From Persicaria tinctoria (Eukaryota > Streptophyta > Magnoliopsida > Caryophyllales > Polygonaceae), in assembly GCA_037127255.1 (NCBI GenBank), contig JBANSL010000004.1:75724627-75788626 (forward strand): 64,000 bases of DNA. Direction: 5' to 3'. The position numbers and the translations under genes are program-made. The notes below the pieces were generated by a model, which was not told the origin of the DNA, made no database searches, and saw nothing but the letters and a program-made list of their open reading frames with translations. How positions within the stretch are numbered: position 1 is the first letter of the stretch; every line of letters starts with the position of its first letter. Positions 1 through 64,000 of this stretch are shown here, piece by piece.

Positions 1-138
1 ATGGCTTCTGCATCTCATAATTGGAATCAATGTGTAGTACAAGGATCTGTAAAATTAAAGTTCTTTGGGAAATTTGAGTTCTGATTGAGCAAATTTCAAC
101 TTTTTCTTATTTCATTACTTGCTCTTGAATACCTGCAG

Positions 139-492
139 AATGGAGCTCTGATGGATAGTAACTATCAAAGCATGGCGATGCCACCAACTTGGCCAGAAAT
201 TCAGATGAACGGTGACAGGCAACAGAGTCAACAACAATGGAACGTACAACCTTCAACCCAACCGGTTTGGGCGAGGGAAGAGGTTCACCGTAACCTAATT
301 ACTCCAGAAAGCTCTCTCTTGAGCTACGACTCTGCACATTCTGGTAAAATTTCATCTGGTTTGCACGCCCTCTTTTCAAAATTCTCAATTTGTGAACTGT
401 GACTAGTCAATATGGTCACCTTCTTCAATCTTCATGTTGCCTTCTTAACTGCAGCGTCTTTACACTCAAGTCAACTGAAGATGGAGCTATGA
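139..492 (+). CDS. bHLH transcription factor, C-terminal exons (partial)
   Basis: These are the last two coding exons (139-343 and 455-492) of a gene whose start lies left of the window. Acceptor CAG at 136-138, donor GT at 344-345 and acceptor CAG at 452-454 keep one frame, with a phase-1 junction that forms an Ala codon. The peptide has the stretches MPPTWPEIQ, QPVWAREE and ITPESSLLSYDS and ends SLHSSQLKMEL before TGA at 490-492. From memory, a tail of the form SLHxNQLKMEL closes plant bHLH proteins of the HBI1/BEE/bHLH48-60 type, which are nuclear regulators of growth. The bHLH domain itself is outside the window, so the assignment rests only on this tail. Bases 1-138 look like intron. An alternative is another glutamine-rich nuclear protein with a similar end. 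Confidence 0.55.
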
Positions 493-1270
493 AATGCAAA
501 ACCGAAAGCCCTGGTGTAGCCAGTTGTGTATATATAGCAGCAGATATGAGATTCAGCAGTAGCAATTTAGCAAGAAGAAGAAGAAGAAGAAGCAGCGTTT
601 GAAGTTGTCAGGCGTCCGAGGTTTGGGTTTCCACGCCTTCTATTAAATTTGAAAGAGCTGGTTGGAGACACCTCCTCGAAGGAGACTCTTTAGTGTGTTG
701 ATAACACTGCTACTATATATTCACACGTATATTCTTACTATTTATATACTAAGGTAGACTTTCATTCAGTCTGATACTCGGTATGAGAATCCGATTGACT
801 ACTACTTTAAACTGTAAAACAATGAAAACCCAGAAACTATTGCTACTGGATTTAACCTTCTCTTCAGTGAGGACTCTGTATTTTGCTTTGATTGTTCTGC
901 AATTGAACGCTGAATACATTTGTTCATGTCAATTAAGCACTTTTTGCTGCTTTGCTGGTGTTCTACTTGAATCAATAAATTTGGCTTTCACATCTCATTA
1001 GAACAACTCTGGAGATACCATATGGAAACCTCTGTGCATTATAACTAGAAAATGGTGATCCATGTATCATAGTTTTAGCGATTCGTGTCACTTTCATATC
1101 GTCGTGTTGCTTCATATCGAATCTGCATTATCGTCGTGTTTGCTGCGATATGAAGTCAAATATATGTACATTTTCGTGTGCCAATTGAACACTTTTGACA
1201 TTCACAATTAAAGAAGATACATCAAACCCTCAAACTGAAAAAAGCAAACAAACAACAAAAAATAATAAAA
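493..1270 (+). other. 3' UTR of the bHLH gene and spacer to the GH28 gene
   Basis: No coding region is seen. The first part is probably 3' UTR. An AATAAA-like signal occurs near 975. A purine-rich (AAG)n run lies at about 574-592. The A-rich stretch just before 1271 is the likely 5' UTR of the next gene. Confidence 0.5.
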
Positions 1271-3576
1271 ATGCAAAACTTATCTCACGCCCTTTTTGCA
1301 CTGATCGCCCTCCTCCACTTATCCCCTCTCGCCCAATCACGCCCTCCCTCGATTCTCTCCGCAGTTCACCACCACCGCACCACCACCGGGAGATCTGTCG
1401 CCGACTTTGGTGCGACCGGAGATGGTCTCCACTACGACACCGAAGCGATCCAGTCTGCAATCGACTCGTGCCCGCCCTCCCTCTCAACCACCTGCCGGGT
1501 TATTTTCCCGCCGGGAACCTACCTGACCGCGACGATCCACCTCAGATCTGGCGTTGTGCTTGTGATAAAGAGAGGTGCCGTGATTCTCGGAGGCCCGAGG
1601 CTGGAGGACTACCCTAGGGAGTCGAGCAGATGGTACGTCGTGCTGGCGGAGCAGGCGGAGAACGTCGGGATCACCGGCGGCGGGGAGATTAACGGCCAGG
1701 GATGGAAGTTTGTGACGAGGTTTGATGAGAGGAAGAACGTGATGGTGAGCTGGAACGAGACCGGGGCTTGCTATGGGGATGAGTGTAGGCCGAGGCTCGT
1801 CGGATTCATCGGTTGTAGGAACGTCACCGTCTCCGATGTCAAACTCAATCAACCGGCTTACTGGTGGTGCGTATTACGCCTCCCTCTCTTTCTGCTTCGC
1901 TTGAACTTCTGGTTTGCTCACATTGTTGTTTGCTGTCTTTGCTAATTTGCATCTGCTTTGACCTAATTTGGCAATTAGATTAAATTAGGGATTGGATATT
2001 GCAAATTGTTCTACTCAATCTCTTACAGAAACTACTGGACTAACTTATCCTATCGTGGTTTGCTCTTGCTGATTTGTTGACCAGTTGGTGGGCTTATCTG
2101 GATAATGATTTAACCAGTTGCAGGACTCATCTTATCTAAGAATTCATATACCAAATTTAGGAAAAAGATAGGAGGGAGGAAAGCACGGATTTGTTCTCCC
2201 ATTGGGTTACATTTGCTATGGCAATTTGGAATAGTTAGATTGGAATATGTCAAACATTTGCAATAAGGGATAGATTTGAAGATGTGAAACTAGCTTTTCC
2301 CAGATTGTATACAATATTGATAAAACCAAATGATCTCAAAATTCGTCCGGCAACCCGGGATTCAGGATTAGTAACAACTAAAACCCCAAGTTCAACCCAT
2401 CCATCTATTCATTAAATGTGCTCTTCTGTTCCATGAAATCAAACAAGGGCAAATACCAGATGCCAATGGATTTATCTAGTTGATATCTTGAATTCTGGCA
2501 GTCCCTGTAACTAATCTGGCTGTTGTAGACCGAGTCTTGGTTGACCTATGTGAGATGAAAGACCCTGAATTTGGTGTGGATCTGATGAGTTTAATTGTAT
2601 TGTTAACTTGTTGTGTAGCCTGCACATTGTAGAATGTGATCAGACTTCTATCCACGATGTTTCAATAATTGGGGACTTCAACACGCCCAACAATGATGGA
2701 ATCGATATACAAGATTCCAATAACACAGCCATCACGAGGTGTTACATAAACACTGGGGATGATGCTATTTGTCCGAAGACTAACAATGGCCCCCTTTACA
2801 ATCTGACTGCAACAGATTGCTGGATAAGATCCAAGTCTTCTGCCATCAAACTGGGAAGTGCGAGCTTGTTTGATTTTGGAGGACTTGTTTTTGACAACAT
2901 AACCATTTTTGAATCTCATAGAGGCCTCGCACTTCAAATCCGTGATGGAGGTAATCACCAGAGCCTGTGCTTGAATCATTTTCCATTTATTTCTCTCCCA
3001 TTTCAATGCTCTTGGTCTTTAGAAACTGTTTGATCTTAATAGCTACCTAGTCCTCAGAAAAAAAAACATGCAATTTTTTGCGCAGGGAACGTGAATGACA
3101 TAACATTCTCCAACATAAACATCAGCACAAGATACTATGACATCTCATGGTGGGGAAGAGCGGAACCAATCTATGTGACCACCTGTCCACGCGACCCAGG
3201 CACCAAAGAAGGAACAATCTCAAACATAAAGTTCATCAACATTACAACCGTCTCCGAGAATGGCATCTTCTTATCCGGGTCCAAGCATGGCCATGTTCGG
3301 AACTTGAAGTTCATAAATATGGACATCAAGTACAGGAGATGGACGGATTACCCTGGTGGCTTGGTGGATTACAGGCCTGGATGTCAGGGGCTTGTGAAGC
3401 ATAGTATGGCCGGAATCATCATGGAACATATGGACGGATTCGAGATTAAAAACGTGAACATGAGATGGTCCAAGGATGGATCAAGGGATTGGGATGACCC
3501 CTTGGAGTTTAGGCCTTCAACTGTGAATAATATTTCAATTTTCAATTTTTATTCTGGTTTGTATGATACTAGGTAG
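1271..3576 (+). CDS. GH28 polygalacturonase-like protein, complete, 3 exons
   Basis: Exons are 1271-1866, 2619-2950 and 3086-3576, joined by GT-AG introns in consistent phase to give 472 codons plus a TAG stop. The start Met opens a hydrophobic signal peptide (about residues 1-23, ending LAQS), so the protein should enter the secretory path to the cell wall. The N-terminal VADFGATGDG motif is the classic start of plant GH28 proteins. Further on come NTPNNDGIDIQDSNN, then GDDAICPK, where two acidic catalytic residues sit, then SSAIKLGS and ALQIRDGGN in place of the usual GHG and RIK motifs. This motif set fits the plant clade of 'probable polygalacturonase' or pectin-lyase-like proteins resembling Arabidopsis At4g33440. 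Pectin cleavage is therefore inferred rather than certain, since the canonical His/RIK site is altered. Length is normal for the family and no break is visible. The sequence after 3576 is 3' UTR. Confidence 0.9.
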
Positions 3577-3961
3577 GTTAGGTAGGCTGTGTGTGGAGTT
3601 CTGAATTATGATATCTGCATTGTGCAAATTTGGGTGGTTCGGAGAAGGCAGATGTGTTATCCAATTCCTCATTTTCCAATAATTTGTAAGATTTGATTAG
3701 GATTGAAAAGATTTGGATATGGATATGTTTTTCTTGCAGATGGAATTAAAGTAAAACAGCTTGGTCCTACTTTTATCTACAATAGAATGTAATGTACTGT
3801 AATTTACCCTCTTTGATTTTTCTAAGGGTATAAGTTAAAACTTCAGTATTAGAGTAATATATCATCTCTCTCCCAAGTACCATTTCACCGTGATTAGTTG
3901 ATCTCACTTTTACTTAATTATTTTTTTAATAAAAAAATGAATCCTTAAGGATTCATTTTTA
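3577..3961. other. 3' flank of the GH28 gene
   Basis: AT-rich 3' UTR and spacer. There is a small local palindrome at about 3937-3960 (ATGAATCCTTAAGGATTCAT). No gene seen. Confidence 0.4.
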
Positions 3962-4082
3962 TAATCCAGCATCCATCCTCGGAAGTGAGTACCGATTATA
4001 AGAAGAATCCACAAATTCACAATGAGAAAGATTCTTCTTCTAATCGGTACTCACTTCTGAGGATGGATGATTTGCTGGATTA
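3962..4082. repeat. Foldback hairpin with ~46-50 bp arms
   Basis: The left arm (3962-4009) begins TAATCCAGCA and carries GGAAGTGAGTACCGATTA. The right arm (4030-4082) is its near-perfect reverse complement, with one small bulge (about 4 nt) and two or three mismatches. The loop is about 20 nt. This is either a tiny MITE or a locus able to give a miRNA/siRNA-type hairpin transcript. No target site was identified within the window. Confidence 0.75.
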
Positions 4083-4124
4083 GCTTCAAGGGTATGTAAT
4101 GTTCTCTAAGATCGATCTATGATC

Positions 4125-4321
4125 CGAATATCCCAATTTGAGGTTGTCCGATGGAAGGACATTTCGAAAATGACTTTAGAATGAGTTATGGACATTGTGA
4201 GTTCATGATCATTTTCATGGAGCTGGTGATTGCGCAACATGATAGATTTGTGGTAGTGTTCGTCAATGATATACTAATCTAATCCCGGACACGAGAAGAT
4301 CATGAGGAGCGTATACATGAT
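4125..4321 (+). pseudogene. Ty3/gypsy reverse transcriptase fragment, decayed
   Basis: From 4178 one frame reads RMSYGHCEFMIIFMELV and on through DRFVVVFVNDILI, a stop codon, then SRTREDHEER. This lines up with the conserved gypsy RT core (FRTRYGHYEF, the PFGLTNAP segment deleted here, FVVVFIDDIL, SKTREEHEEH). The active-site DD pair is ND, a TAA follows at 4280-4282, and a one-base shift separates the EVVRWKDISK part just upstream. It is a short, dead relic with no LTRs nearby. Confidence 0.75.
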
Positions 4322-4479
4322 ACGACAAGTGCTTACCAATGCGCGAGCCTAGCCGTTGTAAGCAATGTTGGGATCCTACATCACTTTAATCAGTTAGTTA
4401 CATCATTTCATGATCATTTGTGATGATACCAATAATCACAAGAAATGTATTGATCGATATTTGAATGAATGATCACAAA

Positions 4480-4865
4480 CCTTGTAATTTCTTGTGGTGT
4501 TGCACTAACCTCGTCATTCATTTGGATTATCTCTCTATCTAATACTACCTCCGTTCCAAAATACATGGGCTTTTCTTTTTTGACACGTTTTTTAAGGAGC
4601 GAAAAACTCTATGAAATATTATTTTTTTAATCAAATTTTTTATATCATTTGATACTTATTACTAATAAGTATCAAATTATATAAAAAATTTAATTAAAAA
4701 AATAATATTTCATAGAGTTTTCCGCTCCTTAAAAAGCGTGCCGAAAACTAAAAACCCATGTATTTTGGAACGGAGGGAGTACATGTTTTTGATGCTAGTG
4801 CTCAAACATATTCCTCGCCAAGGAAAATGGCACCCAAGTTGGTAAGGTTGCAAAATCATCTGTCA
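4480..4865 (+). pseudogene. Duplicated fragment of the NEK kinase gene (one exon plus flanking intron)
   Basis: The sequence on both sides of the MITE at 4543-4781 matches 15300-15440 inside the NEK gene. The exon at 4799-4841 is the same 43 nt length as NEK exon 7 (15375-15417), keeps both the TAG acceptor and the GTAAGG donor, and would read CSNIFLAKENGTQV where the gene reads [14 protein letters not shown]. Intron sequence on the left also matches (TTGCAC, CTCGTC, TTTCATTT and ATCTCT in the same order). The rest of the kinase is absent, so this is a non-functional gene scrap about 10 kb from its source and in the same orientation. Confidence 0.8.
4543..4781. mobile_element. Stowaway-type MITE inserted in the NEK fragment
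   Basis: The ends CTACCTCCGTTCCAAAATAC and GTATTTTGGAACGGAGGGAG are inverted repeats that continue for most of the element. It is flanked by TA on both sides, as expected for Tc1/mariner-derived Stowaway elements. The AT-rich interior is itself a long hairpin. It carries no coding sequence. Confidence 0.9.
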
Positions 4866-5154
4866 TGTAAATATTTTTTTGCTAAAAAATGCATTAAATT
4901 GTTACTTTAATTTTCAGAGTTAATATATTGTTAAAATAATAAGTTAATCAAATACCGTATTTACTAATAAAGTGATAATTTACATTTTTAAAGATTTCCA
5001 AAGCATAAGCAGCTTTATTCATAACATTTGGGTGATTTTGTAAAAACATATAAATTTATGGATGGTTTTCTAAATAGTCCCTCTTTAGTAGCTAGTTTGT
5101 GAAATTTATCCTAATCTAGAAGTATCTTCATCTCACTTGCCATCCGCACACTTG

Positions 5155-8100
5155 GGCCGTGTTTGGCAACGAGATGGGGGTAGCTGGATGGGGATGGAAT
5201 TTTGGGGATGGAAGGGATGGGGATGAAATTTCGGGGTGGACCGGGTGGAATTTTGAATTCAGTTTAATCCCGTTCGTGTTTGGTTGTGGGTTAAAGTTTA
5301 TGGGATGGAAGTCACTGAAAAAGACACATTTGCCCTCCCAAATACCCCTCAAACCCAACTCACATTACACCGTTTACACACCAAAACGATCATGGAATTG
5401 ATCGCCTTCAACTAGATTTCTTCAATTGCACTAAAATGCAACACATAAGGTATTAGAGATTCACAATCACCATTTATAATTACAAACTTATCCTCATTAG
5501 ACATAAATTTGACCAGGAACTAAAAAAGAAGCAACAAAATTGAAATAATGGACAACACTTTAGAAAGTAAAAACAAACACATTTGACAGAAATTTTATCA
5601 GGCATTTGAGCAATCTCTAGTGGAAGTGGAAGGCCAGTGGGTGCTCCGGCGGTGCCGCCTCCTGTTCGTCGGTACCCTCCACCTTCTTTGCTTCCTGATC
5701 CACTTGGTTGTGAGCCAGATCCGTTCCTTTCGGGTCCAGATCTGGTTTGTACCATTCATCGTCGTTCTCGTTTGTGTGCTTCCTCAAAGCTTGTTCCCCT
5801 AGATCTGTGCTTTCATGGCGCTCGTTTCCCCTTTGGATTTGGTATTGTATTCTTCCTCTCTTGCCCTAACCTTTCCTTCTTCTGATTTCTGATCTTTCTT
5901 TAGCTTATTTTCTTCGTCTCTTTCCTCCGACCTTCCAGCTCACTCCCTGCTTCCTTTCTTACCTATTTTGAGAGTCGACTTGCGCTCCGCGCTCTTTTCC
6001 TTCCCCCTAACCAAATCCAGTTCTCTACTTTGAGGGTCGACTCCCTCCTGTGTCGTTTGTTGCTTCCTCTCTCTGCCTTCTTCTTCGGTGTCCTTTTCTG
6101 TCTGGTTTGAGAGTCTTCTCGTGCTCCGCGTTCCTCTCCTTTGCTGTGTGCTGTTCTGCTTTCGTTGTTTTGAGAGTCATCTCTTGCTCCGTGTGTTTTC
6201 TTCTCTTTTTTTAGTCTGTTTCCAAGCCTTTTGGTTGCCAATTGCCATTGCTGAACTAAGCTGTTGTTTTGAGAGTCGTTCGGCCCCCCTTTGAGTATTG
6301 AATCTTCAAACTGCCCCTCGGTACCGAGCTCCGGCGTCAGCCCCCCTCGGTATCGAGATCATAGCCTCTTCTGAGCGTCTCCTATAGGCAGACTTCGGTA
6401 CTAAGCTCCATCAACTTTCTTCCTTGATACCGACCCTTTTGGTCTCCCTCCGAGCTTTGTCTTCCTGACGGGGAGCTCCGCGATTTGCTTGGGCTCCCCG
6501 TCGGGTCTCCATCTTTGCTTCTGGCTCCCCCTTTTGCCTGCCCCAGTCGGATTCCCTTCTGATTGCTGCTCCTGCTTGGTTGAATGTTTTGATGTTTTTC
6601 TTCTTTGTCGTTACCGCGACCGCGGCTGCGAATGACATCGCACACCCCATGACTGTTCCCACCTGCTGCTGCGACCTCTTTGGTTGCTTCAGCGATTGCC
6701 CCACAAAACGTACTCGCGGCCGCGTTTGACGTCCACCTGCGCCCGCGACTACCCTGCCGCGGCTGTGAATAGCTATGCTCACAGTCTCGACTCTCCTAGT
6801 CGTGGCTGCAACTGAACTCTCCCGCTGACGCGTTCTCTTTTGCGTTTCAGCTATTGCTACCTTGCTGCAGCCACGCCCCAATGCCCAGACTGGTTGAATG
6901 ATCCAACTGCAGCCTATTGAGTAGGATTTTGCTTTAGGTGTGCATGCGCGTTTATGTTTTGTAGGATGATTTTCTCGGATGGTTATCATGTACTTTTGTA
7001 GGATGGTTGTAGGGGCCTGCGTGTCTCAGTTATTGCCTAGGTTCGTACTTGGGGTTTGCAACCTTGAGTAGGACCCATTGTCGGTTCTCCTAGTTAAGTC
7101 CTCGGGCCTAACCAGGGGTGACCCTTCTTTTTCATTTCCGCACTTCTTATGTAAAATATATATTATTAATACAATTTTAACCTTAAAATCAAAAAAAGGA
7201 AGAGGAGAAATTGGACCATTGAAATTTGAAGTGGAAGAGGAGAAATTGGACCATTGGAGAAGGCAATCAATTGATAATAATAATAATAATGAAAAAAAAA
7301 GTCACTACAAGATGATGGCAATCAATTGCATCCACAGCTTCATCGTTTGAGCTCTTCAATTCACCTCCAAAGGCCTTCACTGAATTCCTTGGTTCTACTC
7401 TTCTTTTTTGTGCTTTTTTTGTTCCAGTAGCCTGTCTTTCTTCTCTTTTTTTCCCTTGTGTTTTTTTCCTTGCACCAGTGGCCTCCTAATATACACTAAT
7501 TGGGATCTACCCACAACACCAGTTACAAATTGCAACGCGTTTACTCCACAACACCGGCAGAGGACTAATTGAAGACTCCGACCGCCGAATTGGAGGTGGC
7601 GGCATTGCAGGTGGCGGTGGTGGAGGGGGAGGCGGCGACACTGTTGGTGGAGCTGTGATGTTATTCAATTGGCGCAATTCAGGAGATGAAGGCTGGCTTC
7701 CCTTTGATGAGAAACATGGAGAAGCCGGAGTGGACAGACTGGGGACGACGGAAGAGAGACCATCGGTGAGTCGGGGAGAGAGAGAAGATAGACCGGGGCG
7801 GCTAGTAGCTCCCAAATACCTATCGATCGAAGGCTATTGAAACTGATTATGAGATCGATAGTGCTCGGAGGTGCTGCTGCTCGAGGGAAGGCGGTGAAGG
7901 TGCTGGTGTGGTGGCCGGTAACAGGAGGAAAGGTAGAAGGAGTATATGGGTCGGATTTACGAGGAGAGAGGGAAGGGGAAGGGGCAAATCCGGGATAGGA
8001 ACCCTTCGCATCCCGTCCATTTCCCTCAAATCAGATGGACCTCTCACCCGCGCTCACCCTCTGCATCCCCTCATTCCCATCCCGCTCCACCCCTTCGCAT

Positions 8101-8182
8101 CCCATGTCAAACGCGCGGACGCGACTCCCGAGAAGCCACCCCCACCCCTCCCATCCCCTCCCACCCCGTGCCAAACACGGCC
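5155..8182. mobile_element. PIF/Harbinger-like non-autonomous element, ~3.0 kb
   Basis: The left end GGCCGTGTTTGGCA and right end TGCCAAACACGGCC are perfect 14-bp inverted repeats, each flanked by TTG as a 3-bp TSD. Both termini continue into GGATGGG-rich sequence (about 5170-5300) and its complement (about 7990-8170), the usual subterminal look of plant Tourist/Harbinger relatives. No transposase frame was recognised inside. The interior holds pyrimidine-rich and GC-rich blocks and a glycine/proline-codon run at 7590-7650, probably captured or low-complexity sequence. A hAT or other superfamily is possible because the TSD is only 3 bp and not the usual TWA. Confidence 0.65.
5960..6290. repeat. 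Degenerate repeats of a TTTTGAGAGTC-led unit
   Basis: The phrase TTTGAGAGTC or a close variant recurs at about 5968, 6033, 6107, 6168 and 6264. It is often followed by a YTCGYGCTCCGCG-like phrase. Spacing varies from 61 to 96 bases, so it is an old and irregular array inside the Harbinger-like element. Confidence 0.55.
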
Positions 8183-8289
8183 TTGGTATCAGCAGAAGCC
8201 TCCATTCTATATTACATAGGACACGCCACGTCAATCACTTACCTGTCCGTCATTAAATAAACCAATAAAAAAACGTTTCGGCTATATAC

Positions 8290-8600
8290 ACCGCAAATCC
8301 CCACGTCCTTAAGGACGTGCAAGTGGAGGGAGAGCCAAAAAAGGGGGACGTGCTGCACGTCCCTAAGGACGTGCAAGCCCGCCTTCTAAAGGCGAAGAGG
8401 ACGTGCCTCTTCGTCTTCCTTCCTTTCTTCTTCCTCCCGACGCCTTCCTTCCCTCCGTCTTCCTTCTTCCTTCCTTCTTCCTTCTTCCTTCTTCCTCCTC
8501 CCTTCCTTCTTCCTTCTTCCTTCCTTCTTCGTCTTCCTTCCTTCCTTCTCCCTAAGGACGTGCAGCACGTCCTTAGGGACGTGCAAGAGTTCTGCTTACA
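8290..8600. repeat. MULE 5' subterminal array: GGACGTGC palindromes and (CTTCCTTC)n tract
   Basis: GGACGTGC or its complement occurs at about 8296, 8313, 8346, 8353, 8367, 8399, 8556, 8562 and 8578, several of them forming head-to-head palindromes such as ACGTCCTTAAGGACGT. Bases 8404-8550 are a polypyrimidine microsatellite of CTTC/CTTT units. At the other end the same motif appears at about 11763 and 11785. The likely role is transposase binding, inferred from position only. Confidence 0.7.
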
Positions 8601-8709
8601 AATCACGCAACAGTGTCTATTTAAAGTGATTGAGGATAGCTTGGTTCCGCACTCCAAAACAAAGTCCGACTTCTTACAATTAAAGCGAAGGAGGATATCT
8701 GGAATCGTT

Positions 8710-11590
8710 ATGGCCGAACCACAAAGCAATCCTTGTCTCCAAGTATCTCAGGTACGTATAGGTTTCGTAGAGTGAATATATTTCGTATTCGTTCCGTTTT
8801 GTTCATATTTTCAATTATGTGAATACAGTTTCGAGACTTTACGTCTGAGTTCTCGGACCCAAGGGTTTGGAATGACCGTGACGAAATGGTTACGCATTTC
8901 AAGGACTTGGGTCGGAGACACTGCATGATTTTGGTAATCAAGCGGTCTTGGACGGGGGCGTCGAATCGTCCAGGCGGGGTTCTCCTTGCATGCGAGCAGT
9001 TTGGGGAGTACCGACCACGCGAGAGGAAGCTCCGGAGTACACAGTCGAAGATAAGTGGTTGTCCATTCTCTCTGCACGGACACGAAGCTCCGCCGGGTCA
9101 GTGGCGCATGACGGTAACCCATGGTGTTCATAACCACGGGCTTTCCACGAGCTTGAAGGGTCACGCCATCGCCGGTCAGATGACAGAGGAGGAAAAGAAG
9201 ATGGCGAGGTGGATGAAGGAAGTTGGCACTCCTCCAAAAACCATTGGGTACGGATTGAGGCGGTTGGATGAGACCAGCGTCACGTCAAGGAAGAGCCTTA
9301 CCAACACGCTCGCCATGATGGTCGCCGAAGAAAGAGGTAGTCGGACGATGACCCAGGATACCTTGCACCATCTGCGGGAAAGAAGGTACTACTACGACTT
9401 CAGACGACATCCGGATGACGACAACGTCTTGAGCGACCTCTTCCTCGCGCATCCCGACGGGATACGCCTTCTCTGAAGGTTCCATTACGTCATCATAATG
9501 GACAACACATACAAAACAAATGCGTAAGTCACTTATTTACGATTACCTTATTGCACATTTAGCCAATTATAACGTATTTTATGTGTAACATATTTACACC
9601 TGCAGATATGGGATTCCTTTGTGCGAGGTGGTCGGGCTCACACCCTCAGGCAATACTTACTGCATCGCCTATGCCTTCATGTCGCAAGAGAACGAAGACA
9701 CATACGCCTGGGTGTTGCGACAGCTTCAGATCTTGCTTGGGAGCGTTCAGCCTCAAGCTATCATGACTGATCGAGAGCTGGGTCTCTTGGCGGCGCTGAA
9801 TGTTGTCTTTCCCGACGTCCAGCATCTCCTTTGTTGGTTACACGTGACGAGAAGATGCGAAGAAGCTGCTCTGAAGATCACGAAGAATTTACACCACGCC
9901 GGCATCTTTAAGGGCAACTGTTGAGGGCTGTTCGAATCGAGGTCGGAGGAATCATTCAACCGACGTCGTCGGGCGCTACGAGCTTATTGGCACCCATTCC
10001 CAGGTGTGGTGGCGTATTTGGAGTCGGTTTGGCTTCCATACAGCAGGAGCATAGTTCGGTGCTACGTAGATAAAGTCTTCCATCTCGGCACCCGTACGAC
10101 AAACAGGTACAACCTTACTTCATATCTCCCATTACAATATGATATAATATCGAATATTCATCGCCTATGCACTTCAATGTGTACAGAGTTGAGGGTCAAC
10201 ACAAGGTTCTGAAGGAGGCACTTCACTCATCGACTGGTGACTTCCGCATCGTGATCGATGCAATCCATAGAGTCAATGATTGTCAACTGCATGAGCTGCA
10301 AACTGCTTTGGAGATAGACCGATTCAAATGGTCAACAACGGCATATAAAGTCAACCTTTTCGATGAGGTAAAGACTTTAATCTCCAAAAAGTGCTTCGAT
10401 TATCTGTACAAGATGTGGCAGGACGTCGTGAACCAAAAGGCTCCTCCGGTATGCACGGACCGACATTGGAGGGTTTGTTACGGGATCCCTTGTGTCCATG
10501 AGATTCAGGCATACGTCAACTCCGGCACTCCAATACCCGCCGAGGACATCCACCCGTTCTGGATGGATTTGACATGGACTGACCTCGACGACACCCCACT
10601 GCCGTATGAGCTGTCATCTTCATATACGACTTCCAACGATGTATGCGAGGATGAGCTGCACCCACCCTCATCAGCAAGCGTCCGACGGAAGGGGAGGCCT
10701 CGGGGGTCGAGAAATGCCTGCAGAACCAACCCGTTTCCATACGAGGAGGTAAGGGAAAGGTTTGCGAGAGAAGAAGCGCGTGCTGCTCGAAATGCTGCTC
10801 GGCCTCGTCCACAAGCGACCTCAGCTCGACGTGGACGTGATGATGTGTTCGGAGGGTTCAACTGGGGTCGAAACAACGTTGATCCCTTCATGTTTGGTCA
10901 TATTGAGATGGTGAGGGACACTGTTGGAGATGGTCATTGTGGCTACCGTGCTTTGGCGGCTTTGACATCACCGATCGGCGAGACTGCTTTCCCGGAACTC
11001 AAGACGTTACTATGCAATCACTTGGAGGATCACGCCGATCTGTACGCCGGTTGTTATACGGGAGAGTACCCATTCCAGCAGTTCGTCGACTACCAGAGAT
11101 GTGCCGGAGCCACACATGGTGATAGGAGACAGTGGATAGAGCTTCCCATCATGGGTTTAGTATTTGCGACGGTATATCAGATTCCTCTCGTCGTCCTAGC
11201 TTGGCATCATCCGTTCACATGTCTCCCCATGATCTCACCGGCATCTGCTAACAACCCTCCCCAATCAGCAACTCTTGGTGTAGCCTGCATCGGAAACCAA
11301 GACCATTTTGCCGCGGTACGACTTCAAACGTCTTTGTTATTACCTATTCATGGTTTTCATACATATGTCAATACTCTAACTCTAAATTTTTGTTCTCATA
11401 GATCTGGTTGCGTCCTAACGCTCCTCTTCCGCCGCCTCCACTAGAATGGGTCGAACATCATCATCCGAGCGTCGAAGGATGGGATGCTCCGTTTCAAGCT
11501 CAGATTGAGAGATTTAGAGCCTTGCGTGCCGAGCCGGCCGTCCTTTACTGTTTTCCTAGATTGTATTCCACAACTTTATTAAACTTATGA
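8710..11590 (+). pseudogene. MULE transposase with C-terminal OTU-like cysteine protease domain, two in-frame stops
   Basis: Five exons (8710-8751, 8829-9523, 9606-10106, 10187-11315, 11402-11590) join in phase to 852 codons with good GT-AG sites. The order of parts is: an N-terminal DNA-binding-like region with ISGCPFSLHG; NHGLSTSLKGHA, typical of MULE proteins; first catalytic Asp in IIMDNTYKTN; second Asp in IMTDRELGL, followed by the CWLH motif; catalytic Glu in TTNRVEGQHKVLK, which spans the third intron; and a SWIM-like CYGIPCVHE. An AT-hook-like KGRPRGSRN linker follows. The OTU-like domain has VGDGHCGYRAL (catalytic Cys) and NQDHFAAIWL (catalytic His), again split by an intron. TGA codons at 9474-9476 and 9922-9924 interrupt otherwise conserved sequence (the second probably replaces a Trp). 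Transposase function in the nucleus follows from the family. The OTU role is unknown. Confidence 0.88.
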
Positions 11591-11842
11591 ATGTAAACCT
11601 TTTTTTCCGTTCCTTGTAACTTTATTCGCATATTATCCGAATGAAAACCTTAACAATTCTTGTGTTCTGTTTAATTTGACCCTAAATCCTTCAAATCCAC
11701 CTTCAATTTTATCAATTAACATCCCTAAACCTAAACCCACAACTAGGGATTGCACGTTGTTAAGGACGTGCAATGTGTAAATAGTGGACGTGCAAGTCCT
11801 TAATCCGGATTTGCGGTGTATATAGTGGCACCCTAAAAAAAC

Positions 11843-12159
11843 ATATACATTACTCCGTATATGTTAATCCATGTCATACCGCCACATCATTCACTCCTTT
11901 TCTCCACAACCCCCTTCCCCCAATGTTTTGTTAATCACCTTTCAGTTTTATAATCGTCACACCTTGCTTGACTAACCACCCCATTAGCCCTACTATTTAA
12001 ATATAAAACCATATCTAAATATTATACTTTTTAAATCATAATTATTTTTATTTATTATTCATCTCCTTATTTTATTTTATTTTATTTTTAAGTCATTTTT
12101 ATATTTAATAATTTACCATACCGAGTATTATTAAAATTATACTCCGTAACTAACAAAAC
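11843..12159. other. AT-rich spacer
   Basis: No coding potential or repeat structure was recognised between the MULE and the next Stowaway. It has short A/T tracts only. Confidence 0.4.
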
Positions 12160-12399
12160 TACCCCATCCGTCTCGCAATACTTGTTATTTTAGAGTAGTA
12201 AATAGTAATAGTAAAGTTGCATAAAAAAAACTTGTTATTTTAGCTATAATTATTATCTTTATAGGTAATATTTTTTTTTTTTATAGATAATAATTACTGT
12301 TTTTATGTATTTTAATCTATAAAAATAAAGTAAACATAAATTTTTGTTAATAAGTGTACATAGAGCTAAAACAACAAGTGTTGTGAGACAGATGAAGTA
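12160..12399. mobile_element. Stowaway-type MITE
   Basis: The left end CCCCATCCGTCTCGCAATAC and right end GTGTTGTGAGACAGATGAAG are complementary inverted repeats flanked by TA. TIR continues through CTTGTTATTTTAG. The interior is AT-rich and non-coding. Confidence 0.8.
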
Positions 12400-12976
12400 T
12401 ACAGTATTACACTACTGTATTAGATTTATACTGATCCTGTAAAATTTAAGGTCTCGTACTAGTTTGAAATTGAATGAATGTGCAATGTCAAATTCGAGGA
12501 GGGGTCACGAAGCTCCTCGTTCCACATTTGCCTCCCACTTTTTATTCTTCCGTTACTTTCAATCAATTACTGTCTTGACTTTGCCATCGTCTGCTTTTCG
12601 TCCTATTTTACTCTTTCTTCGGTTTCCTCTTTCGCTGTCATCTAATTTTCCAATTTGTACAACCCTTTCTTTCCATTGTTGTGGTTCGTGGAATGCACTT
12701 CTTGTGAAAGTCTTGCTGCATCAAATTCTTCAAGTACCGTTTGAACAGAAAATTCAGGTAAAAGAAATCCAAGTAGCAATTTACTCTAATTTACCTTTTT
12801 TTAAACCCTCCTTCAGTCCTTTGGTTTGTTGAATTTGGTTCTGGGTTTTCTGTTAGACCAGTTTTTGCTACTGACCGTGATTGGCTCTTCTGGGTTTGTG
12901 GGTTTTGGTTGCTTGCTGAAATAGATTCAAGAGACCAGTTAAAGGGCTTTTTGTGTTCTTCCCACCTTGCTCTCCA
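12400..12976 (+). other. 5' flank / 5' UTR of the NEK gene
   Basis: This is the region ahead of the NEK start codon. A pyrimidine-rich stretch (12530-12680) and a possible 5' UTR intron (donor CAGGTAAAAG near 12756, acceptor near 12924) are compatible with a leader exon, but no clear TATA box was fixed. No separate gene seen. Confidence 0.35.
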
Positions 12977-15900
12977 ATGGACGAAGATGATAGTGATATG
13001 AAGTCAAAGATGGAGGAGTATGAGGTGATAGAGCAGCTTGGAAAAGGGGCTTTTGGAGCTTCTTTCCTTGTTCTCCACAAAACCCAGCAGAAGAAGTAAG
13101 TAATTTCCAACCTCCAATCTTTGTATCCCTTTGTTTTAGCCCTAATTAATCAGTGGGATTGAGGAAATTACACGGAAATGTTTTGGCTTCTTAGAATTGA
13201 CTTTGATCGAACTGCATAAAAGGGCCTATTTGATGTGCCTTGGTATAGGCTATCCATGAGGAATGGACAATATGAATGTATGGTAATGAGCCAACCCAAG
13301 ATCTTGGGACAGGTACGAGGGAATGGGTTAGAATGAGTTTCACTCCCATTCTGAATGCAAAGTATCAGGTTGGAATCCCTTTTCCGCCTCCAAACCCATT
13401 CCAACTCGATATCTGGGAGATACCAAACACGCCCTTTGTCATGTCTAGAATGTTTCTAGTTATATATTTAGCTCTCTAATTTATTGAATTTTGCTTAGGT
13501 ATGTGATGAAGAAGATGCACTTGGCCAAACAAACGAAGAAGTGCAAGCGCATAGCACATCAGGAGGTACTTTTAGACCTGAAAATGAAACTTTTGATTCT
13601 ATGGCTACCAGCCACTCGCAGGAGTAATTTTACTTGCATTCACTAGGGGAGTTTATTTCAAATTAAAGTGTTATTATCCATCTGCACAATGCTTCAATTT
13701 GCAGGGGAAAAAATCTTTATCTTTTGACAAATATAAAAGGAATAAGGATATGTTTTAGAAGGGCAATTAGTACATACTACCTTCGACAGGAAATGTTTGT
13801 GCTTTATGCCGCAAGTTTTGATCTAAAATTTGCATTCCAAATTTGTTAGTAGTAATCCATAAATGAGGTATGGGTTATTAGTAGTATTAATTGAGAGAGA
13901 AATTAGTTTGAGTAATAAATAAGTGTTTTTGCCTATTTTAGAAGTTCCTTCAAATTTGTGCTAAAAACTAAAATGAGAAATATTTTAGATTGGAATGAGT
14001 ATTTGGCATCTTTAGGCTCGATCGAGCCTAGTTCATGGCCTAGGAAGGAGATGGAGAGTGTTGATATGCTGAATTAACCAGCTATTGATCTAGGATAGAG
14101 ACTTTCCAGATTGCTATAAGGGGCCAAGAGAAAAGAAAGGAAGTATAAGAATAAGAAGAAGACCTAAAGAAAGGAGAAGTCGAGAAGGATAGTTTATGAT
14201 ATTCAATCTGATATCTCCCAAACGATTACAATCAACACTATATAGGATATAGTCTCTTTCTATCATAACTAAATATGAATAGTACTGCAGTATTATCCAG
14301 TGTGATTGTGTAAATGTATCTAGTTCTTACTCTGAAGTCTGAATAAATCCAGTACATGACATAATCTTCCTCTTCTTGTGCAGATGGAGTTGCTTTCCAA
14401 GCTGAGAAATCCATACATTTTAGAATACAAAGATACTTGGGTTGACAAGGTAGGTTCTAGTACATTCGTCATTGGATCTTATGATTAGAGTCTCCATGTA
14501 AAATCATATTTATATTTGGAATGAATGAGGCAGTTCTAAAACTATTGTTTCACTCACAGACCTTTCCCCTGTGGTTATACCTTTCTCATAGGATTGGTGT
14601 GTATGCATCATCATGGACTATTGTGAGGGGGGCGACATGTAAGTGATTACTATTCCTATGGCTTTTTTGTGAGCGAATATGTGGAACTGTGGAAGAGAAT
14701 GAGAAGTGAGGAGGTTATAATTCAAGCTTGTTTGGTTTGGTTAAAGTGGTTCGGAACCGTGTTTTGTGGGAGCCCTTGGTATTGTTCAAGTATAAAATTT
14801 AGTTGTTCATTGACATTAAACCCTGTGAAGAGTTGAAATACTCTCATCAGTGAAGGCTGGTTTTCCCTCCCTCCCACTTTATGGTCCAAATACAGTTCTT
14901 AAATTTGAGCCAAACAATATGTAGTATTGCATTTTGTAAACCATATGTTGGTTCCTAAAACTATCCCTCTTATGCATGTTTTCTGATTTCTTTTGTAATT
15001 ACGTATTACTTTCTATATATTTACCACTTCAAAAAAAAAAAAAAAAAAAAAAGGCTGAATGGATTAATTGGATGAGCAGGAATGAGCTGATTAAGAAGGC
15101 CAAAGGAATGCTTTTTCCTGAAGAGGTAAACGCAGAATATGATTATAGTGACCTATGTGAGTTTACATGAAAAATCACTCCCTTTGTCCTTCAGAAAGTC
15201 TGCAGGTGGACGACCCAGTTACTATTAGCTATAGACTACCTCCACTCAAATCGAGTTGTTCATCGGGATCTTAAGGTTCGTACGCATCGCCATCCCTGTG
15301 ACTTCTTGCAATGTTGCACTGTTCTCGTCTTTCATTTCAATGATCTCTGTTCTGATTTATGTTTTTGATGTTAGTGCTCGAACATATTCCTCACCAAGGA
15401 AAATGACATCCGAGTTGGTAAGGTGGCAAAGCCAACTGTCTTCATTTCATCCTTTTTCTTTTCTCTACATAACTTTCTATATATCATTCATGGAATGTTC
15501 AGGTGACTTCGGGCTTTCAAAACTACACAGTCCAGACGCTCTTGTTTCCACGGTAATGACTCACTCTTTACTCGAATCTTAGCATTTAATAAAACCTCAT
15601 ATCTAGGTTATAGAGATGAGATCCTTGGCATGTAACCGTCATCAAGATATAAAAACTCTATTATCTGTCACTCTCCATCTCTATAAGGTTGTTGGCACTC
15701 CCAATCACATGTGTCCTGAGCTCTTAGAAGATGTACCCTATGGATACAAATCTGACATTTGGTCGCTTGGTAAGAAACTTTGCCACATAACTGATCTTCG
15801 TGAACCGATATCATTCACCTGAACGAGTAAAGCGGATTAATTTTCAGGTTGTTGCATCTTTGAGATTGCTGCTCATCAACCTGCATTCAGGGCTGCTGTA

Positions 15901-17282
15901 AGTAAATTTTGCAAGTGTGAAATTCAATACAGTATTCTTCTTTACATTTGTCGAACCTTTTAGCATTGTTAACGACGTTCATAACATTATCAAACAGGAC
16001 AGAGCAAATCTCATCAACAAGATCAACAGATCCTTACTCTCTCCATTCCCTATTTTGTACACACCCACCTTGTAAGTACTTCGACCCATCTTAAAGTTAC
16101 ATGCAATCCTCGATGGTTGTATCTTAAACTATGTGTGAGATTTTGCGCTTGCGTGTTACTTTCTAGGAAACAAATAATCAAAACCATGTTGAGGAAACAC
16201 CCAGAGCACCGGCCACCCGTACGTTCCAGATTTCTCGTCCACATTTGTTTTATTTCAACACGAAGAACATCTTTTCTGATGCATGTTATCGTTTCATTTA
16301 GGCTTCAGATCTATTAAGACACCCTTATCTGCAACCTCACCTTCGTCGGTGCCGCAATGCATCCGCTGTCTATCTTCCCGTGAGGTCCCCGAACTCCAAG
16401 GACAAGACACCGAGCAAAGATTCACCTGTCAAGCCCGCCAGGGATAGCAGAGATAAAGAGGGTAGAGCACTGAAGCTGGCCGGTTCAAATGAAGGGATCC
16501 GCAATATCTCATCAGGCTGTAACCATCATTGCTGTGATAAATCGTCTACGTTGATCACCTCTGAGGAGCACCTAGAAACCAAGAGAGTTGACACAATTAG
16601 CTACTCGAGGGACACGTATAATTCCAGCGAGAGATCAAAAGGCAACGCTTCAAGTCGCAAGCTGATATTGTGCAATTCCAAGGAGCTGATCAACGTGCTT
16701 CCACCTGAAGCCCGTAAGAGGTTAGACACCGCAAAATTACAGCCATGGTTAGAAGTCAGCAGGGAGAGTGGCCCTGAAAATGGTCTGGTGGAACTTGGGA
16801 ATCAGAACGAAAACCGCACACGCAAAGATGTACACAGGAAGTCCAGTAAGCTTTTACATAAAGCTGAAAATCACATTGAATTTGCGGAACAAAGAACACT
16901 GAACACGTCACCCAAAGTTGGTTCTGGAGCCGTAGGAGAAGACAATGCAGATACTCAGAGCTCGACAAAGACAGCTGGGAAAGCTGTTGACAAAGAAGCA
17001 ACTGAAAGGGAGCGCGAGATCTCATTGCTGAGGACCATCAGCAATGCACTAGGTACTACTGCTGACGAAACCAAGATAGGAGTCGACATTCCCAGCCACC
17101 ATAAAGCCGATGCGTTGGAGTCTCTCCTCGAGCTGTGTGCCCGGTTGCTGAGAGAGGATAAGCTGGCAGAGCTCTCGGGCGTGCTGAAACCATTCGGGGA
17201 AGAGGTCGTCTCGTCCAGGGAGACGGCGATATGGTTGACAAAGAGCCTCATGGCAGCTCAGAAATCTGGGAAAGGTTCCTAA
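12977..17282 (+). CDS. NEK (NIMA-related) serine/threonine protein kinase, complete, 13 exons
   Basis: Exons are 12977-13095, 13499-13565, 14384-14449, 14592-14638, 15080-15125, 15195-15275, 15375-15417, 15503-15552, 15688-15769, 15848-15897, 15998-16071, 16167-16218 and 16302-17282, giving 585 codons plus TAA with every phase consistent. The kinase domain covers about residues 13-265: Gly loop [12 protein letters not shown]-binding Lys in YVMKKM, acidic hinge [11 protein letters not shown], catalytic loop VVHRDLKCSN, DFG, activation segment [15 protein letters not shown] and [11 protein letters not shown]. All key residues are present, so it should be active. The long last exon encodes a charged, probably disordered tail with a coiled-coil-like end. 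The pattern fits plant NEK5/NEK6-type kinases, which act on cortical microtubules and directional growth. That role is family knowledge and not visible here. A 21-A tract lies in intron 4 just before exon 5. A fragment of this gene is duplicated at 4480-4865. Confidence 0.93.
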
Positions 17283-17503
17283 AACTTTGTCCTCAACATT
17301 GAAATATTTGGCATTACTTACCTGATCTGATCATACTGTAGTGTCTTGTGAGTGTGTGGATGCAGAATTAGTTGAAATAACACTTATTTTAGAGACATTG
17401 TTAAATATGAAGTATAGTTTGTGGAGAAAAATGATTCTTGTTTTTTGATTTGGGATATGTTTCAGCATTAACTACATATTATAAATTCTCAAGATTGATT
17501 AAA

Positions 17504-17652
17504 TACTGCTCACTCTGTCCAGAACAAAAGCTACTTGACTTTTTTTTTTTATTAAAAAAATTGATTAAAAAATAATATTTTATAATATTTTTATCTCCTT
17601 AATACGCGTGCACAAGATAACAAACGGCTCTTATTTTGGAACAGAGGGAGTA
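17504..17652. mobile_element. Stowaway-type MITE, shortened
   Basis: The left TIR CTGCTCACTCTGTCCAGAAC and right TIR TTTTGGAACAGAGGGAG are inverted copies flanked by TA. It lies about 220 bases past the NEK stop codon and could sit in or near the transcript end. At about 149 bp it is shorter than its relatives in this window. Confidence 0.7.
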
Positions 17653-18317
17653 TAATTCAGGGTCGAACCTAAGATTTGAAAGGCCCGAGGCCGGATATAA
17701 AAATGGGTCTTTTACTATTTTTTTGGAGAATTTTCTTTATCATTTCATTAATTTATTTTATTTTATTTAGCTATTTTTTAAATAAAAAAGCTCAATATGG
17801 GTGGTTTTAAATATATTTTTATTTGTGATTTTGGGCAATTATTCATTTAGAAAGGGTTTGTGAAAATCTAAATTTTTTGTTTAAAATATGAAGTTGTAAA
17901 AGATAAAAGAAAATAAAATATTTTTTTTTCATAACCAAATATAATGAATCATTTCTATTTTATTGATGGTTTTTATTGATTATTAAATGAAATTTTGGAG
18001 GAAAAATGAAACCAAATTAATGGGTTACAAAGAGAATTGAATCATGGACTAATGAGAAAGAATGAAATTTTTAACCAATACAGTATAATGATTTTATTTA
18101 AACTTACTAATGAAAAAATCCATATACTTAAAAAAATAAAATAAAATTCCCCCCCCCCCACCCCGGCCTTGGGAGTTTGAAGTAGATTTTAGTCTAATAA
18201 ATAGAACATGCATCAAACCAAAAAAAAAAAAAATATATAAAAAGATCCAAACAAATACATAATTTAGTACCTCGGACAACTCAATCACGGAGAAGAAGAA
18301 ATTTGAGATAAAGCAAA
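17653..18317. other. AT-rich spacer
   Basis: No gene recognised. It holds A- and T-runs and an 11-base C run at about 18149-18159. Confidence 0.4.
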
Positions 18318-18775
18318 CCAGATGAGGGATCTTTCAAAATTAATTTCGATGGATCCAAACTATCTTCGGGTGAAGCTTCTACATATTTCATTATCAGGGA
18401 CCACAATAGGGCAATCATTGAGTGTGACTGCTTCAAATGTGGACACATCTCAACATTAGCTACGGAGGCTCTAGCGATCAGAGGAGGCATCGCCAAGACA
18501 AAGGAGCTTCGGCTTCCCAGCATCATGATTGAATGCGACAACCTGACCGTCATCAATTGTTTGTGAGGTATATGGTGCTATCCGTGGGAGATCGAGATGT
18601 TGATTTCTGACACCCTGATCCTACTCCAACAGTTTGCTAGAGTGCAATTCGGCCATGTCTTCCGGGAGGTCAACTCGATCATCGACAGAATCGCGCGTCT
18701 AATCCACACAACGTCCACGCAGGACCTCCTCGCCGATCCTGCTCTGTGTATTCATCCGCAAGGATGCCCTTGAGT
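18318..18775 (+). pseudogene. LINE-type RNase H (RVT_3) domain fragment
   Basis: One frame reads FKINFDGSKLSSGEAST, then FIIRDHNRAIIECDC, ATEALAIRGGIA, IMIECDNLTVIN, a stop, and later FGHVFREVNSIIDRIARL. This is the order of plant non-LTR retrotransposon RNase H domains (FDGS, RDxxG, AExxAL, ExDN, HxxREANxxAD). A TGA at about 18566 breaks it and the final Ala-Asp is IID. The rest of the LINE is absent. Confidence 0.75.
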
Positions 18776-19596
18776 GGTGGTCTAGCAGGGCTTGAACCCA
18801 GCCAAATCTCAACCTTATAAAAATATAATTTAGTACCTTGGATACTTTTAGCAATATCACAAATTTAGTACCTTGGGTGTTGATTATGCCTTTTTTCTTT
18901 TCTTGTATTTTCGGTTTATTTTATTTTTGGTGGTTCTCTCGTCTGCCGACTTGTCGGCCTCTCAAGATTCAGATATATTTGAGCTCGAATTTTTCCTTAA
19001 TTAAAAAAAAAAAGCACAAATTTAGTACCTAAACAATAAGAGGGTTGCACAAAACAAATATATGGGCCAAAATAGAATTGGGCCTCTTGTACTATATGGG
19101 TAAAAAAGATCCATATAATGTGGGCCCAATTGAACATGATAAATACATCGTCAGAGTCCAAAACTATTAGGAAGAGTCAAGAGAGAGGTGGCGTTAGCTG
19201 GAGGGATCATTGCCGCCTGTACGTATCTTCTCCTTTTTACTTTTCAATGTAGAACTAGATCTTCATTTTAGGTCGTCCTTGACATTGCTTGCAATTTGAT
19301 TTACGATCGAAAAATTGATAGCTATAAAATTCCATAGATGTGGATTTTTCAAACCAGAAAGAACAAAGAGGAAATCCAAACAGAATCCTGAAGATTATGG
19401 AGTGACAATTTGAAGGATGAAAACTAATCAATTTTCACGCCCTTCTTTCAATTTGCAATTTTTTTTTTACAGAAATGCTTATAAGATTTATTGGGGTTAA
19501 AAAAAACACAGTTTTTAAAATTTTTTTTTATTCCGACCAGGGGCTAGAGTTGCCCTGTGCGTCTCCGCAACAGAGAGCGTGCAATGCATTATGACT
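18776..19596. other. Spacer without recognised gene
   Basis: It contains two short copies of an 'ATTTAGTACCTTGG' phrase (18829 and 18866) and long A/T runs. No frame of interest was found. Confidence 0.35.
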
Positions 19597-19930
19597 AGAG
19601 TTGTTATATGAACTGAACAATTCGAATTCGGTTCAGGATTGACTTGAAAAAAAAAATTGACTCGAGCTCGTTCATTTATCTAAATAAGTCAAGTTTGAAC
19701 ATGACTTTAGACTCGATTGAAAGCTCAGTTCACTCGATTTAAGCTCAAATTTTGTGAATTTTTTTTTTAAAAATATGTTATGACCAAATATAACTGTTTC
19801 AAGCTTAAAAAGAGCTCGGCTCGAGTTTGTTCATTTTAAAAACAAACCAAGTTTGATAGAAAAAAATTAACTCGTTTAAAAATTTGATTCGACTTGACTC
19901 GGCTCGTATAACAAATGAACGCTAAAAGGA
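19597..19930. repeat. Degenerate hAT-like MITE remnant with CTCGGCTCG/GACTCG phrases
   Basis: The left part (GAGTTGTTATATGAACTGAA) and right part (GGCTCGTATAACAAATGAAC) are imperfectly complementary. The interior repeats ACTCGA, GCTCG and AAGTTTGA phrases, as in plant hAT MITEs. No clean 8-bp TSD was found. Confidence 0.4.
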
Positions 19931-20164
19931 GGGTCCCGCAAAACCACATGTCAATATGGCCCCACAAACCCCTGTTTTTGGTAACCAACTCACAACATAG
20001 CATCATCCATGCGCACACACGCATAGGAATAATTCAAACCATTATAAATTTCCACACCAAACTTTAAAACAGACGTACTTTCATGATGAGGAAGCGAGTA
20101 TCCCTTTCATAATAGTAGTAGTAGATTTTTTATTTTTATTTTGGAATTTTTTTAAATATAAAAA

Positions 20165-20404
20165 TACTCCATTTGGTCCAAAATAAGTATCGTTTGTCTT
20201 TTAGTGTACGTTTTTCAATGAGTTAAAAAATCTATAAAATATTATTATTTTAGTTAAATTTTTTATACAATATTATACTTATTATTAATAACTATGAAAT
20301 TATATAAAAAAATTTGATTAAAAAATAATATTTTATAGAGTTTTTAACGCCTTAAAAAACGCGTCGAAAAGGTAAGTGACACTTATTTTAGAACGGAGGG
20401 AGTA
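20165..20404. mobile_element. Stowaway-type MITE
   Basis: The left end CTCCATTTGGTCCAAAATAA and right end TTATTTTAGAACGGAGGGAG are inverted repeats flanked by TA. The interior is an AT-rich hairpin sharing the CTCCTTAAAAACGCG-like subterminal phrase of other copies in the window. Confidence 0.85.
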
Positions 20405-20721
20405 TAAACTAAAATGTACTAGTAATTAGTTGGAGAATTATTTTTTAAAAAAACTCCATTTTGTACAACTTAAAAATAAGATTAGAACAGTAAAATTTTA
20501 ACTTAGATGACTCAAAAAATAATAATTGACCGACCCAAATATTTTATCAAAATTAAGGAACTTATTTGACCAGCCAAAAACCTTTACCAAAATTCGTGGA
20601 TAAAAAAGACTAACTAAATGCACGGTGGGTATACACTTTCATATTTAACCACCCGTTAAATTCACTATTATAAAAAAAATCACACATTAAATGCATATTG
20701 TTTAAAGGTCATCACCCACTA

Positions 20722-22086
20722 ATTTTTTTCGAAATATTCATTAAAAAATAAATAATTACACAATTATTCACTACTTGAAACTATTTACGAAAATATTATT
20801 TTTTGCAGGTTTGTCAGAAAAACACGGTCTTAGACCGCGTTTTACTCTTAAGATGAAATATTTAAAATTAAAAAAAAAGTGGCAAAAATTAACGAAAAAA
20901 ACGCGGGCTGAAACCGCGTTTTTAGTAATAATTTTATTCCGAAATTAATAATGTAGATGGTTGGTGTAACTCTAAGAGACACGCGGGCTAAAACCGCGTC
21001 TTTCTCCTTTCCTTTATTTTTTTTACAGGGGAATGGCAAAGGGGAGGGTTAATTGTTCATCTTCCTCCTTCAACCTCCCCTCCGCCAAACCTAGCTCGGA
21101 CCTCCGGCCTCCACTCTCCGCCGACCTCAGGCCTCCTCTCTCCTCTGACCTACGACTCCGTCGACGAGCTCGGCCTCCCCTCCGCCATGGTCGGGTTCAG
21201 TCGGCCTCTCCTTCGCCCATGCTTTGGGTATCCGACCTCCGGCCTCCTCTCTCCTCCGACATCCGATCTCGCCGAAGAGCTCGGCCTCCGCTCCGCCATG
21301 CTCTGGGTCTCTGAGGTTGCCGACGAGCTCAACCTCCCCCTTCCCAATTCCCTGCAATTGCAAAATCGAAAACTTTCCCAATTCCCCATTTCCCAGAAAT
21401 TGCAAAAGGCAAAAAAATGAAAAGGGAGATCGGAGTTCGCTGGTGGGAAGGAGGGAGGAGACCGGAATCCCGATTTCGGGCAGGGACGAGGCGAAGACCA
21501 GAGAGGAGGACGGAGGTCACTGGTGGAAGAAGGAGAGAGGAGGCCGGAGTCCCGATTTGGGGCAGCCATTGGAGAAGATTCGGGCAATCGATTGCTTTGG
21601 AAGAAGGCCGGAGGTTCGATTTCGATCAGGGAGCCGGGGCGATGGCAGTGGAGTTGCAGGCGGGGCGTCGGGCCGATGGTGGTGGAGTTGCAGGCGGGAG
21701 GAAGGCGGGGCAGGGGGAGGAAGATGAAGTTGCAGGTGTCGAACTGCCGTGACGGGAGAAGACCCTCTCTCCGGCCTCCGGCATCCTGTCTCCGGCTTCG
21801 TCCCTGATCGAACTCTGGACATCGGCCTCGTTCCTCTTTCCCAACAGCGATCCCCGGCCAGGCCGGCCTCCCTCTTCATTGTCCTTAAAAAAAAAAAAAA
21901 ATTATAATTCATTTCGAAATACCTAAACAAAGAAACGGGGTTTAGAATTTTCACTTTGTTAATAAAACGCGGTCTTAGACAACGTTTTTCTGTTATGTCT
22001 GCAAAAAATGAATACGTAAATAGTTTCAAGTAGCGAATACTTGTGTAATTATTTATTTTTATATGAATATTTTGAAAAAAAAAATC
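20722..22086. mobile_element. Pack-MULE-like element with ~110-bp inverted repeats and GC-rich cargo
   Basis: Left arm (20722-20855) and right arm (about 21960-22086) are inverted copies over roughly 110 bp, sharing AAATAATTACACAA, CTACTTGAAACTATTTACG and a CGGTCTTAGAC palindrome. The identical 12-mer CATCACCCACTA flanks both sides (20710-20721, 22087-22098), consistent with a 9-bp Mutator TSD plus microhomology. The interior (21033-21870) is sharply GC-rich, with repeats of CTCCGGCCTCC and frames reading SSDLRPPLS. It looks like a reshuffled captured gene piece of unknown source. Near the left arm, ACGCGGGCTNAAACCGCGT occurs twice as small palindromes. Confidence 0.78.
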
Positions 22087-22279
22087 CATCACCCACTACA
22101 TGCATGTTGTATTTTATTTTATTTTATTTTTGTTGAATCTCAACTCTTTAGAAAAATATTAATATTAATCCTAACTAATGATGATCCATACTCAAAACCA
22201 ACCAAACTCGATATTCACCAAATCAGGTAAGAATCCCGTGGATTCGAAAGAATTAGCCTATAAAGTAAATTAAAAAAGA

Positions 22280-23171
22280 GGGATTTTGTTCAAATGGACC
22301 TTTAAGCATACTTGGTTAGCTAGATATGTCTATTAATTGTTTTTTTTGCATGCTTAGCCCATTAATTGTTTTTTTTAGCTTGCTTAGCCCTCTTAAACGG
22401 TTAATGGTCAACCGTTGACCGGTCAACCCATTTTGATGCCAACTTTTTTTTTTTTTAGTGATGCCATATTTTACCGTTTTAATGCCAACATTTTGTGGTG
22501 ACAATTTTATATAATTGATGGCATAAGAGCTTAAAACGTGGAATCAAAATATTGTCACCTTATTGTCACTTTTGTAATGAAATGATTGGATGACTTTTTT
22601 TTAATGCCACTTTTTTAAAACATTGATGACATTTTTTGTGATGTCATATTTTACCGTTTTGATGCCAAAATTTTATTACATTTTATTTTCACTCTGATGC
22701 CACTTTTCTAATTAAATTATTGGATGACACTTTTTTTAAACTTTGATGACATTTTTTGTTTACTCTAATGTCACGTTGACCATTGATGCCATTTTGAAAA
22801 ATTTGTATCACATTAAAGAAAAAAATGTCATCAAAAATACTACTTTGAAAAAATATCATCAAAAATATGGCATCACGGTAAAAAAAATATCATCAAAAAA
22901 TTGACATAAAAAAGTGGCATCAAAGTGAAAATAAAATATAGTAAAATTTTGGCATCAAAACGGTAAAATATGGCATCACTAAAAAAAAAAAGTTGGCATC
23001 AAAAAAAAAAAAAGTTGGCATCAAAATGGGTTGGTCAACGTTGACCGGTCAACGGTTGACCATTGACCAACCCACCCTATTGGGAAGGGGGCTAGGGCAA
23101 AACTAATTAAATTGATTTATGGGCTAGGTGACTAATTGGATATTCAAAAAAGGCCCTCTACCAAAATCACC
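22280..23171. mobile_element. Foldback element built of inverted arms
   Basis: Bases from about 22398 (GGTTAATGGTCAACCGTTGA) have their complement ending near 23070 (TCAACGGTTGACCATTGACC). The match continues through GATGCCAACTTTTTT and TGATGCCATATTTTACCG on each side toward a centre near 22750. The outer ends GGGATTTTG and CAAAATCACCC also pair loosely. The phrase GATGCCA/TGGCATC recurs over ten times. It is non-coding. Confidence 0.75.
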
Positions 23172-24307
23172 CATTAAAAAATTACTAAACTAATTTAAAT
23201 CTAAATTATTTATTTAGATTTGAGTGGTTAAATTTTAGCCAGCTTTGCCTATAATTAATTATTCGGAAATTTCGCGAGGTACCCCTGGGGTATTGCATAT
23301 TTCGCGAGGTATACAACTCTTTTACATATTTCGCGTGGTACCCTTGGGATTTTGTAACATTTCGCGTCGTGCCCTTAATGGTAAAAATCTCACGGAGCTT
23401 TCAACAACGTTAAATTTAAACACAAAAAAAAAACGGAAATTTCGCCAGGTACTCCTGAGGTATTGCAATTTTCGCGAGGTATACACCTTTTTTTGCATAT
23501 TTCGCGTGGTGTCCCTGAGGTTTTAAAACATTTCGCCTTGTGCCCTTCTCGGTTAAGTTTAACAGTTTGGGCTTTTCTCCCATTAGTTTGCAAATTAAAA
23601 AAAAAAAAAAAAAAGGCTGGATGGACGAGAGCGCAGACACGATATCCATCGAGCGAAGAGAGAAGAGCGAGGAGAGAAGGCTCCCGCTGCTAGAAGGCCG
23701 GCTCCGGCTCGGACCTGCTGCATCCGAGAAGCGAGCGACGAAGGAAGAGACAAAGAAGAAGTCGACTTGAAGAAGGCGACAAGGGGTTGGAGGAGCGACA
23801 CAAATCATGAGGGAGGAGGAGGCCGGGCCGCACCGCACCGCACCGAGCCAAATCCGCTGGGAGAGGGTGGTGCTAGATTGCCAGGTATGTTTGAGACTTC
23901 GAACCCCTTTTAAAAAATTAGGGTTTCGTGTGAAATTGGTTGCAATTTGAGTTTTGGGTTGCTAAGTTTTTAGTTTTAGTTTGGAATTTGAGGTTTTTGA
24001 GATTGCTAGGCATTCCTCAGTTGGGGTTTCAGATTCGAGTTCAAGGTCTGTTTCCAATTGCTATCACAGATAGCAATTGTATCAGCAAAGATAGCTAATT
24101 GCCTAATTGTATGCTGGATTTTTTATTGAATTTTTTTTTATAATATAGATAGATAATTGTTGCAGCAAAGAGACATGTGTTTCTTGGCGGTTTTGATTAA
24201 TTCACTTGCTTGATCAATTATATTGAGTGATTCTACTTGTTGGAATTCATTATTAGCATGAATTATTTTTGTTTAGAAATTGAAATCAATTCCTTGAAGT
24301 GATTTTA

Positions 24308-24377
24308 AGCCTATTAGCTCAATGGTAGAGCAATGTGCTCAGACACAAAAATGCGGGTTCAAATCCCGCATAGGCTA
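24308..24377 (+). tRNA. tRNA-like sequence (probably a tRNA-derived pseudogene)
   Basis: A 7-bp acceptor stem (AGCCTAT with ATAGGCT), D arm GCTC-AATGGTA-GAGC and T arm GCGGG-TTCAAAT-CCCGC fold correctly, and the A- and B-box promoter positions are filled (TAGCTCAATGG, GGTTCAAATCC). The anticodon arm is poor: TGTG pairs with CACA around a 6-base CTCAGA loop, so no normal anticodon can be assigned. It is therefore read as tRNA-derived rather than a working tRNA gene. Confidence 0.45.
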
Positions 24378-25084
24378 TCCATGGATATGTGTAGTTATTT
24401 AAAGTACTCAAATACTTGCTAATTTTTCATATAGACAGAATTAGAGGGGTAGAGCTTGAAAAATTTGCATGAAAAATTTAGATTTGGAGAAGAACAAGGC
24501 ATTCTTTAAATTGCATACATGAATAGAAATGGATGAAAATAGTATGTTTGACTAGCATCCACTTAGAAAACAAGAGCAAGCTAATATGGTGAGAGTTGCT
24601 ACACTTGAATTGACAATGCATATTCACATATCAGATGTTTGTCTACTTCTTTTTCTCTCTTGCAAGTTTAAAATGCTAGATTCCTACTATCGTTCCTTTA
24701 CACCTCTATCCAGCCTAGTACTTCCCCTTATTTCCACTTGATCCTTAAGGTTATTATGCCTAAGCTTGCATAGCATCCACAAATGACAAATCCACCAAGG
24801 TCCATTTACAAGGACTTAACTGTCTACAAATGGAAGATTAATTGGGAGCAAAGTGCCACTTTACCATGAATTAAGCATCAACCATCAAGGTCCATTTACA
24901 ATCACATTTTAACAGAATATTCAAACATTACAGGTGGTGCGCCATAAAAGAAGTTTATTCTTGCCTTACATAAAAGAAGTTTCACTAGCAATATATAACT
25001 TTATTTTCAAGAGAATAGAGAAGTGGCAACCAAACATTTCAGGTGGTGCACCATGACAATGCTGAGAATTTTTTTTTAGAGCTT

Positions 25085-25155
25085 TAGCCTATGCGGGATT
25101 TGCACCCGCATCTTTGTGCATAAGCACAACTCTCTACTATTTGAGCTAATAGACT
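25085..25155 (-). tRNA. tRNA-like sequence, inverted relative to the one at 24308
   Basis: On the minus strand, acceptor AGTCTAT pairs with ATAGGCT (one wobble), the D arm begins TAGCTC, and the T arm GCGGG-TGCAAAT-CCCGC is complete. The middle arm TTGTG-CTTATG-CACAA has five pairs but again a 6-base loop. The T arm and 3' acceptor match the plus-strand copy almost exactly. Together with the extended inverted arms, this suggests both were part of one duplicated block. Confidence 0.42.
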
Positions 25156-27668
25156 TAAATTTTGGCATGGGAAATCAGCAAAACTATTATATGAGACACA
25201 ATGGTGACTCCCTTGAAAGCAAACCAAACATTGAGCTCTCTTGCAGCCCATCATCAGATACCCTAAAGCTAGCAATCGTGCTTATATGGATAAGCCTTGC
25301 CCAAGGAGGAAGTTCATTGAAAAACAAAAGGCCAACAGACTAGCTATTGGATTTTGTAATCAAAGACACTAAAACCAACAAATATCTCATTAAACAATTT
25401 GAACAAGCCACAAATTGGCAATCACATAACCAATTCAATATGAAATTGAAACCCTAAATCTAAAAAAAATATTTGAGATAACCCAATATTGGGAAATCAC
25501 ATGGCCTAAATCTGACATGAAAATTTGGACAATCAAAGCAAAATAACAAGTTGGGACTTGGGTGAAGAAATTTGAGCCATTAAAACCAGCAAATTGACAT
25601 TGATAAATGAATCAAACCCCCAAATATTAAATTTCTTCCCAGTTCTGTAGTTCTGTTTTCACCTGTAACAAAACAAAAAACCCTAACTAACTCCACATAA
25701 AACCAGCATACAATTGAGTAGAGAACATAACAAACTGCATAGAAATCGAGTGGAGTACACGAATTCTGCAATGAGCAATGGTGTGTTATGTACCAACTTA
25801 GGAATGCCTAATTTTCGAACTCGAATCTGAAACCCCAACTGAGGAATGCCTAGCAATCTCAAAAGCCCCAAATTCCAAACTAAAACTCAAAAACTTAGCA
25901 ACCCAAAACTCAAATTGCAACCAATTTCACACGAAACCCTAACTTTTGAAAAGGGGTTCGAAGTCTCAAACATACCTGGCAATCTAGCACCACCCTCACC
26001 CGGCGGATTCGGCTCGGTGCGGTGTGGTGCGGCGCGGCCTCCTCCTCCCTCATGGTTTGTGTCGCTCCTCCAACCCCTTGTCGCCTTCTTCAGGTCGACT
26101 TCTTCTTTGTCTCTTCCTTCGTCGCTCGCTTCTCGGTTGCAGCAAGTCCGAGCCGGAGCCGGCCTTCGAGCAGCGGGAGCCTTCTATCTTCGAGCAGCGG
26201 GAGCCTTCTCTCCACGCTCTTCTCTCTTCGCTCGATGGATATCGCGTCTGCGCTCTCGTCCAACCTTTCTTTCTTTCTCTTTCTTTTTTTTTCATTTGCA
26301 AACTAACGGGAGAAAAGCCCAAACTGTTAAACTTAACCGGAAAGGGCAAGAGGCGAAATGTTTTAAAACCTCAGGGGTACCACGCGAAATATCCAAAAAA
26401 GTTGTATACCTCGCGAAAATTGCAATACCCCAGGGGTACCTGGCGAAATTTCTGGAAAAAAAAGCCTCACCTGCTGAACGAGCGAAGAAAGAGAGAGAGC
26501 TAAGAGAAAACCAGAGCGAAGCGAAACCAGTCCGAGCGCCGCCGCCAGTCCGCTCCGAGCGCCACCGCCAGTCCGAGCGTCGGCAAAGACGAAGGCTGCA
26601 CCAGGTGAAACCGCCGCAGCCAAGGACGAAGGCTGCCATGGGAGAAAAAGTTGTTGCAGTCGGCAGAGGACGAAGGCTGCGCCAGGTGGAGGCCATTGCC
26701 TCGGACGGCGACCGGAGGTGGAGGTGGAGGAGAAGAAGTTGCTGTAGTCGGCAGAGAGGTGTGCAATTTACAGAATCCTTGGCTTTGGGTTGAAATTGAA
26801 GATTTGAGGGTTTTTGTGATGTGAAATTTAGGGTTTAGTTGAAATTGATGTAATTGGAATTTGGAATTTCATTTCTCAATTGGAATCCGATTTGTTAATA
26901 AACTTGCAATTTCGTTTCTCAATTTAGGGTTTAAGACGAAATTGATGCATTTGGATATTGAATGAAATACATTCACCCGATTTGTTAATGCATTTGGAAG
27001 TCGAAATCGAAATCGATGAGCAGAGGCGTTTGGAAGTGTGAACTGTTGAATGAAATACATTCTCAATTTAGGCGGCGGCGGTCTCACCCGGCGCAGCAGT
27101 GGAGGCGTCCAGCGACGACGGTCTCACCCCGCGCAACAGCGGAGGCGTCCAGCGGCGGCATCCGACCGGGTGACCTCCGTCCTCTCTCGCTCTGGTTTTC
27201 TCTTCGTTCTCTCTCTTTCTTCGTTCGTTCTGCAGGTGAGCCCTCTCGCTCTGGTTTTCTCTTCGCTCGTTCTGCAGGTGAGGCTTTTTTTTTATTTTAT
27301 TTTAAATTTAACGTCGTTGAAAGCTCCGTGAGATATTTACCATTAAGGGCACGACGCGAAATGTTGCAAAACCACAAGGGTACCACGCGAAATATGCAAA
27401 AGAGTTGTATATCTCGCGAAATATGTAATATCCCAGAGGTAACTCGCGAAATTTCCGTTAATTATTTTAATAATTCCGTGCATCTCAAGTGCACCGAATC
27501 CAATTTCAAAGATCGAGCTAATGGCTAACGGTTTATTTGACAATTAAAGTCGATTAAGAAAGATGAGCTAATTAATCGAGTGCCAGATCATAATAACGTG
27601 GGCTCCACTTCGCCAGTTGTCAAACTAGGCGGTCCCACCTCTCGCTGGCCAGTTCGTCATCCATCCCT

Positions 27669-27677
27669 CTATAAAAC
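27669..27677 (+). promoter_or_regulatory. TATA box of AG-peptide gene 1
   Basis: CTATAAAAC lies 102 bases ahead of the start codon. The wording around it (CATCC-CTCTATAAAA) is shared with the paralog at 58576. Confidence 0.75.
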
Positions 27678-27779
27678 GCACCCTCCCAACTCCTCCACCA
27701 ACACCAACACCACACCAGCCTCTCTCGATCTTAGCTCCTGTTTCATCTAACTAAATCCATTTTCGGAACTCGATCGGAG

Positions 27780-27983
27780 ATGGCAAGACAATCAGCAGCA
27801 ACCATGGTGGCCGTGGTCTTGGCCCTGGTGGCTGCCGTGGCAGTGAACGCCCAGGACTCCAGCCCCGCCAGCGCCCCCTCTCCCTCAGCCGTCACCGGAG
27901 CTGCTGGGCTGTCCCTCCCACTCTCCGGCGGCATCGTCGTCTGCTCTCTCCTCGTCTCCCTGTTTTCTCTGTTGAGAAACTAG
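27780..27983 (+). CDS. Arabinogalactan peptide (AG-peptide), copy 1
   Basis: An intronless 67-residue protein. Residues 1-24 form a signal peptide (MARQSAAT, then a hydrophobic Ala/Val stretch ending VNA). The short mature part begins QDSSPASAPSPSA, where Ser-Pro and Ala-Pro pairs are typical sites for proline hydroxylation and arabinogalactan addition. The last about 20 residues are hydrophobic (GGIVVCSLLVSLFSLL, ending RN), as in a GPI-anchor signal. It should be a glycosylated peptide tethered to the outer plasma membrane, which is family knowledge. The start is fixed by the signal peptide and by identity with copy 2, which shares MARQSAATMVAVVLA. A TATA box and a C-rich leader precede it. 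The exact AGP number is not assigned. Confidence 0.85.
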   Translation: MARQSAATMVAVVLALVAAVAVNAQDSSPASAPSPSAVTGAAGLSLPLSGGIVVCSLLVSLFSLLRN

Positions 27984-28099
27984 GCGCGTGCCTGCACGCC
28001 CCGATCGATCCCGTCCATTTTCACATCGCCGGAGACGTGTATTACTCGAGCTTTACATATACATTGCTTATATTTTTTTTTTGGTCAAAATATATATTG

Positions 28100-28100
<1 letters not shown>

Positions 28101-28137
<37 letters not shown>
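28101..28137. repeat. (TA)n microsatellite
   Basis: About 18 TA units lie 3' of AG-peptide gene 1. Confidence 0.9.
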
Positions 28138-28139
<2 letters not shown>

Positions 28140-28296
28140 GTATCACTATTTATATTGTATTTGAATATATATATTTGTTTGGTAATAAAATGCACTTTTG
28201 TTATATATCTATTTGCTCAATTTTGATGATAGACCAGGGATTTAGGGGACAACTTAATAAATAAGATAATTGAGGAATCAAACTCTTTATTAGACA

Positions 28297-28520
28297 TACT
28301 ACCACAGTTCAGAAATAAGTGACACCCCTTTTAAGGAGTTAAAAACTATATAAAATATAAGGTTTTTAATTGATTTTTTAAAATAATTTTATACATATTA
28401 GTTATAAGTTTAAAATTATTTTAAAAAATTAATAAAAAAGTTAATATTTTATATAGTTTTTAGCTCCTTAAAAAGCGTGTCGAAAAGTGAAACGATACTT
28501 ATTAATGAACGGAAGGAGTA
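28297..28520. mobile_element. Stowaway-type MITE
   Basis: The left end CTACCACAGTTCAGAAATAA and right end TTATTAATGAACGGAAGGAG are inverted repeats flanked by TA. The interior carries inverted CTCCTTAAAA phrases. Confidence 0.8.
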
Positions 28521-31282
28521 TTATTATAGCCTTAATGTAAAAGGTTCAATTTATAGATCAACCTTACGTGCGTGTTTCTTTTATCATTTTCTCTCCCTTT
28601 TATACACTTGATTTATTGTGGATTTACTTAAAAAAATTAATTCATGTAAATATGTTTCCTTTCATTTAGATTATAAAGACAAACAAACAAATAAGCTATG
28701 TGTATGTATAGTGACTTTAGTTACGTTGTAAGTTATTCAAAGTTAAGGTGTGAATATGGAAAATTGTAAGCATATTGTTGTAGGCCTAAATTTGGGAAAG
28801 ATAAAAGAGCAGGTTTTGGTGGTAGCCGCATTCTCATAATTCATTTAATTAGTCATACAGGCTATACAACAATTAGACATGGTCAAGGGACGAAATATCT
28901 CAACCCTAATATTTACCATGATAGGACCTTGCTCGAGCTCTCTCATTCATATTTTCTCCTCAAGCCTCTACTCTCTACCCAATTGATGTCCAGACAAGTC
29001 CTTCCCCTTCTCATCATCTTTCCCTCTATCGCCCCCTTAAGATTTCGGATCAACACAGAGAACACAAAACCTCGAATCCAGAATTTTGGCCATCAAAATT
29101 GGCATTGCAGTTCAACAATCGAAGCCTCACATACAACAAATGCGTATGACTTCTAAATGTGAACAAGTGCTGGAATCATGTACGACTTTTAAATGTGATT
29201 GTGCAAGCAAAGGAATAAAGTAATAAAGCAATAGGAAAAAGAATTAAATAAACTAGACTAGCCATGGTTGAGTTTTAAATAGCAATGATGATGAATATAG
29301 TTTCACTCACACTCGCAACAATGATAATTCAATGGTCATTGGGTTGTTATATATGATAAATGCAATTGGCTATGCAGATTACTCTAGGGTTGGTTTAAGC
29401 ACATAATTAGACAGGCCGAAACTTTGCCAAGAACACCATCTAACTCCCTAAACTCTAGCATGGGGGTGAGTAGCAATAAGTCTCTAACACATAGCAAATA
29501 AACATCATCTCTCCCGTCTTGTCAACTTCGCACCTGGTTGTCAACCCAATCATCGCTTCCACTAAAAGAGATAACATTTACTTGTCAATTCTCCTACAAC
29601 ATTAAGGAGTTCCCACCCGTGTTCTGCCAGCTAAAGAGTTGGCTACTTATGGATTAAGGTCCGCAATAGCGGAATGGAGGTATAATCCTAGCATGATGTA
29701 AATCTATCCTAGTGGTCAAGTAAGATAAATCAACAACACATAAACCATATCAGAACAAAGAGAATTGAAATAATCATAACGCATAACTAATGAAAACACA
29801 AAGCAAAAACCCTCACATGTCCTTAACCATGCCTTGAAATGTAAGCAAAACTATAAATGAGAGGTAGCGCTGAGCATGAATTACCTCAAAAAACTAACAA
29901 AAGATGAAACTACGAATCGTCTTTGAATGGTTTTGTGATGTGTAGTGTGTGTTTTGAAAACCTAGATCGAATGGGTATTTATAGGCCTCTAATATGGCTG
30001 AAAAATCCTAGAGTGACGTGCTTAATGGCCAAGCAAAGCTCTTCAAAGGATAGAAACAAATCTTCATCGGATAAGCATCTGAATCAGCGAGTCTATTTGC
30101 ATTGAAGGGTGCCACTCCAACATCGGCAGGAGTCACTCTCAGCGAGCGCCGAGCCTGTGTCCACGGGTGCCAGACCTCCTTCCGCGGGCGCCGCCTCTGC
30201 TTCTTCATGTTTTCTTCATTTCTTCACTTGGATTCCTCTTTTATCTCTTTCTTGGGTCTTATTCTCTTCATCTTCAAGCCATACTAAGTGTCTCCATGGC
30301 TTTAGGGCTCCATCATTTCCCTCTTGCACCATCTCTCGAGCTCGGATTCGTGAATCTGCATAATTGACATAGAAAAGTATAGATTCCGAATTCCGAATAT
30401 AAAATGATAAAGATGTGACTTAGCTATAAAACCATATCAAATGCAACCTAAAACTACCTTAAAACCATCTAGAATGCGTATACAACATATGCACTATCAT
30501 ACGACTTATTCTCTCAACAAAATAATAACAAGACTGTCTATAATAAAGCGTAAATGCATAATCTCTTATGTCTCTTGACAGAGTTCAATGAGACAACTAC
30601 GAATATAAAAACACCGTCATATATATGGACCAGTGTTGTTCCAGTATAGATCACTTAACACATTAGTCATATGAAAATGTAGAGAATGTTATCAATCACA
30701 TTGTTGAGCACAAAGTATCTCACAATGACCTAGAAGAGTCGTCCGTCAAATGGGCCCATTTAGTTTTGTATTTTGATAACTTCTCCTGAAGAATCTCCAT
30801 AGAAGATCATATCATTTAAATATTATTTAATTTGCGGTACATGTTTTGAGATCTCCTCCATATTAACTAAAATAAGACCACAAAGCAGTTTGACGATAAA
30901 CGGGGTTTGAATCCCTAATGCTACGATCAAATACCTCGAGCTTCATAAAGGTGATCAAATGTTCGATATTTAATGGGAGAGGAAATGTGACTATATTAAG
31001 AACGAGGTTGCATGAAAGCAAGGTCTTTATCATTTGGGATCCATGGATGAATGAAAATGAATAAGAAGTTCAACACGTATGTACACCAAATGATAATTAT
31101 ATGATTTAGCAAAAAGCTATCAAATGCATTTACTAAGGCCAAGAAAGTGACTAAGTCACACATATTGCACTAGCTAGCTCATTTGGAGGTTCCAAACTCT
31201 GAAACCAACAAAAATCAAGTGAGCCTCAAATATGCCAAAAGCACGTGAGATCACAATTCTCTTAATCAGTTCATTATTCTTT
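28521..31282. other. Long stretch without a recognised gene; transposon-like
   Basis: No convincing coding exon. On the minus strand, CTATAAATACCC (about 29972-29983) is a good TATA box followed by a C/A-rich leader-like sequence, and 30115-30210 is a GC-rich patch. Together they resemble the LTR or leader of an unrecognised retrotransposon reading leftward. A phrase at about 31018-31055 (FIIWDPWMNE in plus frame) recalls LINE sequence between RT and zf-RVT, but is too short to call. Confidence 0.3.
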
Positions 31283-32200
31283 GGGCAAATTGCATAAAAT
31301 AGCACAAACTTTAGGTATAGTTGCGGTCGGTGGCACGAACTTAAAAAAATACAAAAATAATCATCAACTTTGGGGTTTAGTTGCGGTCAGTGGCACGTAC
31401 CATCTATCTCACTAATGTGGACTAATGGGGTGCTTACATGGAATTTTTTATTTAATTAAAAAGACATATAGCGAGATATATGGATTAGTGGAGTGCTTAA
31501 TTACATAGATTTTTTTAATTAAAAGGCATAAAAGATGTGCTCAAATTGTGAAACTAACTAGGTTCCATTTTTATTTTTTATTTCATGCAATTCCAAATCA
31601 AAGATAATTGTAACAAATATACCATTTGTAAATTAAAATAACTAGTCACGTTCATGGTAAACATTTGAGTAGCAAAATGACATAAATAGAAAACCAACAT
31701 TTGGTTAGCATAAAACAAACTGGATGCTAATCATCCGGGGCCGCTGGATCTTCTCAAGTTTGGTTTGTGCTCACCAAACGTTGGTTTTCTATTTATGTCA
31801 TTTTGCTACGTACTAAAATGTTTACTATGAACGTGACAATTGGTACTAGTTATTTTAATTTGCAAATGGTATATTTGTCACAATTATCTTTGATTTGGAA
31901 TTACATTAAATAAAAAAAATGGAACCTAGCTAGTTTCACAATTTGAGCACATCTTTTATGCCTTTTAATTTTAAAAAAAATCTATGTAAGCACTTCACTA
32001 ATCCATATCTCGATATATGTCTTTTTAATTAAAAACAAATCCATGCAAGCAACCCCATTAGTCCACATTAGTGAGATAGGTGGTACGTGCCACTGACCGC
32101 AACTAAACCCCAAAGTTGGTGATTATTTTTGTATTTTTTTAAGTTTGTGCCACCGACCGCAACTATACCTAAAGTTCGTGCTATTGTATGCAATTTGCCC
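31283..32200. mobile_element. MULE-type MITE forming a 918-bp near-perfect palindrome
   Basis: The perfect 9-bp TSD TTATTCTTT lies at 31274-31282 and 32201-32209. Ends are GGGCAAATTGC and GCAATTTGCCC. The two arms, each about 430 bp, pair almost base for base (for example TATAGTTGCGGTCGGTGGCA left and its complement right), leaving a short centre near 31730-31760 (CATCCGGGGCCGCTGG). There is no gene inside. A transcript would form a very long hairpin. Confidence 0.93.
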
Positions 32201-32561
32201 TTATTCTTTTAAGGTGGAAAGGGAGCCCAAGAAAATATATGATGATATTGAAATAGGTAAACAATTTCGACATCCAAATGATTGTAAATGTAAAGATGAA
32301 TTCTTTAAGCATGATGTTTTTGAACCCGTATAAAAAAGTGTAACAACAATTGGTTTTAAGTAGGTGTTCATATAAAACTCCAATAAGCGAAATGAAGTTG
32401 TACGTAAGATATAAATCTAGATGGGTCGCAAAAAAACTCAGAGTTAATGATATGAAAATATATTCATCATATGAATTAACTCCAAGAGTAATTGACGGGC
32501 ATAGTAATTGCATACCCATATTGATCATTAATAAAAGAATATAGATCGAAAGCCTCATCAT

Positions 32562-32568
32562 ATGTGTG

Positions 32569-32600
<32 letters not shown>

Positions 32601-32612
32601 TGCGTGCGTGTG
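32562..32612. repeat. (GT)n-(GCGT)n microsatellite
   Basis: GT repeats pass into GCGT repeats and back to GT. Confidence 0.9.
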
Positions 32613-32649
32613 TGGTGCTTATAGTATTTGAAGAATCATATATTTGTGA

Positions 32650-33250
32650 AAGTGGTGACATAGTGTATTAAGTTCTAAAATACCATATACAAATTGTGAT
32701 CTTTTCCTTAATCTTAGTTTTTATCCCATATTTTTTTTCCAATGTAAGGTTTTTAATGAGGTAATTTATACACCGTGCATCGATACATCATATCCCCCGG
32801 ATAAATGATGAAGAGTACACTCTAGGTTCCGAAGTACCTTATATTTGTGCCTTAAAAGTGGCACAACATCGAGATATGATCAAAAGTAGTGCACTAGTAG
32901 AGTGCACTGAAGTCAAAGGCATCACTCATCAACAAGTTTAAATATTGAGCTTATCAAAATGAGAAGACTCCAAGAACAATATCGAATTCAGGGGGAATAT
33001 ATGCATTAATTGCACTTTTTTCCCCCTACAATCAGGTTTGTACCACTAATTTGTCCTGGAAAGGTTTTTAATAAGACAGTATCACCAAAACGTATTATAC
33101 GACATTGTATTTTTTTTCATGTAGTCATAGTTTATGTCCCAGGTTTTTTAGGCAAGGTTTTAACAAGGCAGTCTATAATGTTAGAGGTGTATATTCAAAG
33201 GGAAGTGTTATTCAACCATCATTATAGGGGGATGATTCACCTCTCTAAAA
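32650..33250 (+). mobile_element. Ty1/copia 3' end remnant
   Basis: Three spaced copies of the typical copia tail phrase are seen: TTTTATCCC...CAATGTAAGGTTTTTAATGAGG (about 32710-32762), TTGTCCTGGAAAGGTTTTTAAT (about 33050) and TATGTCCCAGG...CAAGGTTTTAACAAGGCA (about 33130). Before them, 32900-32970 reads loosely like the end of copia pol (TKVKGITHQ ... a degenerate stretch with KMRRLQE-like wording in another frame). No intact LTR pair was found. Confidence 0.5.
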
Positions 33251-33354
33251 CTCTCATATGGTGGAAAATCAAAGGTTTTATTTACGGCTTTCTTATCCTT
33301 TGTAAAAAAAAAATGGTCATTTATGCCTATGTGAGGCCTTGTACGTCTCTTGTT

Positions 33355-33500
33355 TTTTAATAACGAGGATAACCCACATTTGGCGGTAAACTCCGAGCAC
33401 GATTTTTTCACCCAATAAAAAGAGTGAACTCAGGGATCGAACTCAGTACCTCCCATTAACCCCTTCACTCCTTACCATTGAGTCACCCCATCAAGGGCTT
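33355..33500 (-). mobile_element. tRNA-derived SINE
   Basis: Read on the minus strand, the element begins near 33498 with an A-box-like GACTCAATGGTAAGGAG, followed about 35 bases later by a B box (GAGTTCGATCCCTGAG), and ends in an A-rich tail (plus strand TTTTTTAATAACG near 33355). This is the layout of plant SINEs made by RNA polymerase III. The family was not determined. Confidence 0.6.
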
Positions 33501-34319
33501 GTTGATATTAGTCGGAAGCCATGAAAGACTCGGGGTTCGTGACACCTGTAGTTCATCGTATCTCGGGGATTTTGAGCCTTTTGTTTTGAATAAAATGTGT
33601 CAAACATTATGTTTTTTTCTTTTATCTATTTTGAATAAAATCTCGGGGATAATAATTTAGGATTTTTAGTTTTAGATAATTATTAGGATTTTAGTATTTT
33701 ATTTTAATTAGGATTTATCTCTATTATGTAATTTCTATTTAAGCAAGTTAATGAAAACAAGGAAGGTAGATCCTGAAATTGAGAAAAAGAGTGTTTCATC
33801 AGAAACCCTACAGAGAGCGAGAAGCTTTCAACCGTTCGAGATATTCGAACACTAGGGCATGTTTGGTATCACCCAAAATTGGGAATGGGAATGAGAATGA
33901 GTGATTCCCAATTTAGTGTTTGGTATGTCAAAATCGGTAATTAAACTGATTACCAGTAACACTACTAGAAATTTGCTATTTAACATCGGTTAATAACCGA
34001 TGTCTTTCAAAAAAAAAATCGATGTCTATGTGGGGGATGTAAAAAGTCAAAAGTTTTTCACCTCGGCCAGAACCCGATGTCTATATTTTTTATAACATCG
34101 TTTCTAATTATAAAAATGATATGTTTAATAGTTTATAACATCACTTGTATAGAAATCTTACATATGTATATTCATTTTCTCTCTATAATTTGTAATGTTA
34201 TTTTTCCACACAAAATTTGGCTATATGAAATAAATACAAAACCGATGTTACTACGTATATTGAAATCGTTTTTTGTTTTAAAACCGTTGTTTATATATAG
34301 TAATGACATCCTAAATTAT

Positions 34320-34560
34320 TAATTAATCAGATGTGTTTAGTTCGTAAAAGTGGTGTGTTTAGTTCATAAAACTGATGTTTTTTGTACGTAAAGTTTGTGT
34401 TTAGTTCGTAAAACTGATGTTTTTAGTACGTAAAACTGATGTTTTTAGTACGTAAAACTGATGTTTTTTGTACGTAAAACTGATGTGTTTAGTTCGTAAA
34501 AGTGATGTCTTTCGTTACAATAAACCGATGTATTTTGCCCGTAAACCTGATGTGCTAGCT
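34320..34560. repeat. CACTA subterminal tandem repeats
   Basis: About ten copies of a 24-base unit of the form GTACGTAAAACTGATGTTTTTA, with GATGT(G/T)TTTAGTTCGTAAAA variants. This is the usual place for transposase-binding repeats. Confidence 0.85.
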
Positions 34561-34765
34561 TATGAAACGAAGCAATTTGATTCATAAACCTAATATCCTG
34601 TCTATATATACGCATACACTAGGTCACAATATCAACCAAAGAGAACATACCCAATATACTAGCTTATGAACCAAATCAATTTGGTTCATAAACCCAATAT
34701 CCTGTCTTATATATACACATACACCAGATCAAGTACTACAATACCAACCAAAGAGAACATGTTTT
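34553..34765. repeat. Two-copy tandem duplication, ~112-bp period
   Basis: AGCTTATGAA...CAATTTG.TTCATAAACC.AATATCCTGTCT...ACCAAAGAGAACAT occurs twice in tandem within the CACTA element. Confidence 0.8.
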
Positions 34766-37122
34766 AAGAAACAAAGGTCAGATGCCACACAATAGCATTA
34801 TCAACAAAATTTACATGTTTGGGACACCAAGGTTAAAGGTTGCACATCCTAAATACTTGCAAAATCAACAAAATAGGATATTCGATCTTGGTGTGGCACC
34901 AAGGTTAAATGCTAGCCTGGCCTGATGTAGTTAGTATATTATGTATGTGCTTCTAGGTAGGCAATTAGATATCCAAAAAAACAAACCTTTATGAATCCAC
35001 TAGAAACTTGAGATTCATAATACAACTTCTCTAAAGTAGCCATACGGTATTGAAACATCGCCCATTCTCTTCTACGTCTGTCTTGAAGCGACTCTTCTAC
35101 ACCTTTCTTTCACTTGTCATAAACATAAACTTAGGTTAGTTGTTCGAGTTTGGGAAGCAAAAAAATGTCAAGATGGAGAATAATTTGGCTAAAGAAAGGA
35201 ATGAATATACCCCTTGCATTGGTGTCTTCCCGTCCTCATATTCACCTTGTGCAAGGAAGGAAATATAGGAATTTCATTCTTTGGAATAGTGCATAATAAC
35301 TTATCCGACAAGGTGCTTTTTTCTCATGGTACCCGATTCCCTAATGAAGGAACAGATTGATGAACTACCCATTGTGAATCAATAACACCGATTTTCTCAT
35401 AAGCATTCTGTATTTAAAAAAAAAGCAAAAACAAACACTTCTTGTTCAGTTGAAACCATATTGAAACAAAGCCAAGGTGAAACGAGAAAATTCTAAAAGA
35501 ACAAAGAATGCCACTAACCTGGACACACCTCCTAAGAGTAAAATCAAGACCCCATCCATGCACCGAGTCATTCTATAAATGAAATTGGAAAGTACAAACA
35601 ATAAATATTAGGAACTATTAGAATTTTTCTACTGCACTATCAGGAAATATTAGAAATTCTATGAATCACTTTGATACACTCATGTTGTTGGTCATTACAT
35701 TTATAGAAACTACTCAACCGAAACTACTCACCATGAGTTCTGCCTCACAGAATCAACACTCGTGCTTGCACTAGCTAGCTCAACCATCAAGCAAATGCAC
35801 ATGAGGAAAAGCAAATAGTGAAAAAAAGGATGCAGCAGATGAGACATGCATTATAGGAGAAATGACTTAGTAATGCTATGAAAGAGCACAAAGTGAATAT
35901 AAGAACAGGTAGGTCTGTAAGAGTTCAAACAATTCTTTACAAAGAAAACATGACACAACCACTTTCTTCCATCTATGGAGTATACTGCCAGCAAAATAAC
36001 AGGAGCAAACAAGGGATCTCGAAAGACTCGAATATAGGTTGAGAAAACAAAATACATACCTCGGGTGTATCTGCTTAAACACGGTCTCCACTCACCACCT
36101 TAATAAGAATTTGCCCATATAGTTGATATCTACAAATACACCAGAACTTCACAATTAACCTACCATACAATTTACCTTATAATTCAAAGGAAAGAAAACA
36201 AAACACAACAAACAAACAAACAAACAAAAAACCAATGCTAAACGTGAAATTAAAAAAATAATCACATCTTCAAACAAATATCAATATCAGGATTTCACAA
36301 GTATCAATTCACATCCCAATGTGCTCTCAAAATCCAAGATGTTTGTATCTTAAATATATATATGAAGGTGTTGGTCGAATGCCACTAGACAAAATTTCTC
36401 AATATGAGGCAACAAAAACAAGTCAGAAATAAATTCATATCATTCATATTAAATTAAAGAAAAAAGCACATTAAGGAGCAAGAAGCGAGAAGTGATGGAA
36501 ATACCTTTCTTGCAGCAGTATACATTCCAAGTCTTTGATTGGCTAGACCTAGAACCTACATATGAAAGATTAAGTAACTTGAATCATACAAGAGATTACA
36601 TACAACATGAAAAAAATACATATTTTCAAATAAGATGACCCACTTCCCAGAGATTAGCACTAGTCGGATAACCGCATATAGCACTTTGAAGATCGATTTG
36701 GAACAGCCTCAGGGCTCAGGCCACTTCTTTTGATGAACCTAATCATGAAAATAGATCTTTTATCCTTGGCTGCTGACAAGGCTCTTGGCTTCAGCTGTTT
36801 CATGTTGCGATTCAGTAATTTGAACCCTACCAAATTTGCAAGTCACCATTAGCTTATATGATCAGAGCATAACTGGATTTTATGCTTCTTCTTGAAGAAC
36901 AAATTGTGACTCTATGAGCTTTTTACGTCGTTAACAAATTATTTGACAAGAATCCATCTTTCCTTATGCTTATAGAAATGCACAGATAGTTTGGTCAGAG
37001 TTCTCAAGGACCTTGTGAAAAGTCAATATGCACCAGAATATGATGTTGCAGGAATTACATACCCTTTTCTAGATTATAACCAATATAAAGACGAGAACTT
37101 TACTAGATTGGGGTATAGCAGC

Positions 37123-38335
37123 TAGGGGTGTGCAGAAAAACCCGAAACCGAAAACATGACACGAAAACACGACACGAAAAAATTCAAAACTGAAAAAACA
37201 CGACACGATAATGACACGAACCGAGAAAACACGGCTGTAAACGGTTCGTGTTCGGGTCGGGCAAATCGCCTTGTCGGATACCCGACACGAACCGTTTAAT
37301 TTTTTTTTTAAGGTTCGGCACTAAAATTATAGTACTAGTATTATATAGTCTCCCATGTAACATCTAAATGAATTGGCTCATTTGGTTTCAGACATACGGG
37401 ACTTTTTAATTAGATGCAATAGGCGTGGGTTCAATTCCTCAACCCAGCAAATATTTTGGGGCAAGGCTGTGTTTTTTTTTAATTAAAAAAAAATCCCTTT
37501 TGTTTTGTTTTCTTTCTCAAGTATTGCCAACCCCAAACCCTAGCTGATAAACTCACTCTTTCTCTCTCTCTCCAATACTCCAAATTCAGTCAGCCATCTT
37601 CTCCCTCGCTCTCCGCTTGCCCATCTTCTCCCTCACTCTCCGCCATGGAAGCCGTTATCTACGGTCCACCGCTCCCTTCGCTTCCTCCTCGACGCCCCCC
37701 GACACCGTCTCCTTCACCGCCCTTCTTTCCGGCTACGCCCAATTTCATCTTCTCTCTCACTCTCCGCCATGGAAGCTCTGTGTCGGACTCTCCAAGTACT
37801 CCTCGACCTAACCGTAACTCTCGTGTCTCTAAAATCTCAATATGAAATCAGGCGGCCGAATCTCATCTCCAACTTCCTTCTTCAATCTCATGCTTCCTTC
37901 TCCGACATTCCAAATCGGATCTGTGATAGTGTGGCCAGATCTCATCTTCGGCTTCCTTCTTCAATCTCAGACTTCCTTCTCCGACATTCCAAATCGGATA
38001 TGTGATAGTGTTTCGCCCTTCCTCTCGGTCTCAGACTCTCGCTCTTCCTTCTCCGACATTCCAAATTTCAGATCTGTGACAACAACAATCGACAAAACCA
38101 AAGATGACCCTAAACCCTAACCCTCAGATCTGTGACAACGCACCCAGAAAAGGAGAAAAGAAAAAAAAACCTTAACGGTTTCGGTTCGGATAACACGGGT
38201 ATCCGACACGAAACCGATTAGCTAACCGTGTCGGATACCCGGTTCATAACGGTTCTGCTAGAATGTGTTAAACGGTTTCGGGTATCCGACACGAATATCC
38301 GGTTCGTATCGGATACCCGGTAATGCACACCCCTA
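37123..38335. mobile_element. hAT-type element with captured gene fragment
   Basis: The ends TAGGGGTGTGCA and TGCACACCCCTA are inverted repeats. The 8-bp TSD is ATAGCAGC / ATAGAAGC (one change). Subterminal zones repeat GGATACCCG, CGACACGAA and AACGG(T/)TTCG phrases, as expected for this hAT MITE family. The central 37500-38130 differs in composition and carries coding-like fragments. Confidence 0.85.
37611..37990 (+). pseudogene. Captured, internally repeated PPR-like gene fragment inside the hAT element
   Basis: The frame from 37617 contains PDTVSFTALLSGYAQ, the typical first-helix wording of a plant pentatricopeptide repeat unit. Around it, CTCTCCGCCATGGAAGC occurs twice (37637 and 37762), and CTTCTCCGACATTCCAAATC recurs at about 37895, 37975 and 38048. 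The fragment has therefore been duplicated inside the element. It is too short and rearranged to encode an RNA-binding PPR protein. Confidence 0.55.
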
Positions 38336-38559
38336 ATAGAAGCCATACCAGTAGTTCAAGAAGCAAATGAAACGACCCCAAGAGAAGCAGCTAGCAGCAC
38401 AACTCCAAACCAAACCGCCCCATGACAATAACCTGCTTCAACACAACCTTAAATAAGCATGCCAAGGTGAAGAGGGAGGGGATGTAACAACAAGCAAAGA
38501 GCGGCCACAATCGAGAAGTAGTTAAGGCGGAATTCTTAAAAGGCAGAATAAACCAATTC

Positions 38560-38850
38560 ACAAAAGCCCTAAAGGCGAAATTCTGCTACATATATACCCT
38601 TAATAAACCACTTCACAAAAGCCCTAAATCGAAACCCTAAAGGCGGAATTCTTACCAATTCACAAAAGCCCTAAATCAAAACCCTAAAGGCGGAATTCTT
38701 ACCAATTCACAAAAGACCCAAATCGAAACCCTAAAGGCGGAATTCTTATCAATTCACAAAAGCCCTAAATCAAAACCCTAAAGGCGGAATTCTTACCAAT
38801 TAACGAAATCCCTAAATGGAAACCCTAAAGGCGGAAGTCTTACCATTGAC
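38560..38850. repeat. Tandem repeats with CCCTAAAGGCGGAATTCTTA
   Basis: Five or six copies of a unit of about 55-60 bases: CCAATTCACAAAAGCCCTAA, then ATC(G/A)AAACCCTAAAGGCGGA, ATTCTTA. They lie inside the CACTA element, right of the hAT insertion. Confidence 0.88.
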
Positions 38851-41142
38851 AGAGAAGTAGTGAAGGAGAGCCCTCGACAACCGGAGAAGAGAAGCCGGAG
38901 AGATGGGGCTTTACAGTTTGGTTCGGCAGGCTAAGAGGCGAGGATGACAGCAACAACGACAGAGCTTTGGTTCGAGGAAAGGCGAGGCGAGGATGACAGC
39001 AACAACGGAAGGCAGAGGGGCAAGGATGACAGCAACATGCGGAGAGGCGGAGAGTCGGGGAGGCTAGCACGACAGCGACCGAGCGAGGACGACACCCGTC
39101 CGAGGAAAGGCGAGGACGACACCAGTGCGAGGCAAGCCGAGGACGACAACGACAGAGCCAGAGAGGCGAGGACGACAGCGACAAGCCAGAGAGGTGAGAG
39201 ACGGCGCCACCAAAGTCACCCTCGAGTTCAACAGCCGAGAGCTACATGGAAGGTGATTCGGGATTTGAACAGAAATGTGAACAAGAAGGAGAATCGCCCA
39301 GTCGGGATGTGAAGAGGAAAGAGAGTGGTGGTCTGGAATGGATGGTGAATTATTTTATGAGTGTTAGAAAATTGGGATCTGCCCGCCTGTACTTAAAATG
39401 AGCGGGATTTTATAATGTTCAGATTTCAATCTCGCGCCTTACCTTTTTTTTTTCCAAAACGCCACTTTTAACATCGGTCAAAAATTAAGGCGGTGTCTAT
39501 TTTGTTTTTAACATCACAAAATAATAAACCGATGTTAAAAACCTTTTTTACATGGCAGGTTTTTCTGACCGATGTTAAATAGCAGAATTCTAGTAGTGTA
39601 ATCTTATCATCCCCGATTTTGAACCCCTTTCATCCCACTGGAAAACCCAGGGAATGGCTCATTACCGATTTCCTCCAACCCCCCACTTCACCAACTCCTC
39701 CCTGGAACTCCACCTCTAGTGCCGCAGTCGTCGCTGCTAACACCACCGGCCAAGTTCGTTGCTGTCGTCGCCACCATCACCGTCTCGATCTGAAGTCGCC
39801 GCCACCGCCACCACCACCGTTGTCGAATCCAGACCAGGCTCTCTCTCTCTCTAGATCTCTATCCACGTCGAGCCCACCTCTGTGCTCCTCTGTCGAATCC
39901 AGATCGGCCTCCTTCATCTCGTCTCGATCTGAAGTCGTCGTCGCCACCAGACCTGGTTCTCCCTCTCTCTCTCCCCCCCCCCCCCCCCCCCGCGTCGAAC
40001 CCACATCTGTGCTCCTCTATCGAATCCAGATCGGCCTCCTTCCTGACTTCCTCCGTCGACCTTTGTCCAGATCGACCTCCTTCCTCCGTCCTTCGTCCAG
40101 ATCGGCCTCCGTCTTCCAGCCTCCTTCCTCCGTCCTCCGACCTCCGGTTAGGGTTTCCCTCTCACCCACCATCCAAGTTCCACGCTTTAAATTTGTTAAA
40201 ATGTGTTTATTTTTTGTTGAATTTCTGAAATTGTATGTTGATTTTATGTATTTTTATTGTTAATTTGAAAGATTGAATATATTTGATCTTGAATTTGGTA
40301 CTTTGAATTTTGGATGTTTAGTTTGGATTTGTGAACTTTTCATTCCGATATTATACCAAACAATACACTTAGAAAATCACTCATTCCGACTTTTGATTCC
40401 CATTCTGATTCCCATTCCTATTCCGATTACTATATTTATACCAAACGGAAGGACCGTGAGAAGTGACATTGATGATTTGTTCTTGTCGTGATATTCGGAC
40501 GTTTGCGGGATCGAATTCGACTACCTATCGAAAGATCGGGCCAACCTATCTGCATGAGATTCGAATCAAGTGATATCAGTTGTTAGTACATCGATCAAGG
40601 TAGTCATCCATATCCGATTTAATTGTTGATTTTTGTGTCAATTTCATCAATTGAATCACCAAAAACACCCTCCTCCCAAAAAAAAATAATCGCAAACCCT
40701 AATTCCCCGACCACCACCACCAGCCCCGACCACCTCCACCAGCTTTGTGCCACCTATTCGCCACCACTCCACCACCACCATCACAACCCTTTCTGCACCC
40801 ACCAGTTCACAGCAAAAAAAAAATCACCGCCTTAACCGCCACCACCACTACCGCCTCTCCACCACCACCCGTGACAACCACCACCACCGTCCGACGGCCA
40901 CCTATAGACCACCATCGAACCTCCCAACCAGCCACAAACTCCGCAAGCCCTGCTAGTGAACAGTAAATCGAACAGCAAAAAGCGCAGTTGCGCGCTGCAC
41001 GCTCGTGCGCCCCTATGCATGCCCGCCCGCCTGTAGTGCATGCTCGTGCGCTTGCTCTTTGCAGTTCCCATCGCTCCGCCCCTCGTGCACTCGACCACTT
41101 CTTTTGTCCGACTTTGCTGCCCTTCGGGTGTTGCTTTTGGTA

Positions 41143-41723
41143 TACTAACCATGTCGCAGGCTATCAGAAAGCGTCTGATTGAGGATGTGTGGCGTCTTGT
41201 TGACAAACTTAAGTGGCAAGTGCACCTACTCATTGACCAACACAACTCTTGTTTCAATGACTCCGTGATAGAGACACCATTGGTAGATTTTGAGGCACTT
41301 ACTCCCGTATAAGATGTCTATGCTGATGATGTTGAGTATGATGTTGCATATGATACCATTATGGATGATCGATGCATAGTGGATGAGCGTGTTGATGATG
41401 TTCACATGGTTGCGCTACACCCGAGTTTCGCCCCAATCGGTGAACACTTTGAGGTGATAACTTCGAGCTTTGTTCATGCTATTCCTCATTATTCGCCTGC
41501 GATATTTCCATTGTTTCATGACTCATGGATGATTCGATCTCAAGAAAGGGAGCATCGAAGCAAATCGTGTGCTATCGAGAATTCTTTATTGGTCACACAG
41601 GAGTCGCTACAACATCTCCTCTCGGCGCACACACATGAGGGTGACCACACTCCTACGAACGTCATCGAAATTGTTCGACAGGCCACCTGGTTTTCCGCCT
41701 TATTTGTCTCTCGTCATTGTTGA
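41143..41723 (+). pseudogene. Short internal frames of the LTR element, function not recognised
   Basis: Frames at 41040-41312 (VWRLVDKLKWQVHLLIDQHN) and 41361-41723 (MDDRCIVDERVDDVHMV; HDSWMIRSQEREHRSK) lie between PBS and PPT, separated by a TAA at 41310. No protease, RT, integrase or gag zinc-knuckle motif is visible. They are probably what remains of an unrelated or heavily decayed internal region. Confidence 0.35.
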
Positions 41724-42310
41724 TATGATCATTGTTCCTTCCCATGCATGATTCGAGGACGAATCAATTTCAAGAAAGGGAGAATGATATGAGTCGGAAG
41801 CCATGGAAGACTCGAGGTTCGTGACACCTATAGTTCATCGAATCTTGGGGATTTTGAGTCTTTTGTTTTGAATAAAATGTGTCAAACATTATATTATTTT
41901 CATTTTATTTTATATATTTTAAGAGTAATAAATTAAGGGGATAATAATCTAGGATTTTTAGCTTTAGATAATTATTAGGATTTTAGTATTTTATTTTAAT
42001 TAGGATTTATCTCTATTTTGTAATTTCTATTTAAGCAAGTTAATGAAAATAAGGAAGGCAGATCCTGAATTTGAGAAAAAAAAGCGTTTCATCAGAAACC
42101 CTACAGAGAGCGAGAAGCTTTCAACCGTTCGAGAGATTTGAACACTAAGGATCGTGAGAAGCGGCGCTGAGGATTTTTTCATGTCGTGAGATTCGACAAG
42201 GATTGATACTTGTGGTTCCAAAGGCGTTCGTGAGATTCGGGCGTTTGCGGGATCGAATTCGACTACCTATCAAAAGATTGGGCCGATCTTCCAGCGTGAG
42301 ATTGACATCA

Positions 42311-43400
42311 CTTATACATCTCCTTTGTGTGACACATAAGTAATAGAATACACTCCTTCATGCTTATTTCGCAACACAACAAAATTAATTGGTAAAAAAT
42401 AATCTTCACCACATAATTCAAAATAATAGTAATTTCCTTACAGAATCATCATTCCCCCGAAAATAGTAGGATGGCCTTACTCTATCTATAGGAATTGGAG
42501 TGCTAGCGCTTGACTAATAGACTATCAAAGAAATGGAATAGGTAATCCTTTGCCAAACACGGCCTAAATGACCATGATTTTACCCTTTTGTATCTGGTAG
42601 GCTTCACATAAACTTCTTCATCCATAAAACCATGCATGAATTTATTAGGGGTGTGCATTGGTTGAAACCAATGGGGGGAAAACGAAACTGTTTTTCAAGA
42701 AAATATAAATTTAAGAAAGGGATTGCTATTGAGATAGTGAGCTTTCCCAATACACGGAGGTGGTCATGATTTGACAAGCCGTGAGAATCTCATATTTTGA
42801 GGAAAAAAATCTCTGATATCACAGTTTCACGTACAAAGATTAGGAATCTCAACTTTTGTAAAGGAGAAAAAAATTAATGTCACTGTTTCATAAACCGTGG
42901 GAGCTTTTGAAAAAAAAAATCATCAACTAGTCACAGTTTTGCAAACCATGAGAGCCTTTACACCTGCTGAACTCCCACAATTTTTAGAACAACGATAGCT
43001 TCTGTGCCCTTTGTGATAAATTGACCATTCAGATATCAATTTTGATAAAGAATCAGAGTACATATTTAACTTTTCAAAACGTTGTTTTTGCTCTTGCTTT
43101 TTTTTAATTAAGTAAGAATTTGACGCACCGAACATGCTTGGTGGTTCGAGAGGCCAAATAAATTGGCGACGGATTCACCGTCAAATAAGTTGAAGACTTA
43201 AAACAACAAAAAGGCAGAACCACCAAATTACGAGGGTGCAGTTATAGGTGAAGACTAGCATAACTGATGCAAGAACAAGAGCAGTGTGCAACAACTCATC
43301 CGTTAGTTGGTAGAGGCAACACAGGGAATCCCTGGGGAACTATGTAGAAACCTCATATTTGGACTCTGTCAACGAGCCTTCAGGTTTCGATCACGTCCAC
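42311..43400. other. Spacer; single hAT end at 42646
   Basis: No gene seen. TAGGGGTGTGCATTGG at 42646 is the 5' end of a hAT element related to 37123-38335, but no matching 3' end was found, so it is truncated. From 42790 to 42960, CACAGTTT(C/T)G/(C/T)A phrases repeat three times. Confidence 0.4.
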
Positions 43401-45738
43401 GACCTCTCGCGCGCGCGTCGACACATAAGAAGAAACCCCACTCAACAAACCCCTAGACTCGAAAGCCACACAACCCCATCACCAAGCAACTCAACAACCC
43501 ACCAAATACAATAGATCCAATCCAGATTTCTCTCCTTTTTTTTTCTTTTTTTCTCCTCCTTGCTTTTGGCCCAAGGATAAGCCTTGGGCCGAAAGGAAAT
43601 GATCAGGCCCAATCGGGCCACTAGGGCCCAGAAGACAGCCGATGGGCAAATTTGCAGGGGATGATACTAATCCAGCCAATCGAACCAAGCATCGAACCAG
43701 ACGTCAGCCAGACAGCAACACCGGCGAAGGGAGGCGGACGCGGCGAGGAACAGACGGAGAGGGAGGAGACCCAAGCTGAGGCGGCACCGAGCCTCTGGAA
43801 GCAAAGGCAACAAACGATAGTCAAGCGCACACCGAACCCCAAAATCGACAACCGAAGAGGAGAGAACGGAGAACGGGAACTCAAAATCAACAAAACGCAA
43901 GGTCGATTGGAGCACGCTGAAGGTGGATTGAAGAGGATAGATCCACCATTAGAGGTTAGAATTCTCAATTTGATTTCACAATTGGGGATTTCACAATTAG
44001 GGATTTCATAAGCAGGAGTTTATCTTCTTTGTTTTTGTACTTGGTTAGTACAAGTATGTATAGTAATTACCGCAGTATTATTTTCTTTTGATTTATGATT
44101 AACGAAAAACATTACGGAGTAGTAGTATCTTAATTTGCAAGTACAAAATGAAATGATTAACGCCCTTTGTTCCTTACTGTACTATATATAAACTTTTTTT
44201 TTTTTATGAAAACATATACAGTATCAAATTTTTAATTGAATAATATACATATACATTTTAAACTAAATTATGCCCTTTGTTCCTTTTTAAAAGTTTTACT
44301 ATGTACATTTTTTTAAAAATGATAAAAAAAAATAATTTTTTAATTATTTTTAATCTTAATCGTTGATTTAGTGTAATTGAATGGCCGAGAATAATCGATT
44401 AATTAGATTTATTTAAAAAAGAAAAATAGAAAACCCCAAATCCACCCCTTAATAAGCGCGTGTAACCAAGCCCCCAACCCTACCTCCATAAATTATAGTT
44501 ACACATCACTGCAGAAGGGCGATGAATCCCATGGTGCCGCCTCTACACTAGTGCTTGATGTCCAGCACCACCGAGTACCGGCAAGTGAAGGCAGCGCGAA
44601 CAGAGATGGTGAAGCGAGCGACAGAGGCGATTGAAGGAGAGATCGGAGGCGGCGTCGATTGGTCGATGTTGAGGACCAATTGCAAGCGCCGCTAGAAGGT
44701 GATACCAATTGCTCCGCCTCTGTCGCACCGCCTTCGTTGAGGACCATTTGCAAGCGCCGCCTCTGTCGCACCACCGGCATGATGCTCGCCGTCAATATCA
44801 CCCGCGGCCGCACTTCCCAGTCGCCTCCTGCTAGCGGCGATTGCCCGTTCTTCATCGGAATACCCAACACGGCCCGAATCTCACTAATTGCACCCTTCCG
44901 GGCTACCGCTGGTGAGTTACCCCATCAATCTGGCTCTTCACGCCACTCCTCGCCTCGCCGGTCCCTCCGGTGCAATGGACCCCTGTCTCGCCTTGCCTCG
45001 CATCCCTCTCCTTGCCTTGCCGTGCCCGTCTCCTTCTCCGTTCTCCTCTTTCTTCAAGCTTCGTTCGCCCTGCAATGGATCCGTCTTCGGCTCCGCTGCA
45101 ATGGCTCCGCCGTCCCACCCCGTTTTTGGCTCCGCTGCAATAGTTGATATCTTCCTCTATCTTCAAGTCATCTCTCTCTTCTTTTCTTTTTTTCCCCCTT
45201 TTTTTTTTGTTGAATTGGCATTTTTGTCTTTGAATTTCAGGTTCTTTGGTTTTAATCTCGTTTCTTAGTACAAAATTGAATGTGTTCTTGTTCCAATTTC
45301 TCAGCACAAAATTGTATCTGTTGTTCTAATTGAATCTGTCCTTGTTCCAATTTCTATGCGAATAGCTACAAAATTGAATCTACAATTCCTTTGTTCATTG
45401 ATGCAACTTTTAGGAATTCGCAATTCATTTGGAAGTGTTTGGTTGTTTTGTTTGGCTGTGCAATGAAAATCATATGTTTGTTCTATTAATTTCATGTTCA
45501 GAGTCACTATTAGACAACTTCATAGTTTGTATTCGGTGATAATAAGTAATTATTCGGTAGAATTCATATGATTGTTCTATTAATTTCATGTTCAGAGTCA
45601 ATATTCGACAAGTTCATATTTTCTATTCGGTAATAATAAGGAATTATTCGGTAATAGTAAGGAATTATTCATATGTATGTGATTAATTAGAGGTGGAAAT
45701 CAAGAATTACATTTATATATATTACGAAATATAACGAT
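43401..45738. other. Mixed region with GC-rich, possibly captured patches
   Basis: Bases 43560-43960 and 44510-45120 are GC-rich islands in AT-rich surroundings, with long but unconserved frames on both strands. The phrase GGCCCAAGGATAAGCCTTGGGCC at about 43568 is a hairpin. I recognise no protein family here. They resemble the cargo of Pack-type elements but no flanking inverted repeats were fixed. Confidence 0.3.
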
Positions 45739-45970
45739 CCATTTAGCGAATAATTACTATTATCCTAGCGAACCATTTAGCGAATAATTACTATTATCCT
45801 AGCGAATATTTTCATCGAACACAAAGTGGAAGCAAATTCTCCTCATCTCCAAAAAAAAAAACGTTACCTAAAAAAAATCAACGCACGCGCTTCCTCTATA
45901 GCAAGAAAATCAACGCACGCGCTTCCTCTATAGCAAGAAAAATCAACGCACGCGCTTCCTCTATAGCAAG
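45739..45970. repeat. Two short tandem arrays
   Basis: Two copies of a 33-base unit (CCATTTAGCGAATAATTACT, then ATTATCCTAGCGAA) at 45739-45805. Then three copies of a 31-32-base unit (CAACGCACGCGCTTCCTCTA, then TAGCAAGAAAAT) at 45875-45970. Confidence 0.9.
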
Positions 45971-46117
45971 TTGGCTATAAAAGTGGTGGGTCCTACTCTT
46001 TTTTTATTTAAATAAAAAGAAAAAGTCTCAATTAATCTCACCCATCCATTTCTAATCAATCAAAGGCCCAGATCTGTTAACATTTAACATCATAAGGGAT
46101 GTTAACACAGGACCCAA

Positions 46118-46316
<199 letters not shown>

Positions 46317-46696
46317 CTTAAGATATACCTTGTGCACGAATCTGGCCCACTCCACTTTTGTGCGCGTGTATTTAGACCCCCTCACTCTTTATCCTCCCGT
46401 TGCTTTATCCCTGAATAATACGAGAATAAAATGTTGATTAAACAATAAATTTCAACCCTAATCCGAATTGACCGATACCCGAACACAAACCCAAATCAAC
46501 CCCTACCCCATCCCCAAACCCACCCTCCTCCAGAATGCCTCATACCTCTTCTCCAACTCCTCCTCCGCCTAATCCACCACCGCCAATTTCACCTCTTTCC
46601 CCCTCGATTTGTCCTCCCACCACTCCGTCGTCGATGACGTTCATACCACCAACTCCTCCGACTCCTCTGCTTCCGTTGTTGTCATTCACTTCCCCC

Positions 46697-46889
46697 TGCG
46701 ACCCCAAGCTCTCCGAGTACACCACCTGCCACGATCAATCTCGCTTCCCCCGCAACCGCCTCATTTACCGGTAACATGGCCCGATTTAGACGAATCGAAT
46801 AATTGGATGTCGATTTTGCAGAGAGAGGCACTGCCCGGGGAAGGAGGAGGTGCTCAAGTGCAGGATTCCGACGTCGCACAAGTGGGTAG
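46697..46889 (+). pseudogene. Captured fragment of a PMT-type (QUA2-like) methyltransferase gene, with intron
   Basis: Exon 46697-46770 reads CDPKLSEYTTCHDQSRFP, then NRLIY. A 51-base intron with GT-AG ends (46771-46821) follows in phase, then ERHCPGKEEVLKCRIPT. This matches the conserved N-terminal motif of plant Golgi putative pectin methyltransferases (C....YTPC.D...RL.YRERHCP). The catalytic domain is missing and the frame runs into unrelated sequence. Because the intron is kept, capture was at the DNA level. Confidence 0.72.
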
Positions 46890-46915
46890 GCCAAACATCG
46901 CCGGTGGAGGCGCTG

Positions 46916-47085
46916 GCCTATGAGCAGTCGTCGGAACTGTAGAAATTGACGCCGGCCGAGTCGATCTGGTTGACCACCTTGGCAGAGACGAGCGAGTCGG
47001 AATCGAAGGGGATGAAGGAGGAGATCGCATCGAGGACGAGCATGGCTTGGTCCGGCGAGATTGCATTGGGGAGGATGGAGGCGCC
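46916..47085 (-). pseudogene. Second captured exon-like fragment, minus strand, family not recognised
   Basis: On the minus strand one GC-rich frame reads LPNAISPDQAMLVLDAISSF, then IPFDSDSLVSAKVVNQIDSA, then GVNFYSSDDCS and a stop at about 46919. It has the composition and codon look of a real plant exon but I cannot name the family. It sits back to back with the PMT fragment, so the GC-rich block 46500-47700 is a mosaic of at least two source genes. Confidence 0.4.
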
Positions 47086-47699
47086 TGGGGAGTTTCGCCT
47101 TCACTGTACTCCCTCTTCATCGGCCTCTCAGCCGGATTCCGCCACCGCTTCGCTGCCGACGTCGCCACCGCAGCCCCGCAACCTCACAATCTCCTCCCCG
47201 AATTCAGCGATGGTTGTATCTACATAACCGCCTCCTCGGATTCAGAGATTGTTGGATCTCCTCCTCACAATCTCGCAATCATCGCCACCATCGTCCCTCT
47301 GTTTCCGGTTGGCCGCCATCCTCTCCCTTCGCCGCCACCATAGCAGCATCCAATCAGCGCTCGTGCTAAAGGATTCCGACGAGGGAGAGTGTCGGAGAAG
47401 GGGGCGGATGAAGGAGTTCGTCACCGCCCAAATCTGGCGTCGCCACCATCTCCCTCGTCTTCGGTCTCAACCGCACCTATGCCTTCCCCGCAGCACTACT
47501 TTCCGCTATCATCGAGGATGTCTTCGCCGCCTTCGTCCGAAATCAAGCCTCGCCTCACCGCTGAATCACCTCATCGCCTCCGCCGCCTTGACTCCCAGCC
47601 GAATCTCCTCCTCGCCTCCTCCACCACCGCCCCCCCCCCCCCCCGACTCCGGCTCTCCTCTTAGTCGCCTTCGCCGTTGATCAGAAACGCCACCACACA

Positions 47700-47989
47700 C
47701 CACCGTTTCCGGTTCTTCGACTCCATCGATTGTGATTGAAGAACGGCTTCGCCGCCGATTGAGATTGAAGAATGAATCGGCTCGAAATATGGGTACAAAG
47801 AAAAACGCCCGGATTTTAGCGTTATATTGATCCTCTCACGCGCTCCACGCTCAACTAAATGGGATTGAAATTAATTTTTCAATTTTTTTTAAAAATCACT
47901 CAAGACACGTGGCATCATATTATCCCTCCATTTAATATAGATCAAAGGCGCAGGTTTGTGCACAAAGTATACCCTAAAGGGTGTGCACA
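47700..47989. other. Boundary of the GC-rich mosaic
   Basis: No gene seen. GTGCACAAAG...CCCTAAAGGGTGTGCAC near 47957-47990 is a local inverted repeat resembling the TTAAGATATACCTTGTGCAC phrase at 46318. The two may be ends of the captured-gene element, but this is not certain. Confidence 0.3.
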
Positions 47990-47995
47990 AGTTAC

Positions 47996-49133
47996 CTATT
48001 CTCTCTGTGTGTGTGTGAAATTGAATTGTGATATGGAATGAATAAAACTGAGCCCCCTAGGGCCTTATTTATAGTCTTCTTTCCCTAGCTAATCTAGGAA
48101 AGAAATATCTATCTCTATCTAAAATTATATCTAAATTGCTGAAAGATAAAATTGTTTTATGGAAATAAATCTAAAAGGAAAAGATAAAACTAAATAAGGT
48201 AAGTCTTCATGATGTTGATAGATCTTGTCTCCTTAGATAGAACTTGATGGATTTGGATAGAATCTTCCTTCTTCGGCCCCAAGGAATCCCAAGTTTAGTC
48301 GGATTGTTCCTCGTCGAGAAGCTTCTGGAAACTGGTCTACTCGACCTCGACGAAGGCTCATCGACCTCGACCAGACTTGTTCGTCGACTGGACTTCTCGG
48401 CTAGATCTGCTCGATGTGGCTCGGACTTGGCTCACTGGTGCTCGTCGACCTCGACAAGACCTAGTCGATGTCGAGTAGGATTAGGTCATCGACTAAGTCT
48501 CCTCGGGTGGCTCTACTCGGCAAGCTCGGATCTGGACTCAGGGGCTCGTCAACCTCGACAAGACGTAGTCGACCTCGAGTAGAGGTGTGTCTTTCTTGGT
48601 CGAGCAACTCTTCCTCGGCAAGGACTCGGACTCGCACGGTGGGTCTTGTCGATCTCGACTAGGGCTTGTCGAGATCGAGTAGGGTTGCTCGGCGTCCTCG
48701 TCCTCGGCTTCTCTCCTTGTCGACTCCGGGTGTGGTGTCTGGGCTTCGTCGATCTCGACTAGGGCTTGTCGAGATCGAGTTGGGTCCGGAGCCGGGTTGG
48801 TCTGGCTTTCTCGATCAGGCTCTGTCGACCAAGGTTGCTCGGACATGCTCGTCTAGGTCGAGTAAGGCCTACTCGAGATCGAGTAGCCTTGACTCTCAGA
48901 CTGGTTCCGCTGCTTTGACCTTGCACTTCTGTAGTGGTTTTCCGAGCTTTTCCGACCTTCTGTAGAATTTCTGTAAAATGCCTCGATTTCTGCGAATTAA
49001 ACAGAAACTGGTGTAGATTCCATAATAAACATAAACTACATAGATTCTGTACTATCTAAACCCAAATGAATGCAATGTATACAGAAATCGATATAAAAGT
49101 TACTGTAAATCATGGCAGATTCAGCTCACAACA
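47996..49133 (-). mobile_element. LTR-like block reading on the minus strand
   Basis: On the minus strand a good TATA box (GACTATAAATAAGG at about 48064-48077) is followed by a pyrimidine/adenine-rich leader ending in (CA)n. The opposite border reads TGTTGTGAGCTG, so the block begins TG and ends CA like a solo LTR of about 1.1 kb. No TSD was found, which lowers confidence. Confidence 0.4.
48300..48890. repeat. Degenerate TCGACCTCGA/TCGAGATCGA array
   Basis: Dozens of TCGAC, CTCGA and CTCGTCGA phrases. One unit starting GTCGATCTCGACTAGGGCTT and running on through GTCGAGATCGAGT occurs exactly at about 48648 and 48749 and is itself a stem-loop (ATCTCGAC/GTCGAGAT). GC-rich compared with both flanks. 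Confidence 0.7.
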
Positions 49134-49149
49134 CCCGTTTTTAACATTC

Positions 49150-51278
49150 ATATATGATACCATCATTTTTGCCAAAACAGGACATACCAACCTTAATACC
49201 ATTCAAAATATAATACATAACTTTTCCAAACTCCTCTGACTTGACAATAAATTACTCCAAGAGTTGCATACAAGTTTCGGCGAAATGTTAGCAATACACT
49301 TGCGAGATTGCTAGCCAACTAAATGGGAATCCCAGTCTCTACATCCATAGAAAGTATCTAGGTATCACTCTGATAAATGGAAGAATTAAAAATTGTGTGT
49401 TTGAGGAAGCTATAGTCTCTACATCCATAGAAAAGTATCTAGGTATCCCTCTGATAAATGGAAGAATTAAAAATTGTGTGTTTGAGGAAGCTATCCAAAG
49501 CCTTAAAAAGGAGTTGGCAAAGTGGAAAGTCTCTTCGCTTTCCCAAGCTAGAAAAGTTGTCCTTATTAAAGCAAATCTCAACTCGAAAACAAACTACCTA
49601 ATGTAAAATTTCCTACTTTCAAAAGGAATTCTACAACAAATTGACCAAATAAATAAAAACTTTTTCTGGAATAAGCTCCAATGAGAAAGGTATACACCGT
49701 TGATTAGTTGGGACGCGATATGCAAACCTAAACAGCATGGTGGATTTGGAATCAGGAAAGCAGAAGGACTTAACGAAAACATTTAAATGAAACTCTTTTG
49801 GAAAATTTATACAGAGCAAAGTAATATTTGGGTCAAAATGATAAAAGAAAAAATATCTTGACCATGACAACATTAATCAGAGAACTCGGATGAACACCTC
49901 ATGGCAATTTGGAAGACTTCTGTCTCTTAGAGAAAAATTCAACCAAGGTATACATTGGATTATTGGAAATGGCTCATCAATTAATGTATGGAAAGACCCT
50001 TGAGTGAAAGACCAAGTCTTGGAAGATTACTCTCAAAACCTTACCCAGAGATGAAAGTTAGCCAACTTTTTACATCTCACAAACAATGGGACATCCCCCC
50101 CACCCCCCAATAAACAGTATATTCCCACAATATATAGTTCAAAAGACTTAGTTTGGAAGATTATGATTGATGGGTTAACAACAAAAAATAGACTAAACAA
50201 ATAATAAACTGTGTACCCTCCCAATGTAATCTTTGTGATTCTCATGATGAAGATTCCACACATCTGTTTCTCAACTGCAAGTACACAAGGGAGGTAATTC
50301 TTCACTATGAAAGATTATTGGGAAAGATCCTAAATAGTAGGGGTGACAACAACACAACTGATATTCTAGCAATACTTGCTAGCACAACATCCAAATCTAC
50401 GATGGAAGACTTGAGATTCATTTGGCACGTGATATGGACCTCCAGGAATGAACTCATATTCCAGCAAAAGAAATTGACATACATTCCCAACCTAATCCAA
50501 GAGATAATAACATACCAGAGTAATTGAAGGCATGAAGAAAATACGCAAGTACCCTTGCATCGAAAAAGAAGAAGACGGAATACGAAATGGAAAAGACCAG
50601 ACGTTGATATTTTCAAAGTCCATGTGAATGGCTCCGTGAAACCCACAGGCGCCTGTCAGGTGGGGGAGTTATCAGAGACTCCAATGGGAATGTTATTGAT
50701 ATTTTCTATCAAGTTACCCGCAAAGGCTCAGTTCTTCAGACGGAAGCCGCAGCGATCTGTTTGGGGTTGCAGAAAGCTATAACAAGAGGTCTAAGGAAGG
50801 TTTTAGTTGAACGTGACAATCAAACGCTTATTAAGGCAATAAATGGAAGTGGTACTGAAAGACCTGGGGTCTTAAGAGGTGCCAACCCATGCCACCTATC
50901 CCTCTCAGATCCATTGTCCTCACTTGGAGCCTGAAAAGGAAGAGCTCTTGTGACATGGGTATGACTTGAATCACTTATAAACCACTCTCATCATCCTTAT
51001 GATATCTGATGTGGGACGGAGGTGTTACAGGTACGGTCAACTGGGAAATCACGCATTATGTGGAAAAGATCCGCTAATTGGCTAAAGACTTTGATCAAAT
51101 AGAGTTCCCCCATTACTTCAGAGAAACCAACAAAGTAGCTGACTATATAGCTAGACATGGCATCATCTGTAATAGAACTGCTCTCCCTTGTAATATGGAT
51201 TTGTATTCTATCACCCTTCAGGATAATCATCATGATTGTACTTTACGCATTGTGTAAAGTATTCTAAATGTTTGCCTA

Positions 51279-51310
<32 letters not shown>
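49150..51310 (+). mobile_element. 5'-truncated LINE with poly-A tail
   Basis: The fragment opens within RT (IIFAKTGHTNLNTIQNIIHNF, just after the FADD box position), then KYLGIPLINGRIKN and WKVSSLSQARKVVLIK, all standard for plant L1-type elements, followed by linker sequence. Its RNase H domain at about 50630-51180 (GGGVIRDSNGNVID, TEAAAICLGLQKA, VERDNQTLIKAING, HYFRETNKVADYIARHG) is cut by a 163-bp insertion. It ends in a poly-A run of about 40 bases at 51272-51311. There are many stops and shifts. An 80-bp tandem duplication occurs at 49334-49493. Confidence 0.82.
50872..51034. mobile_element. 163-bp insertion in the LINE RNase H domain
   Basis: GGTC precedes (50868-50871) and follows (51035-51038) this segment. 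Removing it restores a continuous RNase H frame (GTERPGVNWEITHYVE). The segment has no coding content. It could be a short MITE or solo terminal fragment. Its superfamily is unknown because the ends (TTAAGAGG, ACAGGTAC) match nothing else here. Confidence 0.65.
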
Positions 51311-51311
<1 letters not shown>

Positions 51312-51313
<2 letters not shown>

Positions 51314-51876
51314 TCCCCAACCCCGATTGATAGAGGCCATTTTGATTCCTAGCTCTACTCCAACTAAAAAAATTGGATCTATTGAAAATTGATGGAGTAG
51401 CCATTAACTGCATTCAATGAATAGTAAAGTCATACATCAATTACCCTAAGACAAGGCAAAACAAACGGTTTAGATATATGGTAATATAATATCACTAATC
51501 ACTAATCACTAATCACTACCCTATACCCCGTACAGTGCCCTACGATCGAAGATTCAAGGGTGAAGTGGCTTAAACCGCTAATGGACAAATACTAAGGAAA
51601 TGTTTTTTTTATTATTATTAGTTAAGCAAAAAATCGAGATTAGATATACCTGATTTTCGATAGGCTTGTAAAACTGTCAGACAAAAACACCGTCACATAC
51701 AAATACAACAATTACATACAAACCAAATAGAAAAAAAGAAGAAGTTAGAATATACTTATATTTAAAAAAAAAGTTAGAATATACTTTTTTTTCTCAAAAA
51801 AAATAAAATAAAATAAGGGCATTGAAAATATACTTATACAATATCTTAGACAGTTAGAATCTTATATAATATCTTA
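51312..51876. other. AT-rich spacer
   Basis: No gene seen. ATCACTA occurs four times in tandem at about 51490-51518. Confidence 0.4.
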
Positions 51877-52133
51877 TACTCCCTCCGTTCGCGAAAACTT
51901 GTCATTTTAGCTCTTAGCACAATTTTTAAGAAATTCAATAATCTACTCCATTTTTTACTAATTTACCCTCATTTATTATTCTACTTTTCACTTTATCGAA
52001 AACTACAACTCACAACCCATCAATCATGTCAAGGGCATTTTCGTAAAGTAGAAGCTAAAATACCTACAATGAAATGTTTTTATGAACAAAATCGAACCTC
52101 TAAAATGACAAGTTTTCGCGAACGGAGAGAGTA
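51877..52133. mobile_element. Stowaway-type MITE with extended TIR
   Basis: CTCCCTCCGTTCGCGAAAAC and GTTTTCGCGAACGGAGAGAG are near-perfect inverted repeats flanked by TA, continuing into TTGTCATTTTAG. This subfamily has an NruI-like TTCGCGAA step in place of the TTCCAAAATA of the others. Confidence 0.88.
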
Positions 52134-52448
52134 TATACATAAGGAAATTAAAGGTGGTATCATCATTTTAGAATCTTATACAATATATATCTTTTACAAT
52201 TTAAATATATTATTTTAGAAATTTACACATTTAAAAAAAAACAAATAAAAATATACTTATATATCTAATTATTAGAGTACTTTATATTTTCATTTTATTG
52301 AAAACTGCAACTAGTATATCCCGAATTCATCCCTAAAACGCCACGTTTTTAACGGATTAAGTATATCATTATTATTTTTTCACTTTTTCAAAACTACAAA
52401 TAAGCATATAGTAATAATTACAGTTCCAAAACAATTGTGCACCTTTTT

Positions 52449-52834
52449 GTTATTTGCACGGCGTTATCGCGCCATATGCACGGTGCCGGTGCCGGACTCC
52501 CAGATCGGCAGCGTCGGATGCCGGTGCCGGACTCCCAGTGTGGCAGGTGTCGGACTCCCAGTGTGGCATCCAATGCCCGAGGCAAAGTTGCAGGGAATCT
52601 GCAGCTTTTTCAGTCGATTTGACTGATGTGACCGAACCGAATCCGGAGTCCGGCACCGGCATGCAGGTCCCGTGCTAGCTTTTCCAGTCGATTTGACTGA
52701 TGTGACGAAAGCTGCATGATTCCCTCAACCTATGCCAAATTGGGAGTCCGAGTTCGGCATGATATTCTGCCGATTTGAGAAGCCGGTACCGGCACCGTGC
52801 CGATGGCGAGAACTTCGCCGTTCAAATAGTAAAC
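52449..52834. mobile_element. GC-rich foldback/TIR element
   Basis: Left TATTTGCACGGCG...GCACGGTGCCGGTGCCGG and right CCGGTACCGGCACCGTGC...CGCCGTTCAAATA are inverted repeats about 55 bp long. The interior repeats GCCGGACTCCCAG three times and TCCAGTCGATTTGACTGATG twice. No TSD was established. Confidence 0.65.
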
Positions 52835-53250
52835 AACAAAATATGTAAAATAATACAAATGTTAATTATAAGAATTACACAACGAAAGGACATATTTTAT
52901 TTTATGGATGAAGTAAATGTTGTAGATAATTTATTTATTTGTGGTAATATCCTTCAACATTGATATTGCATTTGTAAACAATATCTTCTAATTGAAAATG
53001 TATTTGGATGAAATATCCCCCATGCAAATCTTAATTTCTGAATAAACTAGCCGTTTTTTTTTTGGTGGTCATAAAAAGGCTTCTGGCTTCAAGTCAAATA
53101 CTATAGGTAGGAAGAAAATTCATGTTTGCGTACATGTGAGGTTATTATTTACCCCGTATCAGTTAAGTTATTATTAGAATCAATGGAGATCTCATTCATC
53201 ACACATTCACACCGTGTAAACTTCCATGCATTATTTAACTAGTATTTAAC

Positions 53251-53723
53251 TACTACCTCCAATCCAAAAAGATTGTCGTTTGACTTTTTAACACGTATTT
53301 TAAGAAACTAAAAACTACTACCTCCGATCCAAAAAGGATGTCGTTTGACTTTTTAGCACGTATTTTAAGGAGCTAAAAACTATATAAAATATCAACTTTT
53401 TTTAAATAATTTTTTTACAACTTAATATTTTTTGGTAATAAGTATTAGATTATAAAAAAATAATAATAAAAAAGTTAATATATTATATAGTTTTTAGCTC
53501 CTTAAAATACGTGTTAAAAAGTCAAACGACATTCTTTTTGGATCGGAGGGAGTATATAATATATTAACTTTTTTATTATTTTTTTTTTAAAATCTACTTA
53601 TTACCAACAAATATTAAGTTGTAAAAAAATAATTTTAAAAAAGTTGATATTTTATATAGTTTTTAGCTCCTTAAAATACGTGTTAAAAAGTTAAACGATA
53701 ATCTTTTTGGATCGGAGGGAGTA
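53251..53723. mobile_element. Stowaway-type MITE (outer of nested pair)
   Basis: CTACCTCCAATCCAAAAAGA and TCTTTTTGGATCGGAGGGAG are inverted ends flanked by TA. It is split by a second member of the same subfamily at 53316-53554. Confidence 0.88.
53316..53554. mobile_element. Stowaway-type MITE nested in a sister copy
   Basis: CTACCTCCGATCCAAAAAGG and CTTTTTGGATCGGAGGGAG ends with TA on both sides. It inserted at a TA inside the outer copy's subterminal AAACTATATAA, which is rejoined when the inner copy is removed. Confidence 0.88.
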
Positions 53724-53879
53724 GTATTTTTATTTAACTAGTATTTATTACCAACGCTTTTACGCACATTTATTAATATATTATATTATACTAAAATGAT
53801 TTTTTTATTAAATTTTTTATGAAGATTTTAATTTTTATTTGAAATTTTAAATAAAAATTTCAAGCAATCATAAAAATAA

Positions 53880-54740
53880 TAGGTTTTGTAACGACTCGAG
53901 ATATGAGGTTGATAATTAATATAAATATTTTGATGATAAAATTGATGGCGAATCTCACGCCTAAGGGTGTCCGGTCGCTTCGTATAGTTAGTCGAATTTG
54001 GTCTGCGAAAGAAATCGAATCTCACAAATCTTTCTTTAGATCAATGAGTTCTCAACTTGCTTGAATCTCACAAACAAATTAGTCACTCAGTGGTGCTTCT
54101 CATGGTCCTTAGTTCTTCGAATCTCACGAAGAGGATGAATCTTTCTCACGTCCGTTAGGGTTTCTCAAGAAACTTATTTTGGGAAAAACAATAATTGAGC
54201 GTGCTTTCATTGGTGATTGAATAACTATTTAAACAAAGTATTTTTCCTGAGAATAAAAGCTAAATAAAGAAATAAAACCCTAAAATAATAGCATAAACAC
54301 AAAGTATGAAATATGAAATTCGTGTTGAAAAACAATGTCGTGCACAGTCGTGCATGGGGGTGGTGCACGCCCGCGCGCTTTGGGTGCATGCTCGCGCACT
54401 TGCGTGCTGTTGGACACATACTCCATTGTTCGTCAGCTTGCATGCCTGCTCGCCCCACACTTGCACGTTCGCGCGCCCATGTCACATGCTCGCGCACTTG
54501 TCTACTGGAAGTGCAAATTGGCTCGAGTCCTCGTGGGCTAGTAAGGTCACTAATTCGAGATCTCTCGCTTCTAACTCTTGCATCGACATCCAAGGTGAGG
54601 TAGCATAGGTGGTAATATGCCTTAGGATGGAGTAGAGTGCACTCGACATCTTCTTAGCCTTAGCCCACGTGATAGGACCATCTGCATGAAACGTGATGTC
54701 GGACTGAAGCTCCTTAGATCGATTCCGGTTCATATAAGTA
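53880..54740 (-). mobile_element. LTR/gag-start remnant on the minus strand
   Basis: Bases 53950-54180 carry repeated CGAATCTCAC and AGAAACCC-like phrases (complement GTGAGATTCG) and look like a diverged relative of the LTRs at 33503 and 41785. Upstream on the minus strand, the frame 54482-54733 contains GPITWAKAKKMSSALYSIL, the wording that opens many plant Ty3/gypsy polyproteins (GPMTRARAKK...AL). The GC-rich stretch 54340-54480 (GTGCATGCTCGCGCACTTGC) also resembles 40980-41070 inside the LTR element. Confidence 0.5.
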
Positions 54741-55254
54741 GATTTTATAACCTTCTAAGCTATGAGGTACTTGCATGCTAGGCTGTATCCATCAATATAC
54801 AATTGGTTCTACCCCCATCCTGTGTTCTGGCACGGGACCCTCCGCCGGCCTAAAGCACACGTATGGTACCTCTTCATTTTCCCTTTTTGTTAATTTTTTA
54901 AAAAAAAATTAAACAAGTGTCTACCGGACAATCTAAATTAAGCAAATGTTCATCTGACAGTCCAAAGTAACCCTAGCTCTCTTTTAGATCAACAACAATG
55001 CCCGCTAAATTCAAGGTCACCTCTTCTCTCTCGTCCTCGCTCAATCGATTTACATGGTTGCTCAATCGATGACCTCAACTGGTGGCTTTAGGTTCTGGAA
55101 AGGGCGGCGGCCCGATGGTGACTCCGACGGAGTGCCAAACGATCGGAATCTGGTCGAAAAAGTGGACTCAGGCCATGTGGGTTTCGAAGATTGCGAGTAA
55201 GCAAATATGTATATCTAAGTCGATTAAGGAGGAATCTCAGCGAGGTCGAGGTCG
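54741..55254. other. Spacer without recognised gene
   Basis: No supported coding region. Short frames at 55080-55260 are not conserved with anything I recognise. Confidence 0.3.
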
Positions 55255-55505
55255 AATCTGGTAGAGGATGGACAGGGGAGCACCAGTGAGGGGTTGGAGC
55301 TGCCGACCACCGCCGAAAACGGCCTAGATCTGAAGGATGCATCCCTCAAATTTTTATGTTGACAACCCCAATCCCGGATCTGTTAGAGGACGAACGGGGG
55401 AGCACCGGTAAGGGGTTGGAGTCGGCGACCACCATCGGAAACGGCTTGGATCTGAAGGATGCCTCCCTCAAATTTTTATGCTGAGACAACCTCAATCCCT
55501 AATCA
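55255..55505. repeat. Two-copy tandem duplication, ~121-bp period
   Basis: The block with TAGAGGA.G.AC.GGGGAGC, GGGGTTGGAG and CTGAAGGATGC.TCCCTCAA occurs at about 55261-55380 and again at 55382-55500, with roughly 10% difference. Confidence 0.88.
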
Positions 55506-56087
55506 ATATCTCCTTAATTCACTCTTTTCTCAAGTAAGGTATTGGCAATTCATCGAGTTCTTCAGGGCGAAACTCCTCCCACCAATCCCCACAGTCACTG
55601 CATCAACCGTTGTCGCCGCCGCCTTGCTACTACCCTCCGACTTCTAATTACGGCTACTCCACCCCACCGTATGCTCCTTCTTCCTCCATCCCTCCCGATT
55701 GGGTGCCCCAAGCGTCGTCCCCTCCTCAGCCTTCGTCGTCGCCGCCCCCGAATTTGCAATAGGCGAACACGAAGAAGATCAAAGAACGATGTAAATTTGC
55801 AACAGGCTGATTTTGGGGGGTTTTATGGTTTTAGTGTGCTGATTTTGCGGTTTTTTAGGAGCTTGGTGTGCTGATTTTGGGGTTTTTTTAGGGTTGAGTT
55901 TATGCTAGGTTTGTTTAAACATATGATTAGCTTTGTCAGCTGTCTGTCGTGCTTTGTCAACTGTCTGTCATGCTTTGTTAGTTGTGCTGATTTTGGGTTT
56001 TTTGTAGGGGTTTGGTATCCTAAATTCGATTGATCTCGCCATGCAGATTATTGTTTTTCATTTTTGTTGGATTAAGTTTGCAATTGT
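55506..56087. other. Proline-rich exon-like patch and spacer
   Basis: Plus-strand frame about 55630-55762 reads CYYPPTSNYGYSTPPYAP, then PDWVPQASSPPQPSSSPPP and a stop: a low-complexity patch that could be a captured first exon. From 55920 to 55980 the phrase TTTGTCA.CTGTCTGTC repeats, and it recurs at 56915-56975. No complete gene. Confidence 0.3.
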
Positions 56088-56095
56088 CTCTATAT

Positions 56096-56613
56096 CAGTG
56101 TTCTAACAATCGCGCCTAGGCGCTAGGCTGGAGGGCACCTATGAATTTTTAAGCCTAGGCGATCTTCTAGGCAAAAATCCACATATGCACCACCTAATCC
56201 CACCTAGGTGCTGCCTAGACTCCGCCTAGCCCGTCTAGTCCCGTCTAGGCGCCGCCTAGCCCAACAATTATTCTATTTTAGCTTCTAGGCATGTGATTAG
56301 TCGACTTAGGGTTTTTTTATCCCCCATATCGGGATGTATTTGCCATTGAGTTGAAGCTATTGTTTTAGATTAATTTTAGGAGGTTTAGAGTCACTAGTCG
56401 GATGCGTATTTTTTACGTTTATTTACTTTAATGCTAGTTAAGCACTATAAATTTGGGTTTATGAGTGATATTATGAATTATTATTACATTATATGAGTTA
56501 TTGACATGTGATATGCATTAAAATATAAGAAAATAATCAAGTTTGTTCTATGTCCGTTTAGGCGCCGCCTAGGCACCTGCCTCGCCACCTAAGCGCTAGC
56601 TTTTAGAACATTG
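56096..56613. mobile_element. hAT-type MITE rich in GCCTAGGCG
   Basis: CAGTGTTCTAA and TTAGAACATTG ends. The 8-bp TSD is CTCTATAT / CTCCATAT (56088-56095, 56614-56621; one change). Both subterminal zones are packed with CGCCTAGGCG and CCGCCTAG(A/G)C motifs. Non-coding. Confidence 0.85.
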
Positions 56614-57099
56614 CTCCATATTATTTGCAATTTTTGGAGTTTAAAGTTTCTGTGCACATTGTATTTTGGTGTAGATCCCTTCAATTTTTGCTTGTGCATA
56701 AAAGAAGATAATCCTTTTGGAGCTTTTCTGAATTGGATTATTAGTTGTCCGCTCCTTGTTGGATCAATCAAGTTAAACATAGTATTAGCTTTCCATTCAA
56801 GGGGTTCGAGTTTCTGTTTGGTTTATGAATTTGAACAAGTGCTTGCACATGCCCTTAATAATTAGGTTGTATTGACATTTGTAATTACGAAACCCAATGT
56901 ATGTTCTATCATTTGTCAGTTGTTTGTCGTACTTTGTCAACTGTTTGTCATAGTTTTGCTTGTCAGCTTACTATCATAGTTAGAAACGAACAAGAATTAG
57001 GGGGTGACCGGTGAATATTTAACCAATAAATATTAGATTTTGAACATTTAATTAATTAGCTCTTATTATATGGACATTTATTTTTTTCTCCATTTTAGA

Positions 57100-58015
57100 T
57101 ATATATGGTTAAGAGTGCTTTATGTATCCACATTCCGGGGTATATCACTGCTTCTGTCGGCATGGGCAATGTGATTCCACTTACTGCGATAAAATGTGTG
57201 ATTGGGACCAACAAATTTGTTGTTCTAGCCTCAGCTTGGTGGGTCATGTGGTTCTTTAGGAATCAACTCGTTTTCGATCATACTAACAAGGTAACTATCA
57301 ATGAAATATTGGTGTTCCACACCACAACTACACATTATTGGAAACAATCAAAGCTTTTAGACGACGATCCGACTGGACCGTTGATCCCCAATCGTCGAAT
57401 TCATAGCAGTATACACAACCAGGCTATTAGGGGTAGTGCTACGACTGCCAGGTCTCAGAATCGGTCCGGGAAGTGGGATAGACCCCCCCCCCCCCCCCCC
57501 CCCAAAATTTCTATAAGCTCAATTTTGATGGTTCGGTACTCCCAAGTGGCAACTCGTCTTATGGTTTTGTCATCCGTGACTCTGCTGGTTTAGTTGTCTC
57601 TGTTGGCAGATCTGTTTGCACAAATATCTCGGTGATTTATGTCGAAAATCTCGGACTCAGAATGAGTTTGTTACGAGCAAAGGAGTTGCAACTATCTACA
57701 CTTCTGATCGAAGGAGATAACTTACTAGTGATAAAAGCTCTACTAGGGGATTGGAAATGCCCCTGGACAATAGAGATGCTACAAGCTGATATTCTGTCCG
57801 ATATCTCGTCCTTTACTTATGTTGCTAATTGTCATATTTTCAGGGAATCGAATGTTGTGGCTGACTACCTTGCTCGCAGTGTCCATGTATCCCCTGCCGA
57901 CGTTTGCTGTGAGGATGATCCAGAACTGCTTGTTCTCGTTCGGAAGGATGCGCTAGGAATGACCTCTGCTGCGGCTGACCCGACCTAATTCTTATCTTGC
58001 GTCAAAAAAATAATA
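57100..58015 (+). mobile_element. LINE 3' end with RNase H domain
   Basis: The frame 57105-57593 holds ASAWWVMWFFRNQLVFDH, a standard plant LINE segment between zf-RVT and RNase H. Then, after a 21-base C run (about 57483-57503) and a shift, FVIRDSAGLVVSV, LLIEGDNLLVIKALLGDW and CHIFRESNVVADYLARS give a near-complete RNase H. It ends with TTATCTTGCGTC and an A-rich tail. It reads similarly to the tail of the LINE at 59941. Confidence 0.78.
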
Positions 58016-58575
58016 AAAAAATAAAATAATCAAAATCGGTTTATTAATAAAGCCATCAAACCGTATTGGTTAAAAGATACCTTAGAATCTAGAGAATCAC
58101 ATCGTCAAGTAAGGTAGTAAGAATCATATCGCGACGAACACTTTGGATTCCATGTAGTTGGTAAAATAACTTCATGTGAAGTTGGTTAAATTATAACCAC
58201 TTAATTCTAAATAAATAGTTTGTATTTAAATGTTTTTAGCCAATTTTTAATTTTTTTTTTAGGGTCAATGCATTTATATTGGGTAATTTTTTAGGGTCCT
58301 ACCAATTTTACGGAGTCAACTCCACGTGATCCTGAGGTCATCTTTATCCATCGTACTCTAAGTACCATATAATTTTTTTAAAGAAAAAAAAAGTAAGATC
58401 TTTTGTTAACCCAAAAAAATCATGTGAGGAATAATCACTTTATTGATTCTCCGATAATTTATAGTATTTTATTATAAAAAATAGTTATGATGAGCTGATA
58501 GCGCCACGAAAGAATGAAATGAGAAATTTGGCATGAGTAGTTGCCTCGTTTGGCCCAGCAGCCATCTACCCACTC
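58016..58575. other. Upstream region of AG-peptide gene 2
   Basis: AT-rich. No gene or clear repeat. Probably includes the distal promoter of the following gene. Confidence 0.4.
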
Positions 58576-58583
58576 TATAAAAA
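58576..58583 (+). promoter_or_regulatory. TATA box of AG-peptide gene 2
   Basis: TATAAAAA lies 122 bases ahead of the start codon, in a CCATCTACCCACTCTATAAA context that resembles the promoter of gene 1. Confidence 0.75.
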
Positions 58584-58697
58584 CGGGTCTTCCAAACTCC
58601 GTTATCTCCACCAATCCATCAATCTCTCTCTCTTTCTTCTAACTTCTTTTTTTTTTTTAAAAAAAACATAAAATTTCAACTCCTTAGGAAGTGAGAA

Positions 58698-58892
58698 ATG
58701 GCAAGACAATCAGCAGCAACCATGGTGGCTGTGGTGTTGGCCTTCATCGCCATGGCAGTAGTGAACGTCGGGGCCCAGACGTCGAGCCCTGCACCCGCAC
58801 CGTCCCCCTCAGCTGGGCTGTCCCTCCCAGTCCCCGGCATCGTCGTCGCCTGCTCCCTCCTACTCTCCCTCATGTCTCTCTTAAGGAACTAA
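58698..58892 (+). CDS. Arabinogalactan peptide (AG-peptide), copy 2
   Basis: An intronless 64-residue protein, paralog of the gene at 27780. The signal peptide (about residues 1-26, ending NVGAQ) starts MARQSAATMVAVVLA exactly as in copy 1. The mature part is TSSPAPAPSPSA, with three more regular Ala-Pro/Ser-Pro glycosylation sites than copy 1, and the hydrophobic GPI-type tail is GIVVACSLLLSLMSLLRN. Copy 2 lacks the short VTGAA linker seen in copy 1. It should be a GPI-anchored, arabinogalactan-decorated peptide at the cell surface (family knowledge). A TATA box and CT-rich leader precede it. The nearly identical first 45 bases of both genes suggest relatively strong constraint or recent duplication. 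Confidence 0.85.
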   Translation: MARQSAATMVAVVLAFIAMAVVNVGAQTSSPAPAPSPSAGLSLPVPGIVVACSLLLSLMSLLRN

Positions 58893-59924
58893 TTAAGCAC
58901 ATGCACCACTTATGGATCTCATTCCTTTAACATATATTTTACCAGCTGGCTGGGAGATGTGATATCGATCAGTTTACAAATCAAAATACTATATTATGTG
59001 TAATCCAGTGATAAATATCTAATAAATCGAGATGCATATATAATAATGATAATTTGAGATTTATAATGCTCAATTATCAATGTAATGTAGCATTCTCAAT
59101 GAAGCAAATAACTATATATTTGTACTTGAATATTTGTTGTACTTTCTTTTTTTCAGTGTCTTTGGGAATAAATTGCAGTTTGTTATCTGTTTTAATTAAT
59201 GTTTACAAAATAAAATATAATACAAAGTAAAGACATTCTAATTTTCCTTCATTTTCAGCTTTGATTACATCAGTTCTTTCGTTTTCTCGGTAATTAAATA
59301 ATAATAATAATAATAGTAGTAGTAGTAGTTTGTAATTATGAAGACAAGTAAACAATTAGACATCTTGATTTTTATTATTATGATTTTATAATAAAGCAAA
59401 GTTTAGTTTGAAAAGAGGAAAATCATGAATTCATACAATGAGCTAGGTAAGTGCGCGGAGGCGTCAAGTTCTCATTTTTCAATATAAAGAAATATTAGAA
59501 AAAATAAAGAGGTTTTCCTAAGTCTACAACATTCTCTAAAAGCTAAATGATTCTTTAAATCTTTAAAATAGGGAAATTGTTCGAGTTGAAGCGCAAATAA
59601 TTTAAACAATATGTATTTTGTTTATTTATTTTGGAGAAATTAACAGATTTCTCATTTTGGGGATTTTAGAGTTTTGAAGAATTTTAATTTTTTGTATCCA
59701 ACAGATTATCCAAAATAAAGAAGCAACTGAAAAAATAGAGAGACTTTTCCAAATCTACAACATACTTAACAACTAAATAATTCTCTAAAACCTTTAAAAT
59801 GGAGAAGCTGTTTGAGTTTGACGCAAAAAAATAATTTTAAAAAATATATATTTTATTTTTTCATTTTGACGAAATTTTAAATGACCCATTGGAGATGGTC
59901 TTATCAACATAACAAGGAAGTCTT
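58893..59924. other. AT-rich 3' flank with diverged repeats
   Basis: No gene. A (AAT)n-(AGT)n run lies at about 59300-59328. Two diverged copies of a unit of roughly 220 bases (AAATAAAGA..., TTTTCC.AA.TCTACAACAT, CTTTAAAAT.G.GAA) occur at 59490-59640 and 59710-59870, perhaps part of a non-autonomous element ending near GACCCATTGGAGATGGTC. Confidence 0.4.
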
Positions 59925-59940
59925 AAACATTGAAGGCTCT

Positions 59941-61602
59941 CTGCACAAGAGACTACTTAATAAAAGAAAACGAATGCTAGATTTCCAAAGCCGTTACTGG
60001 AGCCAAGGGGAACAGGTTAAACATATTAGACTAAATGACACAAATTCGAGATATTTCCACCGCATTGCCTCCGTCAAACGGGGACAGAAACTCATCAAAT
60101 TTATTAAAATAGATTCGGGAACGATACTGTCTGACCACGATTTAATCAGAAATGAGTTGGCGAATAACTTTGTGGCTAGATTCAAGTCGCCGTATCACCG
60201 TGACCTATCCTTTGACACCGACCAGAATGTTATTGACAGTGAAATCTCTCCTCAACAGAACCAAATGCTTACAACACTGTTCTCTAATGAGGAGATTAAA
60301 TGCGCCATCTTCTCTATCAATCCTGACAAATCGCCAGGTCCCGATGGAATGCCTGTTGGCTTTTCTCAAACTTATTGGTCGGTTGTTGGACCATCTGTTA
60401 TCAAAGCGGTTAAGGCCTTCTTCTCGAGTGGAAGAATGCTAAGACAAGTTAATCACACTTTCATAACCTTAATCCAAAAGCGGGATAACCCAGAAACGGT
60501 CAACCATTTTAGGCCTGTCAACCTCAGCTCTATAGTTTATAAGATTATATCCAAAATTTTAACAGCTAGACTATCCAAAGTATTTGATAAACTGATTCAT
60601 CCTCTACAATCTTTACAAAGGGGAGGTCCATTCAAGGCGATATTCTAATCGCTCATGAGATTTTCCACTCATTAAGGTTTTCTAATTAAGGCCAAAAATG
60701 GATATATGACGATTAAGTTGGACATGGAAAAAACCTATATAGGTTTGAGTGGCCCTTCCTTTTCTCTGCACTTACAAAGTTCGGTTTTCATAAACAATTC
60801 ATTCTCTTGTTCAAGGAATGTGTACAAACGGTGTCATACTCTGTTCTAGTTAACGACGAACCTTCCACACCTTTTTCCCCATCAAGGGGATTAAGACAGG
60901 GTGATCCCTTGTCCCCTTTTCTCTTCATTCTCACTGCCGAGGTTTTAGCCAAAACTATTCACCGCAATTCTTCTGTTACAAAGGATGTTGGCTTTACTGT
61001 CGGTCGGGGAGAGGTCAAGATCCATTTTCTTTCTTTTGCAGACAACATAATTTTTTTTGGAAAGGCCACCCAATCAACTTGTACTAATCTAGTCGAGATC
61101 ATCCAACGCTTCTACTCTATTTCTGGACAAAAAGTAAATTTGCATAAATCTAGCTTTCAAGTGTCACCTAACACGTCTTCTACAACCATTCATATTGTGA
61201 CGGTAGCCCTGGGGATTCTACAATCGAATAACTTGGGCCCCGTTTGGTATAAATGTAGTAATCGGAATGGGAATGAAAATCGGAATTTGAATCAAAAGTC
61301 GGAATGAGTGATTTCCTATGTGTGTTGTTTGGTGTGACATGGGAATGGGAAATTCACAAATCCAACCTAAACATCCAAAATTTCAAAAGATCAAATTGAA
61401 GAGTAAATCAATTCAATCTTTCAAATTAAGAAGAAGAATACACAAAATCAACATACAATTTCATGATATCATCACAAAAATAAATAAATCTTAACAAATT
61501 TATAATCTGGAACTTGATGGTGGTTGAAAGAGAAACCCTAATCCAACCCAACGAGAGAGGTCGTTGAGCACCAGATTGAGAACCAGCTCTAGATCTGATG
61601 CG

Positions 61603-61649
<47 letters not shown>

Positions 61650-63621
61650 CGACGACGGGGATCGAGCACTGAATCTGGACGATGGAGACGGCAGTGGAAG
61701 CAAATCTGGAGAGGATGATGGCCGACGGGAGGAGGGAGACGACATGGAACAGATCTGGAGAACTCGTTGCGAGGGGAGAGGATAGCAACAACAACGGTAG
61801 CCGTCGAAGGTGGAGGAGCAGCGGCGTCCGTCGAAGGTGGAGGAGATCTGGAGAGGACGATGGGAATGATGGTGGCGACCGTCGAAGGTGAAGGAGATCT
61901 GGAGAGCCCAATGCAGGGGATATGTGGAGGAGTAGCGGTGGCCGTCGAAGGTGGAGGAGGCGCGGTGGAGGAGCAGTGGCGGCCGTCGGTGTAGGACGAA
62001 GACGGGAACAATGTTGTTGAGTCTGGGAGGGTGGAAAGTGGGAATGGAGGGACCCCCCGTCCTTTTGATGGTGGATGAAAAGGGGTAGAAATTGGGGATG
62101 ATTTGATTACCGGTAATCAATTTAATTCCGGGTTTCGTCTTACCAAACACTAAAACGGTAATCATCCATTCCGATTACCGATTTTTCATTCCCGGTAATC
62201 GATAACAAACAAGCCCTTAGAAAAGTATTTGGTATGCCCAATCATTAATGGCAGGGTCAATAGTGACACTTTTGCTGATATATCATTATCAAAATCAAAC
62301 AACAGTTGTCTAAGTAGAAAGCGTCCTCACTGTCGGCTGAGGGCCAGAAAGTCCTTATTATGTCCAACTTAAGTGCACAACCATTATTCCTTATGCAAGC
62401 CTTTATGTTGCCTTCGTCGATCCTTCATGAGCTCGGCAAAATTTATAGACAGTTCTTTTGGAACAAATAGGAGAGATACGTGCACTCCGCTCATTAGTTG
62501 GGACAAAATTTGTACGAACACTCTTTCAAGCGGTCTTGGGATTCACAAAGCTGAGACTATGAACATCGCTCTATAGATAAAACTGCTATGGAAAATCATC
62601 GTTGAACCAAAAAAAATCTGGGTTAGAGTCATTACGGATAAATATTTAAAAGACGTGCATCTATTGAAGTACGTTAAAAAGGGTAACACTTCCTGACAAT
62701 GGTCTAAACTTATAGCTATCGGAAAAGAATTCAAAACGGATATGAACTGGTCAATCGGGAATGGACACTCGGTTAACTTCTGGCAAGATAACACTGTCTT
62801 CAATAGTCCTCTAACAGAGCGTGTTATTCAACCGCTTGAGGTTACTATCTTGGGATGGATGGTTGCCCGATTTATTAACTCAAATAATAAATGGGATGTT
62901 ACTAAACTGTCTACAGATTTAAGCAGTTTGCTTAGCACATACATTATTTCCATAATAGCAGCGAAGCATTTACCAAAAAATAAATTCCTTGATCGGCTTT
63001 TCTGGGGGCCTAGCAGAGACTGTTGGTTCTCTACCCGTTCGGTCGCAAAGCTCTGTCCAAACCATGCAAGAGATTCACGATTCAGTTGCCAATGGATTTC
63101 AAAATTAGACATTCCCTAAAAGATTCGTCACTTTCTTTGGAAAATTGTGCGGGGCAACCTACCTACATCGGATAGACTTCAGCGATCTCATGTATCGGTT
63201 CCATCCGGTTGTCATTTTTGTGGTTGTACTATAGAGTCTACCACTCATCTGCTCTTTGATTGTCATATGACCTTGGACTTGCTTTCTGCTATTGGAATTA
63301 GTCGTCCAGTTCTATAGAATGGCTTTGTCAATATTAAACCAAACATCCTCCTGGATGCTATTTACTCCAAAGAAGGCAAAAACAGTTTCACTAAACTAGC
63401 CTTTGCATGGTGGACCATTTAGTATTTTCGTAACCAACTTGCTTTCCAGCATACCAATAACATTTTTACTCAAGCCATTACCTTGTTCTACCATTTTGTT
63501 TTCCACACTTCATCTGCAAATGTGGACTTATAGGGTAGCAAGATTGTGACGCGTGATAACCAAACCCATAGGAAGAAGCCCGGTCGTCGGCTTTCCTAAT
63601 CCATATCTTGCTTAAAAAAAA
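59941..63621 (+). mobile_element. L1-type LINE with 16-bp TSD, interrupted by a PIF-like element
   Basis: AAACATTGAAGGCTCT (59925-59940) before the element and AAACATTGAAGGCCCT (63622-63637) after its A tail form a TSD with one change. Coding order: RYFHRIASVKRGQ and the NPDKSPGPDGMPVGF RT start (ORF to 60648), a frameshift, LRQGDPLSPFLFIL, FADN (active-site FADD altered), the inserted element 61236-62216, KYLVCPIINGRV, SWDKICTN, NGHSVNFWQDN and the zf-RVT domain (FLWKIVRGNLPTSDRLQ, CHFCGCTIESTTHLLFDC). The endonuclease domain is missing, so the copy is 5'-truncated. Several stops and shifts show it is dead. Confidence 0.88.
61236..62216. mobile_element. PIF/Harbinger-like non-autonomous element inside the LINE
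   Basis: Left GGCCCCGTTTGGTATAAATG and right CGATAACAAACAAGCCC are imperfect inverted repeats, flanked by TTG (61233-61235) and TTA (62217-62219). Removing it rejoins the LINE frame. The left 300 bases are the reverse complement of 40170-40440, so this is a second copy of the family nested in the LTR element. The interior is GC-rich with a (GA)n run at 61606-61643. No transposase. Confidence 0.82.
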
Positions 63622-63663
63622 AAACATTGAAGGCCCTATCTATAAATCCTGTAAGTTTAATTT

Positions 63664-63994
63664 AGGGAAATTTATAGAAAACCACCCTTCAAATATGGGT
63701 GTCTTCATTTAACCACCCATTAACTTCAAAATTACAAAAAACCATCATTTAACCACCCATTAAATTCAATATAATCGAACCCTTAAATTCAAAATTTAAA
63801 TATATTTACAATCAAATTTGAGTTTAAAAATATTAAAATATAATATATTTAATCATAAGTTACCAAAAATAGAGTAATGGGTGGTGAGTTGTAAACAAAA
63901 ACTATTTAAAGGGTGGTTTTCTGTAATTTTGAATTTAAGGGGTGGTTAAGTGAAAATACCCATATTTAAAGGGTGGTTTTCTGTAAATTTCCCT
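63664..63994. mobile_element. MITE with GGGTGGTTTTCTGTAAATTT ends
   Basis: AGGGAAATTTATAGAAAACC and its complement at 63975-63994 are terminal inverted repeats. The flank TTTAATTT on the left and TTAATT on the right suggest a TSD that is cut off by the window edge. The interior repeats AACCACCCATTAA and GGGTGGTT. Part of the same sequence type occurs at 20640-20670. Confidence 0.72.
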
Positions 63995-64000
63995 TTAATT

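What the first reader, a model, noticed from the sequence alone, without database searches (positions are those of the whole stretch)
8275..11833. A near-complete MULE whose transposase is fused to an OTU-like protease
The element has perfect 9-bp TSDs, matching TIRs and one five-exon gene encoding a full DDE set (IIMDNTYK, IMTDRE, RVEGQH) and then an OTU-type Cys/His pair (DGHCGYR, NQDHFAA). A de-ubiquitinase-like domain kept in frame on a transposase suggests the element may shield its transposase, or alter host ubiquitin marks, during transposition. OTU-like domains on plant transposons are known in general. How common this arrangement is, I cannot say.
Basis: partly seen in the sequence, partly recalled or inferred. 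Interest (0 to 1): 0.8.

Follow-up and report, generated by a model that had tools for sequence, protein, structure and literature searches.

The report
Plant jumping gene carrying deubiquitinase-like domain
This is a dead, shortened copy of a young plant DNA transposon family whose transposase really does carry a domain shaped like a ubiquitin-removing enzyme, and whose full-length sisters also carry a second gene of a kind linked to gene silencing.

Summary
Corrections: the target duplication is 8 bp, not 9. The copy is not near-complete: it has two stops, a frameshift, and lacks 3.6-4.0 kb that in the two full-length sisters read (7,263 and 7,717 bp) holds a plant mobile domain (PMD) gene.
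The host genome (unnamed, 1.68 Gb) has at least 58 matching copies. The OTU is present in 18 of 18 copies picked without using it. Four of 20 fully covered copies are open.
MULE-OTU proteins occur in Aquilegia, with relatives in Medicago and Fragaria. OTU on a Hydra MULE and PMD on plant MULEs are in print; ten library searches showed no plant MULE-OTU.
New: an 8-bp motif clustered in the element's noncoding DNA. OTU function is inferred, not shown.

The parts
8266..8273 (.). left target-site duplication TAAAAAAA (8 bp)
   Evidence: 8 bp rather than 9 because C8274 recurs in sister copies
11834..11841 (.). right target-site duplication TAAAAAAA
8274..11833 (+). whole element as present here, 3,560 bp (internally deleted derivative; the two full-length sisters read are 7,263 and 7,717 bp)
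8282..8300 (+). left inner terminal inverted repeat, 19 bp; outer tip 8274-8281 does not match the other tip
11807..11825 (-). right inner terminal inverted repeat, 19 bp, perfect complement
8313..8584 (.). five-prime cluster of GGACGTGC/GCACGTCC motif, 8 sites (8313, 8346, 8355, 8367, 8399, 8556, 8565, 8577)
   Evidence: none elsewhere in the 64 kb except the 3-prime cluster
8546..8549 (.). junction of the internal deletion (3.6-4.0 kb present in sisters L044/L039, including the PMD gene, is missing)
   Evidence: alignment pieces end at element position 273 and resume at 276
8710..8751 (+). exon 1 (model)
8829..9523 (+). exon 2: N-terminal FAR1-like region (sub-threshold Pfam hit) and first catalytic Asp (9501-9503)
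9474..9476 (+). in-frame stop (residue 230); none of the 30 of 38 other copies that cover this codon has it
9606..10106 (+). exon 3: MULE transposase domain, second catalytic Asp (9769-9771)
   Evidence: PF10551, residues 235-327, begins in exon 2
9922..9924 (+). in-frame stop (residue 352); none of the 34 of 38 other copies that cover this codon has it
10187..11315 (+). exon 4: third catalytic Glu (10191-10193), degenerate SWIM-like Cys/His region, linker and OTU domain in one uninterrupted exon
10902..11315 (+). OTU domain; Asp 10929-10931, Cys 10938-10940, His 11304-11306; the last strand would continue in exon 5
11402..11590 (+). exon 5 (model); conserved APLPPP tail, then a one-base frameshift near 11533 relative to 38 of 38 other fetched copies (L009, the same insertion, shares it)
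11764..11793 (.). three-prime cluster of GGACGTGC motif, 2 sites (11764, 11786)

Best explanation
The feature is an inactivated, internally deleted copy of a young, abundant, two-gene MULE family in a plant genome (plant by its gene content; the assembly is unnamed). Shown here by sequence: the full-length sister form has (1) a PMD-domain gene and (2) a five-exon gene model for a DDE transposase whose C-terminus has a predicted OTU cysteine-protease fold with conserved Asp-x-x-Cys and His; both lie between recessed 19-bp inverted repeats, with clusters of a GGACGTGC motif in the noncoding parts. Inferred: the transposase binds the ends (inverted repeats and/or motif clusters), moves the element with an 8-bp staggered target cut, and its OTU removes ubiquitin (or a ubiquitin-like tag) from a nearby target during transposition. 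The most likely target is the transposase complex itself, which would otherwise be degraded; next likely is ubiquitinated chromatin or repair factors at the break. The window copy can make none of these proteins intact and could only be moved in trans.
Against: No Pfam OTU-type hit reached its cut-off for the window protein or for the relatives scanned; best were PF02338 E 0.11 in P0007 and Peptidase_C65 E 0.13 in P0006. One relative (P0002) has Tyr for the catalytic His. The model is of moderate confidence, and its last 15 residues are read past the donor site into intron 4, because only contiguous sequence could be folded. Among copies in this genome the OTU shows no surplus of synonymous shared variants (9 syn: 29 nonsyn shared vs 15: 51 single, p 1.0), whereas the MULE core does (18:14 vs 30:66, p 0.019); with so little divergence the test is weak. 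Only 3 of the 8 relatives reach the MULE cut-off. No transcript, protein or enzyme evidence; the exon model rests on splice signals and homology only.
Confidence: 0.7

Rival explanations
1. The OTU is a catalytically dead or dispensable passenger kept as a binding module (ubiquitin reader) or merely hitch-hiking at the transposase C-terminus.
For: No synonymous surplus among shared OTU variants in this genome; His replaced by Tyr in relative P0002; no Pfam detection.
Against: Asp-x-x-Cys invariant in 12 of 12 aligned proteins down to about 20% identity, His in 11 of 12; OTU identity between families equals that of the transposase part; present in every copy tested independently of it, 18 of 18.
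Confidence: 0.2
2. The OTU acts on chromatin rather than on the transposase: with the PMD protein it forms an anti-silencing module that removes histone ubiquitin or destabilises silencing complexes at element ends marked by the GGACGTGC clusters, as VANC proteins do for VANDAL elements through noncoding motif repeats.
For: Motif layout: 117 sites in the 700 bp upstream, 0 in the transposase gene, 102 in the 3-prime noncoding part, 0 in the downstream flank, over the 20 of 39 copies with all landmarks; PMD gene in sisters; published anti-silencing by VANC with tandem-repeat targets (abstracts of PMC5735166 and PMC10398659); proposal that MULE-borne PMDs counter silencing (PMC5418596, passages).
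Against: No VANC homologue was looked for; subterminal motif clusters are equally expected for plain transposase binding; one site lies inside the PMD coding region of L039; no methylation or histone data.
Confidence: 0.25
3. Ordinary explanation: just one more plant MULE with an accessory peptidase, covered by known MULE-OTU (Hydra) and MULE-Ulp1/PMD cases.
For: Table 1 of PMC6446971 lists an ovarian-tumour gene in MuDR-6_HM (Hydra) and PMD in most derived plant groups; UniRef names call P0006 and P0007 OTU domain-containing.
Against: The same table lists no OTU in any plant group; none of the ten paper searches showed me a plant MULE-OTU or the PMD+OTU combination (most listed papers were seen as listings only).
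Confidence: 0.4

Closest known systems
MuDR-6_HM (Hydra MULE, group 14 in the 2019 MULE survey, PMC6446971)
   Same: MULE element with an ovarian-tumour (OTU) domain
   Different: animal host, separate MULE group, no PMD listed; sequences not compared here
Plant MULEs with Ulp1/C48 domains (Kaonashi/KIU, VANDAL; melon, rice, grapevine)
   Same: cysteine protease of the ubiquitin/SUMO system carried by a plant MULE
   Different: Ulp1, another protease family; in Arabidopsis on a separate or VANC-type gene according to the review PMC13317346 (passages), not on the DDE transposase
Ginger1 transposons (PMC2836005, passages)
   Same: OTU or Ulp1 domain at the C-terminus of a DDE transposase
   Different: Gypsy-integrase-type transposase, animal hosts
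Helentrons with OTU
   Same: OTU-like protease carried by a transposon, proposed to aid transposition (PMC4067079, passages)
   Different: rolling-circle Rep/helicase element; OTU described as an additional ORF
PMD-carrying MULEs of angiosperms (PMC5418596 passages; VANDAL, MDR, MUDR groups of PMC6446971)
   Same: plant mobile domain gene inside a MULE
   Different: no OTU mentioned for their transposases; the PMD is often antisense or fused, here it is a separate upstream gene in the same direction
OTUD3 / OTUD1 / OTUD5 deubiquitinases
   Same: predicted fold and Asp-x-x-Cys...His arrangement
   Different: about 13-14% identity over the aligned part; not transposon proteins

Membership tests
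Mutator-like elements (MULE) | MULE/Mutator DDE transposase domain | tested here: met
   PF10551 E 7.7e-25, 87.7 bits against a cut-off of 27.6, positions 1-97 of 99
Mutator-like elements (MULE) | terminal inverted repeats | tested here: met
   19 bp perfect, recessed by 8 bp from unmatched tips
Mutator-like elements (MULE) | target-site duplication of 8-11 bp (range recalled; the survey table shows 8 to 11 bp) | tested here: met
   8 bp exact in 6 and 9 bp in 1 of 10 copies with both ends readable; 2 with one mismatch, 1 none
FAR1-type/Jittery MULEs | FAR1 N-terminal DNA-binding domain | tested here: inconclusive
   PF03101 E 0.04, below cut-off in the window protein; sub-threshold in relatives
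OTU cysteine proteases | OTU fold | tested here: met
   Foldseek and VIA-align best matches are OTU; predicted model of moderate confidence
OTU cysteine proteases | catalytic Asp-x-x-Cys box and His before the last strand | tested here: met
   present and conserved; Asp as third triad member is recalled from OTUD-type enzymes; geometry not measured
OTU cysteine proteases | sequence match to PF02338 or PF10275 | tested here: inconclusive
   no hit at the gathering score; Peptidase_C65 E 0.15 over the Cys box only. A detection limit, not a structural criterion
OTU cysteine proteases | cleaves ubiquitin | not testable with these tools
   needs a purified domain
PMD-carrying plant MULEs | PMD gene within the element | tested here: met
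   in sister copies (PF10536 E 5.5e-30; 25 of 40 copies); not found in the window copy, nor in the window at tblastn E below 0.7
VANDAL/VANC anti-silencing systems | element-encoded VANC protein acting on noncoding motif repeats | not tested
   only the motif layout was examined; no VANC model was searched

The most novel reading that the evidence does not exclude
A plant transposon that carries its own two-part counter-silencing kit: a PMD protein (same domain as the host MAIN/MAIL1 silencing factors) and a transposase with a built-in OTU deubiquitinase, both directed to the element by the GGACGTGC clusters in its noncoding DNA. The OTU would strip ubiquitin from silencing chromatin or from the transposase exactly at its own copies, which would help explain the recent burst of near-identical copies.
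Probability: 0.15. Interest if true: 0.75.

Novelty: new variant of a known kind. Interest (0 to 1): 0.48.

Why it matters
Transposons have more than once picked up proteases of the ubiquitin/SUMO system (Ulp1 on plant MULEs, OTU on Ginger, Helentrons and a Hydra MULE), but what these domains do for the element has not been shown in anything I read. Here the OTU sits on the DDE transposase itself, in a young plant family that includes open copies and also carries a PMD gene and noncoding motif clusters. That makes the question - does removing ubiquitin help a transposon move or escape silencing? - testable in a plant with single-residue changes.

Tried and rejected
Rejected: (1) 9-bp TSD - the ninth matching base belongs to the element in other copies. 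(2) OTU as a chance Cys/His motif - rejected by the fold match and by conservation in relatives. (3) OTU as a private accident of this copy - rejected by 18 of 18 copies chosen with an exon-3 probe.

Led nowhere: single-sequence and 4-row profile searches of solved structures gave no match; the 12-row profile gave 8 weak matches, best E 0.024, of which 4 are OTU-type proteases at the Cys box (6dx5, 7jms and 8yka appear as OTU matches; 4ium is recalled) and 4 are unrelated. Pfam OTU not detected. A third protein search from the Aquilegia OTU gave 3 proteins, one new (P0012, Lonicera, an odd gene model). Trees of OTU and of transposase parts (13 proteins) agree on the WIN/P0001-P0003/P0004, P0005/P0006 and P0008/P0010/P0011 groups but are too weak to date the fusion. 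Selection on the OTU within the genome: inconclusive; the first version was biased because copies had been picked by OTU similarity, so 18 others were added; the other regions still rest on the OTU-picked set. A residue tally used indices one off for Glu and His; use. The motif test used a single-base shuffle and a motif picked by eye. Genome counts of the inverted repeat and a search for more distant families in the host could not be obtained. The host species was not identified.

Papers: PMC2836005, PMC5418596, PMC8599713, PMC9289625, PMC8616336, PMC13317346, PMC11943222, PMC5148889, PMC6207730, PMC4067079 - passages only (the terms asked for did not occur in PMC8599713); PMC6446971 - passages and section 6 in full; PMC5735166 and PMC10398659 - abstract and outline; the other listed papers - search listing only. 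That plant MULE-OTU is not in print is claimed only for what the ten searches of the held library showed. PMC6207730, the one paper that held all four terms, names a MULE transposase and an OTU-like protease as separate microRNA targets.

Full report
Observation. Window 8274-11833 is a DNA transposon. The inner inverted repeats are 19 bp and perfect. The flanking duplication is TAAAAAAA (8 bp). Of 40 copies examined (39 fetched plus the window), both ends could be read in 10: exact 8 bp in 6 (window and L009 are one insertion), 9 bp in 1, one mismatch in 2, none in 1. The two tips (CGTTTCGG, and GGGTGCCA on the other strand) do not match each other, so the inverted repeats are recessed; one search searched with these tips included, so their constancy is partly by choice.

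Gene. The five-exon model gives 851 codons with stops at residues 230 and 352. Pfam finds MULE (PF10551, E 7.7e-25), the ZSWIM RNase-H-like model and Transposase_mut above their cut-offs; FAR1 is sub-threshold and OTU is not found. The third acidic residue (RVEGQH; its role as the DDE Glu is recalled) and the OTU Cys and His are encoded by one uninterrupted exon (10187-11315), so no splice guess is needed to see the fusion.

Relatives. Protein searches gave P0001-P0003 (95, 60 and 50% identity over the exon, unnamed contigs) and eight more: two from Aquilegia, one from Medicago, three from Fragaria, two unnamed. A third search added one from Lonicera. Pfam puts MULE above its cut-off in P0005, P0006 (Aquilegia) and P0009 (unnamed), 3 of the 8; the Medicago and Fragaria proteins align over 71-95% of the query region but have no MULE hit. 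DGHCG is invariant in 12 of 12 and the His in 11 of 12 (P0002 has Tyr). Between the window and P0002/P0003 the OTU is as conserved (98/147, 82/146) as the transposase part (82/129, 81/135), and more than the linker (43/88, 27/67). I infer that the fusion is old and present in several eudicot lineages.

Host genome. The window lies in an unnamed 1.68-Gb assembly. An OTU probe gave 40 scored matches out of 1,532 first-look candidates, all 99-100% identical. An exon-3 probe gave 40 out of 1,239, 98-100%. The two lists share 22 places, so at least 58 matching places are known. The 18 exon-3 copies outside the OTU list were read over the expected OTU interval: 18 of 18 carry it at 96-99% identity, one with a stop and two with a one-base deletion. 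Cys is kept in 57 of 57, His in 56 of 57 and Asp in 56 of 57 copies. Of 40 mapped copies 20 cover all exons; 4 of these 20 have no internal stop and no indel other than the family-wide state. Intact frames therefore exist. L009 on another chromosome shares the window's flanks at 99.8-99.9%: the same insertion in a recent duplication. The window's stops are absent from the other copies that cover those codons (30 and 34 of 38), and its last-exon frameshift is shared by none of the 38.

Two-gene element. Two elements were read end to end, L044 (7,263 bp) and L039 (7,717 bp), both with exact 8-bp TSDs. Upstream of the transposase, in the same direction, they carry a plant mobile domain gene (PF10536 E 5.5e-30 in L044). 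The family's PMD sequence is found in 25 of 40 copies within about 6.4 kb held for each, some partial (a 26th hit, L011, is a different, reversed PMD). The window copy joins element position 273 to the transposase 5' region and lacks 3.6-4.0 kb.

Noncoding motif. GGACGTGC occurs 10 times in the window, all inside the element's noncoding ends (a single-base shuffle of the 679-nt ends gives a mean of 0.008). Over the 20 copies with all landmarks (of 39 examined) there are 117 sites in the 700 bp upstream, none in the transposase gene, 102 in the 3' noncoding part and none in the downstream flank. In L044 and L039 a third cluster lies between the two genes; L039 also has one site inside its PMD coding region. 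The motif was picked by eye from the repeats, and the copies share descent, so these counts are descriptive. The layout fits transposase-binding sites, and it resembles VANC target repeats in VANDALs (abstracts).

Selection. Variants carried by several copies date from the mobile lineage; single ones are mostly decay. The MULE core shows a synonymous surplus among shared variants (18:14 against 30:66, p 0.019); the linker does too (p 0.038), the N-terminus weakly (p 0.077), the PMD exon not significantly (24:19 against 45:60, p 0.20), and the OTU not at all (9:29 against 15:51, p 1.0). This counts against strong recent constraint on the OTU, but sites are few and copies nearly identical.

Known context. 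In the 2019 survey of 1,631 MULEs the table lists an ovarian-tumour gene for a Hydra group only, and PMD for most derived plant groups (PMC6446971). OTU or Ulp1 on transposases is known in Ginger1, with the proposal that they act in transposition (PMC2836005); OTU ORFs of Helentrons have a like proposal (PMC4067079). PMDs were captured by MULEs, with a suggested anti-silencing role (PMC5418596). Ulp1-bearing VANC genes are reviewed in PMC13317346. None of the ten library searches showed me a plant MULE transposase with OTU, or PMD and OTU together.

Verdict. An OTU-transposase fusion that is real by sequence and predicted fold, here in a dead and shortened copy of a young two-gene MULE. New variant of a known kind. 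The mechanism (deubiquitination that helps transposition) is inferred, and the decisive tests are simple bench assays.

Noticed in passing
window 8313-8584 and 11764-11793; L039, L044: GGACGTGC motif clusters in the noncoding parts of the element (5-prime, intergenic, 3-prime), absent from the transposase gene and downstream flanks of 20 copies; one site inside the PMD coding region of L039.
   Followed up: partly
L039, L044 and other sister loci: Second, upstream plant-mobile-domain gene in the full-length elements, in the same direction as the transposase.
   Followed up: yes
window 5130-13114 versus L009 (G000:C14): 99.8-99.9% identical duplication between two chromosomes that includes the MULE insertion with its flanks (as far as L009 reaches).
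   Followed up: partly
window 5633-7193: 1,561-bp insertion present in the window but absent from the C14 duplicate; A-rich 3-prime end (AATCAAAAAAA), no matching inverted ends found, no clean TSD; perhaps a retroposon.
   Followed up: partly
window 10440-10510 (residues ~498-520): SWIM-like Cys/His region in which the first Cys of CxC appears lost compared with Aquilegia relatives (by eye).
   Followed up: no
P0002 (372 aa, unnamed contig): Relative with Tyr in place of the OTU catalytic His (NQDYFAA); single contig, may be a decayed copy.
   Followed up: no
P0012 (Lonicera): Predicted protein with an OTU region near its N-terminus (DGHCG at residue 171) and precomputed Pfam domains PF13456, PF00012, PF06723; perhaps a fused gene model.
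   Followed up: no
window 1199-3573: Open frames that look like a polygalacturonase-type (GH28) gene, by eye; no family search made.
   Followed up: no
window 59881-61304: Reverse-transcriptase-like open frames of a LINE, by eye.
   Followed up: no
window 24308-24377 (+) and 25085-25155 (-): Two tRNA matches (Rfam RF00005, 61.3 and 47.7 bits).
   Followed up: no
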